From Paenibacillus sp. E222 (lineage in GTDB: Bacteria; Bacillota; Bacilli; Paenibacillales; Paenibacillaceae), in the NCBI RefSeq assembly GCF_013401555.1, contig NZ_CP058552.1, forward strand, positions 4,216,001-4,280,000: 64,000 bases of DNA. Direction: 5' to 3'. The notes beneath the pieces were generated by a model, which did no database searches, was not told the DNA's origin, and saw only the letters and a list, made by a program, of their open reading frames with translations. Below, piece after piece: positions 1-64,000 of this stretch (position 1 is the stretch's first letter; each line of letters starts with the position of its first letter). The position numbers and the translations under genes are program-made.

Positions 1-452
1 TTGCCCACAAAGCTTCTTATGAAGGTAAAGTGGCTGCTGAAGCGATCGCAGGACAACCATCTGTAGTTGACTACAAATGTATGCCGGCAGTTGTGTTCAC
101 AGATCCTGAGTGCTCCAGCGTAGGTTACACTGAGAAAGAAGCTAAAGAAAAAGGCTACAAAGTAAAAGCTGGCAAATTCCCTTATGCGGGTAATGGCCGT
201 GCTGTATCTTTGAACCACGCTGAAGGCTTCGTGAAAATCGTTGCTGACGAAGAAAGCGGCCTCGTGTTGGGTTGCCAAATCGTAGGTCTGGAAGCTTCCA
301 ACCTGATTGCTGAGCTTGGTCTCGCAATCGAAATGGGTGCTACTCTGGAAGATTTGGCGCTGACTATTCACGCTCACCCAACTTTGGGCGAAATCGTGAT
401 GGAAGCTGCGGAACTGGTTATGGGTCACCCGATCCACATCATTTCCCGCTAA
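1..452 (+). CDS. lpdA: Dihydrolipoyl dehydrogenase, C-terminal part (5' truncated by window edge)
   Basis: The frame is open from base 3, so the start lies outside the window and about 150 C-terminal residues are visible. They form the dimerisation domain of the pyridine nucleotide-disulphide oxidoreductase family. The diagnostic segment HAHPTLGE near the end carries the active-site His and Glu that act with the redox disulphide, which is out of view. As the E3 subunit the enzyme reoxidises lipoyl groups of pyruvate or other 2-oxoacid dehydrogenase complexes with NAD+. The E1/E2 genes are presumably just upstream. A strong terminator follows, so this is the last gene of its operon. Confidence 0.93.
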
Positions 453-497
453 TATCGTCTAAGCTTCGGATTCGTCCGGCATTATACGTAAATCAGA

Positions 498-536
498 AGA
501 GACGAATGACGTTAACGCGTTGTTCGTCTCTTTTTT
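498..536 (+). terminator. Rho-independent terminator after lpdA
   Basis: A 9-bp perfect stem (AGAGACGAA 498-506 with TTCGTCTCT 523-531) is followed by a run of T. It lies 46 bases after the lpdA stop and isolates that operon from thyA. Confidence 0.9.
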
Positions 537-717
537 CTGAGCAAAAGCCGAGAAATTCAAGATACCAGTGTATATGATATGATGAAAAGTTACACACTCA
601 AAAGGTTTAGTGAATTGATTTTATCCAACAACTCAATTGTGGTACACTGTAGTAATGATCAGTTATGATGTGGCTCCAAGCCAATCACGGTCTATATATT
701 TAGTATTTAAGTTAGTT

Positions 718-931
718 AAACTAACCTTTTACACGAGAACGTAGAGGACAGAAAAAACCTGAAGAAGCGGAGCTAAAAGCTTTCTGAAGGAAAGCTGCAT
801 CGGAAGCATACGCTTCGCCTTTATCCCCGGATTTTATACTTTTGGAAAAGGAAATCAAAAAAATCTGGTGATAACAGCGATCGGAAGGTTGTTCTGTCAT
901 CGGAGTGGTAAGTGTAAATATTCTTTAGTTT
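718..931 (+). ncRNA. Highly structured leader RNA candidate upstream of thyA-dfrA
   Basis: Nested complementary arms enclose about 214 bases. They are 718-724 with 925-931 (AAACTAA/TTAGTTT), 728-734 with 912-918 (TTTACAC/GTGTAAA), 747-753 with 892-898 (GACAGAA/TTCTGTC) and 756-760 with 886-890 (AACCT/AGGTT). Inside are three local hairpins: 778-784/790-796, 803-807/812-816, and 827-835 with about 859-868 (one G-U pair). ATCGGA occurs three times (799, 880 and 899 regions). The element ends about 20 bases before the thyA ribosome binding site. It does not resemble a T-box or the folate riboswitches I know. I have an unverified impression that similar sequence recurs in Paenibacillus intergenic regions. 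Function unknown: a cis-regulatory leader or a repeated RNA element are both possible. Confidence 0.55.
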
Positions 932-963
932 AGTATGAAAAAAAAGTGCGAGGGGAATATAAT

Positions 964-1758
964 TTGAAAAACTATCTCGATTTATTACAGGATATCTTGG
1001 ATACAGGTGTGCATAAAGGAGATCGCACCGGAACTGGAACACAGTCGGTATTTGGCAGACAGCTCCGTTATGATTTGTCCGAAGGGTTCCCGCTGGTAAC
1101 AACCAAACGAATCCATCTGAAATCAGTCATTCATGAGTTGTTGTGGTTTTTGAGTGGGGATACGAACATAGCCTATCTGAAGGAAAACGGTGTGAAGATC
1201 TGGGACGATTGGGCCGACGAGAATGGCGACCTGGGTCCGGTATATGGATCACAATGGCGTACTTGGGAAGCACCTAACGGAGAGAAGATCGATCAGATTG
1301 CTGCTGTTATTGATTCGATCAAAAATAATCCGGATTCACGGCGTCACCTCGTTAGCGCCTGGAATGTGGCGGAGATTAACCACATGAAACTGCCTCCTTG
1401 TCATTTCGCGTTTCAGTTCTACGTGGCTGAGGGTAAACTATCATGTATGCTTACCATGCGTTCTGTAGATACGTTCCTCGGACTGCCATTTAACATTGCC
1501 AGCTATGCGCTGCTGACACATATGATTGCACAGCAGTGTGATCTTGAAGTGGGAGAGTTCATCTGGTCCGGTGGGGACGTTCATATCTACTCAAACCATG
1601 TGGAACAAGTGAAAACTCAGCTGGAGCGTGAGCCATTTGCGCTGCCTAAGTTGGTAATCAAGCGCAAGCCGGATTCCATTTTCGATTATACGTTTGATGA
1701 TTTTGAGTTTGAGAACTATCAGCATCATCCGGGTATTAAAGCTCCGATTGCAGTATAA
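964..1758 (+). CDS. thyA: Thymidylate synthase ThyA
   Basis: Converts dUMP to dTMP with methylene-tetrahydrofolate as methyl donor and reductant, yielding dihydrofolate. The 264-residue protein is collinear with E. coli ThyA over its whole length. It shows the phosphate-binding Arg21 (DRTGTGT), the nucleophile Cys146 in [12 protein letters not shown], and the PFNIASYA segment with Asn177. I chose the TTG at 964, because AGGGG lies 9 bases upstream and translation from here gives the family N-terminus ([12 protein letters not shown]). An upstream in-frame GTG at 946 would add six residues but lacks a good site. dfrA follows after 55 bases, so synthase and reductase are co-transcribed. A structured leader precedes the gene. 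Confidence 0.97.
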
Positions 1759-1813
1759 GTGCGTGATTTGGAGCAATCTCTAAACAGACACGGATTGAAG
1801 GAGTGTGTAATCT

Positions 1814-2302
1814 TTGAGCATTGAACTTGTATGGGCGATGGGCGAGAATGGTGTCATTGGTTTGAATAATTCCATTCCGTGGCGTTTGCCTAAAGATATG
1901 GCCTTTTTCAAGCAACGTACGTTAAACAAAACAATTATTATGGGACGCAATACATGGGAGTCCTTTGGGGGAAAACCGCTTCCGCAACGCCGGAATATTG
2001 TCGTAACCAGAGATCTGAACTACAAAGCAAATCAGGCTGAAGTGGTGCATTCGATTGAAGAGGGTCTGGAAGTTACAAAAGGCGAAGAGCTTTGCGTTAT
2101 TGGCGGCTCCCAGGTCTATCGTGAGTTTTTGCCGCTCGCAGATCGTCTGGTGGTGACCAAAATTCATGAGGATTTTGAGGGGGATACCTTTTTCCCGGAA
2201 GTGGATTGGTCGGAGTGGGAGCTAACAGAACAGATCGAAGGCGAGCAAGATGAAAAAAATGTTTATGCGTATACGTTTGAGTTCTATGAACGAAAACAGT
2301 AA
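1814..2302 (+). CDS. dfrA: Dihydrofolate reductase
   Basis: NADPH-dependent reduction of dihydrofolate to tetrahydrofolate, regenerating the cofactor oxidised by the upstream ThyA. It has 162 residues, normal for chromosomal bacterial DHFR. Visible family features are WAMGENGVIG at the N-terminus, IPWRLPKDM with the substrate-binding acidic residue Asp28, MGRNTWES (NADPH phosphate region), and VIGGSQVY (95-102) for the pyrophosphate loop. It starts with TTG behind AAGGAG. This is the trimethoprim target type of enzyme rather than an acquired resistance variant, judged from its position in a thyA-dfrA pair. Confidence 0.96.
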   Translation: MSIELVWAMGENGVIGLNNSIPWRLPKDMAFFKQRTLNKTIIMGRNTWESFGGKPLPQRRNIVVTRDLNYKANQAEVVHSIEEGLEVTKGEELCVIGGSQVYREFLPLADRLVVTKIHEDFEGDTFFPEVDWSEWELTEQIEGEQDEKNVYAYTFEFYERKQ

Positions 2303-2360
2303 AAGGGACATAAAATGAAGTAGAAGAGCCCCAACATGCGCTATTTACGAAATAGAAGGG

Positions 2361-2398
2361 CGCTGATTTGCGAAACATTCGTGAACAGCGTTTTTTCT
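2361..2398 (+). terminator. Terminator after dfrA
   Basis: CGCTG (2361-2365) pairs with CAGCG (2386-2390) around an inner pairing of TGCGAA with TTCGTG, then TTTTTTCTTTT. It ends the thyA-dfrA unit. Confidence 0.8.
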
Positions 2399-2927
2399 TT
2401 TAAAAATTAAATGAAATAATTATGAAATGACATATAAATAACATAAAGGTGACGCTGTATTAACAGAAGTATGAATATAATACATAGCCTCTAAAACACT
2501 CTGTGGTAAAAAAGTATAAAAAATGTAGGATTTCACCGTTGTAAAGTCCTAAAATGAGATATTATTCGGATTTTCTGGCGTAAAATAGCATAAACTGTTG
2601 TTTTTAATGACAAATTACCTCACATTCAAATGACGTTTCGATCGTTTTTCCTTTAAATAAACGCCTAATTTCAAATAGCCATACCTTAGAAATAACCATT
2701 TTAAGGGTATTGACCATGGGTAGACTTGGACGATATGATGTATAAAATACAAATAATTATTCGGATAATCCATTTAATATTCAGCATGCAAAGTGCTACT
2801 ATAATTGAAATATCTTCGAGAAGATTTTGTGATACAATATACAAAAACTCAAACATGAGTAATCCATTTCATATAGAACCATGCAGATGAAGGGATTAAG
2901 ACAAGAACGGATGGGGGAAAACGTAAG
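2399..2927 (+). other. Long AT-rich leader/intergenic region ahead of gltD
   Basis: About 530 bases with no credible gene on either strand. It is AT-rich and holds the promoter candidate at 2710-2739. A second TATAAT hexamer at 2800-2805 has no good -35 partner. I see no clear GltC, TnrA or CcpA site and no known riboswitch. The short reading frames here lack ribosome binding sites. Confidence 0.5.
2710..2739 (+). promoter_or_regulatory. Probable sigma-A promoter of gltD
   Basis: TTGACC (2710-2715), an 18-base spacer, then TATGAT (2734-2739). Transcription from here gives a leader of about 180 bases before gltD. Confidence 0.45.
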
Positions 2928-4415
2928 ATGTCTACACCTACTGGATTTATGGAATACAAACGGCAGCTGCCTGCGGACCGCCAACCAGCGGAGCGGGTTA
3001 AGGATTGGGAAGAGTTTCATAAACATATGGCTGAAGAAGAGCTCAGAACACAAGGTGCACGATGCATGGATTGTGGTACCCCGTATTGCCATACAGGTAT
3101 AGATATGACTGGCGGAACGTCGGGCTGCCCTGTGCATAACCTGATTCCAGAATGGAATAATCTGGTGTATCGTGGTTTGTGGAGAGAAGCGCTTGACCGT
3201 CTGCACAAAACGAATAATTTCCCTGAGTTTACAGGTCGTGTCTGTCCTGCTCCTTGTGAAGGGTCATGTACAGTGGGACTGATCGGTGAACCTGTAACCA
3301 TCAAAACGATTGAAGAAGCGATTATTGAAAAGGGTTTTGAAGAAGGATGGGTGGTTCCCCAGCCTCCGGAGAAACGTACGGGTAAACGTGTAGCAGTTGT
3401 AGGTTCAGGTCCTGCGGGACTGGCTACTGCAGCTCAGTTGAACAAAGCGGGTCACTCAGTGACGGTATACGAGCGCTCTGACCGTGTCGGCGGTTTGCTG
3501 ATGTATGGTATCCCTACCATGAAATTGGACAAAAACGTCGTTCAGCGTCGTGTTGATTTATTGGAAGCAGAAGGCATTCAATTTGTAACTAACACGGAGA
3601 TCGGTAAAGATATTGCTGCGCAGCAACTGGTGGATGATTATGATGCGGTTGTTCTGTGTGGCGGTGCAACCAAACCACGTGAGTTCAACATTGAAGGCAG
3701 TGACTTGAAAGGCGTACACTACGCGATGGATTTCCTGAATGGCAGTATCAAAAGTTACCTGGACTCCAATCTGGAGGATGGAAACTATCTGTCCGCACAG
3801 GACAAGGATGTTATCGTCATCGGTGGCGGGGATACTGGTTCCGACTGTGTAGCTACATCGCTTCGCCATGGTTGTCGAAGCATTACACAATTTGGTACAC
3901 ATACTCAGGCTCCTATGGAACGTGATCGCATTAATAACCCTTGGCCGCAATTCCCGAACGTATATACTCTTGATTATGCACAGGAAGAAGCGAAAGCATT
4001 GTTCGGTGACGATCCGCGTGAGTTCTCCATCATGACAACCAAATTTGTGGGTGACGATGAGGGTAACCTCAAAGAACTTCACACCGTTCAAATTGAACGT
4101 ATTGTAGATGAGACAGGACGTAAAATCTATCAGCCTATTCCGGGTACAGAGCGCGTCTTCCCAGCTCAAATGGCCATGATTGCTATCGGTTTTGACGGAC
4201 CGGAACAGACTTTGGTGGAACAACTTGGACTTGCAACAGACCGTCGTACCAACGTTAAGGCACGTTACGGCAAATACAATACCAATGTGGATAAAGTATT
4301 TGCAGCAGGTGACATGCGTCGTGGTCAAAGTCTGGTTGTATGGGCAATTAATGAAGGTCGTGAAGCTGCCCGTGAAGTGGACAAATACTTGATGGGTTCT
4401 ACAGTTCTCGTATAA
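2928..4415 (+). CDS. gltD: Glutamate synthase (NADPH) small subunit
   Basis: Passes electrons from NADPH through FAD and iron-sulphur clusters to the large subunit GltB, which makes two glutamates from glutamine and 2-oxoglutarate. The 495 residues match the family length. The N-terminal domain holds cysteine sets for 4Fe-4S clusters (Cys46, 49, 54 and 67; Cys106, 110 and 114). GSGPAGLA at 159-166 is the FAD-binding loop and GGGDTGSD at 299-306 the second dinucleotide fold. The start ATG follows a GGGGGAAA-type site. No gltB lies on either side, so the large subunit is encoded elsewhere or the protein works with another partner. It stands alone between terminators. Confidence 0.95.
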   Translation: MSTPTGFMEYKRQLPADRQPAERVKDWEEFHKHMAEEELRTQGARCMDCGTPYCHTGIDMTGGTSGCPVHNLIPEWNNLVYRGLWREALDRLHKTNNFPEFTGRVCPAPCEGSCTVGLIGEPVTIKTIEEAIIEKGFEEGWVVPQPPEKRTGKRVAVVGSGPAGLATAAQLNKAGHSVTVYERSDRVGGLLMYGIPTMKLDKNVVQRRVDLLEAEGIQFVTNTEIGKDIAAQQLVDDYDAVVLCGGATKPREFNIEGSDLKGVHYAMDFLNGSIKSYLDSNLEDGNYLSAQDKDVIVIGGGDTGSDCVATSLRHGCRSITQFGTHTQAPMERDRINNPWPQFPNVYTLDYAQEEAKALFGDDPREFSIMTTKFVGDDEGNLKELHTVQIERIVDETGRKIYQPIPGTERVFPAQMAMIAIGFDGPEQTLVEQLGLATDRRTNVKARYGKYNTNVDKVFAAGDMRRGQSLVVWAINEGREAAREVDKYLMGSTVLV

Positions 4416-4482
4416 TGAGTTAATGAGCGACAAGTGGATATGTATTTGCAATTATGAATAGAATATATAACTGATACAACAA

Positions 4483-4510
4483 AACTCTCGCAATTAGCGG
4501 GGGTTTTTTG
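4483..4510 (+). terminator. Terminator after gltD
   Basis: A 9-bp stem with two G-U pairs (4483-4491 with 4497-4505), loop AATTA, followed by TTTTTTG. Confidence 0.88.
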
Positions 4511-4605
4511 TTGTTTTATGAGATCCAGAGACGTTCAGCAACAATTATTTTAGACAACTGTGAGGTATAGCATTGCTTTTTATCTCATAAAGATTTATTA
4601 TTACA

Positions 4606-4620
4606 TTATAATTATTATAA
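4606..4620 (+). promoter_or_regulatory. Perfect PerR box upstream of fur
   Basis: TTATAATTATTATAA matches the PerR consensus TTATAATNATTATAA at every position. It lies 74 bases before the fur start and contains a TATAAT that could be the -10 hexamer. In Bacillus subtilis fur is a known PerR target, which supports the assignment. PerR itself is not in the window. Confidence 0.85.
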
Positions 4621-4693
4621 ATAAGAAATGTAATGACACTTCATTGAAAACTACACGAATTGTGAAATTATAATATCCGGAGGTGCAATCTTT

Positions 4694-5185
4694 ATGGCAA
4701 GTAACCGGGACAAATCCATTTCAGAACAGATTAATGACATTAAAAAACAGTTGGTTGCAAAAGGTTATAAGCTGACGCAGCAACGAGAAGTTACGGTACG
4801 TGTGCTACTTGAGCATGAGAAGGATCATTTTAGCGCAGAGGAAGTATTTCTGCTGGTCAAGGAACAATTCCCCGAGATTGGCTTGGCTACAGTATATCGT
4901 ACGCTTGAACTGCTTAGTGATCTTCAGGTCGTAGAAAAGATAAACTTTGGGGACGGTGCTGCGCGCTTCGACTTGCGAAGTACGGATGGCTCACACCACC
5001 ATCATCACTTGATTTGCACAGAGTGTGGCACTGTAGAAGAGATTATGGAGGATGGCTTGCTTCGTTTGGAACAACAAATTGAGCGGCAGTACGGATTTGC
5101 GGTTACAGACCATCGGCTTGATTTTCAGGGCGTATGCAAAGAGTGCAGAGCAAAGCAGGCTTTGAATGAACAGGCAGCAGGGTAA
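4694..5185 (+). CDS. fur: Ferric uptake regulator Fur
   Basis: Iron-responsive dimeric repressor of iron acquisition genes. Its 163 residues follow B. subtilis Fur closely (YKLTQQREVTVRVLLE, EIGLATVYRTLELL, INFGDGAARFDLR), which separates it from the paralogues PerR and Zur. The winged helix spans about residues 12-90. A run of five His at 101-105, together with the CxxC pairs Cys108/Cys111 and Cys148/Cys151, provides the regulatory and structural metal sites. The ATG follows CGGAGGTG. The perfect PerR box upstream predicts peroxide- and manganese-linked control. It is monocistronic, ended by a strong hairpin. Confidence 0.93.
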   Translation: MASNRDKSISEQINDIKKQLVAKGYKLTQQREVTVRVLLEHEKDHFSAEEVFLLVKEQFPEIGLATVYRTLELLSDLQVVEKINFGDGAARFDLRSTDGSHHHHHLICTECGTVEEIMEDGLLRLEQQIERQYGFAVTDHRLDFQGVCKECRAKQALNEQAAG

Positions 5186-5242
5186 ATCCAATTGGGGAGG
5201 ATGCTCCCGCAACCAAAATCTGATATAATAAGTTTCAGAAGC

Positions 5243-5275
5243 AAGGGGCTTCCGTGGGCGGAAGGCCCCTTTTTG
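5243..5275 (+). terminator. Terminator after fur
   Basis: GGGGC-TTCCG pairs with CGGAAGGCCCC (one bulge) and is followed by TTTTT, between fur and topB. Confidence 0.9.
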
Positions 5276-5311
5276 CCGTCATGTGGACGGTGAAGGAGGA
5301 GAGATGGACGG

Positions 5312-7660
5312 ATGAAGACACTGGTTATTGCGGAAAAGCCCGACATGGGCCGAACCATTGCCGCCGTCATAGAACCAAGAGCCAAGAACAATCGCAATTA
5401 TTTGGAAGGTGAGCATTACATTATCACCTGGGCGATTGGCCATCTATTGGGACTTGCTGAACCGGATGCCTATGATTCAAAGTACAAGCGCTGGAATATC
5501 GGCGATCTGCCGATCATTCCGGATCAGTTCAAGATTGTACCCAACCCCAGAACGAAAGATCAACTGAAAATGATCGGAGAACTTGCGAAAAGAGCCTCGG
5601 CCATCGTTAATGCTTGTGATGCAGGGCGAGAGGGACAGTATATTTTTGCCTTAATTCAACAGCAGTTGAAGCTGCCTCAGCCTGTCAAACGTCTCTGGAT
5701 ATCGGATCTGACCGCAGAGAGTATTAAACGTGGTTTTGACGGTTTGAAAGACGCCTCGGAATTTGAGAATTTGACCCATGCTGCCCGGGCTCGTAGTGAA
5801 GCGGATTGGTTGATTGGCATGAATGCGTCCCGGGCTTTCACTACACGACATAATGCCTTGCTCTCTGTAGGCCGGGTGCAGACCCCGGTACTGGCCTTGA
5901 TCTATGATCGGGAAATGGAGATTGAAGCGTTCCAGTCCCAGACCTTTTATGAAGTAGCCGCATGGTTTCGTCAGGAAGGAGTGGAGTACAGGGGATTACG
6001 TCAAGGAGACAAGCTGACCGACCCCGCCGTGGCTGAATCGATTGCGACCAGTGTGAAGGGGAAGAAGGGACAGATTACCAAGTACGAAGCAAAACAGACC
6101 AAGGAGTATCCATACCGGTTGTATGATCTGACCCTTTTGCAGCGTGAAGCAAATGCCAAGTATGGATATGGGGCGAAGAAAACGTTGGATATTGCACAGG
6201 CGCTTTATGAGAAACATAAGGTGATCTCTTATCCACGGACAAATTCAAACTACGTTACGGAACAGAATATTGAAGGGATGCACAAAACGCTGAATTTGCT
6301 TAAAAACGGACCTTATAGTGAGCTGGCGCAAGGAGCGAAACCTGAACTTGTTCATAAAGGAAACAAAGGTGTATGTAACCCGTCCAGAGTTGAGGATCAC
6401 CATGCGATCCTGCCTACATTGAAACGACCGGGTACGTTATCCAAGGATGAGCAGAATATCTATGATCTGATCGTAAGACGTTTCTTATCCCATTTCTATC
6501 CGCCAGCAGAGTACAAGCAGCATACCGTGCTCACTGACGTTGAGAAGCACCAGTTCAAGACCTCTGTGAAAGAACTGCTGTCACTGGGGTGGAAGGTGGT
6601 ACTGGGATCTTCAGATCAGGAGCAGACAGGCAAGAAAAAAACAAAGAAAAATAGCAACGAAGAAGAGGAAGCAGAGGAATGGACGGATAAGGCTTTTGCC
6701 GTTCAACCTGAGTTGCCTGTTCAATGTACCAAAAGTGAATTCAAGGAGAAGGCGACCCAGCCTCCCAAAAGTTACACTGAGGGAACGTTGCTGAAAGCAA
6801 TGGAGAGTGCAGGGAAACAGATCGAGAATGAAGAGCTGCGTGATGCGATGAAAGACAGTGGACTGGGTACACCTGCGACACGTGCGGCAACGATAGAACG
6901 ACTTAAAAACGTGGGTTACATTACGATGCAGGGTAAAAAGATGCAACTGACGTTGAAGGGCCGGACAGCCATTGAATTGATCCGCAAGGCAGGCGTAGAT
7001 CTGTTAACCTCGCCTGAAATGACAGGTCAGTGGGAAAGAAGATTGTATCAAATTTCCAAAGGTGAAGCGGGCCAGGACAAGTTTATGGAGAACGTCAAGA
7101 AATTTACGATGTCCATTATTGATAAAGTACGTGTGCAGGCACCGGCACCAGCGGATGCTTTTGGTGAAGATACACGTGGAGGACGGGGGAAAGGCAAGGG
7201 AGCCAAAACCCAGAAAACCAGCAACAGAACAACTTCCACCAAGACATCAGGTACTGGCTCAAGTACCCGTGCAGGTTCGAAGACTTCACGTCAAACGTCG
7301 GAAACGTCATCCAGAACTGGCAGTGTCGCGAACGCGACGGCACAAACTCGATCTTCGACTTCCAGTCAACCGGGCGTTCGTGAAACGCTGGCATCTTGTC
7401 CATCACCGGGTTGCACCGGTCAGATTATTGAAGGCAAGAAAGGTTATGGCTGTACACGCTTTAAGGAAGGCTGCGGGTTTGTCATTTGGAAAGAGTACGT
7501 CGGCAAAAAAATCACCAGTACGATGTTGAAAGCGTTGATTGAAAAGGGGAGTACTCAGGTACTGGCTTTTAAACGAAAAGACGGAAGTACGGTGAAGGCT
7601 CGTATTATTTTGCAGGATAAGGCAACAGGCAAACTATCTGCGGAAAAGCAGGATGCATAA
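5312..7660 (+). CDS. topB: DNA topoisomerase III
   Basis: Type IA topoisomerase that passes single strands to decatenate and resolve recombination intermediates. The Toprim domain is at the N-terminus, with catalytic Glu near residue 7 (VIAEKPDMG) and DAGREG at 103-108. The active-site Tyr is about residue 307 in ISYPRTNSNYVTE. At 782 residues it is longer than B. subtilis TopB. The extra length is a Lys/Glu-rich insert near residue 435-455 and a Ser/Thr/Arg/Gly-rich linker at about 610-693. The linker leads to a C-terminal cysteine-containing domain (CPSPGC, GYGCTRF, GCGFVIWK). The start follows AAGGAGGAG; an out-of-frame ATG at 5304 is ignored. Confidence 0.95.
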   Translation: MKTLVIAEKPDMGRTIAAVIEPRAKNNRNYLEGEHYIITWAIGHLLGLAEPDAYDSKYKRWNIGDLPIIPDQFKIVPNPRTKDQLKMIGELAKRASAIVNACDAGREGQYIFALIQQQLKLPQPVKRLWISDLTAESIKRGFDGLKDASEFENLTHAARARSEADWLIGMNASRAFTTRHNALLSVGRVQTPVLALIYDREMEIEAFQSQTFYEVAAWFRQEGVEYRGLRQGDKLTDPAVAESIATSVKGKKGQITKYEAKQTKEYPYRLYDLTLLQREANAKYGYGAKKTLDIAQALYEKHKVISYPRTNSNYVTEQNIEGMHKTLNLLKNGPYSELAQGAKPELVHKGNKGVCNPSRVEDHHAILPTLKRPGTLSKDEQNIYDLIVRRFLSHFYPPAEYKQHTVLTDVEKHQFKTSVKELLSLGWKVVLGSSDQEQTGKKKTKKNSNEEEEAEEWTDKAFAVQPELPVQCTKSEFKEKATQPPKSYTEGTLLKAMESAGKQIENEELRDAMKDSGLGTPATRAATIERLKNVGYITMQGKKMQLTLKGRTAIELIRKAGVDLLTSPEMTGQWERRLYQISKGEAGQDKFMENVKKFTMSIIDKVRVQAPAPADAFGEDTRGGRGKGKGAKTQKTSNRTTSTKTSGTGSSTRAGSKTSRQTSETSSRTGSVANATAQTRSSTSSQPGVRETLASCPSPGCTGQIIEGKKGYGCTRFKEGCGFVIWKEYVGKKITSTMLKALIEKGSTQVLAFKRKDGSTVKARIILQDKATGKLSAEKQDA

Positions 7661-7737
7661 GGCTTTGGATGTAAAAGCAGAAAGAAAAACGTGCAGCCTG
7701 ATATACCAGTGCAAATTCAAATATTATTAAACCAATA

Positions 7738-7769
7738 AGAAAAGGACCCTTACCCAAGGGTCCTTTTCT
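7738..7769. terminator. Bidirectional terminator between topB and the HAD gene
   Basis: A perfect 14-bp stem (7738-7751 with 7756-7769) and tetraloop ACCC between convergent genes. Its left arm and loop include the stop codon of the minus-strand HAD gene, and the right arm encodes that protein's last residues. Confidence 0.85.
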
Positions 7770-8514
7770 GTTGCTGCTGTTGTATATTTTCATGGATGAC
7801 CTTCGGTACCTCTTCCAGGGCCGTGATGGTATACATCGATGTCTCGGGATTAGGTTGAAGCTCCACCATATTGTATTGCCATTCGTTAGGCTGCTTGATA
7901 TATATGCTATGGATACCAGCCGTCACTGCTGGCATGATATCTGTGCGCAGTGAGTTACCAATCATCCACGTTGCACGACGATCAAACGGGCCATTTGAGA
8001 GAATCCCTTCCAGCGCTTCAATGTTCTTATGCTGCCGAATGTAGATCCGGTCATCGAAATAAGCCGAGAGCTTCATCTGGTCAATCTTCCGCTGCTGAAT
8101 TACGGTTTCTCCTCCTGTGTACAGATACAGGGCATGTCCAGCTGACTTAAGATTCTCCAGCGTTTCGACCATATGCGGATAAGGCTCAACCTCTTGGTCA
8201 TATACACTCATTCCTAATTTGGTGAGGTAAGACTCTTCTTGATGAGAGGTTGGCTTTGAGAACTTCTGGGAGAAGTAACGGTAAGTATCAATAAGGGATT
8301 GCGGGAAATGGTGACTTGCAAATCCCAGTTTGTTAACCCCGGTTACATCGATCTCCAGCTGCTTTTCCCTAATTTGTTGAACCGTTAGGGCATGTCCGTC
8401 AAACCACTCCTGCATGTTCTCGAAGAATTCACCAAGCACCAGGTTGAAATATTTATTGCAGTACACGAGTGTATCATCGAGATCAAACAAAATATGTTGT
8501 TTTATTATTTTCAT
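7750..8514 (-). CDS. HAD-superfamily hydrolase (phosphatase-like)
   Basis: 254 residues with the four HAD motifs in order: DLDDTLVY at 11-18 (nucleophile Asp11, acid/base Asp13), LYTGGE (motif II Thr), a Lys in IRQHKNIE (motif III) and WMIGNSLRTDI (motif IV, metal-binding Asp). The cap insertion between motifs I and II suits a phosphoglycolate-phosphatase-like small-molecule phosphatase; the substrate cannot be read. I moved the start to the ATG at 8514. It sits behind AAGGAG and gives the normal short lead into motif I; the longer frame begins 13 residues earlier without a site. It is co-transcribed 43 bases behind the ArsR-like gene. The C-terminus is glutamine-rich. Confidence 0.85.
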   Translation of the reverse strand: MKIIKQHILFDLDDTLVYCNKYFNLVLGEFFENMQEWFDGHALTVQQIREKQLEIDVTGVNKLGFASHHFPQSLIDTYRYFSQKFSKPTSHQEESYLTKLGMSVYDQEVEPYPHMVETLENLKSAGHALYLYTGGETVIQQRKIDQMKLSAYFDDRIYIRQHKNIEALEGILSNGPFDRRATWMIGNSLRTDIMPAVTAGIHSIYIKQPNEWQYNMVELQPNPETSMYTITALEEVPKVIHENIQQQQQKRTLG

Positions 8515-8557
8515 ATCCAATTCACTCCTTGCAGCAGCAGCACAGTTGTTCATATTT

Positions 8558-9478
8558 TTATATGCGAATATAGGATTCCAGGAACATGTTCAATTCAGAT
8601 ACGCCATCCGGTCGAATACTGTATTTCTCTTTCCGATTACTGCCGAGCAGATGGGTTCGCAGCAGTCCAGCGATGCGCAGTGCCATAACCTGATCTTTAA
8701 CCATATCCTCGTCTTTGCCCAACTCTTCACACATTTCGGCGAGCGACTTCGGTTCACCTGACACGTAGCGGAGCAGACGGAGTCTTTCCGGATCAGCCAG
8801 GGCATGTGTGAAACGAAGCAGACAGGTCGGTGGTTGGTCTTCATCCTCTTCCGGTGCGTCTACAGGATACTGCATGATCATCATGCCCTCATAGAAGCAG
8901 TACATATTAATAGGACGGTTGTGGACGGTTGGAAACAGGATAACTTCATCCAGTCCAGGCATCGGTTCAACCAGAACACCCGCAGTAGCGTATTCAATAA
9001 GGAGTTCAGGCCCCATTTTATCAAGCAGTACGCGTTTCTCTTCAGCGTCTTCCTCGAGCCAGGTACGATAATCCTCACTCATATTCTGGCAGTAATGCTG
9101 ATCCCAGAGTCGTAAAAGTGGCACATAGCTATCCCGAATACGTGTAGATTCTTCTATTGTAAGATGGGGAAGCAGAACAGATACGCGTGCGAACAGCTCT
9201 TCGGCTGTCAGTCCAGCAAGCATATCCAGAAAATCAATATTCTCATTAGAAGTGTTCCGATAGGCCGCCCATGCAAATAATACATCAAAGTCATCAAAAG
9301 GCCAGGTGGCAGCAGGTGCGAGCGCTGCTCGAACATTGGAACTTAGTTTGCCTTCCACCTCAATGATCCATTCGGGGCCAACATCCAGATGTTGAATCCA
9401 TTTCTTCGTTACATAGACCAAAAAGCTGTTGAGCATTTCATATATCGGTGAAACATCGATTTTAACGTGATAAGCCAT
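8558..9478 (-). CDS. ArsR-family winged-helix transcriptional regulator with a long N-terminal domain
   Basis: 306 residues, far longer than plain ArsR proteins. The C-terminal region (about 225-290) is a winged helix, with FTHALADPERLRLLRYV and the recognition stretch SLAEMCEELGKDEDMVKDQV. The N-terminal 200 or so residues form an unrecognised domain rich in acidic and aromatic residues, probably a ligand-sensing part. I do not see the clustered Cys/His of metal-sensing ArsR members. It is the first gene of a two-gene minus-strand operon with the HAD hydrolase and is divergent from an MFS transporter. That layout is typical of a regulator controlling a neighbouring exporter. Its ATG has GGGAGG about 12 bases upstream. 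Confidence 0.75.
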   Translation of the reverse strand: MAYHVKIDVSPIYEMLNSFLVYVTKKWIQHLDVGPEWIIEVEGKLSSNVRAALAPAATWPFDDFDVLFAWAAYRNTSNENIDFLDMLAGLTAEELFARVSVLLPHLTIEESTRIRDSYVPLLRLWDQHYCQNMSEDYRTWLEEDAEEKRVLLDKMGPELLIEYATAGVLVEPMPGLDEVILFPTVHNRPINMYCFYEGMMIMQYPVDAPEEDEDQPPTCLLRFTHALADPERLRLLRYVSGEPKSLAEMCEELGKDEDMVKDQVMALRIAGLLRTHLLGSNRKEKYSIRPDGVSELNMFLESYIRI

Positions 9479-9604
9479 ATGATGCAGAATCCTCCCGTCA
9501 CATCTAAATGTACGCAGCGACTTAAGTACTATTATGGCTTGTTTTGCAGGGCGTTGTCCACTATAATGTTCAAGTCCGGGGCAAAACCCCAGGCTTAACC
9601 ATGC

Positions 9605-10879
9605 ATGATCAATAGAATAGATATAACATCTGAAAGGTCGTCAGTGATGGCGATTTTTCTTTGTATGCTTGCAGGAGGAATGATTTTTGTGTCATCTATA
9701 ACCACCCCCAAATTATCACATTCTACATCAAACTATCTCATTCTGATTACCGTTATTGTTGTGGCGGGGATCAGTCAGGGCCTTTTATTACCGGTGCTCT
9801 CGATTTTTTTGGAGCAAAAGGGAGTCTCACCGGGTTTAAACGGATTGAATGCAGCCGCACTGTACGTTGGCTCTTTTGCCATGACCTTGGTGGCCGAACG
9901 ATTGCTGGGAGCTATTGGTTTCAAAAAGCTGATTATCGGCGGACTGTTATTTGTCATGATTCCCCTGATTCTGTTTCCTTATTTTCCGGATATCAAAATT
10001 TGGTTCATATTGCGTCTCGTCGTCGGAATCGGGGATAGTGCACTCCATTATTCTGCCCAATTATGGGTACTACTGGTGACCGCACCCGAAAAACGCGGAC
10101 GTTACATCTCTTTATATGGAATGTCTTATGGTTTAGGATTCAGTATTGGCCCATTGGGAATCAAACTGCTTGGGTTTGGAGATGCCGTTCCATTCTGGGT
10201 ATTATTCGTGTGTATGGCTGCTGTGCTTATCCTTGTATTAATGAAGCTTCCCGATACGAAGCCGGAAAAGGCTGAACATGGACAACTGCCTGAACGCCGT
10301 TTCCGTCGGAGCCTGGGTTGGGCGTGGTATGCGCTGTTGCCTGCGTTATTGTACGGGTACATGGAAGCCGGGATGAACAGCAATTTTCCGGTATACGGAC
10401 TGCGTATTGGTCTGGATGCCAATCAGATATCGTCCTTGCTGCCTTTTGTCGGAATTGGTGGTCTGTTCCTGCAATTACCGCTAGGCATGTTGAGTGACCG
10501 TTATGGACGTAAGCAAACATTAATGTTTGCTGGTATTACTGGGGGGATCATCTTCATGCTGGTTCCTGTTGCGGGCACACATTTCTGGTGGACACTTGTG
10601 CTGTTGACCATAGCAGGAGGTCTGGTAGGTTCATTTTTCTCGCTTGGCCTGGCTTATGCCGCAGATATTTTGCCAAAAGCGCTGCTGCCTGCAGCGAACG
10701 TGGTGGCCTCATTTCATTTTACAATTGGAAGCATCATTGGACCGAATCTGGGTGGGCAAGTGATCAACTGGATTTCACCAGGAAGCATGTTTATTTTGCT
10801 TGGATTCATGTATCTTCTTTTTGGTGCAGCAGGTGTATTATTTCGTCGTAAACCTATGCTCGAATCTGTGGTAAAATAG
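9605..10879 (+). CDS. Major facilitator superfamily transporter
   Basis: 424 residues with about 12 hydrophobic spans and the two-half MFS design. The loop-2 signature appears in degenerate form in the first half (AERLLGAIGFKK) and clearly in the second (GMLSDRYGRKQT). A charged cytoplasmic loop (KPEKAEHGQLPERRFRR) separates the halves. It probably exports a small molecule or drug; the substrate is unknown. The ATG at 9605 has no convincing ribosome binding site. The in-frame ATG at 9647 (MAIFLCMLAGG), just before the first membrane span, is a plausible alternative. It is divergent from the ArsR-like gene, which may regulate it. Confidence 0.85.
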   Translation: MINRIDITSERSSVMAIFLCMLAGGMIFVSSITTPKLSHSTSNYLILITVIVVAGISQGLLLPVLSIFLEQKGVSPGLNGLNAAALYVGSFAMTLVAERLLGAIGFKKLIIGGLLFVMIPLILFPYFPDIKIWFILRLVVGIGDSALHYSAQLWVLLVTAPEKRGRYISLYGMSYGLGFSIGPLGIKLLGFGDAVPFWVLFVCMAAVLILVLMKLPDTKPEKAEHGQLPERRFRRSLGWAWYALLPALLYGYMEAGMNSNFPVYGLRIGLDANQISSLLPFVGIGGLFLQLPLGMLSDRYGRKQTLMFAGITGGIIFMLVPVAGTHFWWTLVLLTIAGGLVGSFFSLGLAYAADILPKALLPAANVVASFHFTIGSIIGPNLGGQVINWISPGSMFILLGFMYLLFGAAGVLFRRKPMLESVVK

Positions 10880-10962
10880 AAGCTGGTGTTCGCATGGAAA
10901 TTGATGTCCATTTCCGAGTACACTAGTAGTAGGGAAAAACATGGACAAGAGGAGACATCGCG

Positions 10963-11688
10963 ATGATCAGAGTTGAGGGTTTAAGCAAATCCGTTGGAGC
11001 GGACCGGGTTCCGGTTCTGCGGGATATACGGTTCGATATGCAACAGGGAGAAATGATCGGTGTAGTAGGCTCGAGTGGCAGCGGGAAAAGCATGCTGCTT
11101 AAATGCCTTGCTATGATGGAAAAATGGGATAGTGGTCAATTTACGGTGGACGGCGCCGAGATTATAAAAGAAGGTTGGTCCGGAAAACGGAAAATTAAAC
11201 GGGAATGGGCATACTTGGAACAGAATCCGCAATTGTATCCGAGACGTACAGCTTTGAAAAATGTATTGATCGGTCGGTCTGGTCAAACCCCTTTGTGGAG
11301 AATGGTAACAGGTATGGTTCGTTCGGATGATTATATGGGTGCGATGGATTATCTGGAAGGGCTCGGATTGCTGGATAAAGCACACCAGACGGCAGAGAAG
11401 CTCAGTGGTGGCGAGAAGCAGCGTGTTGCAATTGCCAGAGCGCTCGCGCATGGTGCCAAAGTTGTTTTGGCAGATGAGCCTGTCATCGGACTTGATCCTC
11501 ATACCGCAGATACGGTGCTGGAAACGCTGCGCAAATTGTGCGAAGAGGAACGAGCTACCGTGATAGCAGTATTGCCGATTGAAATGGCAGAGAAACATGC
11601 GACCCGCATCTGGGGTCTTGCGGAAGGCAAAATTGCTTTTGATATACGTGGACGTCGCTTGACACAACAAGAAAAAAATATGATTTAA
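10963..11688 (+). CDS. PhnC-like ABC ATPase without permease and with altered H-loop
   Basis: 241 residues resembling phosphonate-type (PhnC) ATPases. Walker A GSSGSGKS is at 36-43, the signature LSGGEKQRVAIARAL begins near 147, and Walker B is VVLADEP near 167-173. The D-loop is GLDP. Where PhnC has a Leu-His switch (LHQ), this protein reads AVLPIEMAEKHATRI, so the conserved H-loop His appears replaced by Pro. That change normally impairs ATP hydrolysis. No permease or binding protein lies nearby. The next gene, a lipoprotein, begins 4 bases after the stop, so the ATPase may serve the downstream lipoprotein/two-component unit rather than import. The ATG follows AGAGGAG. Confidence 0.8.
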   Translation: MIRVEGLSKSVGADRVPVLRDIRFDMQQGEMIGVVGSSGSGKSMLLKCLAMMEKWDSGQFTVDGAEIIKEGWSGKRKIKREWAYLEQNPQLYPRRTALKNVLIGRSGQTPLWRMVTGMVRSDDYMGAMDYLEGLGLLDKAHQTAEKLSGGEKQRVAIARALAHGAKVVLADEPVIGLDPHTADTVLETLRKLCEEERATVIAVLPIEMAEKHATRIWGLAEGKIAFDIRGRRLTQQEKNMI

Positions 11689-11692
11689 ACTA

Positions 11693-13033
11693 TTGAAAAG
11701 AGTGATGAATTTGCTTAATTCACGGTGGGGGCGCCTGTTAGCGGGGGGAGCAGCTATAATTGTACTCGGCTCCGTTCTTAGCGGATGCACTGTCCTGAGT
11801 GATCCCAAGCTTTTAATGAAACAACCGATGATGTCGATGGACAAGGAGAGACTTCTTACTATTGTACAGAAAGAACAACCCCCTGAAAGCCAATTAATTC
11901 GGCCCAAAGACTTGAACAACACAAGCATGATACGGGTGGCAGATTTGGATGGGGATGGAACCCGAGAAGCCATTGTTTTCTACGAAACTCCGAGCGAAAA
12001 TGTGCGGATTCACGGCATGCTTCTCGAAGAACAGGGTGATACCTGGGTGAAAAAACTTACTTTTGATGTTCCAGGAAATACCTTGCAATCGTTTAAACTG
12101 CTGGACATCACAAACGATGGCAATCCTGATATTGTTCTTGGAGTGAGCCTTGAAGCGCAGAAAGCCTTAATGGCCTATTCCTATAAAGGAGGGGCCCTTG
12201 AACAGGTGATGGGCGGTGTACCTTATAATGAATTAATTATTGATGATTTGCAAGGGAATCCTTTGGATCTGAACGGGGACAAAAAAAATGATTTTGCAAT
12301 CGTTTCGCTCAATACTAGCGGATTTGCCTCCATTGCTCTATATCAATATGATGATGGCAGCTTCAAGGAAGTAGACCGAATACAAACAGACTATACAGTA
12401 AAAGAATTTTATAATGCACTTGGTGGTCAAATTGCCAAAGATAAAGTGGGCTTTCTATTGGATGCTGAATTGGACGACCGAAGTACGTTTACACAGATTG
12501 TGTATGTAAAAGACAACAAACTGGTGTATGCATTCAATTCCCCTGATCAAACTTATAGAGATGACAAAATTTTAAGCGGTGATTTTAATAATGATGGTAT
12601 TATTGAATTTGGATTGAAGGAAACACCCAGAGGCTGGGAACATTACGTATTTGATGCTCGGATGTGGTTCTATACTTTCTATCAATGGAATGGTAAGGAT
12701 GGTAAAGATTTCGTATCCTTCCAGTATCGTGATGATGCGAATGCATTCCATCTTAACCTGAAAACGGATTGGTACGGAAAAGTTACGATAGATACCAAAT
12801 CAGAAAAGGGGAAATATATTCGTTTCAAAATGATTGATACGGATGAAACGGTGGGTGAAATTAAATATTTCACACTTACGCAGTGGGAACAAGACAAGGG
12901 TAAAGGGTGGAAAGAAATTACCAAATCAAATGATCGAGTGATTGCCTATCGTAGCGCACAATCTGCGAATAACGATGGTGGATTACTGGACAATATGTCG
13001 CATCTGAACAGAAAGGACGAACTTAATGAGTAA
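11693..13033 (+). CDS. Lipoprotein with FG-GAP/VCBS-type Asp-rich repeats
   Basis: 446 residues with a signal peptide ending in lipobox LSGC (Cys32), so it is anchored outside the membrane. Several Asp-rich loops recur: DLDGDGTREAIVF, DITNDGNPDIVLG, DLNGDKKNDFAIV and DFNNDGIIEFGL. They resemble the Ca-binding loops of integrin-like beta-propeller (FG-GAP/VCBS) repeats. I do not recognise a named family. It lies between an orphan ATPase (4 bases upstream) and a response regulator it overlaps by 8 bases, which suggests a sensory accessory role for the two-component pair. The start TTG at 11693 lacks a strong site; the ATG at 11705 is an alternative. Confidence 0.7.
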   Translation: MKRVMNLLNSRWGRLLAGGAAIIVLGSVLSGCTVLSDPKLLMKQPMMSMDKERLLTIVQKEQPPESQLIRPKDLNNTSMIRVADLDGDGTREAIVFYETPSENVRIHGMLLEEQGDTWVKKLTFDVPGNTLQSFKLLDITNDGNPDIVLGVSLEAQKALMAYSYKGGALEQVMGGVPYNELIIDDLQGNPLDLNGDKKNDFAIVSLNTSGFASIALYQYDDGSFKEVDRIQTDYTVKEFYNALGGQIAKDKVGFLLDAELDDRSTFTQIVYVKDNKLVYAFNSPDQTYRDDKILSGDFNNDGIIEFGLKETPRGWEHYVFDARMWFYTFYQWNGKDGKDFVSFQYRDDANAFHLNLKTDWYGKVTIDTKSEKGKYIRFKMIDTDETVGEIKYFTLTQWEQDKGKGWKEITKSNDRVIAYRSAQSANNDGGLLDNMSHLNRKDELNE

Positions 13034-13724
13034 AGTACTTATTCTTGAGGATGAAGAATCCATCCGCAGTTTTATTGTTATCAATTTGAAGAGAAACGGG
13101 TTCGAAGTGCTTGAAGCGGGGGACGGACATGAAGCGCTTCGTATTTTACAATCCGTACCAGATATTGACTTGGCTTTGCTGGATGTCATGGTTCCTGGAA
13201 TTGACGGTTTTGAAGTGTGTCGACGAATCCGTGAAACGAATGAACGTCTAGGAATTATTTTCCTGACAGCCAAAGTGCAAGAGCAGGACAAGGTATATGC
13301 GCTATCCGTTGGGGCAGATGATCACGTAAGTAAGCCGTTTAGTCCAACCGAGCTTATTGCACGTATACAATCTTTGCTTCGCCGGGTCAATGTTCACCGG
13401 GAGACAGCTGCAAAGGTAACGTTCCAATCAGGGCCGTTCTCGCTCGATCTGATCTCCAAGCAATTCAAGAAACAAAATGAATTAATTGAGTTAACACCAA
13501 CTGAATTTTCCTTGATTCAATTTTTCCTAGAAAAAGAAAACACACCACTCAGTCGTGATGTGCTGCTGGATCATGTGTGGGGCAAAGAGTATATGGGTGA
13601 TCCCAAAATCGTGGACGTAAACATTCGCCGCTTGCGTCAGAAAATTGAAAACAATCCTTCCGAACCTGAGTACCTGCAGACTGTATGGGGACACGGGTAC
13701 AAATGGAAGGGCCGGGATCAATGA
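13026..13724 (+). CDS. OmpR/PhoB-family response regulator
   Basis: 232 residues. The receiver domain spans about 1-120, with the acidic pocket EDEE, phospho-acceptor Asp in LALLDVMVPG, a Thr in FLTAK and Lys in SKPFSPTEL. The C-terminal winged helix (about 135-230) has LTPTEFSLIQFF and the recognition stretch KIVDVNIRRLRQKIE. It overlaps the upstream lipoprotein by 8 bases and the downstream kinase by 4 (ATGA), so the partner is unambiguous. Targets cannot be read from the sequence. Confidence 0.93.
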   Translation: MSKVLILEDEESIRSFIVINLKRNGFEVLEAGDGHEALRILQSVPDIDLALLDVMVPGIDGFEVCRRIRETNERLGIIFLTAKVQEQDKVYALSVGADDHVSKPFSPTELIARIQSLLRRVNVHRETAAKVTFQSGPFSLDLISKQFKKQNELIELTPTEFSLIQFFLEKENTPLSRDVLLDHVWGKEYMGDPKIVDVNIRRLRQKIENNPSEPEYLQTVWGHGYKWKGRDQ

Positions 13725-15214
13725 TCAAAAAAGGCATCACACGGCAGATCGTACTACATTACTTTATTGTAGTTTTTCTGGCTCTGCTGTTGGTCGAATT
13801 CGTATTTTTGATTGCAGTGCAAAGGTATTATTACGAGAGTATTTATAATACGATTAATCAGCAGATTACTTCGACGAATGATTTTAAAGAGACGTTATCT
13901 CGTACGGACGAGGCTAATAATTTATCGTATTTGCTCGCCAATTTACAATTGGGTAGTACCGAGCTGCAAATCCTTGATATGGATGGCCGAGTCTTAGCTA
14001 GTTCAACTGCTTTTGAGTCCGAGCATGCCGTTCTTCAAACGAGTGATATATCACAGGCCATGAACGGAAGCATAGGCCGTTGGGTGGGTAGACAACCCCT
14101 TACGGGTGAGCAAGTCATGGCTGTATCCCACAAGCTAGATTTGGGTGGCGAAAATACGTATATTGTGAGGTATCTCACCTCGCTGGATATGGTTAATTCC
14201 AAGCTTCTGGTTATGGGACTGCTTGCCGTTGCTGTAGGCGTGGCTGTACTAGTCATTGTTTTAATTATCAGTATCGGAATGGCGAATTCAATTGTGCGAC
14301 CCCTCAATAACATTACAGCCGTTTCGGCTCAAATGGCCCGGGGACGTCTGGATGTCAGAGTTAAAGGGAATTACAAGCACGAGCTTGGTGAACTTGCATC
14401 TACATTGAATTTCATGGCACATGAGATTGTACGCAGTAACCAGATTAAAGACGATTTTATTTCATCTATTTCGCATGAATTGCGGACACCTCTGACCAGT
14501 ATCAAAGGGTGGAGCGAAACCCTGGATTCAGGCGGGTATGATCCCGATGAAACGAGAATTGGAATGAGTATTATATCCAAAGAAACCGAGCGATTGATCG
14601 GTCTTGTTGAAGAAATGCTCGATTTCTCCAAATTGCAGCAAAATCAGATGAAGCTTGTAAAAGGCTCGGTCAGCATTCGAGAAATTGTTCAGGAAACGAT
14701 GTTGAACGTCTGGGCCAAAGCGGAGCAAAAGCAAGTACATCTCAAGCTGGACACAGATGAGACGCGTGCGTTTAACGTATTTGGGGATGGCAATAGGCTG
14801 AAACAGGTCTTTCTTAATCTGGTTGACAACGCGATTAAATTTTCTCATGAGAATTCGTGGATTTTCCTTTCTGTCAAAGAAGAGAAGGGTCAGATCATAG
14901 CTGCTGTTCAGGATACGGGTATTGGTATCAGTGAAGAACATTTAATCAAGGTACGTGACCGGTTCTTCCAGGTAAATCACCAAAACGGGGGGACTGGGCT
15001 GGGGCTTGCCATTACGCAGGAACTTGTGGAACTGCATGACGGCACAATCACGATTCAGAGTGAGCTTGGGTCGGGAACTACAGTTACCGTTTCTTTACCA
15101 GCATTACCTGAAGAAGAGGCTGTGGTGAGTGAAGCTCATAAGCATAACAATGACTCTGAAGAAGTTCAGGAGACACAGGCCCAGCAGACAGAGTCCGATA
15201 AGGAAGAAACATAA
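13721..15214 (+). CDS. Membrane sensor histidine kinase with HAMP domain
   Basis: I start at the ATG at 13721, which overlaps the regulator stop as ATGA; a longer frame exists but would overlap by 40 bases. The 497 residues run as TM1 about 11-33, an extracytoplasmic sensor of about 125 residues, TM2 about 162-187 and HAMP. HisKA follows with His252 in SHELRTPLTS, then HATPase: N-box LVDNAIKFS, G1 DTGIGIS, F-box DRFFQ and G2 GTGLGLAITQEL. The last 35 residues are a Glu/Gln/Ser tail outside the kinase fold. The ligand is unknown; co-expression with the Asp-repeat lipoprotein makes that protein a candidate signal partner. Confidence 0.92.
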   Translation: MIKKGITRQIVLHYFIVVFLALLLVEFVFLIAVQRYYYESIYNTINQQITSTNDFKETLSRTDEANNLSYLLANLQLGSTELQILDMDGRVLASSTAFESEHAVLQTSDISQAMNGSIGRWVGRQPLTGEQVMAVSHKLDLGGENTYIVRYLTSLDMVNSKLLVMGLLAVAVGVAVLVIVLIISIGMANSIVRPLNNITAVSAQMARGRLDVRVKGNYKHELGELASTLNFMAHEIVRSNQIKDDFISSISHELRTPLTSIKGWSETLDSGGYDPDETRIGMSIISKETERLIGLVEEMLDFSKLQQNQMKLVKGSVSIREIVQETMLNVWAKAEQKQVHLKLDTDETRAFNVFGDGNRLKQVFLNLVDNAIKFSHENSWIFLSVKEEKGQIIAAVQDTGIGISEEHLIKVRDRFFQVNHQNGGTGLGLAITQELVELHDGTITIQSELGSGTTVTVSLPALPEEEAVVSEAHKHNNDSEEVQETQAQQTESDKEET

Positions 15215-15279
15215 TCTTTTGTTGGCAACATTAAGGCTGCGTATTATTGCTTGAAATAATGTTGGGATTTACCGTACCA

Positions 15280-15311
15280 AAAAGGCGAGCCATATGGCTC
15301 GCCTTTTCTTT
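15280..15311. terminator. Bidirectional terminator between kinase and glgC
   Basis: A perfect 12-bp stem (15280-15291 with 15296-15307) with loop ATAT between convergent genes, with flanking A and T runs. Confidence 0.92.
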
Positions 15312-15316
15312 ATGCT

Positions 15317-16543
15317 TTATGAAGAAAGTTCACCAGCGCGCAAACGCCCGCTTTTTTCATAAACATCTTTCAGTATACGCACAGGTTGCGTGCGCACAGC
15401 CGGTTTGGCGGAAACAATCTCATTCGGTCCAACAACCACGATTTCATCCGCCGTGCCTTTGACAATGGCGCCGTCTTTGATGATGGCACCTTCACCAATG
15501 ATGGCGCGTTCGATGTGAACACCGCGACCTACCCGTGCATTTGGCATAATCACGCTATCTTTAACCTCAGAACCTTTACCAACCTCGGCTCCGCAGAAAA
15601 TAACAGAACGTTCCGCACGGCCATCAATAGCGCAGGATTCATGGATCATGGAGTGCAGGAGCTCAGCGCGTGTATGACGTGCTTTGAATGCACTCGGTTT
15701 AGTTCTCCAGTCACGAGTAAACATCGGCCAATCTTCTTTTTGCAGGCTCCAGTCTTCATCGTTATGAAGCAGATCCATGTGCGCATCCCATAAACTCTTC
15801 ACGGTACCCACGTCTTTCCAATAACCATTGAAGTTATATACGAAGAGAGGGGTATTTTCATTCAACATTTGAGGAATCACATCTTTACCGAAGTCATGGC
15901 TGGATTCCGGATTTGCGGCATCTTCGATTAAGTGGCGCTTCAGGTATTCCCATTTGAACATGTAAATGCCCATGGAAGCCAGATTGCTTTTTGGTTCGGC
16001 CGGTTTCTCGGCAAACTCAGTCACTCTCAGATTCTCATCCGCGGCCATAATGCCGAAGCGATGGGCTTCCTCCCAAGGAACCTCCATAACGGAAATGGTC
16101 GCTACCGCTTCATTGGCTGTATGAGCTTCCAGCATTTCACGATAATTCATATGATAAATATGGTCGCCCGACAAAATTAGAACATTTTCGGGGTTTTGTT
16201 GGTCAATATAGTCCATATTTTTATAAATAGCATCCGCGGTTCCCAAGTATTCGTCATTTCCTGTATGATAAGATGGAAGTAAGGAAATTCCTGCCTCACT
16301 TGAAGTACCATGTCCCCAAGGTTCTCCTCCACCAATGTGATCATGTAATGAATCAGCTTGATACTGCGTCAGAACACCTACGGTGTCGATTCCTGAGTTT
16401 ACGCAGTTGCTGAGAGGAAAATCGATAATCCGGTAGTGCCCGCCAAACGGTACAGCGGGTTTTGCGATACTTGAGGTTAAAGGGGCTAATCGCTTCCCTT
16501 CTCCTCCCGCCAACAGCATAGCGATGCAATCTTTATTAAACAT
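15317..16543 (-). CDS. glgC: Glucose-1-phosphate adenylyltransferase (ADP-glucose pyrophosphorylase)
   Basis: Makes ADP-glucose, the glucosyl donor for glycogen, from ATP and glucose-1-phosphate. The N-terminal nucleotidyltransferase domain shows [14 protein letters not shown] with KPAVPFGG, and the segments [21 protein letters not shown] and EFAEKP. The C-terminal third is a left-handed beta-helix with hexapeptide character ([25 protein letters not shown] is such a stretch). At 408 residues it is normal for Bacillota GlgC. It is transcribed away from glgB-glgA, unlike the glgBCDAP order of B. subtilis, and no glgD or glgP is present here. ATG start with GGGAGG upstream. Confidence 0.95.
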
Positions 16544-16702
16544 AATCGTTTCCCTCCCAAGATATTTGTCCAGTGTAGTACATACATAAACGCAATGCGG
16601 AGCTATTGAAACGATGTATACTGTAAAAATCCTGAAAAATTACAACATTTTTTTACACACCGCATTTTTCTTTTCAACTTGGCTAGAATGGGGTAATGGT
16701 TA

Positions 16703-18760
16703 ATGTTATATCTATTTTCTGGAGAAGAAGGTGATCTCTTGGCCATTCAACCGTTAACAAACCCGGAAATTTCGCCGGAGCACATTTATTTGTTTCATGA
16801 AGGAAACCTTCATCACAGTTATCGAATAATGGGCGCACAGCCTGCGATCGAAGATCATCGTCAGGGGTACCGTTTTACTGTGTGGGCTCCGAATGCCACA
16901 GAAGTAGGACTGGCTTTAGATCGTAATGGATGGAAAGGTGAACAGGAACCTTTATATAAGATACCCGATTCTGGATTTTGGAGTCGTTTTATTCCGGAAA
17001 TCAGTGAAGGAACTTTATACAAATTCCGTATATTAACGGAAGATGGTACCGAATTGCTGAAAGCTGACCCTTATGCTTTCCAGGCGGAAGTACGTCCGCG
17101 TACGGCATCCGTCACCAGCTCCATTGAAGGTTACAAATGGAATGATGGCGCGTGGAGACGCAAACAACGAGGCGTGTATAACAAACCTCTACATATTTAT
17201 GAAATGCATGCTGGAACCTGGAAACGGAAAGAAGACGGAACTCTGTACAGTTATCGTGAACTTGCAGACTTGCTTGTTCCTTATTTATTGGAGATGAAAT
17301 ATACCCATGTTGAGATGATGCCCCTGAGTGAACATCCTTACGATCTTTCGTGGGGGTATCAAAATACAGGATTTTATGCGCCAACCAGCCGTTATGGGCA
17401 ACCTAAAGATCTGATGTATCTGATTGATACGCTACATCAGGCAGGAATAGGCGTATTGCTCGATTGGGTCCCTGCACATTTTGCCAAGGATGCTCATGGC
17501 TTGCGTTTGTTTGATGGAACGCCTTTGTATGAATATGCAGACCCACTGTTAGCAGAGAGACCAGGCTGGGGCACCCTCAGCTTTGACTACTCTAAACCAG
17601 AGATTCGTTCGTTCTTGATCTCTAATGCGTTGTACTGGATGGAGATGTACCATTTCGACGGACTGCGGGTTGACGCCGTAACCAGCATGCTTAAGTTGGA
17701 TTTCGAAAAGCGGCCAGGACAATACCGAACGAATAACGAAGGTGGCCTGGAGAACAAGGAAGCTGTTGCTTTTTTGCAGCAGTTGAATGAAACGGTCTTC
17801 AAGTACTTTCCCTATGCACTGATGATGGCAGAAGAATCCAGTGCATGGCCGATGGTTACTTCGCCAGTAGATCAGGGTGGGTTAGGGTTTAACTACAAAT
17901 GGAACATGGGTTGGATGAACGATACCCTTGACTACATGGAATCGGATTTTCACGAGCGTCCTTCCAAACATCATTTGCTGACATTCCCGGTCGTATACTC
18001 CTTTGCAGAAAATTACGTGCTTCCTCTGTCGCATGACGAGGTCGTTCATGGCAAAAAGTCGCTCCTAGACAAGATGCCAGGAACATACGAGCAGAAGTTT
18101 GCCGGCATGCGTGCCTTTATGGGGTACTTTATGACCTTCCCAGGCAAAAAACTGCTGTTTATGGGTGGAGAATTCGGCCAGTTTATCGAATGGAAAGACG
18201 AGGATCAACTGGACTGGTTTTTGCTGAACTACGACAGTCACCGTAAACTCCACAAGTTTGAACGGGATCTGTCCGAGCTATACTTGGGCGAAAAAGCTTT
18301 GTGGGAGCTTGATCATTCCTTTGACGGTTATGAATGGATCACTCCGGATGATCAGGACCAAAGTGTCATTTCATATGTGCGCAAAGGAAAAAAACCTGCG
18401 GATACACTCCTTGTGCTCATTAACTTTCAGCCAGTCAAGCGGGAGCGTTACCGGATTGGTGTCATGCGTCCCGGTATGTATACCGAAGTTCTGAACAGTG
18501 ATCATTCCGATTACGGCGGATCAGGCATTATCAATGATATGCAGCTTACTACTGAAAAGATTCCTTTTCATGGGCAACCACATAGTCTGGAAGTTGTTTT
18601 GCCACCGCTAAGCGTAGTTATTTTAAAAAAGAACACACGTCGGAAAACGGATGCATTGCCCCTTGAAGTTCAATCCGTCAGAGAAAAAGCCAGTACCACT
18701 AAAACCAGTAAAACAAAAGATAGCACTACAGTTAAACCCAAAAGGAGGACGAAGGCATGA
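16703..18760 (+). CDS. glgB: 1,4-alpha-glucan branching enzyme
   Basis: Introduces alpha-1,6 branches in glycogen. After an N-terminal CBM48-type domain (YRFTVWAPNATEVGLA) comes a GH13 barrel. Catalytic Asp is near residue 324 in LRVDAVTSM, the acid in MMAEESSAWP near 376, and the third Asp in SHDEVVHGKKS. At 685 residues it exceeds B. subtilis GlgB mainly because of a Lys/Thr/Ser-rich tail of about 40 residues ending KPKRRTKA. No good site precedes the ATG at 16703. An in-frame TTG at 16739 sits 3 bases after AAGGTGAT and may be the true start, giving a shorter protein. It overlaps glgA by 4 bases. Confidence 0.95.
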   Translation: MLYLFSGEEGDLLAIQPLTNPEISPEHIYLFHEGNLHHSYRIMGAQPAIEDHRQGYRFTVWAPNATEVGLALDRNGWKGEQEPLYKIPDSGFWSRFIPEISEGTLYKFRILTEDGTELLKADPYAFQAEVRPRTASVTSSIEGYKWNDGAWRRKQRGVYNKPLHIYEMHAGTWKRKEDGTLYSYRELADLLVPYLLEMKYTHVEMMPLSEHPYDLSWGYQNTGFYAPTSRYGQPKDLMYLIDTLHQAGIGVLLDWVPAHFAKDAHGLRLFDGTPLYEYADPLLAERPGWGTLSFDYSKPEIRSFLISNALYWMEMYHFDGLRVDAVTSMLKLDFEKRPGQYRTNNEGGLENKEAVAFLQQLNETVFKYFPYALMMAEESSAWPMVTSPVDQGGLGFNYKWNMGWMNDTLDYMESDFHERPSKHHLLTFPVVYSFAENYVLPLSHDEVVHGKKSLLDKMPGTYEQKFAGMRAFMGYFMTFPGKKLLFMGGEFGQFIEWKDEDQLDWFLLNYDSHRKLHKFERDLSELYLGEKALWELDHSFDGYEWITPDDQDQSVISYVRKGKKPADTLLVLINFQPVKRERYRIGVMRPGMYTEVLNSDHSDYGGSGIINDMQLTTEKIPFHGQPHSLEVVLPPLSVVILKKNTRRKTDALPLEVQSVREKASTTKTSKTKDSTTVKPKRRTKA

Positions 18761-20199
18761 ATATTCTATTTGCTGCTGCTGAAGTACATCCATTTATCAA
18801 AACAGGAGGCCTTGCTGACGTCATCGGCGCATTACCACAGGCATTAAAGAAAAGTGGGGCAGATGTTCGTGTTATTTTACCCAAATACAAGGGCATTGCG
18901 GGTGAGTATAAAGAAGCGATGGAGCCTGTCATCACAACAGATGTTCCTCTGGGTTGGCGCAGACCTTATTGTGGAATCGAGATGCTGGTTCATGACGGAA
19001 TTCCTGTCTACTTTGTAGACAATGAATACTATTTTGGACGAGATGGCGTGTATGGGTATATGGATGACGGGGAGCGTTTTGCCTTCTTCAATCGTGCTGT
19101 TCTCGAGGTGCTGCCGCAAATTGAATTCAAGCCGGATGTGCTGCACAGTCACGATTGGCATGCAGGCATGATTCCTTTATTACTGGAGGCTCATTATGCG
19201 CATGATTCCTTCTACAGTGACATGAAAACCGTTTTTACGATACATAACCTGTTATATCAAGGTGTGTTTCCACATGATTTATTCAGTGATCTGCTTGAGC
19301 TGGATGATCGGTATTTCACGGTGGATGGGGCAGAATATTATGGCAATGTCAATTTTCTCAAAGCAGGAATCGTTTTTGCGGATCATGTAACAACTGTCAG
19401 CCCTACCTACGCCAAGGAAGTGCAAACTTCCTATTATGGCTATGGTCTGGATGGGTTGCTCAGCTCATTGGGCGATCGTTTCAGTGGGATTGTGAACGGT
19501 ATTGATACCAAGAGTTACAACCCCGCAACGGATCATAAAATTGCGGTTAAATACAGAACCAGCCTGTCCAAGAAAATCGAGAACAAGATCGAGCTGCAAA
19601 AGGAATTAGGATTGCCTGTACGTCCGGATGCTCCACTAATGGTGATGGTTACAAGGCTTGTGGATTCCAAAGGGTTGGATCTGGTGTGTCGTGTATTGGA
19701 TGAATTATTGTATTATGACGACATTCAGTTCGCAGTATTGGGTACTGGGGATCCGGCTTATGAGCACTGGTTCCGTGAGGCAGCTAATCGTTATCCGCTA
19801 AAAATGTCTGCTCAGATTACGTTTAATGATGGGTTATCCCGCCGTTTTTATGCAGGCAGTGATCTGTTCCTGATGCCATCGAGGTTCGAGCCATGTGGCA
19901 TTAGCCAGCTGCTTGCACTCCGTTATGGCAGTGTACCGCTTGTCCGGGAAACAGGGGGTCTGAACGATACGGTGCAGGCATACAATGAATTCAGCGGAGA
20001 GGGGAATGGATTCTCCTTCACCAGCTTTAACGCACATGATATGATGAACACCATTCGCCGTGCTGAAGAATTTTACCGTCAGCCCGAGCACTGGAAAAAA
20101 ATCGTGAAAAATGCAATGAGCGGAGATTATAGCTGGAACGTCTCAGCAGAAGAGTATATGGATATTTATCGCCGCATAATGCTTGAATCTGTGAAATAG
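18757..20199 (+). CDS. glgA: Glycogen synthase (ADP-glucose type)
   Basis: GT5-family enzyme that extends alpha-1,4-glucan using ADP-glucose from GlgC. It has 480 residues. KTGGLADVIG near residue 16 binds the ADP moiety, HSHDWHAGMIP and FTIHNLLYQG are family hallmarks, and the C-terminal half has LVDSKGLDL, MPSRFEPCGISQL and RETGGLNDTV. The start overlaps the glgB stop (ATGA) and is preceded by AGGAGG, so the two are translationally coupled. A terminator follows, giving the compact unit glgB-glgA divergent from glgC. Confidence 0.96.
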   Translation: MNILFAAAEVHPFIKTGGLADVIGALPQALKKSGADVRVILPKYKGIAGEYKEAMEPVITTDVPLGWRRPYCGIEMLVHDGIPVYFVDNEYYFGRDGVYGYMDDGERFAFFNRAVLEVLPQIEFKPDVLHSHDWHAGMIPLLLEAHYAHDSFYSDMKTVFTIHNLLYQGVFPHDLFSDLLELDDRYFTVDGAEYYGNVNFLKAGIVFADHVTTVSPTYAKEVQTSYYGYGLDGLLSSLGDRFSGIVNGIDTKSYNPATDHKIAVKYRTSLSKKIENKIELQKELGLPVRPDAPLMVMVTRLVDSKGLDLVCRVLDELLYYDDIQFAVLGTGDPAYEHWFREAANRYPLKMSAQITFNDGLSRRFYAGSDLFLMPSRFEPCGISQLLALRYGSVPLVRETGGLNDTVQAYNEFSGEGNGFSFTSFNAHDMMNTIRRAEEFYRQPEHWKKIVKNAMSGDYSWNVSAEEYMDIYRRIMLESVK

Positions 20200-20212
20200 A
20201 TTTGCACAAATC

Positions 20213-20244
20213 AGCCGCAGTATATTCGTACTGTGGCTTTTTTG
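20213..20244 (+). terminator. Terminator after glgA
   Basis: A 10-bp stem with one G-U pair (20213-20222 with 20229-20238), loop TATTCG, followed by TTTTTTG. Confidence 0.9.
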
Positions 20245-20273
20245 TACGATCATAAGGAGGAGGCGAATTTAAA

Positions 20274-21980
20274 ATGAACAACTACATTAATTTTACCTCT
20301 ACTTACAATCCTAATTTGCAGGCTTTAAGCAGTGCCGACGGGTATGATTCCGTCAAAATGAATGAAATGTTTGGCCAGATCATGGGTAATATCGCCTCTG
20401 TACAATCCACGCTGACAGGTAGCCATATTGATGTAAGGAATTTTGCTCCCGGAGATGGAAGCGATCAGACAGCTCAGATCAAAGCTTTTTTTGACTCGGC
20501 ACAGGAAGGTGACGTTTTATTATTTACATCAGGGCACTATAAAGTTGTTAAGACGGGCTGGTTTTATACGTTTAGCGGCAGATCCGTCATCATCAAGGCA
20601 CTGCCAGGTGCAATATTGGAGGTCTCGGATCAAGGACTCCGAATTGAAGGAAGCAATCATGTAGAAATTAGTGGTTTAACCTTGGTTCGCACGACTCAAG
20701 CAGGTTGGAGTAAAAACAAGACAGGGCTTAACATCGAGAATTCGAGCAATGTACTATTGCAGCATAATGATATTAGTAAATTTACCGATGGCATTGGAGT
20801 GAATGGTTCCAGCAGTCAAGACAATCCCGCCCGAAATGTCGTCATAAGAAACAATAAGCTTCATCACTTGGGAGAAGAGCCGATTGCAGTTCGGAGTCAT
20901 TTGGTTTTTGTGGTGATTCGTGAGAATGACTGTTACCGCTATCTGGGGGATGGCATCCTGGTCAAGGGAACATGGCATGTTTCGATCACCGACAACTTTC
21001 TGCACACTCCTGTATTATCCAGTGATTCAGATTTTGCTTCTTTTTCAGGCGGACAACAGGTAAATAATATGCCTACAGTCGGTGGTGGGATTACCTGTAA
21101 CAATGAGGGAGGAGAGACTGGAGCCAAAAACCTGCACATACATGGCAATAGCCTGATTGGAACAGCATTTGGTGTGGGGCTTATCGGTTTTGAAGGCGCA
21201 TTTGTAACCTCCAATGTCTTTAAGGATATCAAAATCACGTCTGTTATTTCAGTATCTTTCCTTCCCTCCCAATATAATCCTAATGACTTAAGCAACCATC
21301 TGTTTGTAATCCAGGGTAACCTGATCGACACCATCTCCAGGTCAAGTGCTACTGCTGCCATAGAAGCGAAAACCAGTACGGGTCCAGAAGGCATGGACAT
21401 CGGAGTTATATCAGACAACATTATTATTCCTAGAGGTAAACACTGGGGAATTGTGGCGGATGGTCATATTATCGTAAAAGGCAATTATATTGCCCAAGCG
21501 GGCATTGCCATGGATATCGCTAATGGAGTGATTGCATCAAGCAACATCATTGAGCCTGGCTTTGAAACGACCAATCCTGACCGGATGGTCAGTCTGCATA
21601 ATGATTGTACCTTTTCTCATAATTCAGTTGCAGGAAAAGGTACATGTATTCAATTACGTGGCTCCAACAATATCATTACTGGAAATCGCTTAAAATATGA
21701 GGGAACATGGTGGGCAGTGCATCTGGACATGGTTAATAACACGGTGGAGGGCAATATCATAACAGATAACATGCTGATGGTTGCGGCAAGTGCGGCGGGA
21801 CGTTATCTCTTTGGCGCAAGTCCCTTCACAAACGGGAAAAACATAGTTGTAGATCTAGTTAAGGATAATAATGGAACGTTATATCAATTCGTAAATGAAA
21901 TGGTCATGCAGGGTCCGAATTCTACGCGGTGGAGAATCACCATAGATGCGAAAGGGGATTTGAAAACGACGAAGTTATAG
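20274..21980 (+). CDS. Right-handed beta-helix (pectate-lyase-like fold) protein
   Basis: 568 residues without a signal peptide or membrane span. An N-terminal stretch of about 50 residues is followed by IDVRNFAPGDGSDQTAQI, the entry motif of pectate-lyase-3/phage tailspike-type beta-helices. Then come many short Asn/Ile/Gly-rich turns (NVLLQHNDIS, NVVIRNNKLH, HISITDNFLH-like, NIITGNRL). Such folds carry polysaccharide lyases, epimerases or phage depolymerases; I cannot identify catalytic residues. It has a strong AGGAGGAGG site and its own flanking terminators. The lack of a secretion signal next to glycogen genes is odd: either a cytoplasmic glucan-acting protein or a remnant of a phage-type module. 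Confidence 0.7.
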   Translation: MNNYINFTSTYNPNLQALSSADGYDSVKMNEMFGQIMGNIASVQSTLTGSHIDVRNFAPGDGSDQTAQIKAFFDSAQEGDVLLFTSGHYKVVKTGWFYTFSGRSVIIKALPGAILEVSDQGLRIEGSNHVEISGLTLVRTTQAGWSKNKTGLNIENSSNVLLQHNDISKFTDGIGVNGSSSQDNPARNVVIRNNKLHHLGEEPIAVRSHLVFVVIRENDCYRYLGDGILVKGTWHVSITDNFLHTPVLSSDSDFASFSGGQQVNNMPTVGGGITCNNEGGETGAKNLHIHGNSLIGTAFGVGLIGFEGAFVTSNVFKDIKITSVISVSFLPSQYNPNDLSNHLFVIQGNLIDTISRSSATAAIEAKTSTGPEGMDIGVISDNIIIPRGKHWGIVADGHIIVKGNYIAQAGIAMDIANGVIASSNIIEPGFETTNPDRMVSLHNDCTFSHNSVAGKGTCIQLRGSNNIITGNRLKYEGTWWAVHLDMVNNTVEGNIITDNMLMVAASAAGRYLFGASPFTNGKNIVVDLVKDNNGTLYQFVNEMVMQGPNSTRWRITIDAKGDLKTTKL

Positions 21981-21998
21981 CTTCAGTAAAGTCTTCGT

Positions 21999-22062
21999 CA
22001 GAAAACTCCTGAAGCATCTAATGATCCATTAAAGGGTCGTTCCATATTTCAGGAGTTTTCTG
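21999..22062. terminator. Bidirectional terminator between beta-helix gene and amylase
   Basis: A perfect 15-bp outer stem (21999-22013 with 22048-22062) encloses a small inner GATCC/GGGTC hairpin. It lies between convergent genes. Confidence 0.88.
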
Positions 22063-22069
22063 GCAAGTA

Positions 22070-23821
22070 TTAGCTCGGTTCCAATTGTCTATACAAAATG
22101 CGGTATCCATAAGGATCAAGTTTAATATTCATCATGCCATTGGTGGGAACAACAGCATCTTCGGTTAAGGCATCTTTCCAGTCCATGGTTTCCATTGGAT
22201 GTGACAGGGTACGTTCTTGCGGAGTATTGTTCATCCACACCGTAAAGTGGAGAGTGTCATCCATACGTTCATATATGATGCATGGATCGTTGTGATCGGC
22301 CTTCAGAAAACGGAAGCGGCCTTTGCGCAGAGACTCATTACTTTTCCGCAAATCAATCATCAGACGGTAGAAGTCATAAAGCTCCTGATCTTGCTTGGCA
22401 GGATCCCATTGCATGCATTTACGACAATCCGGATCACCTTCTCCACGTATACCCACCTCATCCCCATAGAATATACAGGGCGTACCAATATAAGTGAAAA
22501 GAAACACAACCGACAATTTTAATCTGCGTTTGTCTTCTCCAGCTCGGGTAAGCAGACGTGGGGTGTCATGACTGCACAGCATGTTGAAGATGACTTCATT
22601 CGTCTGTTGCGGGTAACGCATAATGAGTGATCCCATCTCGTTAGCGAAGTTATACCCATCCATCGAACCACAGAAGAACTCAAGCACCTTGTCAGCAAAA
22701 GGGTAGTTCATTACGGAATCAAATTGATCTCCCATGAGCCAGGTGAGGGAATCACTCCATACTTCGCCTACAATATAGGCTTCCGGATTGGCGGTTTTGA
22801 CCACTTTGCGGAAATCGCGCCAGAAATGGTTATCCACTTCATTCGCAACATCGAGTCGCCAACCGTCGAGTTTAATCTCCTTGATCCAGTATTCAGCCAC
22901 ATCAAGCAAATAGTCTTTTACTTCGGGATTAGCAGTGTTGAACTTGGGCATATTGCCATAAAATCCAAATGTATCGTAGGTTGGGATACCATCCTTGATC
23001 TGCACCGGATATTCATTGATATGGAACCAGTCTGCATATTTGGAATTTTTGCCGTTCTTCAGTACATCCTGAAAAGGAGGGAAGTCTTCGCTGCAATGGT
23101 TAAAAACCGCGTCAAGCATGACCCGGATTCCACGGCGATGACATTGTTCCGCCACTTCTTTGAGTAGCTCATTATCCCCGAAATGAGGATCTACTTTTTT
23201 ATAATCAACGGTATCGTATTTATGGTAGGAGTTTGCTTGAAACAGCGGGGTAAAGTAAATGGCATTAACACCGAGCTTAGTCAGATCATCCAGGTGATTG
23301 AGCACCCCCTGCAGGTCTCCGCCAAAGTAGTTATCCAGTTCAGGTCGGCCACCCCATTCCTGGGTTCCTTCAGGGTTCAGGTCGGGATTGCCATTGGCAA
23401 ACCTTTCGGTCATGATTTGGTAGAACACGGCTTCTTTGGCCCATTCGGGAACCTTAAACACATCGATTTCATGAATATAGGAAAATTCATAATATCCTCC
23501 GGTAGGATATGGCTGAGCATAATGAATTCCGTTATCAGCCAGATAAATATTTTCGGTACCAGCGGTAATGCGGAAGATGTATGTCAGGCGCTTGAATTTG
23601 GGCTTAACTGCAGTTTCCCAGTAATCAAACATACTGTCGGAAGCCGCTTTCTCCAGTTGAATTTCTTTATAGGTTCCATTCCAATCATATTTATCACCAG
23701 TCAGTGCAGTCACATATTGCACATCGTTTCTCTTCGTTCGTACACGCAGGTGAATCGTCGAGGGATTATAAGCATAGGCCCATTTATCGCGGGGAACGTG
23801 ATACATCGCTTCGAGCAGCAT
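22070..23821 (-). CDS. Neopullulanase/cyclomaltodextrinase-type GH13 enzyme
   Basis: 583 residues, the size of intracellular neopullulanase, maltogenic amylase and cyclomaltodextrinase. The N-terminal 120 residues form the CBM34-like domain of that group (MLLEAMYHVPRDKWAYAY). The barrel shows VMLDAVFNH, the nucleophile in GWRLDVANEVD, the acid in YIVGEVWSD and CSHDTPRLL with the third Asp. I moved the start to the ATG at 23821, which follows AGGAGGTG; the longer frame only adds an unrelated hydrophobic lead. With no signal peptide it should act in the cytoplasm on imported maltodextrins or glycogen-derived glucans, complementing the nearby glg genes. Confidence 0.92.
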   Translation of the reverse strand: MLLEAMYHVPRDKWAYAYNPSTIHLRVRTKRNDVQYVTALTGDKYDWNGTYKEIQLEKAASDSMFDYWETAVKPKFKRLTYIFRITAGTENIYLADNGIHYAQPYPTGGYYEFSYIHEIDVFKVPEWAKEAVFYQIMTERFANGNPDLNPEGTQEWGGRPELDNYFGGDLQGVLNHLDDLTKLGVNAIYFTPLFQANSYHKYDTVDYKKVDPHFGDNELLKEVAEQCHRRGIRVMLDAVFNHCSEDFPPFQDVLKNGKNSKYADWFHINEYPVQIKDGIPTYDTFGFYGNMPKFNTANPEVKDYLLDVAEYWIKEIKLDGWRLDVANEVDNHFWRDFRKVVKTANPEAYIVGEVWSDSLTWLMGDQFDSVMNYPFADKVLEFFCGSMDGYNFANEMGSLIMRYPQQTNEVIFNMLCSHDTPRLLTRAGEDKRRLKLSVVFLFTYIGTPCIFYGDEVGIRGEGDPDCRKCMQWDPAKQDQELYDFYRLMIDLRKSNESLRKGRFRFLKADHNDPCIIYERMDDTLHFTVWMNNTPQERTLSHPMETMDWKDALTEDAVVPTNGMMNIKLDPYGYRILYRQLEPS

Positions 23822-23983
23822 GACAACACCTCCTGAACTCAAGATACAGTTATAGCTATAAATAACCAAGTTAGAGAGCATATGAACCATAAGTGCGGTC
23901 GCTAAATGTAAGAATTTCAACATTTTTCAATGTTTTCTTTTCACAGCATCTCCACCTTGTGTCCGTATATACGTACTTTTCAA

Positions 23984-24034
23984 AACAAAAAAAGGTGCCC
24001 CTTAAGACCTGAAATGCAGGTCATGGGGAACACC
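23984..24034 (-). terminator. Terminator after the M20 hydrolase gene
   Basis: Nested stem GGTG/CACC, CCCC/GGGG and GACCTG/CAGGTC (23994-24034). Read on the minus strand it ends in seven T. It separates the M20 gene from the amylase gene downstream of it. Confidence 0.88.
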
Positions 24035-24065
24035 CTAGGTTAATATACAACAGTTCACGAAAAAC

Positions 24066-25241
24066 TTAGCGACTCGCTTGCTTAAACTCTGTTTGAATGG
24101 TTTGCAGCAGCTCAGGCTGTGTAAGAACATCATAAGCAGTTGCAGCAATTGCCTTGGCTCCAAGGATCATACCATCCAGGGCCCGTTCCTGAAGCGCCAG
24201 ATCACGGAATTCAATGGAATGAAGCGTATGAACTTCGTCCACAACACGGATATACGGATGGATTGCAGGACAACGCAAGGATACGTTACCGATATCCATG
24301 GAACCATGGTCGTTGCCACTGACGATCTCTTCTTGAGAAATGCCGAGTTCAAGCAGATTAGCACTGAATGCAGCAGATAACGATTCATTCGTGACCATCT
24401 CATCATAGGATGTCTCGTAATTGGATGTCACAAGCCGGCATCCGGTTTGCAGAGCAGAACCTTCCGCAATCTGAATTACACGTTGAGTGAGAATATTCAA
24501 CTCTTTTCTCGTTGAGGCACGTACATAGAATTGAGCAGAAGCGTAGTCAGGAATGATGTTGGCTGCCTGTCCTCCGCTGTTGATAACCCCGTGGATACGA
24601 ACCGTACTTTTCACTTGTTGACGGAACGCATTAATGCCATTAAACGTCTGGATAACCGCATCCAGGGCATTGATGCCTTCATGTGGACTTGCAGCAGCAT
24701 GCGAAGATTTCCCATGGAATTCAAATTGTACGGCATCAATAGCCAGGGAGCTGCCAGATTTCTCATACGCGTAATAAGGATGCGCCATCAGTGCGATATC
24801 ACAGTCATCGAATAAACCCGCTTCAGCCATAGGCACTTTGGCCCCACGTGTTTCTTCCGCTGGTGTACCGAACACTTTCAATGTTCCGCCCACTTCATCC
24901 AGTATGGACTTCAGACCTACCGCAGCTCCGAGGCTCATCATGCAGATCAGATGGTGCCCACAAGCATGACCGATTTCCGGTAGTGCGTCGTATTCACATA
25001 ACAGGGCAATGGTCGGACCTGGCTTGGATGCAGCATACGTACCGATGAATGCGGTGTCCAAGCCCAGGACAGGAGCTTCTACGGAAAAACCATGGTATGC
25101 AAGCTCTTCTTTTAACCGGGCAGAGGCGAGGTATTCTTCATTCCCAAGTTCGGGATTCGCACCAATGTATGATGAAATCTCTTTAAAACGGGAAGCATAT
25201 TGATCAATTACAGTGAAAATTTGTGTTTTGGTATGTGTCAT
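24066..25241 (-). CDS. M20-family amidohydrolase/peptidase
   Basis: 391 residues of the M20D type (aminoacylase, p-aminobenzoyl-glutamate hydrolase-like). Metal-binding elements are visible: CGHHL, GTPAEE, an AHP segment and a C-terminal His in IHPYIRVVDEVHT. The lid/dimerisation domain occupies the middle (FEFHGKSSHAAASPHEG). Members hydrolyse N-acyl or peptide bonds of small amides; the exact substrate is uncertain. I start at the ATG at 25241, since AAGGAG lies 6 bases upstream; the longer frame adds six residues. It is divergent from an amino-acid ABC transporter, so uptake and cleavage of an amino-acid conjugate may be linked. Confidence 0.88.
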   Translation of the reverse strand: MTHTKTQIFTVIDQYASRFKEISSYIGANPELGNEEYLASARLKEELAYHGFSVEAPVLGLDTAFIGTYAASKPGPTIALLCEYDALPEIGHACGHHLICMMSLGAAVGLKSILDEVGGTLKVFGTPAEETRGAKVPMAEAGLFDDCDIALMAHPYYAYEKSGSSLAIDAVQFEFHGKSSHAAASPHEGINALDAVIQTFNGINAFRQQVKSTVRIHGVINSGGQAANIIPDYASAQFYVRASTRKELNILTQRVIQIAEGSALQTGCRLVTSNYETSYDEMVTNESLSAAFSANLLELGISQEEIVSGNDHGSMDIGNVSLRCPAIHPYIRVVDEVHTLHSIEFRDLALQERALDGMILGAKAIAATAYDVLTQPELLQTIQTEFKQASR

Positions 25242-25339
25242 GCTGGACTCCTTAAGCAAAAATGAAAATAATTCAATAATTATATCATAGTTGCGGTTAT
25301 TTTTCAGAAACTAGTCAGGATTTGTAATGTCGAAATGCA

Positions 25340-25368
25340 TTGCATAATCATGCATTCTACTTTATAAT
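25340..25368 (+). promoter_or_regulatory. Promoter of the amino-acid ABC transporter operon
   Basis: TTGCAT (25340-25345), a 17-base spacer and TATAAT (25363-25368). TGCAT occurs three times at 25336-25355, overlapping the -35 and spacer, and may be an operator. Confidence 0.6.
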
Positions 25369-25422
25369 GACTCAGGCATCAACAACAGAAAGCATACAAA
25401 GTATTATAAGGGGAGAACAGGG

Positions 25423-26886
25423 TTGAAATTGATTAGTCGTTACACCATGATGCTGCTAGCTCTTGTGGTCTTGTTAACTACGGTTGCACCTGTTGCGTCG
25501 GCAACGGGAACTACAGGCAATTCAGGCAGTAAAAAGCTGGTGCTCGGTACAAGTGCCGATTTTGCACCATATGAATTCCATAAAGTGATTGATGGTAAAG
25601 ACCAAATCGTCGGATTTGATATTTCGATTGCTAAAGAAATTGCTGCGGATCTAGGCGCAGAGCTTGTAATAGAGGATATGGGTTTTGACGGACTTCTTCC
25701 TGCGTTACAGAGTGGTCGTGTGGATATGGTCATCTCTGGAATGACGCCAACGGATGAGCGTAGACAAAGCATTGACTTCTCCGATACCTATTATAAATCC
25801 AAGCAAGTCATCATGATTCGCAATGCGGATAAAGATAAATATCCAACCATGGCTGATCTGGAAAATGAAAAAATTGGTGTCCAAAAGGGCTCCATTCAGG
25901 AAACGATTGGCCAGGGAATCCCCGGCGCAAAACTGACAGCACTTGATAAAATATCTGATATCGTACTGCAATTGCAGACCAATCGTGTAAATGCTGCAAT
26001 CGTTGAGGATACGGTAGCTGCCGGTTACCTGGATGATGTGATTGGACTAGCTCCGGCTATTCCGGATGAAGAGCAGGCCGAAGCGGCAATCGGGATTCGT
26101 AAGGGCAATACGGAATTGCTGAATGCAGTGAACGGAACGCTCGAACGTCTGAAAAGCGAAAATAAAATCGATCAGATGGTCACTGAAGCAAGCCAGTTGA
26201 TGGCAGACAAGGTGAAAAAAGATCAAAACATTTTTCAAGTGTTCTGGCAATACAAAAGCTTTTATGCAACAGGTGTGGGTTACACCCTATTACTGTCTGC
26301 ACTCGGTGTAATATTCGGGGTAATTATCGGTTTGATCATCTGTCTGTTACGTCTGCATGACGTCTCAATTCTGCGTTGGATTGGAACAGCTTACGTTGAA
26401 GTTATTCGTGGTACACCAATGCTGGTTCAATTGATGATTATCTATTACGGGCTTGCCTTGACGTTCGGTATTACATTTTCGCCGCTTCAGGCGGGGATTA
26501 TCACACTATCCATTAATAGTGGTGCCTATCTTGCGGAGATTTTCCGTGCTGGTATACAGGGTGTGGATCGCGGCCAACTGGAAGCAGCTCGTTCCCTAGG
26601 AATGGGCAGAGGTGCGGCCATGCGCTTCATCGTGCTCCCACAAGCGTTCAAAGCGGTGTTGCCGGCGATCGGTAATGAGTTCGTGACCATTATCAAGGAA
26701 TCCTCCATTATCTCGGTTATCGGTATGGTGGACATTATGTACCAGGCAAGTGTGGTCAAAAATATTACGTATCAAGGGATGAATCCATTCCTGATTGCGG
26801 CAGCCATCTACTTTGTGCTGACGTTCATTTTGTCCAAACTGCTGGGTCGACTGGAAAGGAAGTTGGGTGCAAGTGATAGACGTTAG
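25423..26886 (+). CDS. Fused substrate-binding protein and permease of a polar amino-acid ABC transporter
   Basis: 487 residues. A signal peptide of about 28 residues (ending SATG) is followed by a type 3 solute-binding domain at about 38-265 ([46 protein letters not shown]). A HisM/GlnP-type permease occupies about 275-485, with [12 protein letters not shown] and the EAA loop [22 protein letters not shown]. Binding and transport domains in one chain remove the need for a separate lipoprotein. Substrate is probably glutamine or another polar amino acid. It starts with TTG behind AAGGGGAG. The ATPase gene overlaps the 3' end by 20 bases. Confidence 0.93.
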
Positions 26887-27595
26887 ACAATTATATAAAT
26901 CCTATGATAAGAACGAAGTGCTTAAAGGCATTAACGTAACGATTGGCAAAGGCGAGGTTGTCGTGGTCATCGGTCCGTCCGGATCGGGGAAAAGTACCTT
27001 TTTGCGTTGTCTGAACTTACTGGAGAAACCTACTTCCGGTGAGATTAACTTTGAGGGAGTTTCGATCACTGACCCGAAACACAACATTAATGCAACTCGT
27101 GAAAAAATGGGGATGGTATTCCAGCATTTCAATCTGTTTCCGCACAAAACGGTGCAGCAGAACATTACGATTGCTCCCATTAAAGTGAAGAAACAGCCTG
27201 CACATGAAGCGGAACAAATCTGTGCAGATTTGCTCAAGACGGTGGGCCTCTCTGACAAAAAAGACGCCTATCCAAATCAGCTGTCCGGTGGACAGAAACA
27301 ACGGATAGCTATTGCAAGAGCGCTCGCGATGCAGCCGCATGTCATGCTCTTTGACGAGCCAACGTCTGCACTGGACCCTGAAATGGTGGGTGAAGTCCTG
27401 GATGTTATGAAGCGGCTTGCAGAGGGCGGCATGACCATGGTTATTGTGACGCATGAGATGGGCTTCGCACGCGAAGTGGGTGACCGCATCCTGTTTATGG
27501 ATGGCGGGGTAATTGTAGAAGAAGGAACGCCTGCTGAAGTGTTCGGTGAGCCCAAGCATGCACGTACACGTGACTTCCTTGCTAAAGTGCTCTAA
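26867..27595 (+). CDS. glnQ: Polar amino-acid ABC transporter ATPase (GlnQ type)
   Basis: 242 residues driving import through the upstream fused permease. It shows Walker A GPSGSGKS (36-43), Q-loop [10 protein letters not shown], signature [15 protein letters not shown], Walker [16 protein letters not shown] and H-loop [11 protein letters not shown]; this order is typical of GlnQ/HisP. The GTG at 26867 overlaps the permease gene by 20 bases. A second in-frame GTG at 26873 has better spacing to AAGGAAG and may be the real start. The operon ends at the terminator just downstream. Confidence 0.94.
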
Positions 27596-27675
27596 TACAT
27601 CCAAGTTATTCAGGATGAAGATCAGGATGAAATTGCAAAATCTATACTTTGGATGAGAATTTCATCCCCTCATAC

Positions 27676-27710
27676 ATCCCTGTCGACGACCCGTCGGCAG
27701 GGATTGTTTT
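27676..27710 (+). terminator. Terminator after glnQ
   Basis: A 12-bp stem with one G-U pair (27676-27687 with 27693-27704), loop GACCC, followed by TTGTTTTG. Confidence 0.9.
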
Positions 27711-27887
27711 GTTATGTAAGGAAACGCACGGATTAACATAAAAAGTAACGTTTCTGTCATCAGCGATATAAGCTCAAATAGACATTTTTTTGAAAAAAAC
27801 CGCTTAGATTCAGCCATGATGTTGAAGTGAATTAGACAGATGGTAACATTTACTACGACTCTTGGTTACAAAATTGTGATATATTTG

Positions 27888-28066
27888 TTCCTGCCGAAAC
27901 TTCCGGAGTTGGGAGTGCGGGGGATGTAACGATGCAGAGTGTGCTTGGGGAAGAATCATTTGCACACGGCTTGGGGTGAATTAGGGCTACATATATTTGA
28001 ATGTAATTGAACCTATAGGGTGGTTTCCTCCATCCGAATCCGACAACTAACTTCGCAGGCATAATG
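27888..28066 (+). promoter_or_regulatory. Cyclic di-AMP riboswitch (ydaO/yuaA class)
   Basis: The region carries the class hallmarks in order: TGCCGAAAC at the 5' stem, GGGGTGAATTAGGGCTAC in the centre, CCGAATCCGACAACTAAC and CGCAGGCA at the 3' stem. Stem P1 joins TGCC at 27892-27895 to GGCA at 28058-28061. Known members sit before cell-wall hydrolase and potassium-transport genes, and this one precedes a LysM/3D cell-wall protein. The last stem ends only a few bases before the AGGGAGG ribosome binding site at about 28067-28073. That leaves no room for a separate terminator, so control may act on translation. A possible promoter is TTGAAG-16-TAACAT at 27822-27849. Confidence 0.88.
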
Positions 28067-28079
28067 AGGGAGGAAGACC

Positions 28080-28736
28080 ATGATTAACAAGAAACGTATA
28101 GCCAAAACAGCAACAGCTTTGCTGACAGCAGCAATGCTCATTCAGGCCGTTCCGGCTCATGCTGATTCAGTTCATGTGGCCAAAGAAGGGGATACCTTCT
28201 ACACCTTATCCAAACAATATGGAGTTGGACTTAACGCTCTGATCAAAGCGAACAATGACATTTCAGCTTACAACATTTATGGTGGTTTGAAAATTACGAT
28301 TCCTGGTAAAACAGTGAACACAGCTTCGGCTGCAGCAGCTAAAACAATCACTACTGCAAGTCTTGACGTTAACGCGGATAGTAAAGTTGTACAAGCCTGG
28401 GGAAAAACGTTTGATTACAGCAAAGCGGTCGACGTAAAAGCAACAGCATACTCCTCGGATGCTTCCGAAAATGGAGGATGGGGTGCTGTGGACTACTTCG
28501 GTAACCCGCTCGAATTGGGCACTATTGCAGTAGACCCAAGCATTATTCCATTGGGAACTAAGGTACTGGTGACAGGTCATACACACCCAGGACTGCCCAA
28601 ACAGGCATTTGTTGCTACCGCTCGTGATGTGGGCAGCGCCATTAAAGGCCATAAGATCGATATCTTTATTCCTGGCAGCAAACAATCCGTGAGCACATTT
28701 GGTATTCAGGATGTTGAACTTTACATTTTGAAATAA
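28080..28736 (+). CDS. Secreted LysM and 3D-domain cell-wall protein
   Basis: 218 residues. The signal peptide is cleaved after about residue 28 (PAHA). One LysM peptidoglycan-binding repeat follows at about 32-75 (HVAKEGDTFYTLSKQYGV). An Ala/Thr linker leads to a 3D domain at about 135-218, with its conserved acidic residues in IAVDPSIIPLGTKV, TARDVGSAI and HKIDIFIPG. The 3D fold is shared with MltA/YocH-type peptidoglycan lytic enzymes. It should cleave or remodel the wall outside the cell. The c-di-AMP riboswitch directly upstream links it to turgor and wall homeostasis. The ATG follows AGGGAGG. Confidence 0.93.
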   Translation: MINKKRIAKTATALLTAAMLIQAVPAHADSVHVAKEGDTFYTLSKQYGVGLNALIKANNDISAYNIYGGLKITIPGKTVNTASAAAAKTITTASLDVNADSKVVQAWGKTFDYSKAVDVKATAYSSDASENGGWGAVDYFGNPLELGTIAVDPSIIPLGTKVLVTGHTHPGLPKQAFVATARDVGSAIKGHKIDIFIPGSKQSVSTFGIQDVELYILK

Positions 28737-28796
28737 AAATCAAAGCGTAGCTGCACATCATCATATGTGATTCCAACTAAATCTAAATTAAACAGT

Positions 28797-28844
28797 AAAG
28801 GGTGTCCCTTAATCACGAGAATGTGATTGAAGGGCACCCTTTTG
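28797..28844. terminator. Bidirectional terminator between 3D protein and deacetylase
   Basis: Long interrupted stem: AAAGGGTG/CACCCTTT, CCCTT/AAGGG and AATCAC/GTGATT, with loop GAGAAT, between convergent genes and followed by TTTT. Confidence 0.85.
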
Positions 28845-28870
28845 AATATCCGACTTCTGGATTCTTTGAC

Positions 28871-29659
28871 CTATTTGCCCTTTGGCAGTTCCAGCATTTC
28901 GTCCAAAGTCACCAGCTCGTACCCGCGGTTACGCAATTCCTCGATAACTTCAGGCAACGCCTCGATGGAACCACTCAGCTTCGATCCGACACCGCCTCCT
29001 GCATGCTGAAGAACAATGGAACCCGGTTTGACGGCGGACAGGATGTTTTTTTTGACTTCCTCTTTGGAGAGGCCCTTCCAGTCCAGGGAATCGACATTCC
29101 AGTTCACAATGCTGTAATGCTGTTTGGCTGCCCATTGCAGCTGCTGTTCGTTAATGTCGCCATAAGGTGGACGTATCATTTTGGGTGTGTACCCCACCAG
29201 ATCCCGAATAATATCCCCGGTATGTAAGATTTGTTTGCGAAATGCATTCATGGTCAGCTTACTGAACTCCGGGTGATTGTAGCTGTGATTGCCAACAATA
29301 TGCCCTTCCTTCACCATGCGTTTCACTAAATCCGGATGTTTCTCGGCGCGATGTCCCACAATGAAAAACGTAGCCCGCACCTTGTATTTCTTTAGAATAT
29401 CCAACACCTTCGGGGTGAACCGTGGATCAGGTACGTCATCGAAAGTCAGCGCGACCTTTTTTGTCGAAGGGCCATTCGTTTTGAATGTATCCGCATATTT
29501 CTGTCTGAGCTGTCCCAGCGTCAGCTGCTCCTCTTCGGAAGAATTAGACTTCGAAGCAGGTTCGGTTTGCGGGCTTGAAGAAGCCCATAACTGAGCAGGA
29601 GCGTAACTTCCTCCCAGAAGAATGACCATGATGGATAACATGATGAGGCGTATACGCAT
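28871..29659 (-). CDS. Secreted polysaccharide deacetylase (NodB family, CE4)
   Basis: 262 residues. An N-terminal signal peptide or anchor (MRIRLIMLSIMVILLGG) precedes a Ser/Glu-rich spacer and a NodB domain. The metal triad is seen in ALTFDD (two Asp) and HSYNHPEF (two His); RPPYGD, NVDSLDWKG and LQHAGGG complete motifs 3-5. It removes N- or O-acetyl groups from peptidoglycan or a related glycan outside the membrane. I start at the ATG at 29659 behind AAGGAGG; the longer frame adds 22 residues before the signal peptide. It is transcribed alone. Confidence 0.92.
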   Translation of the reverse strand: MRIRLIMLSIMVILLGGSYAPAQLWASSSPQTEPASKSNSSEEEQLTLGQLRQKYADTFKTNGPSTKKVALTFDDVPDPRFTPKVLDILKKYKVRATFFIVGHRAEKHPDLVKRMVKEGHIVGNHSYNHPEFSKLTMNAFRKQILHTGDIIRDLVGYTPKMIRPPYGDINEQQLQWAAKQHYSIVNWNVDSLDWKGLSKEEVKKNILSAVKPGSIVLQHAGGGVGSKLSGSIEALPEVIEELRNRGYELVTLDEMLELPKGK

Positions 29660-29806
29660 GTTAGTGCCTCCTTTTCCCAAATTGCGCTCTCTTTGGTATG
29701 CCCGGGGCCATCCGTATTTATGCATGTTGTGAGATGTTTCATTGCTGATTCAGAAAATCAAAGCCATAATTCCACCATATATATAGAAAAGGACAGGTGG
29801 AGCAGG

Positions 29807-30151
29807 ATGAATACATACGACTTAAATTCCGTTCGGTTACAGGTGATCGAAGCAGGAGAAGATAAGGTTTTTATAGTAACAGGAGGCAGATCACACATTG
29901 GAGCAGTAGCGACTTTTTATCCAGATCGTGAACGGGTGAGTGGAGCTACGGTGCATATTCCAGGACATAAAGAACAAGAACTGTGTGAAAGACTGGCACG
30001 TAAGGCTGCCCTGCATTTAAAGGTAACCGTCACTGTGATTATGGGGATTCACTTTGACGCCATTACGCGGATGCAGATTGATGAGATTGTGCAGACTGCA
30101 GAGAAGCTGCTTGATGAGGAGCTGTGCCAAACGGGTCGACTAATTCAATAG
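29807..30151 (+). CDS. Small LpdD-like (proteasome-assembly-chaperone-fold) protein
   Basis: 114 residues from the ATG at 29807, which follows AGGTGGAGCAGG; the longer frame starting at 29693 has no site. The pattern VTGGRSHIGAVATFYPD, HIPGHKEQELCERLARKAA and MGIHFDAITRMQIDEIV resembles small proteins related to the gallate decarboxylase subunit LpdD, proposed prenyl-flavin chaperones. I am moderately sure of the family and not of the role. No UbiD or UbiX gene is nearby. It stands alone between the deacetylase and the pspA cluster. Confidence 0.5.
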   Translation: MNTYDLNSVRLQVIEAGEDKVFIVTGGRSHIGAVATFYPDRERVSGATVHIPGHKEQELCERLARKAALHLKVTVTVIMGIHFDAITRMQIDEIVQTAEKLLDEELCQTGRLIQ

Positions 30152-30280
30152 TTCGATGTAAGCAAAATAGGCTAAAATCGTTTTTTATGATTTTTTTTGT
30201 TAAAATTGAAACGAGTAGAACATTGCCACGTATGTATGATTATATACAAGGATGAACTATCGACTAGGAGGAATACCATA

Positions 30281-30952
30281 ATGTCCATTTTCAAACGATT
30301 ACGCGATTTAACCATGTCTAACATTAACTCTATTATTGACAAGGCAGAAGATCCGATCAAGATGACGGATCAATATATCCGGGATATGCAGGAAGATCTT
30401 GAAGATGCGGAGAAAGCTGTTGCTGCACAGATTGCCATTGAGAAGAAATTCAAGCAGCTGTTCGAAGAACAAGAAGCTCTCGTGAAGAAACGTGAGGAAC
30501 AAGCACATACAGCAGCACGTGCACAGAATATGGATTTGGCCCGTCGGGCACTGGAAGAGAAAAAAGTCGCTGAAGAGAAGATGGCCGAATACAAAACAAG
30601 CTATGATCAAAACAAGGCTTCTGCCGATAACCTTCGTGGCAAGCTGGACGAAATGCGCAAACAATTGACTCAAATGAAAAATAAACGCGAAACATTGGTT
30701 GCACGCTACAACGCGGCAAAAGCTCAAACCGAAATCAACAAGGCGCTGAACGGATTTAGCTCCGATACTGCAAGTGCCGGCATGAAGCGTATGGAAGAAA
30801 AAATGATGCAGATGGAAGCTCAGGCTGAAGCCAGCAATGAGATGTCGTCCAAAGGTAAATCGCTGGACGATGAGTTCGAGAAGCTGGGTAAGGATCAGGC
30901 TGTTGAGGATGAACTGGCAGCATTGATGAAGCAATACGAAAATAAGAACTAA
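30281..30952 (+). CDS. pspA: PspA/IM30-family membrane-stress protein
   Basis: 223 residues, almost entirely alpha-helical coiled coil, as in PspA, Vipp1 and LiaH. It has the typical N-terminal amphipathic helix (MSIFKRLRDLTMSNINSI) followed by EDPIKMTDQYIRDMQEDL. Such proteins assemble into large oligomers on the inner membrane face and stabilise damaged membranes (ESCRT-III relatives). The start at 30281 follows TAGGAGG; the longer frame is rejected. It heads a cluster with DUF350, DUF4178 and DUF4247 genes, an arrangement reminiscent of the yjfIJKL genes of enterobacteria. Confidence 0.92.
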   Translation: MSIFKRLRDLTMSNINSIIDKAEDPIKMTDQYIRDMQEDLEDAEKAVAAQIAIEKKFKQLFEEQEALVKKREEQAHTAARAQNMDLARRALEEKKVAEEKMAEYKTSYDQNKASADNLRGKLDEMRKQLTQMKNKRETLVARYNAAKAQTEINKALNGFSSDTASAGMKRMEEKMMQMEAQAEASNEMSSKGKSLDDEFEKLGKDQAVEDELAALMKQYENKN

Positions 30953-30976
30953 ACCTTGTAAGCAAGCAGGGGCACC

Positions 30977-31012
30977 AGCGGAGGAGAGACCAGCGTTTCT
31001 CCTTCGCTTTTA
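30977..31012 (+). terminator. Hairpin (attenuator-like) between pspA and DUF350 gene
   Basis: An 11-bp stem with one G-U pair (30977-30987 with 30998-31008) followed by only TTTTA. It may lower read-through so that PspA is made in excess over the downstream proteins. Confidence 0.55.
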
Positions 31013-31047
31013 ATTGCGGTTCATGTTGAAATGTGGGGGCTATGTAA

Positions 31048-31449
31048 ATGGATTTGAACATTTTGGCAATGCTGGTCTGGACGTTATCGGGTTCGGTTTT
31101 GCTGTTTGTCTTGATGTATGTGGATTCTTTGTTCACGAAGTATAAGGATTTTGCCGAAGTGAAGGCCGGCAATATGGCCGTTACGACACGTATGGTTATG
31201 AAGCTGTTTGCTCAGGGATACGTACTCGCCACCTCCATTTCGACAGCGGGTCATCTTGGAGAAGCGTTGCTTGTATCCGTTGTTTCCTTTGTCATTTTGC
31301 TGATTCTGGAGAGTGTGGTTCACTTTATGATTCGGAGATGGGCCAACCTGGATCTGGATACGGGAATACAGCAGGGCAAGACAGGTTACGGTTTGTTCTC
31401 GGGTGCCCTACATATCGTGGGCGCATTAATTATTGCAGCTTGTTTATAA
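31048..31449 (+). CDS. DUF350 (YjfL-type) membrane protein
   Basis: 133 residues with four predicted membrane spans (about 5-27, 48-68, 73-95 and 112-132), matching the DUF350 family. A conserved-looking loop KAGNMAVTTRMVMKLFAQGYVLATSIS lies between spans 1 and 2. Function is unknown; in other bacteria members sit beside PspA homologues and DUF4178 proteins, as here. The ribosome binding site is weak (GTGGGGGC). Confidence 0.82.
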   Translation: MDLNILAMLVWTLSGSVLLFVLMYVDSLFTKYKDFAEVKAGNMAVTTRMVMKLFAQGYVLATSISTAGHLGEALLVSVVSFVILLILESVVHFMIRRWANLDLDTGIQQGKTGYGLFSGALHIVGALIIAACL

Positions 31450-31466
31450 GATAAAGAACAGGAGTA

Positions 31467-31979
31467 ATGGGCATGAGTGTGTGGAAACGGATTAAAGGGA
31501 TAATAGCCAAACCTGAACCGCCTAAGGCAGAGAAAACTATGCTTCAGCTGGCACCTGGTGATATCTGTGAGGTTTCGCTGGTCACCTATGAAGTTGTTGG
31601 GCGGGTACATCATCGAGCACGGAATGCGGCTGTCCTCACGTTGCAGGATGGTACGGCAATCCGACATTTGCATATTGAAGAACGGGAAATGACCCGGTAT
31701 GCCCTCTATACACCCATTGATGGACGTCTCGATGCACCGGATGAGGTGCCTACATTGCTGGATCTGGATGGACGTGCGTATCATCTGGAGGAAGAATACG
31801 GAGGAATGGTAACCACTGCAGGCAGGACACCCTATGGTCAGGCGGGGGAACAATTAGTATGGCAATATCAGTCTGATGATAACATGCTTTTGCGTGTGGA
31901 GTGGCAAGACAGAAGATTTACACTGTATGAGGGTGAGTCCATTCTTCCTGCGGATATCAAAGTGATTCGTTCGAGCTAG
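31467..31979 (+). CDS. DUF4178 domain protein
   Basis: 170 residues, soluble, no signal peptide. Beta-rich DUF4178-type pattern: LQLAPGDICEVSLVTYEVVGRV, WQYQSDDNMLLRVEWQDRRFTLYEGE. Function unknown. It begins 17 bases after the DUF350 gene; ATG at 31467, or ATG at 31473 with better spacing to CAGGAG. The family recurs in PspA/DUF350 clusters, which points to a membrane-stress partner role. Confidence 0.75.
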   Translation: MGMSVWKRIKGIIAKPEPPKAEKTMLQLAPGDICEVSLVTYEVVGRVHHRARNAAVLTLQDGTAIRHLHIEEREMTRYALYTPIDGRLDAPDEVPTLLDLDGRAYHLEEEYGGMVTTAGRTPYGQAGEQLVWQYQSDDNMLLRVEWQDRRFTLYEGESILPADIKVIRSS

Positions 31980-31990
31980 GAGAGGTTCCA

Positions 31991-32737
31991 ATGAAAAAGC
32001 GCTTGGCACATGGATTAAAATTAATGCTGGTCCTCAGCCTTGTGATGTCGCTGCTGTCCGCGTGCGGAGCACCTTCCGTTCAGGACACATATCCGCTTGA
32101 ATCGGTCAGCGGCAGTGGTAACACGACATCCTATGTGTACCGAGCTGCCGAACGTACCGTTCCAGAGGTCGCTCAGGAATTATCTGAACAGCGGAAGCCG
32201 GATCAGATCTCGGCGGAAAATACAGAGCGGATGTTCCTGGTGTATCAGGACCAGTATTATCATTTGCAGCAAGACCCGAATAAAGTGGAAGACACCTTGG
32301 TTGAGGTGGATTCCAAGGAATATGTTCGGCAGAATTATGATTCGTCCTTTTTGCAAGGCTACTTAACCGCAACATTAATCGGTAATTTGTTTGATTCGTT
32401 CGGGGGTAGAGGGTCCGGTACGTATCGGGGTTATACGAACAAGGACACGTACAAGCCAAGAGAAGGCTCCTATCGGACACCGACGAGCAGCGATAAAAAG
32501 GTGGCTCCACCGATTACCGTTGACCGAAAAGGGTCAATTACCCGGCGTGGCAGCGATAAGGATTCGAGCGTAGGGTCCGGTGGAGGATTATTCAGCCGAA
32601 ATAAGGAACAAAGCAAAGGCACAATTGATCGTAATAAGAGCAGTGGCGGCCTTGGAGGATTGTTTGATTCACCGAAGAGCTCTTATAAAAAGCCCAAAAC
32701 GAGGGTTGGCGGTGGCCGAATCATGAGGCGTAGGTAG
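31991..32737 (+). CDS. DUF4247 lipoprotein
   Basis: 248 residues with a signal peptide ending in lipobox LSAC (Cys25). The central part (about 30-130) fits DUF4247 (YRAAERTVPEVAQELSEQ, MFLVYQDQYYHLQQDP). The C-terminal 110 residues are low-complexity, rich in Gly, Ser, Arg and Lys (GGRGSGTYRGYTNKDTY; RRGSDKDSSVGSGGG), ending in GGGRIMRRR. This basic tail outside the membrane could bind anionic wall polymers or lipids. Last gene of the pspA cluster, 11 bases after DUF4178, with an AGGAGAGG site. Confidence 0.75.
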   Translation: MKKRLAHGLKLMLVLSLVMSLLSACGAPSVQDTYPLESVSGSGNTTSYVYRAAERTVPEVAQELSEQRKPDQISAENTERMFLVYQDQYYHLQQDPNKVEDTLVEVDSKEYVRQNYDSSFLQGYLTATLIGNLFDSFGGRGSGTYRGYTNKDTYKPREGSYRTPTSSDKKVAPPITVDRKGSITRRGSDKDSSVGSGGGLFSRNKEQSKGTIDRNKSSGGLGGLFDSPKSSYKKPKTRVGGGRIMRRR

Positions 32738-32779
32738 CACTTCTCATGAAAGGGACCCGCAATATTAAATCATTCGCAG

Positions 32780-32848
32780 AAGAACAGTGAAAAGGTAAGG
32801 TGGAGCGAGCTATGCCACTGAACATGACCTTGGACGCTGTTCTTTTTG
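32780..32848. terminator. Terminator region between DUF4247 and HNH genes
   Basis: AAGAACAG (32780-32787) pairs with CTGTTCTT (32837-32844) around an inner AAGGT/ACCTT pairing, then a T-rich run. Convergent genes flank it. Confidence 0.65.
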
Positions 32849-32850
32849 TT

Positions 32851-33141
32851 TTACGATTTGCGGACATGATGAGACTTTCGAACACGAGGAATGGTTGTGG
32901 CAGGTTGTTTGCGAATCCAGCGGATATAAGGAGCGATGCGCTCATCTTGCCTTAGTGCCTGTATTCCAGTTAAACCTAAGGTCATAATATCACGATTGGT
33001 ATATAGGGAATGAATTTGTTTGTGGCAAGAGATACAAAGATCGGCAGTAGGCATGTGCGTTCCGCCCATTTCTTTTGGTGTCAGGTGATGGACGGTTGTC
33101 TCGACAGGCTCCCTTCCACATAATTCGCATCGTTGGTTCAC
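32851..33141 (-). CDS. Small HNH endonuclease-like protein
   Basis: 96 residues with a zinc-ribbon HNH core: CELCGR near the start, TVHHLTPKE (the first HNH His), then DLCISCHKQIHSLY. This is the stand-alone HNH type found in many Bacillota, of unknown target; it is not part of an intron, intein or recognisable restriction system here. GTG start behind AAGGAG. The basic C-terminus (RKSHHVRKS) fits DNA binding. Confidence 0.82.
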   Translation of the reverse strand: MNQRCELCGREPVETTVHHLTPKEMGGTHMPTADLCISCHKQIHSLYTNRDIMTLGLTGIQALRQDERIAPYIRWIRKQPATTIPRVRKSHHVRKS

Positions 33142-33286
33142 ATACGTCAGCTCCTTTTCTCTTACATATTATGGTCTGTCCATTCGTCTTTCATGTGAAT
33201 GGGTTGTTGGAGAGTACTTGTCATGACCTGGCTTTCGGGCTACACTTTTTAAGATGAACAAATGACCCAGGGAGGTTCTATCGCCA

Positions 33287-34582
33287 TTGAAAATAAATTC
33301 ACATTCAACGGATATGACGACTTCGAAATTTATCCGTAAAGCTATACAAGTACCGGATGCGCAGGCGAAAGTTGCTGCTCATGTCAGTTCGGGTTCAATA
33401 GAAAAGGTAACACTTGAGCAAGCACATGGTCGAACGCTTGCTGAGACAATTCATGCTCCCCATCCTTACCCATTCTTTCGTCGTTCCGGAATGGATGGAT
33501 TTGCGATTCTAAGTTCGGATACGATTGAAGCATCCAGCGAGCAGCAGATTTGGTTCCGTATCATTGATGAAATTCCATGCGGGTATATATCGGATCTTAC
33601 GATTACATCGGGTACAGCTGCTCGGATCATGACAGGAGCTCAGGTACCGGAAGGTGCAGATGCTGTTGTTATGATGGAGATGACTGAAAGTAAAGAAGAG
33701 CATGGGGAACAATGGATTGGCCTGAAGCGCCATATTCAGCCGGAAGCCAACATTACGCCGATTGGATTGGAGGTATATGAGGGGCAATTGCTGCTTGAAG
33801 CAGGAACGATTATTCAGGCAGGTGAACAATCCGTGCTGGCGACATTCGGCGTAGGTCAAGTGCCTGTATACAAACGCCCCAAGGTAGCCATTTTTGCAAC
33901 AGGTTCAGAATTATTGGAAGTGGACGAGCCGCTGCAACCCGGGCGTATTCGGAACAGTAACAGCTATATGCTTCGTTCTCTGGTCGTTGAAGCGGGGGGC
34001 GAGCCGGTTATGTATGGTTCGATTGCTGATGACGTAGATACTGCACGTACGAAGCTTGCAGAAGCGCTTGAACATAATGATATGGTGGTCACAACAGGTG
34101 GGGTATCGGTTGGAGATTATGATATTATGGGGGATTTGGTTCGGGAAGGGAATATGGAGATGCTGTTTAATAAAGTGACCATGCGTCCCGGCAGTGTTAC
34201 GACGGCTGCTGTGATTAATGACAAGCTGCTCTTTGCGCTTTCGGGCAATCCGGGAGCTTGTTTTGTTGGCTTTGAGTTATTTGTTCGGCCAACGATCCGT
34301 ATGATTCAGGCCGATGCTCATCCATATTTGGAAGAATGGACAGCCATTTTGGATGATGACTATACCAAGGTGAACAATTTTACGCGATTTGTACGCGGAC
34401 GGACTGAGATACGTAACGGAATGGTGTATGCTAAACCTTCTGCCGCGCGTGTGGATGAATCCAGTGTCATGATTACCATTAAAGACAGCGATTGCCTGAT
34501 CGTTGTTCCGCCCGAGAAAAAAGGCATTCCTGCTGGTGAACAGGTTCGAATTCTCAGACTTCCTACGGGTCATGTCAGGTAG
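33287..34582 (+). CDS. moeA: Molybdopterin molybdenumtransferase MoeA
   Basis: Inserts molybdate into adenylated molybdopterin, the last common step of Moco synthesis. The 431 residues have the MoeA domain order. RRSGMDGFAI and IMTGAQVPEGADAVVMME lie in the first half; the MPT-binding domain has VAIFATGSEL, GRIRNSNSYML, VTTGGVSVGDYD and ALSGNPGACFVGF. The TTG start at 33287 lies behind AGGGAGG with an 11-base gap. MobB follows after 7 bases. No other moa, moeB or molybdoenzyme genes are in the window. Confidence 0.95.
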   Translation: MKINSHSTDMTTSKFIRKAIQVPDAQAKVAAHVSSGSIEKVTLEQAHGRTLAETIHAPHPYPFFRRSGMDGFAILSSDTIEASSEQQIWFRIIDEIPCGYISDLTITSGTAARIMTGAQVPEGADAVVMMEMTESKEEHGEQWIGLKRHIQPEANITPIGLEVYEGQLLLEAGTIIQAGEQSVLATFGVGQVPVYKRPKVAIFATGSELLEVDEPLQPGRIRNSNSYMLRSLVVEAGGEPVMYGSIADDVDTARTKLAEALEHNDMVVTTGGVSVGDYDIMGDLVREGNMEMLFNKVTMRPGSVTTAAVINDKLLFALSGNPGACFVGFELFVRPTIRMIQADAHPYLEEWTAILDDDYTKVNNFTRFVRGRTEIRNGMVYAKPSAARVDESSVMITIKDSDCLIVVPPEKKGIPAGEQVRILRLPTGHVR

Positions 34583-34589
34583 GTCATAC

Positions 34590-35135
34590 ATGGCTGAAAC
34601 AAGCATCACTTCACCACATATCATGCAGATTGTTGGATATAAAAACACAGGCAAAAGCACTTTAATTGCTGCGCTTACCAGGTCCCTTACCTTTGCTGGA
34701 CGAAAAGTGGCTGTAATTAAACATGATGGACATGATCATTTTGAGATGGATCACGAAGGAACCGATTCCTACAGCTTTGCTCAGGCAGGGGCTGATGCAG
34801 TCGTTGTTTTGTCAGAGAAACGTACCGCACTCATTGAAAGACAAGCAACGTCGTTGGAAGACATGATAAACTATCTGTCAAGGTATGACTGGATTCTAAT
34901 TGAGGGATACAAACAAGCTCCTTACCCCAAATTGGTCATGGTCCGTGAAGAGAAAGATCTCTCTCTAATGGAGACGTTACAGGATGCAGTCGGGATTGTT
35001 TCATGGCTGACGGATGACAAGAGGGAATGTGTGGAGAAAAGTGGGGATCTCGTTTGGCATTCTGTTCATGAGGCAGAGGATATAGCAAGATGGCTGGTTT
35101 CGCTTGAATGTCATGAAGAGAAAAGAAGATTATGA
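34590..35135 (+). CDS. mobB: Molybdopterin-guanine dinucleotide biosynthesis protein MobB
   Basis: 181 residues, P-loop GTP-binding protein assisting formation of the dinucleotide form of Moco. GYKNTGKST near residue 17-25 is Walker A, followed by VAVIKHDGHDHFEMDHEGTDS, and DWILIEGYKQAPYPKL holds the second nucleotide-binding segment. I start at the ATG at 34590, 7 bases after the moeA stop and behind GGTAGG; the longer frame overlaps moeA by 80 bases without a site. Its presence implies a bis-MGD or similar molybdoenzyme elsewhere in the genome. Confidence 0.92.
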   Translation: MAETSITSPHIMQIVGYKNTGKSTLIAALTRSLTFAGRKVAVIKHDGHDHFEMDHEGTDSYSFAQAGADAVVVLSEKRTALIERQATSLEDMINYLSRYDWILIEGYKQAPYPKLVMVREEKDLSLMETLQDAVGIVSWLTDDKRECVEKSGDLVWHSVHEAEDIARWLVSLECHEEKRRL

Positions 35136-35220
35136 CGAAATAATTATTATGTAAACTGAATGGCATGAAATGTAAGGAAAAGAGTATGTTTTCATTAATT
35201 TTGTGAATGAATTAAAATGG

Positions 35221-35267
35221 AAAAAGCGATCCTTGCAGGACATTTTCCTGAAAGAATCGCTTTTTTT
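35221..35267 (+). terminator. Terminator after mobB
   Basis: AAAAAGCGAT (35221-35230) pairs with ATCGCTTTTT (35256-35265) around an inner CAGGA/TCCTG hairpin, followed by TT. Confidence 0.9.
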
Positions 35268-35320
35268 AAGTTACCATGTAATGGATCTAATGAATCGGCA
35301 TGCTGAGCAGCATAAATAGG

Positions 35321-36427
35321 CTACATCCCATCATCTGTGCGACGTTCAATGGCTTCAGACATCGTTTTATCCGTGAGGTGCGCGTAAATTTCGGTTGTTT
35401 CCGTAGAAGCGTGTCCAAGCTGTTCCTTCGTTTTATAGATATCATTTTGCAAATAATAGTCTGTGGCAAAAGAATGGCGCAATTTATGAACAGTCAGATA
35501 CGGCTTGCCGAATTGTTTGGCGTACTTCATGATCATAGCCTGTATGGCCCGTTTGGTCATCCGACTTCCTTCTGAATCTCCATTGCGAAGAGCGATAAAC
35601 AGCCCTTTTTCCCGTTTGGGTGTACGGTAACGTGATTGGCGCAGATTGATATAAGTTGCGAGTTCATCCTTGGCTTGTTCTCTAAAATACACGGGCGTCT
35701 TAAACGTCTCATCATTATTACCTTTGCGATATACATACAGCAGCTTATTGTTGAGATCCAGATCATCCACGTTCAGGTTCACCACTTCAGATACACGCAA
35801 ACCCGAATTCAGAATGAGACTGGCGATACAGGCATCTCGTTCTTTGTTTAGCTCATGTGAGTAAATTGCCTGTTTGTTCTTTTCCATATCTACGGCATAT
35901 CCTTCAAGGATGTATCCGATAAATTCCAGTAACTCTTCTTCCTCCAGAAGTTTACCCTTTAGTTTGGCTGCTGTATCTTTGGGTTTATGGGTGCGTTTGA
36001 TCTCAATCTTCGCCATAATGTTTCGTTTCAGCAGGGGGTAGAAATCTTCATCTTCTGCAATCTGACTCAAATAATGAAAGAGCGAACGAAGGGAAGAAAG
36101 CTTGCGGGATACCGTGATTCTGGAGTTGGCTCCTTCACGCTTGGTGGCCAGAAATAATCGATAAGATGTTACTGATTCCATTCGAAGGACTTCCAGCTCA
36201 GTCAATGTAACTTCCTTATTGGAGCTTGCCTCGGATAATCCTTCCGCACGCAACCAGCCAAAGAAAGCTTCGTAATCCCTTAAATATTCAAGCAGCGTAG
36301 AAGGAGATAAGTCGGGTAATTTATAGTCAATGAATTGCTGAACGAACCACGGCATGGAAGGCAGTTTGTCATCCAGCTTGCGTCGGTCGATCTCTTTTTG
36401 CACATTGGTCAAGTTCGGCACCCCCAT
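35321..36427 (-). CDS. xerS: Tyrosine recombinase, XerS-like
   Basis: 368 residues, longer than XerC/XerD and with the architecture of the single-protein XerS recombinases of streptococci and some bacilli. The N-terminal SAM-like domain contains MPWFVQQFIDYKL and TLLEYLRDYEAFFGWL. Catalytic residues are in order: Arg in SGLRVSE, Lys in YRKGN, HKLRH, GHAS and the nucleophile Tyr near 348 in EIYAHLTD. XerS resolves chromosome dimers alone at difSL, though a mobile-element integrase is not excluded. The ATG at 36427 has no visible ribosome binding site. An inverted repeat lies just upstream of the start. Confidence 0.85.
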   Translation of the reverse strand: MGVPNLTNVQKEIDRRKLDDKLPSMPWFVQQFIDYKLPDLSPSTLLEYLRDYEAFFGWLRAEGLSEASSNKEVTLTELEVLRMESVTSYRLFLATKREGANSRITVSRKLSSLRSLFHYLSQIAEDEDFYPLLKRNIMAKIEIKRTHKPKDTAAKLKGKLLEEEELLEFIGYILEGYAVDMEKNKQAIYSHELNKERDACIASLILNSGLRVSEVVNLNVDDLDLNNKLLYVYRKGNNDETFKTPVYFREQAKDELATYINLRQSRYRTPKREKGLFIALRNGDSEGSRMTKRAIQAMIMKYAKQFGKPYLTVHKLRHSFATDYYLQNDIYKTKEQLGHASTETTEIYAHLTDKTMSEAIERRTDDGM

Positions 36428-36440
36428 GTTAAAATAATTT

Positions 36441-36475
36441 CTAAAATATGCTATATCCTAGTTTACCATATTTAG
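36441..36475. repeat. Inverted repeat next to xerS start (possible recombinase site)
   Basis: CTAAAATATG (36441-36450) and CATATTTAG (36467-36475) are inverted copies with one extra base, 16 bases apart, 14 bases outside the xerS start codon. In streptococci the difSL site lies beside xerS. The arms do not match dif closely, so an operator is equally possible. Confidence 0.35.
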
Positions 36476-36586
36476 ATCGTCACAGCCTGATCACGGAACC
36501 GGAATAATCCAATTCATGCTTCCTTGCCCTTGGCGGTGTAAAGCTTTAAAGTATGAGTTATAAGTAGAGCAGAGGAGGTGAACCGG

Positions 36587-37075
36587 ATGAATATAAAAAT
36601 AGAGCTGGTTCCCCGGGAACGCAGTCAGGTGATTCGGCACTTAATGCAATTTTATCTGTATGATTTTACTAAATATTTGAATATTGATGTGGATAGTAAC
36701 GGTATTTTCCCGGAGTATCCCGGATTGGACGCTTTTTGGTCAGAGGAAGACCGCAAGTTTCCTTTTTTGATTACAAGTGATGAGGCACCAGCAGGGTTTG
36801 CATTAGTAGAGCGTTGTGAACCTGGCAGCAAAGATAATGACTACTACTTGACCGAGTTTTTTGTAATGCAGAAATACCGGCGTAGTGGAGTGGGTACCCG
36901 GGCCGCTTATGAGCTGTTTGAACGTTTTCCTGGAAGGTGGAAAGTAACCCAGGTGCGGAACAATGTCATTGCTCAGGCATTCTGGCGAAAAATCATTGGA
37001 GAATACACGGGAGGCCGCTTTCGTGAGAAATTTCATCCTGAACTGGGGAACCCGAGTCAGTTCTTCGTAACCTGA
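36587..37075 (+). CDS. GNAT-family N-acetyltransferase
   Basis: 162 residues. The acetyl-CoA-binding motif A is seen in YLTEFFVMQKYRRSGVGTRAAYELF (the RxxGxG loop), with the beta-bulge strand before it and NNVIAQAFWRKI as the usual motif B. Substrate unknown. I start at the ATG at 36587 behind AGGAGGTG; the in-frame GTG at 36578 lies inside that site. Alone between xerS and the aldo/keto reductase. Confidence 0.87.
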   Translation: MNIKIELVPRERSQVIRHLMQFYLYDFTKYLNIDVDSNGIFPEYPGLDAFWSEEDRKFPFLITSDEAPAGFALVERCEPGSKDNDYYLTEFFVMQKYRRSGVGTRAAYELFERFPGRWKVTQVRNNVIAQAFWRKIIGEYTGGRFREKFHPELGNPSQFFVT

Positions 37076-37226
37076 TTTAACGGATGTACCGAGTTGGAGG
37101 AAATAAAGTAGGACAACAAGTGGGTGTAATACCCAACATAAGGGTAATACATACCGAAAACTATTTTGTACTATATGAACTTTCATTATCTGTAACCAAA
37201 TTCACAAGGCTTGGAGGAAATGATCC

Positions 37227-38120
37227 ATGGAACTGCGTAATTACGGAAACACTGGCATGAAAGTAAGTACACTTGGGTTTGGTGGAGCGGAGATCGGAAA
37301 GGACGTATCCAAAGCAGATGTAGAAATATTGCTAAACAGTGCGTTGGATGCAGGGTTAAACGTCATTGACACGGCTGAATGTTATGGGGATAGTGAAGAG
37401 TTAATTGGAGATGTGCTATCACATCGCAGAGATGATTATTATTTGTTTACCAAATGTGGACATGCCGCCGGGATCGATGGCCCGGATTGGGACGCCAAAG
37501 TACTAGAGCAAACGATTGACCGTAGCCTTAGAAGACTAAAAACGGAATACGTGGATGTCATCCACCTTCATAGTTGCTCTGAAGAAGTACTTCGGCAAGG
37601 AGCGGTTATAGAAGTGCTGCAGCGAGCCAAGGAAGCTGGGAAAACAAGGTTTATTGGATATAGCGGCGATACAACGGATGCCCTTTATGCCATTCAGACA
37701 GGTGTGTTCGACAGCTTGGAAACCTCGCTGAACATTGCAGATCAGGAAGCTATCGAACTGACGTTGCCTGAGGCAAGAAAGAGAAATATGGGTGTTATCG
37801 CCAAACGTCCCATTGCCAATGCGGCATGGACGTATGACTCGCTTTCAGAAGAAGCGTATCCCTATGTATACTGGAAACGCTTAACTGAACTTGGTTATGG
37901 TTTTCTGGGTGAAGATGCACAAACAGCCGTTGAAACGGCTTTACGTTTTACGCTCAGTACAAAAGGGGTAGACACGGCAATTGTGGGTACAGCTAAACCT
38001 AACCGTTGGCAGCAAAATGCGGATCTCGTCGCCAAAGGAGCTCTGAGTAAGGAGTTATATGACGAGATTAGAGAACGTTGGAAAGAAATAGCGGGAGCTG
38101 ACTGGATTGGACGAACTTGA
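37227..38120 (+). CDS. Aldo/keto reductase
   Basis: 297 residues, NADPH-dependent TIM-barrel oxidoreductase. The catalytic tetrad is readable: Asp in VIDTAECYGDSEE with Tyr shortly after, Lys in LFTKCGHA, and His in DVIHLHS. The C-terminal cofactor-binding segment is DTAIVGTAKPNRWQQN. The physiological carbonyl substrate is unknown. Start ATG behind GGAGG. A terminator follows. Confidence 0.92.
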   Translation: MELRNYGNTGMKVSTLGFGGAEIGKDVSKADVEILLNSALDAGLNVIDTAECYGDSEELIGDVLSHRRDDYYLFTKCGHAAGIDGPDWDAKVLEQTIDRSLRRLKTEYVDVIHLHSCSEEVLRQGAVIEVLQRAKEAGKTRFIGYSGDTTDALYAIQTGVFDSLETSLNIADQEAIELTLPEARKRNMGVIAKRPIANAAWTYDSLSEEAYPYVYWKRLTELGYGFLGEDAQTAVETALRFTLSTKGVDTAIVGTAKPNRWQQNADLVAKGALSKELYDEIRERWKEIAGADWIGRT

Positions 38121-38153
38121 TTCTATCAGCTATAAAAATAGCATGATAATTAC

Positions 38154-38180
38154 AAAGTCGCCTTAAAGGCGGCTTTTTTT
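38154..38180 (+). terminator. Terminator after the aldo/keto reductase
   Basis: AAAGTCGCC pairs with GGCGGCTTT (one G-U pair), loop TTAAA, followed by a run of T. Confidence 0.9.
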
Positions 38181-38200
38181 ATTGGCAACAACCTTATATT

Positions 38201-38225
38201 TTCACTATATGAAAAATTCACAATA
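38201..38225 (+). repeat. Direct repeat, copy 1
   Basis: TATATGAAAAATTCACAATA at 38206-38225 recurs exactly at 38366-38385; five more bases to the left match in four positions. The copies start exactly 160 bases apart. Confidence 0.8.
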
Positions 38226-38360
38226 ACAAAAGCGTACTTGCTATGTCCACAGGGAGGGGGTGCTTCCGCCAGATTTTTACCCAAGAATTAAGGGAGAATT
38301 TAAACGTATAGCTACAAATGTTAACTCACGGCAGCTTGCCTTCGCACACTATATTATTAT

Positions 38361-38385
38361 TTCAATATATGAAAAATTCACAATA
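38361..38385 (+). repeat. Direct repeat, copy 2
   Basis: Second copy of the 25-base repeat described at 38201, with one mismatch. Confidence 0.8.
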
Positions 38386-38573
38386 GTAAGATTAATTTAC
38401 GCTCCCCAGTTCATACCTGCATCCCTACTACACCATCCCACCAACTCGTTATAACGAACTGCCTTATCCTCGGCTTCATGTCAACACTGATTTGGAATTA
38501 ATAGTGCAAGATTTAGAGGTTAAATGAGATGGCCGAAATAAAATGTAAAACCAATCTACGGATAAGCAGAAAG

Positions 38574-38612
38574 AAATCCCTATGCGGGGCTGTGCGCCCC
38601 GCGTAGGGATTT
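38574..38612 (-). terminator. Terminator of the APH-family gene
   Basis: Stem of 17 pairs (38574-38590 with 38596-38612, one G-U) containing GCGGGGC/GCCCCGC, at the 3' side of the minus-strand gene. Confidence 0.88.
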
Positions 38613-38627
38613 GGTAGGGTCATATGC

Positions 38628-39506
38628 TTAGAGCGATGTATAGTCACGAATAATGAAATCTATGACACGCTTTCCCCAATTCGAGGTTTCCGATCCTTGT
38701 TCATTCCAATCGTAGGAGATGAGTGCTTTCCACAAAGCCCAACCACGGGCACGATCAACCGTATCTTGGTCAACATTCATGCAGTTTAAGAATATATTAC
38801 GACTTACATCATCAAAAAAGTTCCATGCCATTACAAGATCACTTGAAGGATCGCCCACGCCCATAGTTCCAAAATCAATGACTCCGCATAGTCGTCCATC
38901 TTGCACGAGCAGATTGCCTACTGCAACATCACCATGGAGCCATAACGGGGACGCCTGATAATTCGTTGCCAGCGCAAGCTCCCATATTTCAGTGATGAGC
39001 TTTGAATCGTATTGGCCGGATACCTTTTCAATGACGGTCCTTGTATCTGTATCGTAGACCGATAAGTTTCCGCCGCGATGAAAATTTTGAATGCCTGCGG
39101 GTATACCGTAACTAGCATCAATGGCTTGGAGTTCCCTTAGAAATGTAGCGAGGTCTTCGGCAAATACGCTGAGATCGAGTACGTTAGTATGCGAGACGGT
39201 CTCGCCTGCGATCCATTGGTTGATTGACCAGGGAAGGGGATATTCGTCCGAGGGCTCACCTTTGGCAATGGGAGCTGGAATGGGCAAGGACAGTTGAGGT
39301 TGGAAAACTGGAAGCCACTTCAGTTCTTTTTCTACAGCAGAGGCGTAACGTTCGTGACTCGGTAAACGAATCGTCATTTCGTCTCCCAATCGATAGGTGC
39401 GGTTATCGTGCCCGCTTTTTTCTACAGGTGTTATCGTTAAACCCTTCCACTTCGGAAATTGACTATCGACTAATTGACGAACCAGTTCATTCGTAATTTC
39501 AATCAT
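38628..39506 (-). CDS. APH-family phosphotransferase (aminoglycoside phosphotransferase fold)
   Basis: 292 residues of the protein-kinase-like APH family. The Brenner motif is LWLHGDVAVGNLLV (catalytic Asp and Asn) and the metal motif GVIDFGTMGVGDPSSDL. The N-lobe (about 1-100) ends at WSINQWIAGETV. Many chromosomal members phosphorylate antibiotics, homoserine or other small alcohols; the substrate is not readable. ATG start behind GAGGCGAG. It is divergent from the ACP/ATP-grasp cluster whose promoter lies about 200 bases away, so a self-protection role against the cluster product is possible but unproven. Confidence 0.85.
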   Translation of the reverse strand: MIEITNELVRQLVDSQFPKWKGLTITPVEKSGHDNRTYRLGDEMTIRLPSHERYASAVEKELKWLPVFQPQLSLPIPAPIAKGEPSDEYPLPWSINQWIAGETVSHTNVLDLSVFAEDLATFLRELQAIDASYGIPAGIQNFHRGGNLSVYDTDTRTVIEKVSGQYDSKLITEIWELALATNYQASPLWLHGDVAVGNLLVQDGRLCGVIDFGTMGVGDPSSDLVMAWNFFDDVSRNIFLNCMNVDQDTVDRARGWALWKALISYDWNEQGSETSNWGKRVIDFIIRDYTSL

Positions 39507-39633
39507 GTTCTCGCCTCATTTTCTATTAAATGGGTGGCTTTAAACGCTAGTACATAAATTTTAACAATTTGTCTTGATCTTATCAAAGGGAGAAAATCGT
39601 CCAAAACAAAATGAGGAAGTTCGACCCTGTGAG

Positions 39634-39655
39634 GCCGCTAAAATAGCGGTTTTTT
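39634..39655 (+). terminator. Orphan terminator-like hairpin
   Basis: CCGCTA (39635-39640), loop AAA, TAGCGG (39644-39649) and six T. No plus-strand gene ends before it; it may insulate the cluster promoter from transcription antisense to the APH gene. Confidence 0.6.
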
Positions 39656-39704
39656 AGTGGCTAGAAGCCTTGTTGGTGAGGGCGAAATCACAGGTTTTTA
39701 TCCC

Positions 39705-39733
39705 TTGACATAAAATGTCATTATAAAGATAAT
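39705..39733 (+). promoter_or_regulatory. Promoter with palindromic operator for the ACP/ATP-grasp cluster
   Basis: TTGACA (39705-39710), a 17-base spacer and GATAAT (39728-39733) make a near-consensus sigma-A promoter. TGACAT-AAA-ATGTCA (39706-39720) is a perfect inverted repeat covering the -35 hexamer and part of the spacer, the position expected for a repressor. No regulator gene lies in the cluster. Confidence 0.8.
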
Positions 39734-39855
39734 AATTGTAACTTTGGAAGAGGGAGGAGAAATCAACACCAAGCTCAGGTTTGATTTGAATGGTATGTAA
39801 GCGTAATAATTTCGGTTGTACCCTCACACAATGATCACTTTAAAGGAGTGTAGTC

Positions 39856-40131
39856 ATGTACGATAAAATCGTAGATATTTTGTGCGCTATCAAAGAAGAC
39901 CAACCGGAACTACGCCAATCCCTGTCCCCAGCAACGGATCTGAATAACGATATTGGTCTCGATTCTCTGCAAATGATCCAGTTTATGCTCAAAGTCGAGG
40001 ATCAATTGAACGTAATTATTGACTATGACGAATTCGATTATGAACATCTTCAGTCGATCGACACATTTATAACCTTTCTGAAAAGCTGCCAGTCGCAAGA
40101 GCAATTATTGTACGAAGATGTCCAGAATTGA
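39856..40131 (+). CDS. Acyl carrier protein
   Basis: 91 residues with the phosphopantetheine attachment motif DIGLDSLQMI (Ser37), an acidic four-helix carrier-protein pattern and a short variable tail. The sequence differs from a housekeeping fatty-acid AcpP, and no fab genes are near. It heads a biosynthetic operon and overlaps the ATP-grasp gene by 14 bases, so that ligase probably loads it. I infer that an amino acid is tethered to it as in butirosin (BtrI). The ATG lies behind AAAGGAG and about 120 bases from the promoter -10. Confidence 0.88.
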   Translation: MYDKIVDILCAIKEDQPELRQSLSPATDLNNDIGLDSLQMIQFMLKVEDQLNVIIDYDEFDYEHLQSIDTFITFLKSCQSQEQLLYEDVQN

Positions 40132-41509
40132 GGCCGCGGTGATTCCAAGAATTGTTATGGGCACGTTTGACCCTGAAACGCGATGGAGGGATCCGGACTT
40201 AGCCAAGTTACCTGCTATGCCTGACAAGGACAGGGAATCCATTGTCTTATGTATGGACGAGCTGTTGTTTCCATTTTGCGGGCCAGACGATATCCTCTAC
40301 ACCCGCTGCAAAATCGATCAAAAGCTGTACGAATATCTAAACGGGTTAGGTTTTTCCTTTCGCAGCCGTTATCACTTTGATTTGAACGATGAGAAGAGGA
40401 CCCTGCCCGAACCGGACATTTTCAAGCAGTGCATGTTCAGTCTTGCTTCAGACAATCAACAGCGTGAAGAGATCTTGACCCACAACGAAAAACAGCTCTC
40501 TCCTTATGCCATTACGGCTGATACGGAGGAGTACCTGCGTGCCGAAGGATCGTTGGGTTCTTTGCCCGACCTTGAGACGGTTAAACGTGTAAATTCCAAA
40601 TTCTACTCTAACCGACTGGTGAACAGAATCGGAGAGAAGTGTTATGGCACGGAAGTGAACAGTGTAGTAGAAGTGCAGGCTGTCGGAAATACGCTGCTGA
40701 AGCGAGGGGCGTATTTGCTGAAAGATCCATTCGGTGTTTCCGGCAAGGGCAATATGCTCATTGAAAATGAAGCCATGCAGCGAAGGATAGCAGAGCATCT
40801 GGACAAGCAGGAGAGAAGAGGATTGCGCTCGCAATTCCTGCTGGAACCACTGCTGAGAAAAGAGATTGATTTCAGCTCACACTGGTTCATTCGTAAGAGC
40901 GGGGAGAGAGATTTCATTTCCGTTCAGCGAATGATAAATCAGCAGCAGAATTACGGCGGTTCTATTAGAGCAGATGAGACTTTGCTTCTTCTGCTGGAGA
41001 GCGCGGGTTATTTTGATACGATGGAAAAGGCACTTCGGGTATTATTCGAGGATGGATACCATGGCTTCGTGTGCTTCGACTCCATGATTCTGGAGGATGG
41101 CGATATCGTACCCATTGTTGAGATTAACGCCCGCAAGTCCATGGGTCTTATTAATGCTTATCTCGATAAAGGCTGGAAAACGTACGGCCATAGCGGCCTT
41201 CTTACCTTCCTCTCTCTCGGTCTACCTGAAGGCTTCACGTTCGGAAAGTTGCTCGACGCCTTGCATGTATCCGGTCTTCTATTCAAAGGGCAAGGTGAGT
41301 ACGGAATTATGCCTATTTCATCTAACACCGTAATGGTGAATGATATTCTGACCTCACGGCGTATAGCCGAGGGAATCCAGAGTCATCGTGGTATGCCGAA
41401 GGGACGATTGTATATCTCGGTGGTGGGCCGTGATGACGAACATCGCAATGAACTGATCGTAAGTCTGAGACAGGTACTCGCTGACTTGTCTATTAAAGTG
41501 TACAACTAA
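40118..41509 (+). CDS. ATP-grasp ligase (BtrJ-like role inferred)
   Basis: 463 residues. The ATP-grasp fold is seen in LLKDPFGVSGKGNMLI (about 200-215, ATP-binding Lys and Gly loop), an acidic segment QFLLEPLLRKEIDFS and the metal-binding VPIVEINARKSMGL (332-343). The N-terminal 150 residues look like the pre-ATP-grasp domain of peptide or amino-acid ligases. Enzymes of this fold join a carboxylate, as acyl phosphate, to an amine or thiol. Its overlap with the ACP gene suggests loading of an amino acid onto the carrier, the reaction of BtrJ in butirosin synthesis, or ligation of one from it. I cannot determine the substrate. Confidence 0.75.
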   Translation: MSRIEAAVIPRIVMGTFDPETRWRDPDLAKLPAMPDKDRESIVLCMDELLFPFCGPDDILYTRCKIDQKLYEYLNGLGFSFRSRYHFDLNDEKRTLPEPDIFKQCMFSLASDNQQREEILTHNEKQLSPYAITADTEEYLRAEGSLGSLPDLETVKRVNSKFYSNRLVNRIGEKCYGTEVNSVVEVQAVGNTLLKRGAYLLKDPFGVSGKGNMLIENEAMQRRIAEHLDKQERRGLRSQFLLEPLLRKEIDFSSHWFIRKSGERDFISVQRMINQQQNYGGSIRADETLLLLLESAGYFDTMEKALRVLFEDGYHGFVCFDSMILEDGDIVPIVEINARKSMGLINAYLDKGWKTYGHSGLLTFLSLGLPEGFTFGKLLDALHVSGLLFKGQGEYGIMPISSNTVMVNDILTSRRIAEGIQSHRGMPKGRLYISVVGRDDEHRNELIVSLRQVLADLSIKVYN

Positions 41510-41531
41510 TTCTGGAATGCGGAGGCTGCGC

Positions 41532-42638
41532 ATGAATTCATCTTCGGTTACCCTGCTTGCGTCGGGCAATTCGCTTGGTGCATACATTCCGGCTATGCAT
41601 CTGAACACTTACCTGCAAGATAGAGGTGTTCGAACGGACGTTTACGTTCTGGAGAACCTGTATCATGAAGGAATCAGAGGCAAGATTAATTCCACCAAAA
41701 AAGCATTTCATGCCGATTTCTCTGTTGCCCTTATGGGGCATAAACTGGCCAAGCCTGTAGACTCTTCCCTGAACGAAGCGGAAGTCCAGTTGCTGTTGGA
41801 TGGATGGATACGTGATGGGGTATCTCATTTTGCTGTGTTTACCGGTTTTTGGCTCCCGGTCCTGGAGAGGTACAAAGCCATTGCACCTTCGTCTCTGGAT
41901 ATTCAACTGATTCGTTTGGATGTGTGCGATACGCCCTCGTTTAAAGTACACAGGTCCTTGTATCCGGACTACGATAATGTCTGGCTTTACGAGCCTTCAA
42001 GGTTGTATCCAGATTATTATATTGCCTCCAATGAAAAGGAAGTCCTGCCTTATGCACAGCGAGACGGACGCATTCTGGTCCATGGCGGCGGCTGGGGCAT
42101 AGGAACGTACGCGTCAACGATTGCAGAGCTTCGTCAATGTAATTACTTGCTGGATGTGATCGTCTATGATCCTTCCGAGGTCGAGGAAGACGATGGTAGC
42201 ACACGTTACTTCGGAACTGAGGCTTCATGGAACCCGTGGAGTCGGGATGCCCAAGGGCGGCATTCGTTTCCGCCAATGAACCAATATGTACGTGAAGATG
42301 GCATTCTTCGGGCAATTCCGCTCCGTGATTACTCTGCTTACACGCATCTGATGCGCAATTGTGCTGCCATTATCAGCAAGCCAGGAGGAGCGACGCTTAA
42401 CGATTCGTTGTCCTGCGGAATACCTTTTGTCATGTTAGAGCCGTTTGGCGACCATGAGCTTCAGAATTCAAACTATTGGGAATCCTGTGGTTTCGGTATT
42501 CGATTCGCGGAATGGAAAGCCCTGGATTACTCGGAACAACATCTCGAAGAAATGTACGGACATTTGCTGGAGCAGCGATCAAAAATCAATCATTTGGGGA
42601 GGAAAACGCATGCAGCCGAAAACAGCAGTTACGTTTGA
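41532..42638 (+). CDS. GT-B-type glycosyltransferase-like protein
   Basis: 368 residues starting at the ATG at 41532, six bases after GCGGAGG; an in-frame ATG at 41517 precedes that site. The N-terminus LLASGNSLGAYIPAMHLNTYL resembles the first Rossmann loop of UGT/MurG enzymes. The C-terminal segment SKPGGATLNDSLSCGIPFVM (about 283-302) followed by FGDHELQNSNYW resembles their nucleotide-sugar-binding motif. It probably transfers a sugar, though the middle part is unfamiliar. It shares 29 bases with the radical SAM gene, indicating coupled translation. Confidence 0.65.
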   Translation: MNSSSVTLLASGNSLGAYIPAMHLNTYLQDRGVRTDVYVLENLYHEGIRGKINSTKKAFHADFSVALMGHKLAKPVDSSLNEAEVQLLLDGWIRDGVSHFAVFTGFWLPVLERYKAIAPSSLDIQLIRLDVCDTPSFKVHRSLYPDYDNVWLYEPSRLYPDYYIASNEKEVLPYAQRDGRILVHGGGWGIGTYASTIAELRQCNYLLDVIVYDPSEVEEDDGSTRYFGTEASWNPWSRDAQGRHSFPPMNQYVREDGILRAIPLRDYSAYTHLMRNCAAIISKPGGATLNDSLSCGIPFVMLEPFGDHELQNSNYWESCGFGIRFAEWKALDYSEQHLEEMYGHLLEQRSKINHLGRKTHAAENSSYV

Positions 42639-43785
42639 TAAGCTGACATTCCAAAATATGAAAAGAACCCTCGTTCCGCTCGCCGAAACGGGAAGGAAAC
42701 GCCGGGAGGACCCGACATATGCCGCACCCGTGCCTTATGAGATCGGAATCAAGCTTAATAACGGCTGTAACCTTCGCTGCAAACATTGCTTTGAATGGAA
42801 TCCAGATGGCTTCCATCACGGCTTTGCCAGTGAAGTGAAAAGAGACGAAATCGAGATTCCCGTCGTGGAGAAACTGCTCGCCGAAACGAGAGAACGCAAA
42901 TCACGTGTGTTCCTGTGGGGCGGAGAACCGCTATTCTACTCCAAGTTCGATGAACTGGCAGAACTGCTGGCTAAGGAAGACCGGCATACAACCATTTGTA
43001 CAAACGCAATTCTCATTGAACAAAAGCTGGATTCCATTTTGAAAATGTCTAAGAATTTAGTCATGCTGGTCAGCCTGGAAGGATTCGAGAAGGAGAATGA
43101 CGCGATTCGGGGCAAAGGCACGTTCAAAAAAGTGATTCACGCCATACAGCTGCTGTTGGATCTGCAAAAGCAGGGCTTGTACAAAGGCAAAGTGTCCGTA
43201 GCTCTGACCGTAAATGACCAGATGGTTGATCAGTTGTATAGCTTGATGGAATTCTTTGAAGAGTTGGGTGTTGATTCCGTGTACTTCTGCTTCCCATGGT
43301 ACATCCCTTCCGATACGGCGGAAAAAATGGACACCTACTTTGATGCGCACTTTCCGCACCTGGCCTCCCGCTTTGCGAGCGACCACAAGAACAGCTGGCA
43401 CTCTTTCACGTTTCACATCTCACCGGATCGTTACGACACATTAATCGAGGAATTTAAACGAGTTAATTCACGAGTGTGGAATGTACGTATCCGCTATCAG
43501 CCTGCGCTGGAGCCCGAAGAGGTAGAAGATTTTATTCGGGGTAGCGAAAAGCCGGCCATGAATCGGACCAAGTGTTTTTCGATCTCCAATCGGATGGACG
43601 TGATGCCAGACGGTAAGGTCAATCCATGCAAATTTTTTCCGGAATTCAGTGTCGGTAATTTATATGAAGAAAGTGTGACCGATATTTTCCACGGTGAGGA
43701 TCTGCGAAAACAACGCGAGGTTCTGGCCTGCGGCCTGACACCGATTTGCTCCAAATGCGTGCTTTTGTATAACAACGGAGTTTAA
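42610..43785 (+). CDS. Radical SAM enzyme with SPASM-type C-terminus
   Basis: 391 residues from the ATG at 42610 (behind GGGGAGG); an open frame extends 55 codons further upstream without a site. The radical SAM cluster motif is CNLRCKHC (Cys53, 57 and 60), followed by FLWGGEPLFY, the GGE SAM-binding motif. The C-terminal region has CFSISNRMDVMPDGKVNPC (Cys322, Cys340) and CGLTPICSKC (Cys374, 380 and 383), typical of SPASM/twitch domains that bind auxiliary clusters. SPASM enzymes modify peptides or carrier-bound and sugar substrates. With no precursor peptide nearby, an ACP-bound amino acid or a glycoside is the likely substrate (inference). Confidence 0.9.
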   Translation: MQPKTAVTFDKLTFQNMKRTLVPLAETGRKRREDPTYAAPVPYEIGIKLNNGCNLRCKHCFEWNPDGFHHGFASEVKRDEIEIPVVEKLLAETRERKSRVFLWGGEPLFYSKFDELAELLAKEDRHTTICTNAILIEQKLDSILKMSKNLVMLVSLEGFEKENDAIRGKGTFKKVIHAIQLLLDLQKQGLYKGKVSVALTVNDQMVDQLYSLMEFFEELGVDSVYFCFPWYIPSDTAEKMDTYFDAHFPHLASRFASDHKNSWHSFTFHISPDRYDTLIEEFKRVNSRVWNVRIRYQPALEPEEVEDFIRGSEKPAMNRTKCFSISNRMDVMPDGKVNPCKFFPEFSVGNLYEESVTDIFHGEDLRKQREVLACGLTPICSKCVLLYNNGV

Positions 43786-43844
43786 TCGCTTTAACTTTAA
43801 GCCGCCAATATGGAAAAACATGCAATCATTCAGGAGGAGCGGGG

Positions 43845-44828
43845 ATGGACTTTATCCGTGTACGAGAACTGCACAAATCGTTCGTATATTACCGGAAAGA
43901 AGCAGGACTCAAACATTCACTGAAAAACCTGTTTGCTCGCAAATCACTTGTGAAGGAAGCGGTTAAATCCGTTTCCTTTGATATCGGCCCCGGAGAGTGC
44001 GTTGGATTTCTGGGACCGAACGGAGCAGGTAAAACCACAACGCTCAAAATGTTGTCGGGCATTCTATATCCGACAAGCGGAGAAGCCGACGTACTGGGAT
44101 ATGTGCCTTGGGAGCGAAAGAACGAGTTCAAACGGCTGTTCTCCATTGTAATGGGTCAGAAAAATCAACTTTGGTGGGACCTTCCCGCCAGCGATTCGAT
44201 TTATTTGAACAAATGTATATATGACGTCGAGGATGATGTCTATCGTCGAATTCTTGCCGAACTGTCAGAGATGCTTGATGTGCAAGATCTGCTGGATGTA
44301 CAGGTTCGCAGACTGTCCTTGGGTGAACGTATGAAAATGGAGCTAATCGCTGCTCTGATCCACCGACCGAAGCTGCTGTATCTCGACGAGCCGACGATCG
44401 GCCTGGATTTCCCCTCTCAGAAGAGGGTGCGGGAATTTCTGAAATACTATAATGAGCAGTTTGGCGCCACGATCCTGCTAACGAGCCACTACATGAAGGA
44501 CGTGGAGGACCTGTGCAAGCGAACAATTATCATTAATGAAGGAACTCTTCTGTATGACGGAGATCTTCATAAGATTAACGATCTGTTTGGCGAGCACAAA
44601 ATTGTAAAGCTGCAGTTCTCGGAGCCGGTTGCCGAGCAGCGGCTGGCCAAATTCGGAAAAATAATCAGCGCAGACGACTACAGTGTTGTTCTGGAGCTGC
44701 CCAAGCACCGACTAAAAGAAGTGTCACGTGCTATGCTCGATTCGTTTCCGATTGTTGACTGGACGATTGAGGACGTGCCGATCGAGGAGAGTATCTCCAT
44801 GCTCTACCAAAAGGAATCCGTCGGATGA
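43845..44828 (+). CDS. ABC-2 exporter ATPase
   Basis: 327 residues. Walker A is GPNGAGKT (57-64), the signature is the variant LSLGERMKMEL, Walker B is LLYLDEPTIGLD and the H-loop LTSHYMKDVEDL. A 55-residue domain follows the ATPase core, as in drug/polysaccharide-type ABC-2 exporters. It pairs with the two permeases downstream; the first overlaps by 4 bases. A strong AGGAGGAG site re-initiates translation 59 bases after the radical SAM gene. Probably exports the cluster product. Confidence 0.92.
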   Translation: MDFIRVRELHKSFVYYRKEAGLKHSLKNLFARKSLVKEAVKSVSFDIGPGECVGFLGPNGAGKTTTLKMLSGILYPTSGEADVLGYVPWERKNEFKRLFSIVMGQKNQLWWDLPASDSIYLNKCIYDVEDDVYRRILAELSEMLDVQDLLDVQVRRLSLGERMKMELIAALIHRPKLLYLDEPTIGLDFPSQKRVREFLKYYNEQFGATILLTSHYMKDVEDLCKRTIIINEGTLLYDGDLHKINDLFGEHKIVKLQFSEPVAEQRLAKFGKIISADDYSVVLELPKHRLKEVSRAMLDSFPIVDWTIEDVPIEESISMLYQKESVG

Positions 44829-45634
44829 GTGGACGCAGATTGTATACGGCTGTATTTTCGATGGGTGTGCAGCAATCGATGGAATACCGATTTCACTTCT
44901 TTCTCGGTCTTCTCGGCTCCGCGTTTCCGATTCTTGTTCAGTATTTTATATGGACAGCGGTGTACCAGCACTCCGGGGAAACGGCATTATTCTCGTATTC
45001 ATATCATCAGATCATTTTGTATACGATCTTGGCGGGTTTGGTCTCCAAGCTGATCGCTACCCAGTTCGAGCACCAGATTGTCGATGATATCAAGAACGGC
45101 GGTCTCAATAAGTATTTGATCAAACCGGTCAGCTACTTCGGATATCGGCTGGTATCCTTTTTCGGACAGAAGGCGATCTATTACGGTGTTACAGCGGTGC
45201 TTCTTGTCGGGATTATCTGGATCTCATCTGCGGGTGGTGTGCTTGAGTTCCAGGTCATACGGCTGATCTTGTTCGTCGTTACGTTGTCGGGGGCGCTTTT
45301 GCTCAATTTCTTGATCTCCTACTGTATCTGTGCAAGTGCTTTTTATCTAAATGAAATCTCTTATTTTTTCGTTATTACGAGTCTGCTTGTGAATATTCTG
45401 AGCGGAGGTATGTTCCCATTAGAGATTTTCGGGGATTCGATCGTGGAGGCACTTCAGTACACGCCGTTTCCATATACCATTTATTTTCCAGTCAATGTGC
45501 TCAGCGGCAAAACGGAGGTGGCGGCGATGTATCAAGGATTGCTCATCCAGTTCGGCTGGATACTCCTGTTCTTCTGGCTATCCCGTCTAACGTGGCGCAT
45601 ATCCATGAAGAAATATTCAGCGGTTGGGGGGTAG
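44825..45634 (+). CDS. ABC-2 exporter permease 1 (ABC2_membrane_6/DUF990 type)
   Basis: 269 residues, six predicted membrane spans. The opening SMGVQQSMEYRFHFFLGLLG and the segment DIKNGGLNKYLIKPVSYFGYRL are hallmarks of the DUF990 permease group, which works as heterodimers. ATGA overlap with the ATPase gene. Partner of the next gene. Confidence 0.85.
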   Translation: MSGRRLYTAVFSMGVQQSMEYRFHFFLGLLGSAFPILVQYFIWTAVYQHSGETALFSYSYHQIILYTILAGLVSKLIATQFEHQIVDDIKNGGLNKYLIKPVSYFGYRLVSFFGQKAIYYGVTAVLLVGIIWISSAGGVLEFQVIRLILFVVTLSGALLLNFLISYCICASAFYLNEISYFFVITSLLVNILSGGMFPLEIFGDSIVEALQYTPFPYTIYFPVNVLSGKTEVAAMYQGLLIQFGWILLFFWLSRLTWRISMKKYSAVGG

Positions 45635-45646
45635 CGTAGATCCCAT

Positions 45647-46450
45647 ATGTTTAGAGCCATGAGAAAATACGCACATTTGTATGGCATGTTCATTAAAAAT
45701 TGTCTCATTGCCCAGATGGAGTTTCGAGGCAATTTCATGATGAGCCTGCTCGTGGAATCCGTCTACCTGCTCGCCAAACTGTTATATGTACTCGTTGTGT
45801 TCCGTACCGATCTTCACGTCGATGGCATACCACCGGAAGGGCTGCTTCTATTTATAGGCATGCACACCGTGGTGACAGGCATGTATGTCGGGCTGTTTTT
45901 TACCAATTTTACGAAAATTCCGGAATATATTAAGGACGGCTCGCTTGATCTAATGCTAACGAAGCCGGTTTCTCTTCAATTTATGGCTTCTTTGCGTTAT
46001 GTCGATCTGGCGCTGCCAATCCCCGATATTTTAGTTGGTTTCGTCATGATTGGCATTGGCTGGCATGCGATGGACATCCCCCTGACGTTTCTCCAGCTAG
46101 TCGGGTTTATGCTGCTGTTATTCGTCTCCGTTATCATCACATACTGTCTAATGATTATCCCTGCATTGCTGTCATTTCGGTTCGTTCAGACGGGCTCTGC
46201 ATCGGAGATCGCTCATTCCGCTTGGGACGCCAACAATTTTCCAATGGCGATATACCCAACTTGGGTCCGGCGGATCGGTACCTTTGTCATTCCGCTGTTC
46301 CTGATTACCAACTTCGGACCGCTGTTCCTGCTAGGACAGCTCAGCTGGCTCTATACAGGACTGGCGCTGGTCGCTTCGCTGATACTCTTCACAGTTATAC
46401 GATTGCTCTGGAAACAGGCTGTGAAGGGATATAGCAGTGCAAGCAGTTAA
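45647..46450 (+). CDS. ABC-2 exporter permease 2 (ABC2_membrane_6/DUF990 type)
   Basis: 267 residues, six predicted spans. It shows the same family pattern as permease 1 (QMEFRGNFMMSLLVESVYLLAKL; YIKDGSLDLMLTKPVSLQFMASLRY) but is clearly a distinct sequence, so the transporter is a heterodimer. It starts 12 bases after permease 1. Confidence 0.85.
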   Translation: MFRAMRKYAHLYGMFIKNCLIAQMEFRGNFMMSLLVESVYLLAKLLYVLVVFRTDLHVDGIPPEGLLLFIGMHTVVTGMYVGLFFTNFTKIPEYIKDGSLDLMLTKPVSLQFMASLRYVDLALPIPDILVGFVMIGIGWHAMDIPLTFLQLVGFMLLLFVSVIITYCLMIIPALLSFRFVQTGSASEIAHSAWDANNFPMAIYPTWVRRIGTFVIPLFLITNFGPLFLLGQLSWLYTGLALVASLILFTVIRLLWKQAVKGYSSASS

Positions 46451-46461
46451 GGGGGAGAAAA

Positions 46462-47505
46462 ATGAATGCTCTTCAGCTGCCCGTGTTAAATCCGCCGCTT
46501 AAAGGATTTCTGCGGTGGGCTTACACGCTTTCGATTACCAGTGCACATGAGGAAACGATTCCTTGGTATTACAGCAATTTCATTCAGTTGTCCTGCAAGA
46601 AAACCTTTCTGGAGGATGGCAGACAGTTTTATATCGATTTTTTTCGGGGCCAACCCAACGAACTGAATTTCAATAATCCATTTCTACTCACATGCTCTGT
46701 GAATTACACAATTCTGGAGCATTTGGCGCTGGACGCCTGGCCCCAATTTTTCACCGATCAGATTCGCAACGGCTATTATTGTGTCGTGTTTTTGGACGAA
46801 GCGAAGCTAACGCCAGCGGCGGCCTATCAGCAGGAACCGTTTCCGCATCATCTTTTTCTGTACGGTTTTGATTGGGACAATCGTTTTTTTGATGCTTCCA
46901 TGTTCGACCATACGGGAGTTTACCGCAATGTACAGATTCCGTTCAAGGAGTTCCTGGATGCTATCCATTCCATGAGACATCTGCTCAGAGAGGGACTCAC
47001 CGCGGATCATCACACTTATTTTTACAAATACGAGCCGCATTCTCCTTATCCTTTCGATAGAATCGTAGCGCTCGACCAACTGCATGATTACCTGAACGGA
47101 GAGACTCATCTGAATCGTATTAATTACAATCCTGATAACGAACAGGCTTTTGGAATTAACGTCTACGACTATTTGCAAATGTACTATGATGCGGTAGAGA
47201 GCAACGATCCTCGTCTCGGTGACCGTAACGATGTGAGGCATCTTCATGTGCTCTGGGAGCACAAAAAAATGATGAGTGAACGGATTGCCTACTTGATCGA
47301 GGAGGGGATGATCCCTTACGACGAAGAACTTGTGAACGGTTATCAGGATATAACCACAAGGGCAATGAAGCTAAGAGATCAATACATCCGTCATGAAATT
47401 CGTGAAGACAAGGCTGTGTTTGCGAGGATAAAACTCCGGTTGGAACAATTCCGCAAGGAAGAGCCGGTTCTGCTGCAAAGACTGATTTCATGGCTGGAAA
47501 AGTAA
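46462..47505 (+). CDS. Unrecognised cluster protein with papain/BtrH-like traits
   Basis: 347 residues, soluble, no signal peptide. The first 170 residues contain LTCSVNYTI (Cys78) and HHLFLYGFDWDNRFFDASMF (His129/His130, Asp137, Asp144). That His-then-Asp arrangement resembles the C39/BtrH N-terminal papain-like fold. BtrH moves an acyl group from an ACP onto an aminoglycoside, which would fit an operon that has an ACP and an ATP-grasp ligase. The C-terminal half is helical and charged, with no recognised motif. The match is by eye and weak. It begins 11 bases after permease 2 behind GGGGGAG, and is the last gene of the operon. Confidence 0.5.
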   Translation: MNALQLPVLNPPLKGFLRWAYTLSITSAHEETIPWYYSNFIQLSCKKTFLEDGRQFYIDFFRGQPNELNFNNPFLLTCSVNYTILEHLALDAWPQFFTDQIRNGYYCVVFLDEAKLTPAAAYQQEPFPHHLFLYGFDWDNRFFDASMFDHTGVYRNVQIPFKEFLDAIHSMRHLLREGLTADHHTYFYKYEPHSPYPFDRIVALDQLHDYLNGETHLNRINYNPDNEQAFGINVYDYLQMYYDAVESNDPRLGDRNDVRHLHVLWEHKKMMSERIAYLIEEGMIPYDEELVNGYQDITTRAMKLRDQYIRHEIREDKAVFARIKLRLEQFRKEEPVLLQRLISWLEK

Positions 47506-47548
47506 ATAAAGAAGGCCATTCCTCTGGGAGGAACAGCCTTCTTTATTT
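47504..47548. terminator. Bidirectional terminator closing the ACP cluster
   Basis: A perfect 13-bp stem (47504-47516 with 47536-47548) encloses an inner TTCCTC/GAGGAA hairpin and overlaps the cluster's last stop codon. It lies between convergent transcripts. Confidence 0.92.
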
Positions 47549-47592
47549 ATATTCATAGGTTATACGTTAGCCCTATTATAATTCTTTATCAC

Positions 47593-48555
47593 TTATTCAA
47601 ATTTGAAATCATCATCCGTCAGAGGTTCTACATTCAGAGTACGAATATACCCGTTGCCTTTTTTAGAGAAAAAGTCATGCTGTTTGGTATGTGTACTGAT
47701 TCCATTTAATACAATCGGGTTGACTTCCTCGTCTTCAAATAATGGCTCAAAACCGAGGTTCATCATCGCTTTGTTAGCGTTATAACGAAGGAATGCTTCG
47801 ACTTCTTCGGTCAAATGAATAGGGGTATATAATTCCTTCGTATATTTCAACTCATTTTGATGAAGAAGCTGTACTAGATCAACCAAACCTTGATACACAT
47901 CGTTCCGCTGCGTTTCATCAAAGCTTGCGTATATTTCCTGGGCCAGCACGCCCACATATACACCGTGAATACTTTCATCCCTTAGAATCAGATCAATGAT
48001 CTCACCACTGCATGTGAGTTTGCCTTGTCCAGCTAAATAGAGTGGATAGAAAAATCCGCTGTAAAACAAATAACTTTCCAAAAGAACGGAGGCCGCCATA
48101 GCCATATACAGATCTTTTGAAGTTTCAATATTCATGTAATACTGACGTATAATCGTCGCTTTGGTTTGCAGATATGGATTTTCTTCCACCCATTTAAATA
48201 CACTGTCAATTTCTTCGGTTGATGCCAACGTGGTAAAAATACTGCTGTATGATTTCGCATGAATTTGTTCCATCATCGCCATAAAACTAAGTACAGCTTT
48301 GCGTTGCAGTCCATCGACATGCTCCATAATCTGCGGCATACCTACACCGCCCTGGATTGTATCCAGAAGGGTTAAGCCTCCCAAAACTTTCATATAAGCG
48401 TCTTTTTCTACATCACTGAGCATGCCCCAGGTCATTTTATCATCGGATAAAGGAATCTCGTCATCGGTCCAAAATTGCATAATATTCTGATTCCAGAACA
48501 TCAGGGTGAAATCATCATCCGCCCGATTCCAGTTCACAGCTTGAATTGCCGGCAT
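47593..48555 (-). CDS. nrdF: Class Ib ribonucleotide reductase beta subunit NrdF
   Basis: 320 residues, ferritin-like radical-generating subunit. Metal ligands are seen in MMEQIHAKSYSSIF and ILRDESIHGVYVG, with the first Asp/Glu set in the WGMLSDVEKDAY region. The radical Tyr lies in the KSYSS segment. The C-terminal tail (LTDDDFKFE) should dock onto NrdE. Together with NrdE and NrdI it makes deoxynucleoside diphosphates under aerobic conditions, with a dimanganese cofactor in this class. It is the third gene of the nrdI-nrdE-nrdF operon, 43 bases after nrdE. Confidence 0.95.
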   Translation of the reverse strand: MPAIQAVNWNRADDDFTLMFWNQNIMQFWTDDEIPLSDDKMTWGMLSDVEKDAYMKVLGGLTLLDTIQGGVGMPQIMEHVDGLQRKAVLSFMAMMEQIHAKSYSSIFTTLASTEEIDSVFKWVEENPYLQTKATIIRQYYMNIETSKDLYMAMAASVLLESYLFYSGFFYPLYLAGQGKLTCSGEIIDLILRDESIHGVYVGVLAQEIYASFDETQRNDVYQGLVDLVQLLHQNELKYTKELYTPIHLTEEVEAFLRYNANKAMMNLGFEPLFEDEEVNPIVLNGISTHTKQHDFFSKKGNGYIRTLNVEPLTDDDFKFE

Positions 48556-48598
48556 GGTATATCAAACTCCAATCGTAATACCCTAAAGGGAAATTTGT

Positions 48599-50683
48599 TT
48601 ATATTGAACAAGCAATGCATTCTTCCATCGTCAGCTTGTTGGTTCTTGTGTAATACAAAGATTTCAACCCTTTATGAGCAGCATACAGATAGCAGCGAGC
48701 CAACTCTCGCGTGGTTACATCACTGTTTACATGCAGAATGGTTGAGATGCCTTGGTCCACATGCGGCTGAATCTCCGCAATCAAATCAATCACCTTGAAT
48801 TGATCCATTTGATACGCTGATTTGTAATAGAAGACGTTATCCTTTTGCAAATAGGGCATTGGATAATACGTGGTTGAATTGGCATAGGTCCGTGTCTCAA
48901 TCTGTTCTACGATCGGCATGACACTGGATGTTGCGTTTTGGATATAAGAGATGCTGGCCGTTGGAGCAATAGCCATGCGATAGGCATGGTAGAGACCATT
49001 TTTCATCACTTTAGACTTAAGCTGGTTCCAATCCTCGGGAGACGGAACAGCAATGCCGGTAAACAATTCTTGTACTTTCGATGTGGTGGGACGGTAATCC
49101 GTAGTCACATAACGATCAAAATATACGCCAGTCGCATAATCCGACTGCTCAAATCCATAGAACCGTTGACCCGTTTGAACTGCAAACTCCATACTTTTCT
49201 CCAGAGAATGATAATTCATGGTCATAAAGAAGGTACGTACAAAATCCTTGGCCTCCGAGCTTTCATAAGCAATCCTGTTTTTGGCTAAGTAACCGTGCAG
49301 GTTCATGGCTCCCAAGCCAACGGAATGCATCTCGGAATTGGCTTTAGCCACACCGGGAGCATTGGCAACATGCGTCATGTCGCTGACGGAGGTCAGTGCA
49401 ATCATGCCCTCATGCACGGATTCCTTGATCTTGCCACTCTCCATAACATTAACAATATTGAGGGAGGCCAGGTTGCAGCTGATATCTTTGCGGATAATAT
49501 CCGGTTGACCATAGTCTGTAATTTCAGAAGTCTCCTGGAGCTGGAAGATCTCTGTGCAGAGGTTGGACATTTTGACTTGTCCTACGTTTTTCAAGGCATG
49601 TGCTTGATTGGCATTGGTTTTATTAATGATGTAGGGATAGCCGGATTCAAGTTGAGTCATCGCTATTTTGGTCAGCATATCCCGTGCGCTGAGCGATTTT
49701 TTCTTCTTCACCCGGTCGTCAGCCAGCAAGGTATCATACATTACGTCCAGATCCATATCATCCAAATGTGTTCCATACGCCTTATAAACACTATAAGGTG
49801 CGAAGAGATACAGAGGCTCATTATCTTGAGCCAGCTTATAGAAACGATTAGGAACAATAAGTCCGATAGAGAGAGTTTTCAGCCGGATTTTCTCATCCGC
49901 ATTGATTTTTTTGCTATCCAGCAGTTCCATAACGTCCCAACCGAAAATATTATAGTATGCTGCACCAGAACCTTTACGTTGACCCATCTGATCGGCGTAG
50001 GAGAAGCCGTCTTCCATCAGCTTGAGAACAGGCGTGATGCCTTTAGCAGCACCTTCAACTCCTTTAATGACTTCACCACGAGCACGCAACTTCGACAGAT
50101 TGACAGCAACGCCACCACCGATTTTGGATAACTGCATACACGTGTTTAGGACATAGTTTATGGAGTTCAGTGAATCATCCATTTCAAGCAGGAAGCAAGA
50201 AACCAGTTCACCGCGCCGACTTTTTCCCGCATTCAGGAAAGTGGGGGTTGCCGGTTGAATACGCTGCTCCATCATCGAACGGGACAGCAAACAAGCCGTA
50301 TCAAAGTGTCCACGACCCAGATGAAGTGCAGCGGCGGCTACCCGATCTGCATATTGCTCAAGGTATGTTTTGCGGTCATATGTTCTCAACGCATAATCAG
50401 TATAGAATTTGGACGCTGCCATATAGGAAGGAAAGGTATACTGATAGCCACGCGTAATTTCAAATACGGTTCTAACTTCGTCAGCTGTATAGGAAGCATA
50501 GAAATCCTCGTAATAATCATGATCAATCATGAATTTGACCTGATCATCAATGTTGGCAAATGCCATACTTTTATCTTTAATTTCTTTCATAAACTCCTCT
50601 ACAGCCTCTTTATCCTTATGTAACTGGAAGAAGCCATCAGAGTTGCGTTTTAGCAGCATGTTATTTAATTCAATATGACGCAA
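48599..50683 (-). CDS. nrdE: Class Ib ribonucleotide reductase alpha subunit NrdE
   Basis: 694 residues, catalytic subunit. Active-site elements include PATPTFLNAGKSRRGELVSCFLLEM, SCNLASLNIVN with an active-site Cys, and PTASISYIQNATSSVMP; the tail ends in CIACSI, the redox pair reduced by NrdH or thioredoxin. It lacks the long N-terminal ATP-cone of class Ia, as expected for NrdE. It starts with TTG at 50683 behind AGGAGGTGAG and overlaps nrdI by 14 bases. Confidence 0.95.
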   Translation of the reverse strand: MRHIELNNMLLKRNSDGFFQLHKDKEAVEEFMKEIKDKSMAFANIDDQVKFMIDHDYYEDFYASYTADEVRTVFEITRGYQYTFPSYMAASKFYTDYALRTYDRKTYLEQYADRVAAAALHLGRGHFDTACLLSRSMMEQRIQPATPTFLNAGKSRRGELVSCFLLEMDDSLNSINYVLNTCMQLSKIGGGVAVNLSKLRARGEVIKGVEGAAKGITPVLKLMEDGFSYADQMGQRKGSGAAYYNIFGWDVMELLDSKKINADEKIRLKTLSIGLIVPNRFYKLAQDNEPLYLFAPYSVYKAYGTHLDDMDLDVMYDTLLADDRVKKKKSLSARDMLTKIAMTQLESGYPYIINKTNANQAHALKNVGQVKMSNLCTEIFQLQETSEITDYGQPDIIRKDISCNLASLNIVNVMESGKIKESVHEGMIALTSVSDMTHVANAPGVAKANSEMHSVGLGAMNLHGYLAKNRIAYESSEAKDFVRTFFMTMNYHSLEKSMEFAVQTGQRFYGFEQSDYATGVYFDRYVTTDYRPTTSKVQELFTGIAVPSPEDWNQLKSKVMKNGLYHAYRMAIAPTASISYIQNATSSVMPIVEQIETRTYANSTTYYPMPYLQKDNVFYYKSAYQMDQFKVIDLIAEIQPHVDQGISTILHVNSDVTTRELARCYLYAAHKGLKSLYYTRTNKLTMEECIACSI

Positions 50684-51035
50684 TGCGGCTCACCTCCTGT
50701 TTAAAATACTCCACGTCTTTCTTGGAACCTGATAATTCAAATTTACTAATAACCGGGACGTTATAAGATGCAGAGATCAAATCTGCACTTTTGGCAAAAC
50801 GCTCACCCCAGTTACGATTACCGCTGGCGGCCACGCCAATCAGGTATTCAGAGTTTTTTTGTAAAAAAGAAGACACCTTATCAGGTATCTGCCCAAAACC
50901 TGTTGTATATGTCACAAGTACGTACGGTTCATCAATCGTCATTTGATTTTGAATCTGTACTGCTGGCAGTTGAAGCTTGGAAATAAACCTCTTAACATTC
51001 CCGGTTATCGAATCATACACAATTAGCACGATCAT
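50670..51035 (-). CDS. nrdI: Flavodoxin-like ribonucleotide reductase maturase NrdI
   Basis: 121 residues with the NrdI flavodoxin pattern: VYDSITGNVKRFI (FMN phosphate loop), VTYTTGFGQIPDKV and GVAASGNRNWGERF. It supplies the oxidant that assembles the Mn2-tyrosyl radical in NrdF. I start at the ATG at 51035, which lies behind AAGGAGG; five extra codons precede it in the longer frame. First gene of the operon, with NrdR-like boxes just upstream. Confidence 0.94.
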   Translation of the reverse strand: MIVLIVYDSITGNVKRFISKLQLPAVQIQNQMTIDEPYVLVTYTTGFGQIPDKVSSFLQKNSEYLIGVAASGNRNWGERFAKSADLISASYNVPVISKFELSGSKKDVEYFKQEVSRIASY

Positions 51036-51071
51036 TATCCTCCTTGACAAATGAACGGTGATCAGAAATAA

Positions 51072-51118
51072 ACACTATATATAGATTATATTTTCAATTT
51101 TATATCAATATATAGAAT
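51072..51118 (-). promoter_or_regulatory. Tandem NrdR-type boxes upstream of nrdI
   Basis: ACACTATATATAGATT (51072-51087) and TATCAATATATAGAAT (51103-51118) share 11 of 16 positions and start 31 bases apart. That is three helical turns, the usual NrdR arrangement. The first is close to the published box ACACTATATATAGTGT. They lie 37-83 bases before nrdI. nrdR is not in the window. Confidence 0.65.
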
Positions 51119-51468
51119 TGTCAATTGCATATCGGTATCGATTTTGTGAAAAAACCTCATGAATGGGCTCTATTACTAGGCTTAAAAAATTTGTGGCTTA
51201 GTAGATATCCATATTCGAATGCACGATATTTGGTGCATGCGAGAATTATGATTGACAGCCGTCACAGGAGAGAAATCAACCTGAACATCATCGTTCATAC
51301 ATTGTCTACAATTCAGAGATAGATTATCAAAAGGCATGGCTCTATGGAGTCATGCCTTTTGAGTACGTTGAAGGTATGCTGATTACATCAAGTTCACTCA
51401 CTGGCTTGAGGCTTTATGAAGAGAAACTAAGAAAATGATCTAATATCGCAAAGATTTGGAGGTAAGAC
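51119..51468. other. Intergenic region between nrd operon and nos-cyd regulators
   Basis: 350 bases with one strong hairpin (51329-51360). A 65-codon frame (51125-51322, TTG start) ends just before it but has no ribosome binding site and no recognisable sequence, so I do not call it a gene. Confidence 0.5.
51329..51360. terminator. Orphan bidirectional terminator hairpin
   Basis: A 14-bp stem with one G-U pair (51329-51342 with 51347-51360), loop TATG and TTTT on both strands. No annotated gene ends at it from either side. Confidence 0.75.
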
Positions 51469-52197
51469 ATGAACGGGACCCTGCAGCAAAATAGAATATT
51501 GATTGTAGATGATGATAAACGGGTCCGTGGACTTCTTCGCATGTATTTGGAGAAAGAACAATTTATCGTTGAGGAGGCTTCGCTGGGCTGGCAAGCCTTA
51601 AGCAAGCTTCATCATGACTCGTATGCCATGATCATTCTGGATTGGATTCTCCCCGATATTAAGGGGATTGAAATATGCCAATATCTACGGACCAACTTAA
51701 GCATACCCGTCATGTTTCTGACAGCCAAGTCAGAAGAGGGGAATCGGCTTGAAGCTTTCAAAGCCGGGGCGGATGACTTTGTCATGAAACCGTTCAGTCC
51801 GAGGGAAGTTGTGCTGCGCATCAAAACCATGATGGCTCGTTATAACGGATTAATCAAACCTGCGTCAAAAGACCATTCAGCAAGCGAGGTGTTGATCTCC
51901 TCTATTTTAATCAATCCTACTTCCCGAAGAGTCACAGTAGAAGACGAGGAGATTCATATGACTCCCAAAGAATTTGATTTGCTTTATCATCTGGCGACAC
52001 ACGCGGAAATCGCATTCTCCAGGCAGGATTTGCTGAGAATTGTTTGGAAAGTGGAGCATGAGGAAGATCTGGATTATCGAACCGTAGATACCCATGTAAA
52101 ACGGTTGCGGGACAAACTCTCCGAACATGTGCCGAATCGGGAAGATCTGATTCAAACCCTGTGGGGGTTCGGTTATATTCTTCGTCTGCCTCACTGA
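51469..52197 (+). CDS. OmpR-family response regulator
   Basis: 242 residues. The receiver domain has VDDD, phospho-acceptor Asp in IILDWILPDIKG, Thr in FLTAKSEEG and Lys in VMKPFSPREV; the C-terminal winged helix has MTPKEFDLLYHL and DLDYRTVDTHVKRLRDKL. It resembles regulators of the ResD/PhoB group. No OmpR-type kinase is adjacent: the next gene is a NarX/LiaS-type kinase with its own NarL-type regulator. Start ATG behind GGAGG. Confidence 0.9.
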   Translation: MNGTLQQNRILIVDDDKRVRGLLRMYLEKEQFIVEEASLGWQALSKLHHDSYAMIILDWILPDIKGIEICQYLRTNLSIPVMFLTAKSEEGNRLEAFKAGADDFVMKPFSPREVVLRIKTMMARYNGLIKPASKDHSASEVLISSILINPTSRRVTVEDEEIHMTPKEFDLLYHLATHAEIAFSRQDLLRIVWKVEHEEDLDYRTVDTHVKRLRDKLSEHVPNREDLIQTLWGFGYILRLPH

Positions 52198-52225
52198 TGC
52201 TTATCTTGAAGTTCAGGAGGGGAAC

Positions 52226-53071
52226 ATGTCTTATAAACAAATCAAGTGGATGATCTTGCTGATTCCCACCTTAACCGTTGCTCTCTGGGAATATGTACGA
52301 CATCGGTTTCTACTCCCTTATATATCAATGGATTTGGGCAACTGGCTAACACCTGTCATTGTGTATGTAGTGAGTATAACGTTGTTAACTCGGTTGTTTC
52401 TTATCCTGGAACGAATTCAAAAAGAGCTGGAGCATGAGCGTGAAGCCAAAGCCGCATTTGAATCTCGGGAAAAGATGGCCAAGGAACTTCATGATGGAAT
52501 CGCCCAATCCCTTTTTTTATTATCGGTGAAAGTAGGGCGTTTGGAGGAACAAGCCAAGCAGGATCAACAGCTGGACGATGTGTATTCGATTAAAAAAACG
52601 GTTCATGAAGTCAATCGTTATGTACGCCAGGCCATTGCCGATTTACGTTATGATCCTAACGTTGACAACACCTTCACTATGAACGAATCGATTACACTAC
52701 TTGGTCAAGTTCGAAGAATTGTCAAAGATATCCCCGTCCGAATCGAACTGGATTGGAACATCCCGGATGATACATTTACGGACAAAGAGAAAGTAGAACT
52801 GCTCGCTTGTATTCGGGAAGCCCTCTTTAATATTCAAAAGCATGCATCAGCTTCCCAAGGATGGATTCAGGGAAACGGGTACAAGAATTGCTGGAATATC
52901 ACGATTCGAGATAATGGAAAAGGATTTGAGATGAACCCCTTTGAACGAAAGGATCGATATGGACTGAAAATTATGAGAGAGCGGATGAATGAACTGAACT
53001 TTAACATGCAATTCCGAAGGGAGCAGCAGCTTACTGTTGTCGAATTTTCAAAGGATGGTGAGATGTTATGA
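52226..53071 (+). CDS. NarX/LiaS-type histidine kinase with minimal sensor
   Basis: 281 residues. Two membrane spans (about 7-23 and 41-61) are separated by only about 17 residues, so there is no real extracellular sensor. The HisKA_3 domain follows with His89 in KELHDGIAQSLF. The ATPase domain has ALFNIQKHASA (N-box), RDNGKGFEM (G1) and YGLKIMRERM (G2). Such short-sensor kinases detect signals at or in the membrane or through a partner protein. It overlaps the NarL-type regulator by 4 bases (53068-53071). ATG behind AGGAGG. Confidence 0.9.
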   Translation: MSYKQIKWMILLIPTLTVALWEYVRHRFLLPYISMDLGNWLTPVIVYVVSITLLTRLFLILERIQKELEHEREAKAAFESREKMAKELHDGIAQSLFLLSVKVGRLEEQAKQDQQLDDVYSIKKTVHEVNRYVRQAIADLRYDPNVDNTFTMNESITLLGQVRRIVKDIPVRIELDWNIPDDTFTDKEKVELLACIREALFNIQKHASASQGWIQGNGYKNCWNITIRDNGKGFEMNPFERKDRYGLKIMRERMNELNFNMQFRREQQLTVVEFSKDGEML

Positions 53072-53721
53072 GCCATACTCGCGTACTTGTTGTAGACGAC
53101 CACGCTCATGCGAGAGAAGCCATATGTGAAATTTTATCCATGGATCCCGGCTTCGAAGTGATTGGCGTCGTATCGGACGGTCAACAGGCGATTGACTATA
53201 CAGAACAATGGCTTCCCGACTTAATCCTCATGGACATTCAGATGCCCATTATGAACGGTCTTGAAGCAACACAGCGGATCAAATTAGCCTTTCCTTATGT
53301 GAAAATTGTCATGATTACCGTCTCGGATGATGTACTCCACCTTCTGGAAGCGTTGAAGCGGGGAGCTCAGGGTTACTTGCTCAAAAATCTGGAACCGTCC
53401 ATGTGGCTGGCATATCTTCATTCCATTGTTACAGAAGAAGCTCCATTGAGCCGCGAGGTGGCTTACCAAATCCTGAAGGATGTCTCACTCACGGAGAAAA
53501 AAGAACCTGACGTTCCACTAACGACAAGGGAAAAGGATATTCTGTATGGCGTGGCTGCAGGGTGGACGAACAAAGAAATCGCTGTGAATTATACGATTTC
53601 AGAATATACGGTCAAGAATCATTTGAAAAACATTTTGCAAAAGCTGCAGGTTCAAAATCGTGTTCAACTGACACGTTACGCATTGGAGCAAGGGCTTATT
53701 ACAGACCACAATCGTCTGTAG
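53068..53721 (+). CDS. NarL/LuxR-family response regulator
   Basis: 217 residues. The receiver has VVDDHAHARE, phospho-acceptor Asp in LILMDIQMPIMNG and Lys in YLLKN; the C-terminal LuxR helix-turn-helix has LTTREKDILYGVAAGWTNKEIAVNY and TVKNHLKNILQKL. ATGA overlap with the kinase gene. Being just upstream of the nos genes, it is a candidate activator of nosD and perhaps cydA. The palindromes at 53815-53855 are possible binding sites. Confidence 0.92.
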   Translation: MSHTRVLVVDDHAHAREAICEILSMDPGFEVIGVVSDGQQAIDYTEQWLPDLILMDIQMPIMNGLEATQRIKLAFPYVKIVMITVSDDVLHLLEALKRGAQGYLLKNLEPSMWLAYLHSIVTEEAPLSREVAYQILKDVSLTEKKEPDVPLTTREKDILYGVAAGWTNKEIAVNYTISEYTVKNHLKNILQKLQVQNRVQLTRYALEQGLITDHNRL

Positions 53722-53814
53722 TAAGCTTTTTTTACTAGATCGGAGCGTTCTTTCGGTTTCTATGTATAAGTGGATGTCACTTTCTCTGCTTTTCACCACC
53801 ATGACCTCACAAAT

Positions 53815-53855
53815 TGGACACAAAACGTCCAGCTCTATAGCCAGATTGAGCTATA
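53815..53855 (+). promoter_or_regulatory. Palindromic operator candidates upstream of nosD
   Basis: Two inverted repeats lie 60-100 bases before nosD: TGGAC-7-GTCCA (53815-53831) and TATAGC-8-GCTATA (53836-53855). AGCTC/GAGCT (53831-53835 and 53848-53852) partly overlaps. I see no clear FNR palindrome here. Confidence 0.4.
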
Positions 53856-53913
53856 TGGTAAAAATTTGTTTTTATGTACACTATGAGCAGTGTGCTTCAT
53901 GAAGGAGGTTATG

Positions 53914-55269
53914 ATGTTAAACGGACGGATTGTCCTGGGCTTGTTGCTGCTTGTGGGTATACTGGCGATCCCGTTATCTTACTCACTTGACTCTGCGAAC
54001 GCTGCTTCTGATACCAAAGACGCTATTCCACTCCAGCCAATCATTGATGGTTCTAAACCTGGAGAAGTGCTTGTGCTTGAGCCGGGTATTTATTCTGGTC
54101 CCGTAAGTATAGACAAGAATATATCCATTCGAGGAGATTCATCGGTAACGGTATTGAATATGGAAGCTGATTCCACGATTACCATTCGTTCAGATGGAGT
54201 GACTTTGCAGGGGTTCACGGTTCAACATTTAACGAACGAACCCACTGCTGCGATTCTGGTTGAAGGAGATCGTGTAGAGATCACGGGCCTGGATATTCAG
54301 AGTCAAAGTTTTGGAATCGTGCTGCGGGGTTCCGTCGACGGGCTCATACAAGGCAATACCATTTCATGGGCTGGACCGGAGTCTGCTTCCAGTGGTCAAA
54401 AGGGGAATGGCATTGATCTGTACAATTCCCATCGCACCCACATCGAAGACAACCAAATTACGGGTATGCGGGACGGGATCTACCTGGAGAATAGTCGCAA
54501 TCTTACGGTTAAGGCTAATACGCTGTTACATACCAGATATGGCATTCATTGTATGTATATTGATGGTTCTTCTGTTATGGACAATGTGGGGGAGAACAAC
54601 AGTACCGGAGCCATGGTCATGGGTGTCAAGAATACGGTTGTATCGGGAAATTCCTTTCGCAAACAGAACGAAAATGTGCATTCACAAGGGATTTTGTTGT
54701 ATGACGTACAGCAATCTTCGGTTCATAACAATGTCGTGGAAGGTAATCGTGTTGGCATGAACATTGCTGAATCCTCAGGAAATGAAATTCGCGGCAATGC
54801 GGTGCTCCGGAATTTCATCGGAATTCAGCTCGTTCTTGCGGAGGATAATCAGTTTACCAGAAACCAATTTGTTTCGAATGTGATTGAAGCTTCAGCGATG
54901 GACAGCCGGAACAATGAGATGAAGGAAAATTATTGGGATTCCTTTCAGGGTCTTGACCTGAACAATGATGGAATTAGTGAACTGTCTTATGGGATTAATC
55001 CATTTTATGAGCAAGTGGTCAACCGAAATTCGGCCTATCAACTTTTCTTTCAATCTCCAGGCATGATCTTTATGAGCAGCTTGTTTACGGAAGGCAAGGC
55101 AGAGTGGACAAGCGACAGATCGCCGTTAATGAGTATGGAAGCGCAATCAAAGACGACGAAGACAGGTACAAAAGCAGTCAAAGAGACAACTGCGGTTTGG
55201 ATCATTGGATGCATTCTACTGGGCCTAGCTACTTTTATTATGATCAAAATGGGGGTATTACGAAAATGA
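53914..55269 (+). CDS. nosD: NosD-like beta-helix protein
   Basis: 451 residues from the ATG at 53914 (five bases after AAGGAGG). Signal peptide (GLLLLVGILAIPLSYSL), then a parallel beta-helix of CASH type with repeated NTI/NQI/NTL turns (GLIQGNTISW, HIEDNQITGM, TVKANTLLHT). A Ser/Thr/Lys spacer and a C-terminal membrane anchor (VWIIGCILLGLATFIMIKMG) follow. NosD with the NosFY transporter supports copper-site assembly of nitrous oxide reductase on the outer face of the membrane. First gene of a five-gene operon with ATGA overlaps. nosZ itself is not here. Confidence 0.88.
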   Translation: MLNGRIVLGLLLLVGILAIPLSYSLDSANAASDTKDAIPLQPIIDGSKPGEVLVLEPGIYSGPVSIDKNISIRGDSSVTVLNMEADSTITIRSDGVTLQGFTVQHLTNEPTAAILVEGDRVEITGLDIQSQSFGIVLRGSVDGLIQGNTISWAGPESASSGQKGNGIDLYNSHRTHIEDNQITGMRDGIYLENSRNLTVKANTLLHTRYGIHCMYIDGSSVMDNVGENNSTGAMVMGVKNTVVSGNSFRKQNENVHSQGILLYDVQQSSVHNNVVEGNRVGMNIAESSGNEIRGNAVLRNFIGIQLVLAEDNQFTRNQFVSNVIEASAMDSRNNEMKENYWDSFQGLDLNNDGISELSYGINPFYEQVVNRNSAYQLFFQSPGMIFMSSLFTEGKAEWTSDRSPLMSMEAQSKTTKTGTKAVKETTAVWIIGCILLGLATFIMIKMGVLRK

Positions 55270-55847
55270 GAATGAAAACACATTGGAAAACAGTGATGGT
55301 GCTTCTCTTTGGGGTGCTGTTATTAACAGCTTGCGGAAAAAAATACGAGGCATTGCCTATTAATGAAGACGTGGATATCTGTGCCATTTGCAAAATGCAG
55401 GTGAAAGATGATGCCTATGCCACGCAGCTTACCACAAAAGACGGTAAAAATTATAAATTTGATGACATTGGTTGTATGCATCAGTGGAAAGAAGAGAACG
55501 GAACAGATAATATCGGGATGGATTTTGTTCGTGATTATAATGACAAGGAATGGATTGAGTACAGCAAAGCCACTTATGTATATGATGCTTCACTGCGTAC
55601 ACCCATGGCTTACGGCATCCTCAATTTCAAGGATAAAGCCTCCGCGGAAGCTTTTGTAGCTGAGCAGGGTGTAGGAACGATCATGACCGCTGAAGACCTC
55701 GCTTCTCACGACTGGAAACAGAATACCGAAATGATGGATATGATGGGTGAGGGTGAGCACGGGCATTCCGAAGAGGGAATGGGTGAAGGTATGCATGAAG
55801 AAACGCATGGGGAAAGTGAATCAACGGAAGAATCAGGCCACAAGTAA
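55266..55847 (+). CDS. nosL: NosL-like copper-chaperone lipoprotein
   Basis: 193 residues, starting at the ATG at 55266 that overlaps the nosD stop; the longer frame inside nosD is a shadow. The lipobox is LLTACG. The NosL core has DICAICKMQVKDDAYATQL (CxxCxM copper-binding motif) and KFDDIGCMHQWKE. The C-terminal 35 residues are rich in Met, His and Glu (MMDMMGEGEHGHSEEGMGEGM), a further probable metal-binding tail. It should deliver Cu(I) outside the membrane. Confidence 0.9.
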   Translation: MRMKTHWKTVMVLLFGVLLLTACGKKYEALPINEDVDICAICKMQVKDDAYATQLTTKDGKNYKFDDIGCMHQWKEENGTDNIGMDFVRDYNDKEWIEYSKATYVYDASLRTPMAYGILNFKDKASAEAFVAEQGVGTIMTAEDLASHDWKQNTEMMDMMGEGEHGHSEEGMGEGMHEETHGESESTEESGHK

Positions 55848-55869
55848 TGAACAATGAAGATGGTGATGC

Positions 55870-56694
55870 ATGATGGGAGATATGTTCCAAGTCGTTCGAC
55901 GAGAAATGAAAATGGGCTTTCGCAACCCCTGGTCATATTCATTTTTGATTCTTTTCTGCGTGTTTAGCCTGAGTTTGTTAATCATTAATTCTCAGAATTT
56001 TGTAGCAGGCTACTCTGGCACGACAGGTTCCATGTTAAATCTCATTCTTTATCTGTTGCCGCTGATGACCCTCTTTCTGGGCTCGTTCTCGTTGACTTCT
56101 GAAAAAGAAGAGGGCAGCTGGCAGCTGTTGTCCACTTACCCCATCGGTACGATGTCTTTTATTGTTGGCAAATATCTCGGTCTGTCCGTTGTATTAATAA
56201 CGATAGTTACATTTGGTTATGGCCTGATGGGAATTCTCAGCGGATGGATGGACAGCCCTTTAAATGTCATGACATACCTTTTATTTCTGGTATTCTCCTG
56301 TGGACTGGTGCTGCTATTTTTGACGATTGCACTGTTTATCGGTTCGTTATCCAAAAATCGCTGGCAAGCGTTAACGATATCCGTATCCGTTTGGTTTTTT
56401 GCGGTGATCGGATGGCCTACGCTTCTAATCTCCGTGTTGGGTCTCATGCCTTATCAGTGGGTAAAACCTTTACTCACTGTTCTAACCTTCATCAATCCGG
56501 CTGAGCTGGTACGTTTGTTTGTGGTGATTAAACTTGGCGGGGGCTCTATTCTGGGACCTGAATATTATCAGTGGGTAGATTGGTTACAGCCATCGAGCGG
56601 GAGCTGGATTTTTATGGGGATATGCCTGCTGTGGATTGCATGTTCGATCGTGGCAGTATACGGGATATGGGAAAGGGGGCGTTCCCATGGATAA
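55870..56694 (+). CDS. nosY: NosY-like ABC permease
   Basis: 274 residues with six predicted spans. ABC-2 permease pattern with the family-typical SFSLTSEKEEGSWQLLSTYPI loop after span 2. Partner of the NosF ATPase, which it overlaps by 8 bases. Together they are thought to act on a sulphur-containing or other maturation factor for the Cu site via NosD. ATG at 55870 behind GATGGTGATG; a second ATG follows directly. Confidence 0.87.
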   Translation: MMGDMFQVVRREMKMGFRNPWSYSFLILFCVFSLSLLIINSQNFVAGYSGTTGSMLNLILYLLPLMTLFLGSFSLTSEKEEGSWQLLSTYPIGTMSFIVGKYLGLSVVLITIVTFGYGLMGILSGWMDSPLNVMTYLLFLVFSCGLVLLFLTIALFIGSLSKNRWQALTISVSVWFFAVIGWPTLLISVLGLMPYQWVKPLLTVLTFINPAELVRLFVVIKLGGGSILGPEYYQWVDWLQPSSGSWIFMGICLLWIACSIVAVYGIWERGRSHG

Positions 56695-57400
56695 CGTGGA
56701 AGCAGAGATTGTTGGACTGTGTAAATCCATAAAAAAACAACAGATTGTTGAGGATATATCCTTTCGCGTTTCTTCCGGTCATGTGCTTGCCTTATGCGGA
56801 GGAAATGGGGCCGGAAAAAGCACCGTTCTGCGTATGCTCGCAGGTATTCTTCAACCTACCTCGGGTGAAATCATTGTAAACAAGATGCGCTGGTCCAAAG
56901 AACGAAAGCGATATTCGGAACAGATCGGATATATGCCGGATGATTATCATTTCAACCAGGGTCTGACGGCAGAGGAAGTGCTTCAGTTCTGGGCAGCGTT
57001 TAGGAAAGTGCCCAAAGAGCGAGTAACGGAAGTGCTAACCATGGTAGGCTTGGCCGATCAAAAAAAGAAACGAGTCACGACCTTTTCCAAAGGTATGCGG
57101 CAGCGTGTGTTATTTGCCCAGGCTCTGCTGGCCAAGCCTCCGCTGCTGATCATGGATGAGCCGACGAATGGACTAGACCCTTTCTGGATGCAGGAGTTTG
57201 CAAATCTGATAAAACAGATCAAGGAGGAGGGGCATATGGTTGTGTTCTCCACCCACCAGCTTGAGATTGCAGATGATATTGCAGATCACATTGTTTTTAT
57301 GAATCAGGGACGTAATGTGGGAGATGGCTCTACTGAGAAGTTTCGAGAGCAGTTTGGGTCGCTTCATGCTGCTTTTCATCATAGTCTTGGCTTAAAATGA
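56687..57400 (+). CDS. nosF: NosF-like ABC ATPase
   Basis: 237 residues from the ATG at 56687 behind AAAGGGGG; the longer frame lies within nosY. Walker A is GGNGAGKST, the signature is the variant FSKGMRQRVLFAQALL, Walker B LLIMDEPTNGLDP and the H-loop FSTHQLEIADDI. The single-ATPase ABC-2 arrangement with NosY matches nosDFY systems. Stop overlaps the next start by 4 bases. Confidence 0.9.
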   Translation: MDNVEAEIVGLCKSIKKQQIVEDISFRVSSGHVLALCGGNGAGKSTVLRMLAGILQPTSGEIIVNKMRWSKERKRYSEQIGYMPDDYHFNQGLTAEEVLQFWAAFRKVPKERVTEVLTMVGLADQKKKRVTTFSKGMRQRVLFAQALLAKPPLLIMDEPTNGLDPFWMQEFANLIKQIKEEGHMVVFSTHQLEIADDIADHIVFMNQGRNVGDGSTEKFREQFGSLHAAFHHSLGLK

Positions 57401-57978
57401 AGGTGAATCGATTGGAAATAAAGAGTAGAAAAATGAGTGCGAAAATGAGACGTTTGCTTACTATCCTGATTGGAATGGCTGCTGTGCTGGTCGCGGCGTG
57501 GGCCATTTATCAGGGGACTTCATCATCCGAGTCCAAAAGGACCAGTGCTATTGAAGCAGGCGTAATTGCCCCCGAATTCACTGCGGTTAACTCAGCAGGA
57601 GAACAGGTGAAGCTCTCCGATTATCGGGGCAAAGTCGTCATGATTAACTTCTGGGCTTCATGGTGCACGCCCTGTGTGAGGGAAATGCCAATGATTAATC
57701 AGATCGCTCAGACATATCAAAACGATGTAGAGACCCTGTTTGTCAACGTGGGGGAAGCGAAGGGCACCATTCGTGAATTTATGGAGAAACAGCAATTCGA
57801 TTTCCCTGTTATCATTGATGTGACCGGAAAGGTCTCCGGTCTATATCGGATCACCGGGTTGCCAGCGACCATGATCATAGATCAGGAAGGTATATTCAGT
57901 CACATTCTGCTCGGTGAGTTGACCAAGGATATTCCCTTGCAGCAATGGCTGGAGCAGACGGTACAGCAAAAGAATTGA
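57397..57978 (+). CDS. Membrane-anchored thioredoxin-like protein (ResA/TlpA type)
   Basis: 193 residues. One N-terminal membrane anchor (about 19-40) is followed by a thioredoxin-fold domain facing outside, with active site WASWCTPCVREMP. APEFTAVNSAGEQVKLSDYRGK and GLPATMIIDQEG (cis-Pro loop) place it in the ResA/TlpA group. Such proteins reduce disulphides of apo-cytochrome c or of copper-site proteins. Being fused transcriptionally to nosDLYF, it most likely keeps copper-binding cysteines reduced. ATGA overlap with nosF. Confidence 0.9.
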   Translation: MKVNRLEIKSRKMSAKMRRLLTILIGMAAVLVAAWAIYQGTSSSESKRTSAIEAGVIAPEFTAVNSAGEQVKLSDYRGKVVMINFWASWCTPCVREMPMINQIAQTYQNDVETLFVNVGEAKGTIREFMEKQQFDFPVIIDVTGKVSGLYRITGLPATMIIDQEGIFSHILLGELTKDIPLQQWLEQTVQQKN

Positions 57979-58017
57979 GCTTTGCAAGATGTATGCTTAT
58001 GTACAAAACAAGTCGAG

Positions 58018-58045
58018 AAGTCGCTATAGGAGCGGCTTTTTTTGT
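58018..58045 (+). terminator. Terminator after the nos operon
   Basis: AAGTCGCT (58018-58025) pairs with AGCGGCTT (58031-58038, one G-U), loop ATAGG, then seven T. Confidence 0.9.
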
Positions 58046-58250
58046 TTTATTTGTAAGCTGCAATGAGAATCCAGGCAAACGTGAACGGTTTTTCCGAACA
58101 TCTTGCATGCATAGTAGAATGGAAAATCGCAATACCACGGTTGTGCCTGATGAATCAATAGCCCCTTTGGGTGCTTTTAATGCTTTTCACCGAGTTGTCA
58201 GAAAGAGTTGATCCTTTCTTGAACATTTAGGGACGAAGACGTGTCAGTGA

Positions 58251-58278
58251 TTGAATTGCTAATTCACAAAGATATAAT
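58251..58278 (+). promoter_or_regulatory. Promoter with palindrome upstream of cydA
   Basis: TTGAAT (58251-58256), 16 bases, TATAAT (58273-58278). TGAATT-GCT-AATTCA (58252-58266) is a perfect inverted repeat over the -35 region, a likely operator. Confidence 0.6.
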
Positions 58279-58416
58279 AATTTTAACTATTAGGTCCCGT
58301 TAAGTACTTTGGCCCTTCAGTATCAGGTAAAACACAGCTCGCCAACCCATGCTCAGTCCAGTTACTATGTGGCAATACACAATGATGGTGTGGTAAAGCT
58401 TCCTTCGTCTCTTACT

Positions 58417-58434
58417 TTGTGAAAAAATTCTCTT
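58417..58434 (+). promoter_or_regulatory. Rex-like (or FNR-like) site upstream of cydA
   Basis: TTGTGAA-AAAA-TTCTCTT matches the Rex consensus TTGTGAA-N4-TTCACAA perfectly in the left half and in 4 of 7 positions in the right. cydABCD is a Rex target in B. subtilis. The left half also fits an FNR half-site. Confidence 0.5.
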
Positions 58435-58599
58435 TGTACATACAACGATGGAGGAATGGTTTGTAGATAAACTCTGAATCAGTCTAGTGGGCTTCTATCA
58501 ACCTGATATAGAACGCAGTCCGAGGGCTGACTGACCTAATAAGTAAAAGATTCAAATCAGTACAAATATCGAACAGAGTTTGAAAGGAGGCAGTAAAGT

Positions 58600-59964
58600 A
58601 TGGCAATCGATACGGTGATGTGGAGCAAGCTGGTGACAGGTATGACACTGGGCTTCCACGCTATTTTTGCGACACTTGGCGTCGGTATACCCCTAATGAT
58701 CGCAATTGCTGAGTTCATGGGGATTCGCAAGAAGGATCCTCATTACACACTGATGGCAAAGAGGTGGTCAAGAGGGTTTGTCATTTCTGTGGCGGTTGGT
58801 GTGGTGACCGGTACTGCGATTTCACTGCAGCTGGCCCTGGTGTGGCCGAATTTTATGAAACTGGCAGGTAATGTCATTGCACTTCCGTTATTTATGGAAG
58901 TATTCGCGTTCTTTTTTGAAGCCATCTTCCTGGGCATTTATTTGTATACGTGGGATCGATTCAAAAATCCATACATCCACTGGCTGCTGACGATTCCCAT
59001 TGTCACCGGTGCAGGGATGTCGGCTGTGTTTATTACGACGGTGAACGGCTTCATGAACCAGCCTGGAGGCTTTGTGATGGAAGCAGGCCAATTCACAGCG
59101 GTTAACCCGGTGCAGGCGATGCTGAATACGGCGACGTTCTCCAAGGTGTTTCATGTATTAAGCTCGGCCTATTTGACAGGAGCTGCTCTGTTGGCCGGAA
59201 TTGCAGCCTTTGCAATGCTGAGAAAAGGGGCGTCTGCCTACCACAAAAAAGCCTTGAATCTCATGATGGCGGTGGTTCTGCTATTCGGCTTACTAAACAC
59301 GTTAGCGGGAGATGTGTCCGCCAAGTTTCTGGCTGAGCATCAGCCGGAGAAACTTGCAGCAGCAGAATGGCATTTTGAGACGGAAAGTGGCGCAGATTTG
59401 ATTTTATTGGGATGGCTGAATGCGGAGCATGAAATTATAGGGGCTCTTCACCTGCCGAAACTGCTCAGCTTCCTGGCCTTTAGTGACTTTAATGCCGAAG
59501 TAACTGGACTGGAGGAGTTTCCGAAGGACGAATGGCCGCCGCTGCTCGTTCACTACCTGTTTGATTTAATGGCGGGAATCGGATTTACGCTGCTGGTTAT
59601 CTCGGTTCTGTATTTCCTGTTTGTGTTCTGGAAAAAGCGCAATGAGCTGAACAAGTGGCTGCTTGGGATTATAGCGCTAGGCGCACCGATGGCTTTTCTC
59701 GGGGTTGAGCTGGGCTGGTTCTATGCTGAACTTGGACGACAGCCGTGGATTATCCGGGGATATATGCGTGTAGAGGAAGCCGCTACTTCATCACCCAACA
59801 TCAGAATGATCTTTTTCTTCTTCCTGCTTCTTTACATTGTTCTGGGAGTGATGTGTGTTCTCGTACTAAGACGTTTGTTCAACAATAATCCGGCAGAAGT
59901 CGAGATGGAGAAATGGATGAAGGAGAAGCGCAATCCGTCTACAGAAAAGGGTGAGCGTACATGA
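58600..59964 (+). CDS. cydA: Cytochrome bd ubiquinol oxidase subunit I
   Basis: 454 residues, multi-span haem subunit that oxidises quinol and reduces oxygen with high affinity. The haem b595 ligand is His20 in LGFHAIFATLG. His in FSKVFHVLSS and a Met further on supply the b558 ligands. ELGRQPWIIRG is a strongly conserved family motif. The Q-loop is short, as in Gram-positive enzymes. ATG behind AAAGGAGG. First gene of cydABDC; overlaps cydB by 4 bases. Confidence 0.96.
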   Translation: MAIDTVMWSKLVTGMTLGFHAIFATLGVGIPLMIAIAEFMGIRKKDPHYTLMAKRWSRGFVISVAVGVVTGTAISLQLALVWPNFMKLAGNVIALPLFMEVFAFFFEAIFLGIYLYTWDRFKNPYIHWLLTIPIVTGAGMSAVFITTVNGFMNQPGGFVMEAGQFTAVNPVQAMLNTATFSKVFHVLSSAYLTGAALLAGIAAFAMLRKGASAYHKKALNLMMAVVLLFGLLNTLAGDVSAKFLAEHQPEKLAAAEWHFETESGADLILLGWLNAEHEIIGALHLPKLLSFLAFSDFNAEVTGLEEFPKDEWPPLLVHYLFDLMAGIGFTLLVISVLYFLFVFWKKRNELNKWLLGIIALGAPMAFLGVELGWFYAELGRQPWIIRGYMRVEEAATSSPNIRMIFFFFLLLYIVLGVMCVLVLRRLFNNNPAEVEMEKWMKEKRNPSTEKGERT

Positions 59965-60974
59965 GTTACGAACTGATTGGCATCTCGGTGCTCTGGCTGT
60001 TCTTGTATGGCTATTTAATAGTAGCCTCTATTGATTTCGGGGCGGGTTTCTTTGCCTTTTATGCACGCCTGACGAAACAGGATCACCTGATTAATCGTCT
60101 GATCTCCCGTTATTTATCACCGGTATGGGAGATTACGAATGTATTTTTTGTCTTTTTCTACATTGGCATCGTTGGATTCTTTCCCGACACGGCTTATTAT
60201 TACGGATCAGCGCTGCTCGTACCGGGCAGTATTGCTGTCATTTTGCTCGCCATTCGTGGGTCGTTTTATGCCTTTGAGAACTATGGTTCCAAAAATAATA
60301 TCGTGTACCTGTTTCTATATGGAGCTTCGGGATTGCTTATTCCCGCTTCGCTATCAGTGGCGCTAACGCTGTCTGAAGGTGGTTTTATCGTGAAGCAGGG
60401 TTCGACGGTTTCGCTGGATTACTGGACGCTGTTTACCAATCCGTTATCCTGGAGCATCGTTGGACTGGCGATTGTGTCTGTATTATTTATTAGCAGCTCG
60501 TTTCTGGCCTTCTATGCGTCGCGGGCAGAGGATCACGCTGCATTGAAGCTGGTACGGACCTATGCCCTGTTCTGGAGCACACCGACGATTATCATCGCAC
60601 TGACTGCATTTATTTATTTGGGACAGCACAATGAGCGACATTTTCAAAATATGATGGATTTATGGTGGCTGCTTGCACTTTCCGTTGCCTTCTTCATGAT
60701 AGCGATGTGGCTGATCTATAACGGACGCCGCTACGGATTAGCGTTTATATGCATCATGCTGCAATTTTTCTGTGCCTTTTTCGCTTACGGAATTGGTCAA
60801 TATCCTTATATCCTTGATCCGTTCATTACAATTCAAAACAGTGTAACCTCACCAGCAATGGGCTTCGCACTGGTTGTTGTCTTTATCGGTGGCATGTGTA
60901 TGTTGATTCCTTCCTTGATTCTGGTTTTCAGACTGTTTCTGTTTGATGCGGACTATGTTAAGGGAAAAAAATAA
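59961..60974 (+). CDS. cydB: Cytochrome bd ubiquinol oxidase subunit II
   Basis: 337 residues with eight or nine membrane spans and the CydB N-terminus (LFLYGYLIVASIDFGAGFF). It holds SPVWEITNVFFVFFYIG and the family-typical RGSFYAFENYGS segment. It completes the bd oxidase with CydA and starts in an ATGA overlap with cydA. The protein is more divergent from the E. coli type, as usual in bacilli. Confidence 0.94.
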   Translation: MSYELIGISVLWLFLYGYLIVASIDFGAGFFAFYARLTKQDHLINRLISRYLSPVWEITNVFFVFFYIGIVGFFPDTAYYYGSALLVPGSIAVILLAIRGSFYAFENYGSKNNIVYLFLYGASGLLIPASLSVALTLSEGGFIVKQGSTVSLDYWTLFTNPLSWSIVGLAIVSVLFISSSFLAFYASRAEDHAALKLVRTYALFWSTPTIIIALTAFIYLGQHNERHFQNMMDLWWLLALSVAFFMIAMWLIYNGRRYGLAFICIMLQFFCAFFAYGIGQYPYILDPFITIQNSVTSPAMGFALVVVFIGGMCMLIPSLILVFRLFLFDADYVKGKK

Positions 60975-61038
60975 ATTGAATTCATTATGCGATGTAAGGG
61001 AGTAATCTCACAGGTTCATAGAAAGGAGGAAAGTGAAC

Positions 61039-62877
61039 ATGAAGAGGAAAACAAGCCTGATCTCTCAACAAATGTCTGGCCAGCGAAAACGTCTTTCGCT
61101 CCTCGCGGTCATTTCACTTGGGCTGGGTGCAGCGATTGTAAGTCAGGCTGCGCTGCTTGCTGAAGCTGTGCAACGGATTTTCGTGGAGAAGGCTTCCCTT
61201 TCGTCGGTCGTCATGCTGCTCGGGATACTTCTGGCTGTCATGGTCATACGTACAGGATTGTCTTATGGGAACGGAAAAGTTGGTTTGCATATGGCTGCCA
61301 GTGCGAAGACGAATATGCGGGCAGCCGTTCTGGAACATTTGACCCATGCGTCGATGCCATCAACCCTTCATGGCCAAACAGGCGGAAAGGTCAGTGTTGC
61401 TCTGGATGCTGTGGATGAGGCTGACAGTTATTTCAGTCAGTATATGCCGCGTATGATGGAGGCTGCCATCATTCCGATTCTGATTTTGGTGGTAACGTTT
61501 ATGCAGCATGCCAACGCAGGCTTCATTATGCTGTTTACGGCCCCGTTTATCCCCTTGTTCATGATTTTGGTGGGACTGAAGACGAAAAATAAATCAGAGG
61601 AGAAATATGCGCAGCTGGCTGAGTTCTCCGGTACGTTTCTGGATTCTCTTCAAGGGCTCGTTTCGTTGAAAATATTTGGACGCGTTCACCGTCAGCAGCA
61701 GGAGATTGAGCGCACCAGCCTGGGTTACCGGGATGCCACGATGGGCATTTTGCGGATTGCGTTTACCAATACGTTTATGCTGGAATCGATCGTCATGCTA
61801 AGTATCGGTATCGTCGCTCTCGAACTGGCAATCCAGCTGCTTGTATTCAAATCGATGTCGTTCCACACCGCGTTTCTCGTGCTGCTGCTTGTTCCCGAGT
61901 TTTACAGTTTGTTGAAAAATACGGGGACGGCTTTTCACAGCGGGCGCACAAGTATGGGAGCGGTTCGTAAGGTAGAGCAGATGCTTGAGGAAACGGCTGG
62001 AGAGAACAAATCGTCAGATGGCAAAGAAGGATCAGGCACATCCGATGGGATTGACGAGGTTGATAACACGGATCGGATGGAAAGGGAGAACGGGATAGGG
62101 ACATTGCAAATGGACCGTTCCAATGACAGTTCCATGCCGCCATCCATCATTTTGAACCATCTCCGTTTTCGATATTCGCCTGAATCATTCGAACTTGAAA
62201 CTGGCCGGGTCCAGCTTAATCCGGGAGAACACATTGCTATTGTCGGCAAAAGCGGCTCAGGGAAAACGACATTGCTGCATCTCATTACGGGTTTGCTGAA
62301 GCCAGCATCAGGAGAAGTTCTGGTAAATGGACAGCCGTTATCCAAATATGATGAGGCTGTATGGTTCGAACAGGTTAGCTACATTACACAGCATCCGTAT
62401 ATTTTTGCAGGTACATTTGCTGAGAACATTGCGATCGGAGCGGGTCGGACCGTGTCCAGGACGGAAATTGAGCAGGCGGCAGAGGATGCCGGGCTTGCCG
62501 AACTTGCTGCCCAGTTGGAGCATGGCTTCGATACCTTGGTTGGAGAAGGGGGACGAGGTCTGTCTGGCGGGGAAAAGCAGCGACTTGCCTTGGCACGTGC
62601 TTTCTTGAAGCGTCCATCCATCATATTGTTTGATGAACCCACGGTGGGACTGGATCTGCGCACGGAGCAGATATTGCAACGTTCGATTGCCAGATTGGCT
62701 GACAAGGCGACGATGATTACAGTGGCTCACCGGTTATATACCATTCAACATGCCGATTGTATATTGTTTATGGACAACGGTGTGCTAGTGGATTCGGGAC
62801 GGCATGAAGAGCTTATGGCGCGCCTACCCCAGTATGCCGAGATGATTGAGGTTCAACGAAAGGGGGGCTTAGCATGA
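61039..62877 (+). CDS. cydD: CydD subunit of the CydDC thiol/haem ABC transporter
   Basis: 612 residues from the ATG at 61039; the upstream in-frame GTG at 61033 is too close to AAAGGAGG. A type I exporter membrane domain (about 20-310) is followed by an ATPase domain with Walker A GKSGSGKTT, signature LSGGEKQRLALARAF, Walker B IILFDEPTVGLD and H-loop VAHRLYTI. Between them is an acidic low-complexity linker of about 50 residues (GENKSSDGKEGSGTSDGIDE), longer than usual. CydDC is needed for bd oxidase assembly by controlling external thiol or haem state. It overlaps cydC by 4 bases. Confidence 0.93.
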   Translation: MKRKTSLISQQMSGQRKRLSLLAVISLGLGAAIVSQAALLAEAVQRIFVEKASLSSVVMLLGILLAVMVIRTGLSYGNGKVGLHMAASAKTNMRAAVLEHLTHASMPSTLHGQTGGKVSVALDAVDEADSYFSQYMPRMMEAAIIPILILVVTFMQHANAGFIMLFTAPFIPLFMILVGLKTKNKSEEKYAQLAEFSGTFLDSLQGLVSLKIFGRVHRQQQEIERTSLGYRDATMGILRIAFTNTFMLESIVMLSIGIVALELAIQLLVFKSMSFHTAFLVLLLVPEFYSLLKNTGTAFHSGRTSMGAVRKVEQMLEETAGENKSSDGKEGSGTSDGIDEVDNTDRMERENGIGTLQMDRSNDSSMPPSIILNHLRFRYSPESFELETGRVQLNPGEHIAIVGKSGSGKTTLLHLITGLLKPASGEVLVNGQPLSKYDEAVWFEQVSYITQHPYIFAGTFAENIAIGAGRTVSRTEIEQAAEDAGLAELAAQLEHGFDTLVGEGGRGLSGGEKQRLALARAFLKRPSIILFDEPTVGLDLRTEQILQRSIARLADKATMITVAHRLYTIQHADCILFMDNGVLVDSGRHEELMARLPQYAEMIEVQRKGGLA

Positions 62878-64000
62878 ATGAACTAGCGATTTTGTCCAAA
62901 GCCATGATTCAGGAGCGCAAGGATATCATCTTTTCCATTCTAGGTGGGTTTATTGCAGGGATTGCAGGAGTAGCCCTCTTCTCTGCGAGCGGATATCTGA
63001 TTTCACAAACGGTCTTTGCGCCACCGCTGTATACCTTAATTGTACTCACCTCGCTGGTCAAGTTGCTTGGACTGCTTCGGGCAGCGAGTCGTTACGGGGA
63101 GCGTTTGTATTCCCACCGGGCTACCTTCTCTATGCTTAGCCGTTTGCGTACCTCCTTTTTTGCGAAGCTCATTCCTTTAACGCCGGGAATATTGAACAAA
63201 AAGCGAAGCGGGGACCTGCTAGCCCGCATTGTTGGGGATGTGGAGAGCCTGCAACATTATTTTTTGCGAGTTGCTTATCCACCGATCATTGTTGTCATGG
63301 TTTTTTTGGCGACAGTGTTGTTTACTTCTGCCTTTTCATTCTGGATTGCGGTTTTGTTTGTAGTAGGTATGCTCACAACGGCATTGGTTGTACCGGGAAT
63401 AGTTTTGCTTGGACAGCGAAAAATGCATGGTCGTGTTCGCGAGCAACGGGCGCTGCTTTCCACGGAAGTCACCGAAGTATTGTATGGATTCCGGGATTTG
63501 AAAGTGTACGGACAACTGGCTCAGCGAGAGCAGCAGCTGCAGCAGGCTTCTGCTGCGTTGACGGACCAGCAGCAAAGGGCTGCCGGACACCTCCTGCGCG
63601 GGCAATCCATGCATGCTTTGGTTACGTTCCTTATTTCCTGGGGCGTGCTGACACTTGGTGCTTATCTGATTATTGATGGAGCGCTGGCTGGCGTGTTTCT
63701 TGCAATGCTGGTCATGGCCTCACTAACCGTATTCGAAGAAGCTGCGGCAATGGCGACATTACCTTTGTATAAGCAGGATAGCGAACACGCAGCCACGCGA
63801 CTGACGGAAACGATACAGACCTCCGACAGGCAGCGTGTGTCTACGCAGCCAAAAGGGGCGTTATCTGACAATCAGGCTATTTCGCTTGATCTGTGCGATG
63901 TTACGTTTCAATATGAAGGGGAGTGGAGACCGGCGTTAAAGGACATTTCGCTGCATATTGTACCCGGCTCCAAAACGGCGATTGTTGGACCGAGCGGATC
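62874..64000 (+). CDS. cydC: CydC subunit of the CydDC ABC transporter (3' truncated by window edge)
   Basis: The frame is open from the ATG at 62874 to the window end, giving about 375 residues. They cover the six-span type I exporter domain (KSGDLLARIVGDVESLQHYFLRV-like segment) and the start of the ATPase domain. The sequence breaks off inside Walker A (IVGPSG). ATGA overlap with cydD behind AGGGGGG. It should form the heterodimer with CydD. Confidence 0.93.
   Translation, partial: MNELAILSKAMIQERKDIIFSILGGFIAGIAGVALFSASGYLISQTVFAPPLYTLIVLTSLVKLLGLLRAASRYGERLYSHRATFSMLSRLRTSFFAKLIPLTPGILNKKRSGDLLARIVGDVESLQHYFLRVAYPPIIVVMVFLATVLFTSAFSFWIAVLFVVGMLTTALVVPGIVLLGQRKMHGRVREQRALLSTEVTEVLYGFRDLKVYGQLAQREQQLQQASAALTDQQQRAAGHLLRGQSMHALVTFLISWGVLTLGAYLIIDGALAGVFLAMLVMASLTVFEEAAAMATLPLYKQDSEHAATRLTETIQTSDRQRVSTQPKGALSDNQAISLDLCDVTFQYEGEWRPALKDISLHIVPGSKTAIVGPSG

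Follow-up and report, generated by a model that had tools for sequence, protein, structure and literature searches.

Gene content and layout of the operon

The window analyzed, a 64-kb stretch of the genome of Paenibacillus sp. E222, carries eight co-directional open reading frames on its forward strand at 39856..47505 (Table 1). As the first-pass annotation had described, the genes are tightly packed or overlapping: those for the acyl carrier protein (ACP) and the ATP-grasp ligase share 14 nt, those for the glycosyltransferase and the radical SAM enzyme 29 nt, and those for the ATPase and the first permease 4 nt, and the widest intergenic gap is 59 nt. The ABC-2 exporter with two different permeases was recovered in Pfam searches as one ATPase and two PF06182 proteins. 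The same searches detected no NRPS, PKS or PLP decarboxylase among the eight genes. Apart from open reading frames shorter than 50 aa lying inside or across genes, a RiPP reading was dropped because no gap exceeds 59 nt and the leader, in an alignment of upstream regions, does not resemble coding sequence. These results agree with the earlier statement that no NRPS, PKS or precursor peptide is visible.

Table 1. Features of the operon, in coordinates of the window.
Feature	Position	Strand	Evidence
Promoter TTGACA-N17-GATAAT, followed by AATTGTAAC in most relatives	39705..39733	+	11/12 consensus bases
ACP, 91 aa, Ser37 in DSL	39856..40131	+	PF00550
ATP-grasp ligase, 463 aa	40118..41509	+	
GT-B (GT28/UGT-like) glycosyltransferase, 368 aa; alternative start 41517	41532..42638	+	profile A4, conserved motif
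Radical SAM enzyme, predicted twitch-type C-terminal domain, 391 aa	42610..43785	+	PF04055, PF13186
ABC exporter ATPase	43845..44828	+	PF00005, E 9e-24
ABC-2 permease 1	44825..45634	+	PF06182, E 6e-21
ABC-2 permease 2	45647..46450	+	PF06182, E 2.5e-37
BtrH/CcbD-fold protein without nucleophile Cys, 347 aa	46462..47505	+	
Intrinsic terminator, common to the operon and a convergent gene	47502..47550	+	hairpin −27.9 kcal/mol, z −5.85

The promoter and the strong terminator proposed at either end were both confirmed. The promoter was the top-scoring of 14 matches, a number not enriched over shuffled sequences (mean 17.5), and its hexamers and spacing were conserved in 27 of 27 upstream regions. 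Its position relative to the ACP gene ranged from −136 to −154, except in one locus (L008) where it lies at −38 from a truncated ACP remnant. No riboswitch was found in the leader in an Rfam search of positions 38500-48600 up to E 0.1; the sole match, RF00249, falls on the terminator hairpin and under its gathering score. An upstream APH gene (38628-39506, reverse strand) was considered as self-resistance of the cluster and rejected: among the loci compared, it is matched across half of its length only in L004, L005, L027 and L150. These four loci are near kin, and L003 and L007 end too near upstream to be judged.

The carrier protein, ligase, glycosyltransferase and radical SAM enzyme

The ACP scored above the cut-off of PF00550 (E 8.7e-8, 32.8 bits against 20.8), in agreement with its initial description as a stand-alone carrier with Ser37, a residue that lies in a DSL motif, and matched NCBIfam ACP models, including AsbD, under their cut-offs. 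The overlapping gene encodes an ATP-grasp ligase, as proposed, with the fold of PreATP-grasp peptide ligases over its whole length and intact nucleotide and metal motifs, and is of the peptide/amide-ligase type; with E 1 as the limit, Pfam recognized PF18604 in just 3 of 33 relatives. Its identity to the ATP-grasp peptide ligases 3WVQ (PGM1), 8YND, BesA and SAOUHSC_02373 (LdmS) is 13-17%, and unlike theirs its gene overlaps an ACP gene. No publication on PDB entry 8YND was found in the open-licence literature. The gene overlap and the precedent of BtrJ suggest that the enzyme may load the ACP.

The protein first described as UGT/MurG-like is a GT-B glycosyltransferase with the conserved motif KPG...S...P...LEP.G.HE..N, although its family match is weak, all Pfam matches falling under cut-off. 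The only PDB match of profile A4 under E 0.01 was 9WDE, a processive diacylglycerol glucosyltransferase, aligned at positions 276-359 alone (E 6.5e-7), and the best NCBIfam match was diglucosyl diacylglycerol synthase (E 4e-7, far under cut-off).

The radical SAM enzyme matched PF04055 (E 4e-21) and PF13186 in Pfam, and carries CX3CX2C at positions 53/57/60. These cysteines and C322, C340, C380 and C383 of the auxiliary domain were invariant in 19 of 19 sequences. The four invariant auxiliary cysteines point to a twitch-type domain with one predicted cluster rather than a two-cluster SPASM domain, so that of the SPASM radical SAM label the family and the SPASM-type C-terminus were retained, and the full SPASM assignment was not. 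The profile matched BtrN (4M7T) with E 4.3e-9; the chains differ in length, 391 aa against 269-270 for BtrN. Since the C-terminus resembles that of BtrN, an oxidizer of an aminocyclitol, the ACP-bound amino acid originally suggested as the target of radical chemistry was not supported and is just one option for the substrate.

A BtrH/CcbD-fold protein without the nucleophilic cysteine

Over most of its chain the last protein adopts the BtrH/CcbD/CtaG fold, which upholds the structural part of its C39/BtrH-like annotation, but it matches no Pfam family at E 1 and does not reach the PF14399 (BtrH_N) cut-off of 29.7 bits. With E 1 as the limit, 19 of 41 relatives matched PF14399, the strongest with E 1.9e-6. 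A direct profile search against solved structures gave one chance match, BplB (E 2.1), and when the Cys-less BtrH proteins were compared with the Cys-type ones, profile against profile, the link (probability 4%, E 0.01, aligned only beyond the N-terminus) was put aside as weak. The lincosamide condensing enzymes CcbD and LmbD, and CtaG, share about 10% identity with the protein. AziU3 of azinomycin biosynthesis, which reportedly performs carrier-linked chemistry in aziridine formation, also counts among the closest known systems.

Unlike CcbD, LmbD and CtaG, the protein has no nucleophilic cysteine at the beginning of the first long helix. Its only cysteines are residues 45, 78 and 107, and a cysteine anywhere in residues 13-24 occurs in 9 of 109 alignment rows, at three different columns. 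Cys45, Cys78 and Cys107 are frequent in close relatives (71, 64 and 67 of the 109 rows), where a different nucleophile is therefore possible. According to PMC12945683, the acyl group is loaded on the cysteine in CcbD, and contacts with the amino sugar are made by Asp114 and His131. Asp112 and His129 are retained here, the latter in 108 of 109 rows; as judged from alignment ranges, they would be equivalent to the CcbD residues, His129 probably corresponding to the catalytic His131. BtrH-type acyl transfer, as initially proposed, was not supported: the protein has no counterpart of the cysteine that CcbD-type transfer requires.

Distribution of the genes and proposed pathway

The genes travel together, in 47 of 48 cases both ways, as a neighborhood comparison was expected to show if the cluster was genuine. 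The four core genes (ACP, ATP-grasp, glycosyltransferase, radical SAM) were present in 30 of 30 loci. Each of these had been picked through its ATP-grasp or its radical SAM gene, which guaranteed one of the four members, and they include one with a divergent ATP-grasp (L149), one with a second ACP type only (L103) and one with poor radical SAM and glycosyltransferase matches (L148). The core recurs in Paenibacillaceae, in another Bacillota family and in Streptomyces, there on two plasmids; within the genus, the radical SAM enzyme was detected in 43 of 75 genomes. This recurrence in varied clusters points to an undescribed small-molecule family; no description of the cluster was found among titles and abstract beginnings of the open-licence literature, a scope that leaves out most subscription journals.

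The BtrH-like gene does not belong to this invariant core. It accompanies the core in 25 of 29 close BtrH loci, 24 of them also with the ATPase and both permeases; it persists without an adjoining core in the other 4, and 10 of the 30 core loci show neither BtrH type. Across the wider family in the genus, 28 of 88 matches adjoin an ATP-grasp gene of the cluster's family and 60 do not. This distribution fits badly with an essential last step.

Tailoring genes vary among relatives and include PIG-L, Gfo/Idh/MocA, NAD epimerase, Orn/DAP/Arg decarboxylase, methyltransferase, GH3, Zn-dehydrogenase, and AMP ligase plus second ACP genes. Relocation of GH3 and Zn-dehydrogenase within the E222 genome was rejected, since best identities of 50% and 32%, respectively, indicate that it has no close copy. 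A paralogous locus of E222 has an AMP ligase and an ACP gene adjoining a BtrH-like gene. This locus, and the score of the operon's ACP on the AsbD model, recall the petrobactin trio AsbC/AsbD/AsbE, from which the operon differs in having no AMP ligase. Some relatives have a toolkit resembling that of butirosin, in which a decarboxylase and a second ATP-grasp are joined by a BtrH_N protein that contains the cysteine, and a Streptomyces cluster carries a lone condensation-domain gene. These Cys-containing proteins and the lone condensation domain suggest a condensing step within the pathway.

The reading that we propose, at roughly even odds, is that these genes form a compact biosynthetic cluster and belong to a widespread family built on the four core enzymes. 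The ATP-grasp enzyme would turn a carboxylate, probably that of an amino acid, into an acyl phosphate and couple it to the thiol of the ACP or to an amino acid bound there, and the glycosyltransferase would add a sugar with a nucleotide sugar as donor. The radical SAM enzyme would abstract a hydrogen from a carbon of the sugar or side chain, with two-electron oxidation via the four-Cys auxiliary cluster, as in BtrN. The BtrH-fold protein would catalyze direct aminolysis of the carrier-bound acyl group by an amine, with His129/Asp112 as base, much as in an NRPS condensation domain and in contrast to CcbD, which uses a Cys ping-pong. The product would leave through the ABC transporter. The sequence data establish the genes present, their folds and joint occurrence, the promoter and the missing cysteine; substrates, step order and product are all putative.

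The first-pass annotation had envisaged a pathway related to but distinct from that of butirosin (BtrI, BtrJ, BtrK, BtrH, BtrN). Its carrier, ligase type, BtrH fold and co-travel held; the catalytic cysteine of BtrH-type transfer is absent, and the BtrH-like gene falls outside the invariant core. A direct analogue of butirosin side-chain assembly, with radical SAM chemistry on an ACP-bound amino acid and transfer of that amino acid to a glycoside by the BtrH-like protein through the customary Cys mechanism, appears very unlikely. The stand-alone ACP and ATP-grasp ligase (with loading predicted), BtrH fold and twitch radical SAM enzyme each have butirosin counterparts, and four relatives (L103, L104, L107, L108) encode a PLP decarboxylase, as which BtrK is named for butirosin in PMC2922099. 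But the nucleophile position is without cysteine, the eight genes include no decarboxylase, and the substrate of BtrN is a free cyclitol; the operon further differs in its GT-B enzyme and ABC-2 exporter.

The diacylglycerol-related matches of the glycosyltransferase, and the exporter, would suit a glycolipid bearing an aminoacyl group, or another glycoside of the envelope, that is made and exported in place of a secreted metabolite; we consider this unlikely, patchy distribution and strongly varying tailoring genes being commoner for specialized metabolites. Also unlikely, though less so, is that the Cys-less protein does not condense and instead confers protection against the product or performs other carrier-linked chemistry like AziU3, which would let it outlast the core genes. 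Of the four core-less genomes, SC116 (L025) speaks against this: the supposition that such genomes lack a related pathway was rejected there, as a divergent cluster elsewhere holds ABC, ATP-grasp, glycosyltransferase, two radical SAM and ACP genes, which the last protein may serve in trans.

Extending the proposed biosynthetic reading more tentatively, the four-gene core may define a hitherto undescribed class of aminoacyl-glycoside metabolites, made in two phyla with the help of a carrier protein, with condensation achieved in at least three ways, by a Cys-type BtrH, by a Cys-less BtrH through His-driven direct aminolysis, or by a solitary condensation domain. The Cys-less type would also have become separable from its own core. 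The last protein poses a testable question, whether a papain-like amide synthase can function without cysteine or the fold has been put to other use, and the conserved promoter offers a simple handle for expression. If the reading is right, a common Paenibacillus locus without NRPS, PKS or RiPP precursor would encode an entire family of products built from sugar and amino acid and tailored differently in different species.

The operon and its signals

The window genome is a single contig of 7.5 Mb. The operon read in it by the first-pass annotation proved to be real: eight plus-strand ORFs, with overlaps of 14, 29 and 4 nt among them, lie between 39705 and 47550. Pfam matches identify an ACP, an ABC ATPase, two PF06182 permeases and a radical SAM enzyme that carries an auxiliary Fe-S domain. 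The promoter hexamers TTGACA and GATAAT, 17 nt apart, are conserved in all 27 upstream regions compared, those of 26 loci plus that of the window, with a spacer of varying sequence; a consensus scan for this promoter was not significant when taken alone. A terminator hairpin (z -5.85) belongs to the operon. The inverted repeat TGACAT-AAA-ATGTCA lies in the -35 region and L028, a compared locus, carries TGACAG-TCC-CTGTCA at the same place; these repeats are a possible operator. A phage-integrase family gene lies a few kb upstream.

The operon logic had been guessed well. The auxiliary domain of the radical SAM enzyme is of the twitch type instead of the two-cluster SPASM type, and the last protein has the BtrH-like fold expected of it but lacks the catalytic Cys. 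Membership in the butirosin system is not claimed.

Coordinates of the operon, its neighbours and related clusters
Feature	Location	Strand	Contents
Operon	window 39705-47550	+	eight ORFs
Inverted repeat	window 39706-39720		
Phage-integrase family gene	window 35321-36427	-	
Second, diverged cluster of the family in the window genome (L056)	G000:C1 about 295,100-306,300		AMP ligase, two ACPs, two radical SAM genes, own exporter
Cluster in decay, P. glacialis	L008:6260-7300		pieces of ACP, ATP-grasp and GT
Cousin cluster, SC116	L204:10020-18852		second-type ATP-grasp, two radical SAM genes, GT, ACP, ABC
Distant Cys-less BtrH protein	L032:1182-11077		upstream ACP and ketosynthase (PKS-like) genes
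Cousin cluster, Streptomyces sp. BB1-1-1 plasmid	L164:15061-31173		radical SAM, ACP, ATP-grasp, GT, three Gfo/Idh/MocA, APH-family gene, lone condensation domain

Co-travel of the core and the BtrH-like gene

Scanning genome contigs with the last protein yielded 53 loci, 29 close (L003-L031, 59-95 % identity) and 24 distant (28 % or less). The four core genes (ACP, ATP-grasp, GT, radical SAM) adjoin the BtrH-like gene in 25 of the 29 close loci, and the ATPase and both permeases are also present in 24, L015 being without them. Genes for a Zn-dehydrogenase and a GH3 glycosidase directly precede the BtrH-like gene in 12 of the 25 core-bearing loci, behind permease 2 in 11 and behind the radical SAM gene in L015.

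A survey made without reference to the BtrH-like gene covered 75 genomes of the genus, after removal of 27 of 75 ATP-grasp rows, all below 190 bits. An ATP-grasp match lay on the same strand, no more than 10 kb away, for 47 of 48 radical SAM matches, and the reverse test also gave 47 of 48. The expectation that the genes travel together was thus borne out. By contrast, the BtrH-like family is linked more loosely to the ATP-grasp: a member lies within 15 kb on the same strand for 28 of 48 ATP-grasp genes, and the ATP-grasp of the core adjoins 28 of 88 family matches.

Gene content was compared by tblastn in 30 loci: the 20 of L103-L122, selected through their ATP-grasp, and a further ten, L146-L155, of which L149 was selected by radical SAM. 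The set is not made up of independent samples, since it includes closely related loci, and L151, L154 and L155 look like the same records as L007, L026 and L015. All 30 contain the core four, with a divergent ATP-grasp in L149 and, inside the stretch compared, only the second ACP type in L103. The ATPase and both permeases occur in 25. A relative of the window BtrH-like protein was found in 15, a Cys-containing BtrH_N protein in five and neither in ten, among which L114 has a weak BtrH_N match and L118 a weak match on the opposite strand. Variable tailoring genes encode a PIG-L deacetylase, Gfo/Idh/MocA oxidoreductase, NAD epimerase/dehydratase, Orn/DAP/Arg decarboxylase, methyltransferases, an AMP ligase with a second ACP, and a second radical SAM enzyme.

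L147 and L148 are two copies of a related cluster in one genome (G026). The ATP-grasp of one copy is broken over two frames, in rows 5739827 and 5740585; the other, L148, may be decaying, as its radical SAM (32 %) and GT (26 %) matches are poor and its permease is split.

BtrH-like genes without an adjoining core

The neighbouring core is missing in four of the 29 close loci. L008, a cluster in decay, retains pieces of ACP, ATP-grasp and GT behind the same promoter, and the reading frames of its dehydrogenase, GH3 and BtrH-like genes stay open from end to end. L023 consists of this trio alone, and L024 and L025 of the BtrH-like gene alone. No full-length ATP-grasp turned up in the genomes of L008, L024 or L025, and that of L023 gave one weak 84-bit match. 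L024 and L025, with dS 0.55 and dN 0.038, form one clade (100/100) nested within the core-bearing tree. The BtrH-like gene appears separable from its core.

Counting against this separability, the SC116 genome (L025) contains elsewhere a divergent cousin cluster, L204, reached via one SC116 protein, with identities of 26 % (ATP-grasp), 42 % (GT), 51 % (ACP) and 59 % (radical SAM). The genome's lone BtrH-like gene lies apart from it, so the protein may act in trans, a case drawn from SC116 alone of the four core-less genomes.

Distant Cys-less BtrH proteins are encoded immediately behind another radical SAM gene in L032, L033-L038, L043 and L051; one of the upstream genes of L032 encodes a BtrH_N domain as part of its own chain.

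Spread of the cluster family

At E 1e-60, the ATP-grasp was found in 110 of 344 genomes of the taxonomic family. In the phylum sample it occurred in four of 398 genomes, one of them outside the family, and the radical SAM enzyme in the same four. Two Streptomyces plasmids scored 475-488 bits for radical SAM, 290-316 for ATP-grasp and 323-340 for GT, and both contain an ACP; in the annotated plasmid, Gfo/Idh/MocA genes and a lone condensation domain lie within the same gene run. Genes for dTDP-glucose lie near L164 on the opposite strand.

A search of an open-licence library, judged by titles and the openings of abstracts, found no paper on this cluster. New points are the twitch domain, the cysteine missing from the BtrH-like protein, and the four-gene core, which recurs across two phyla.
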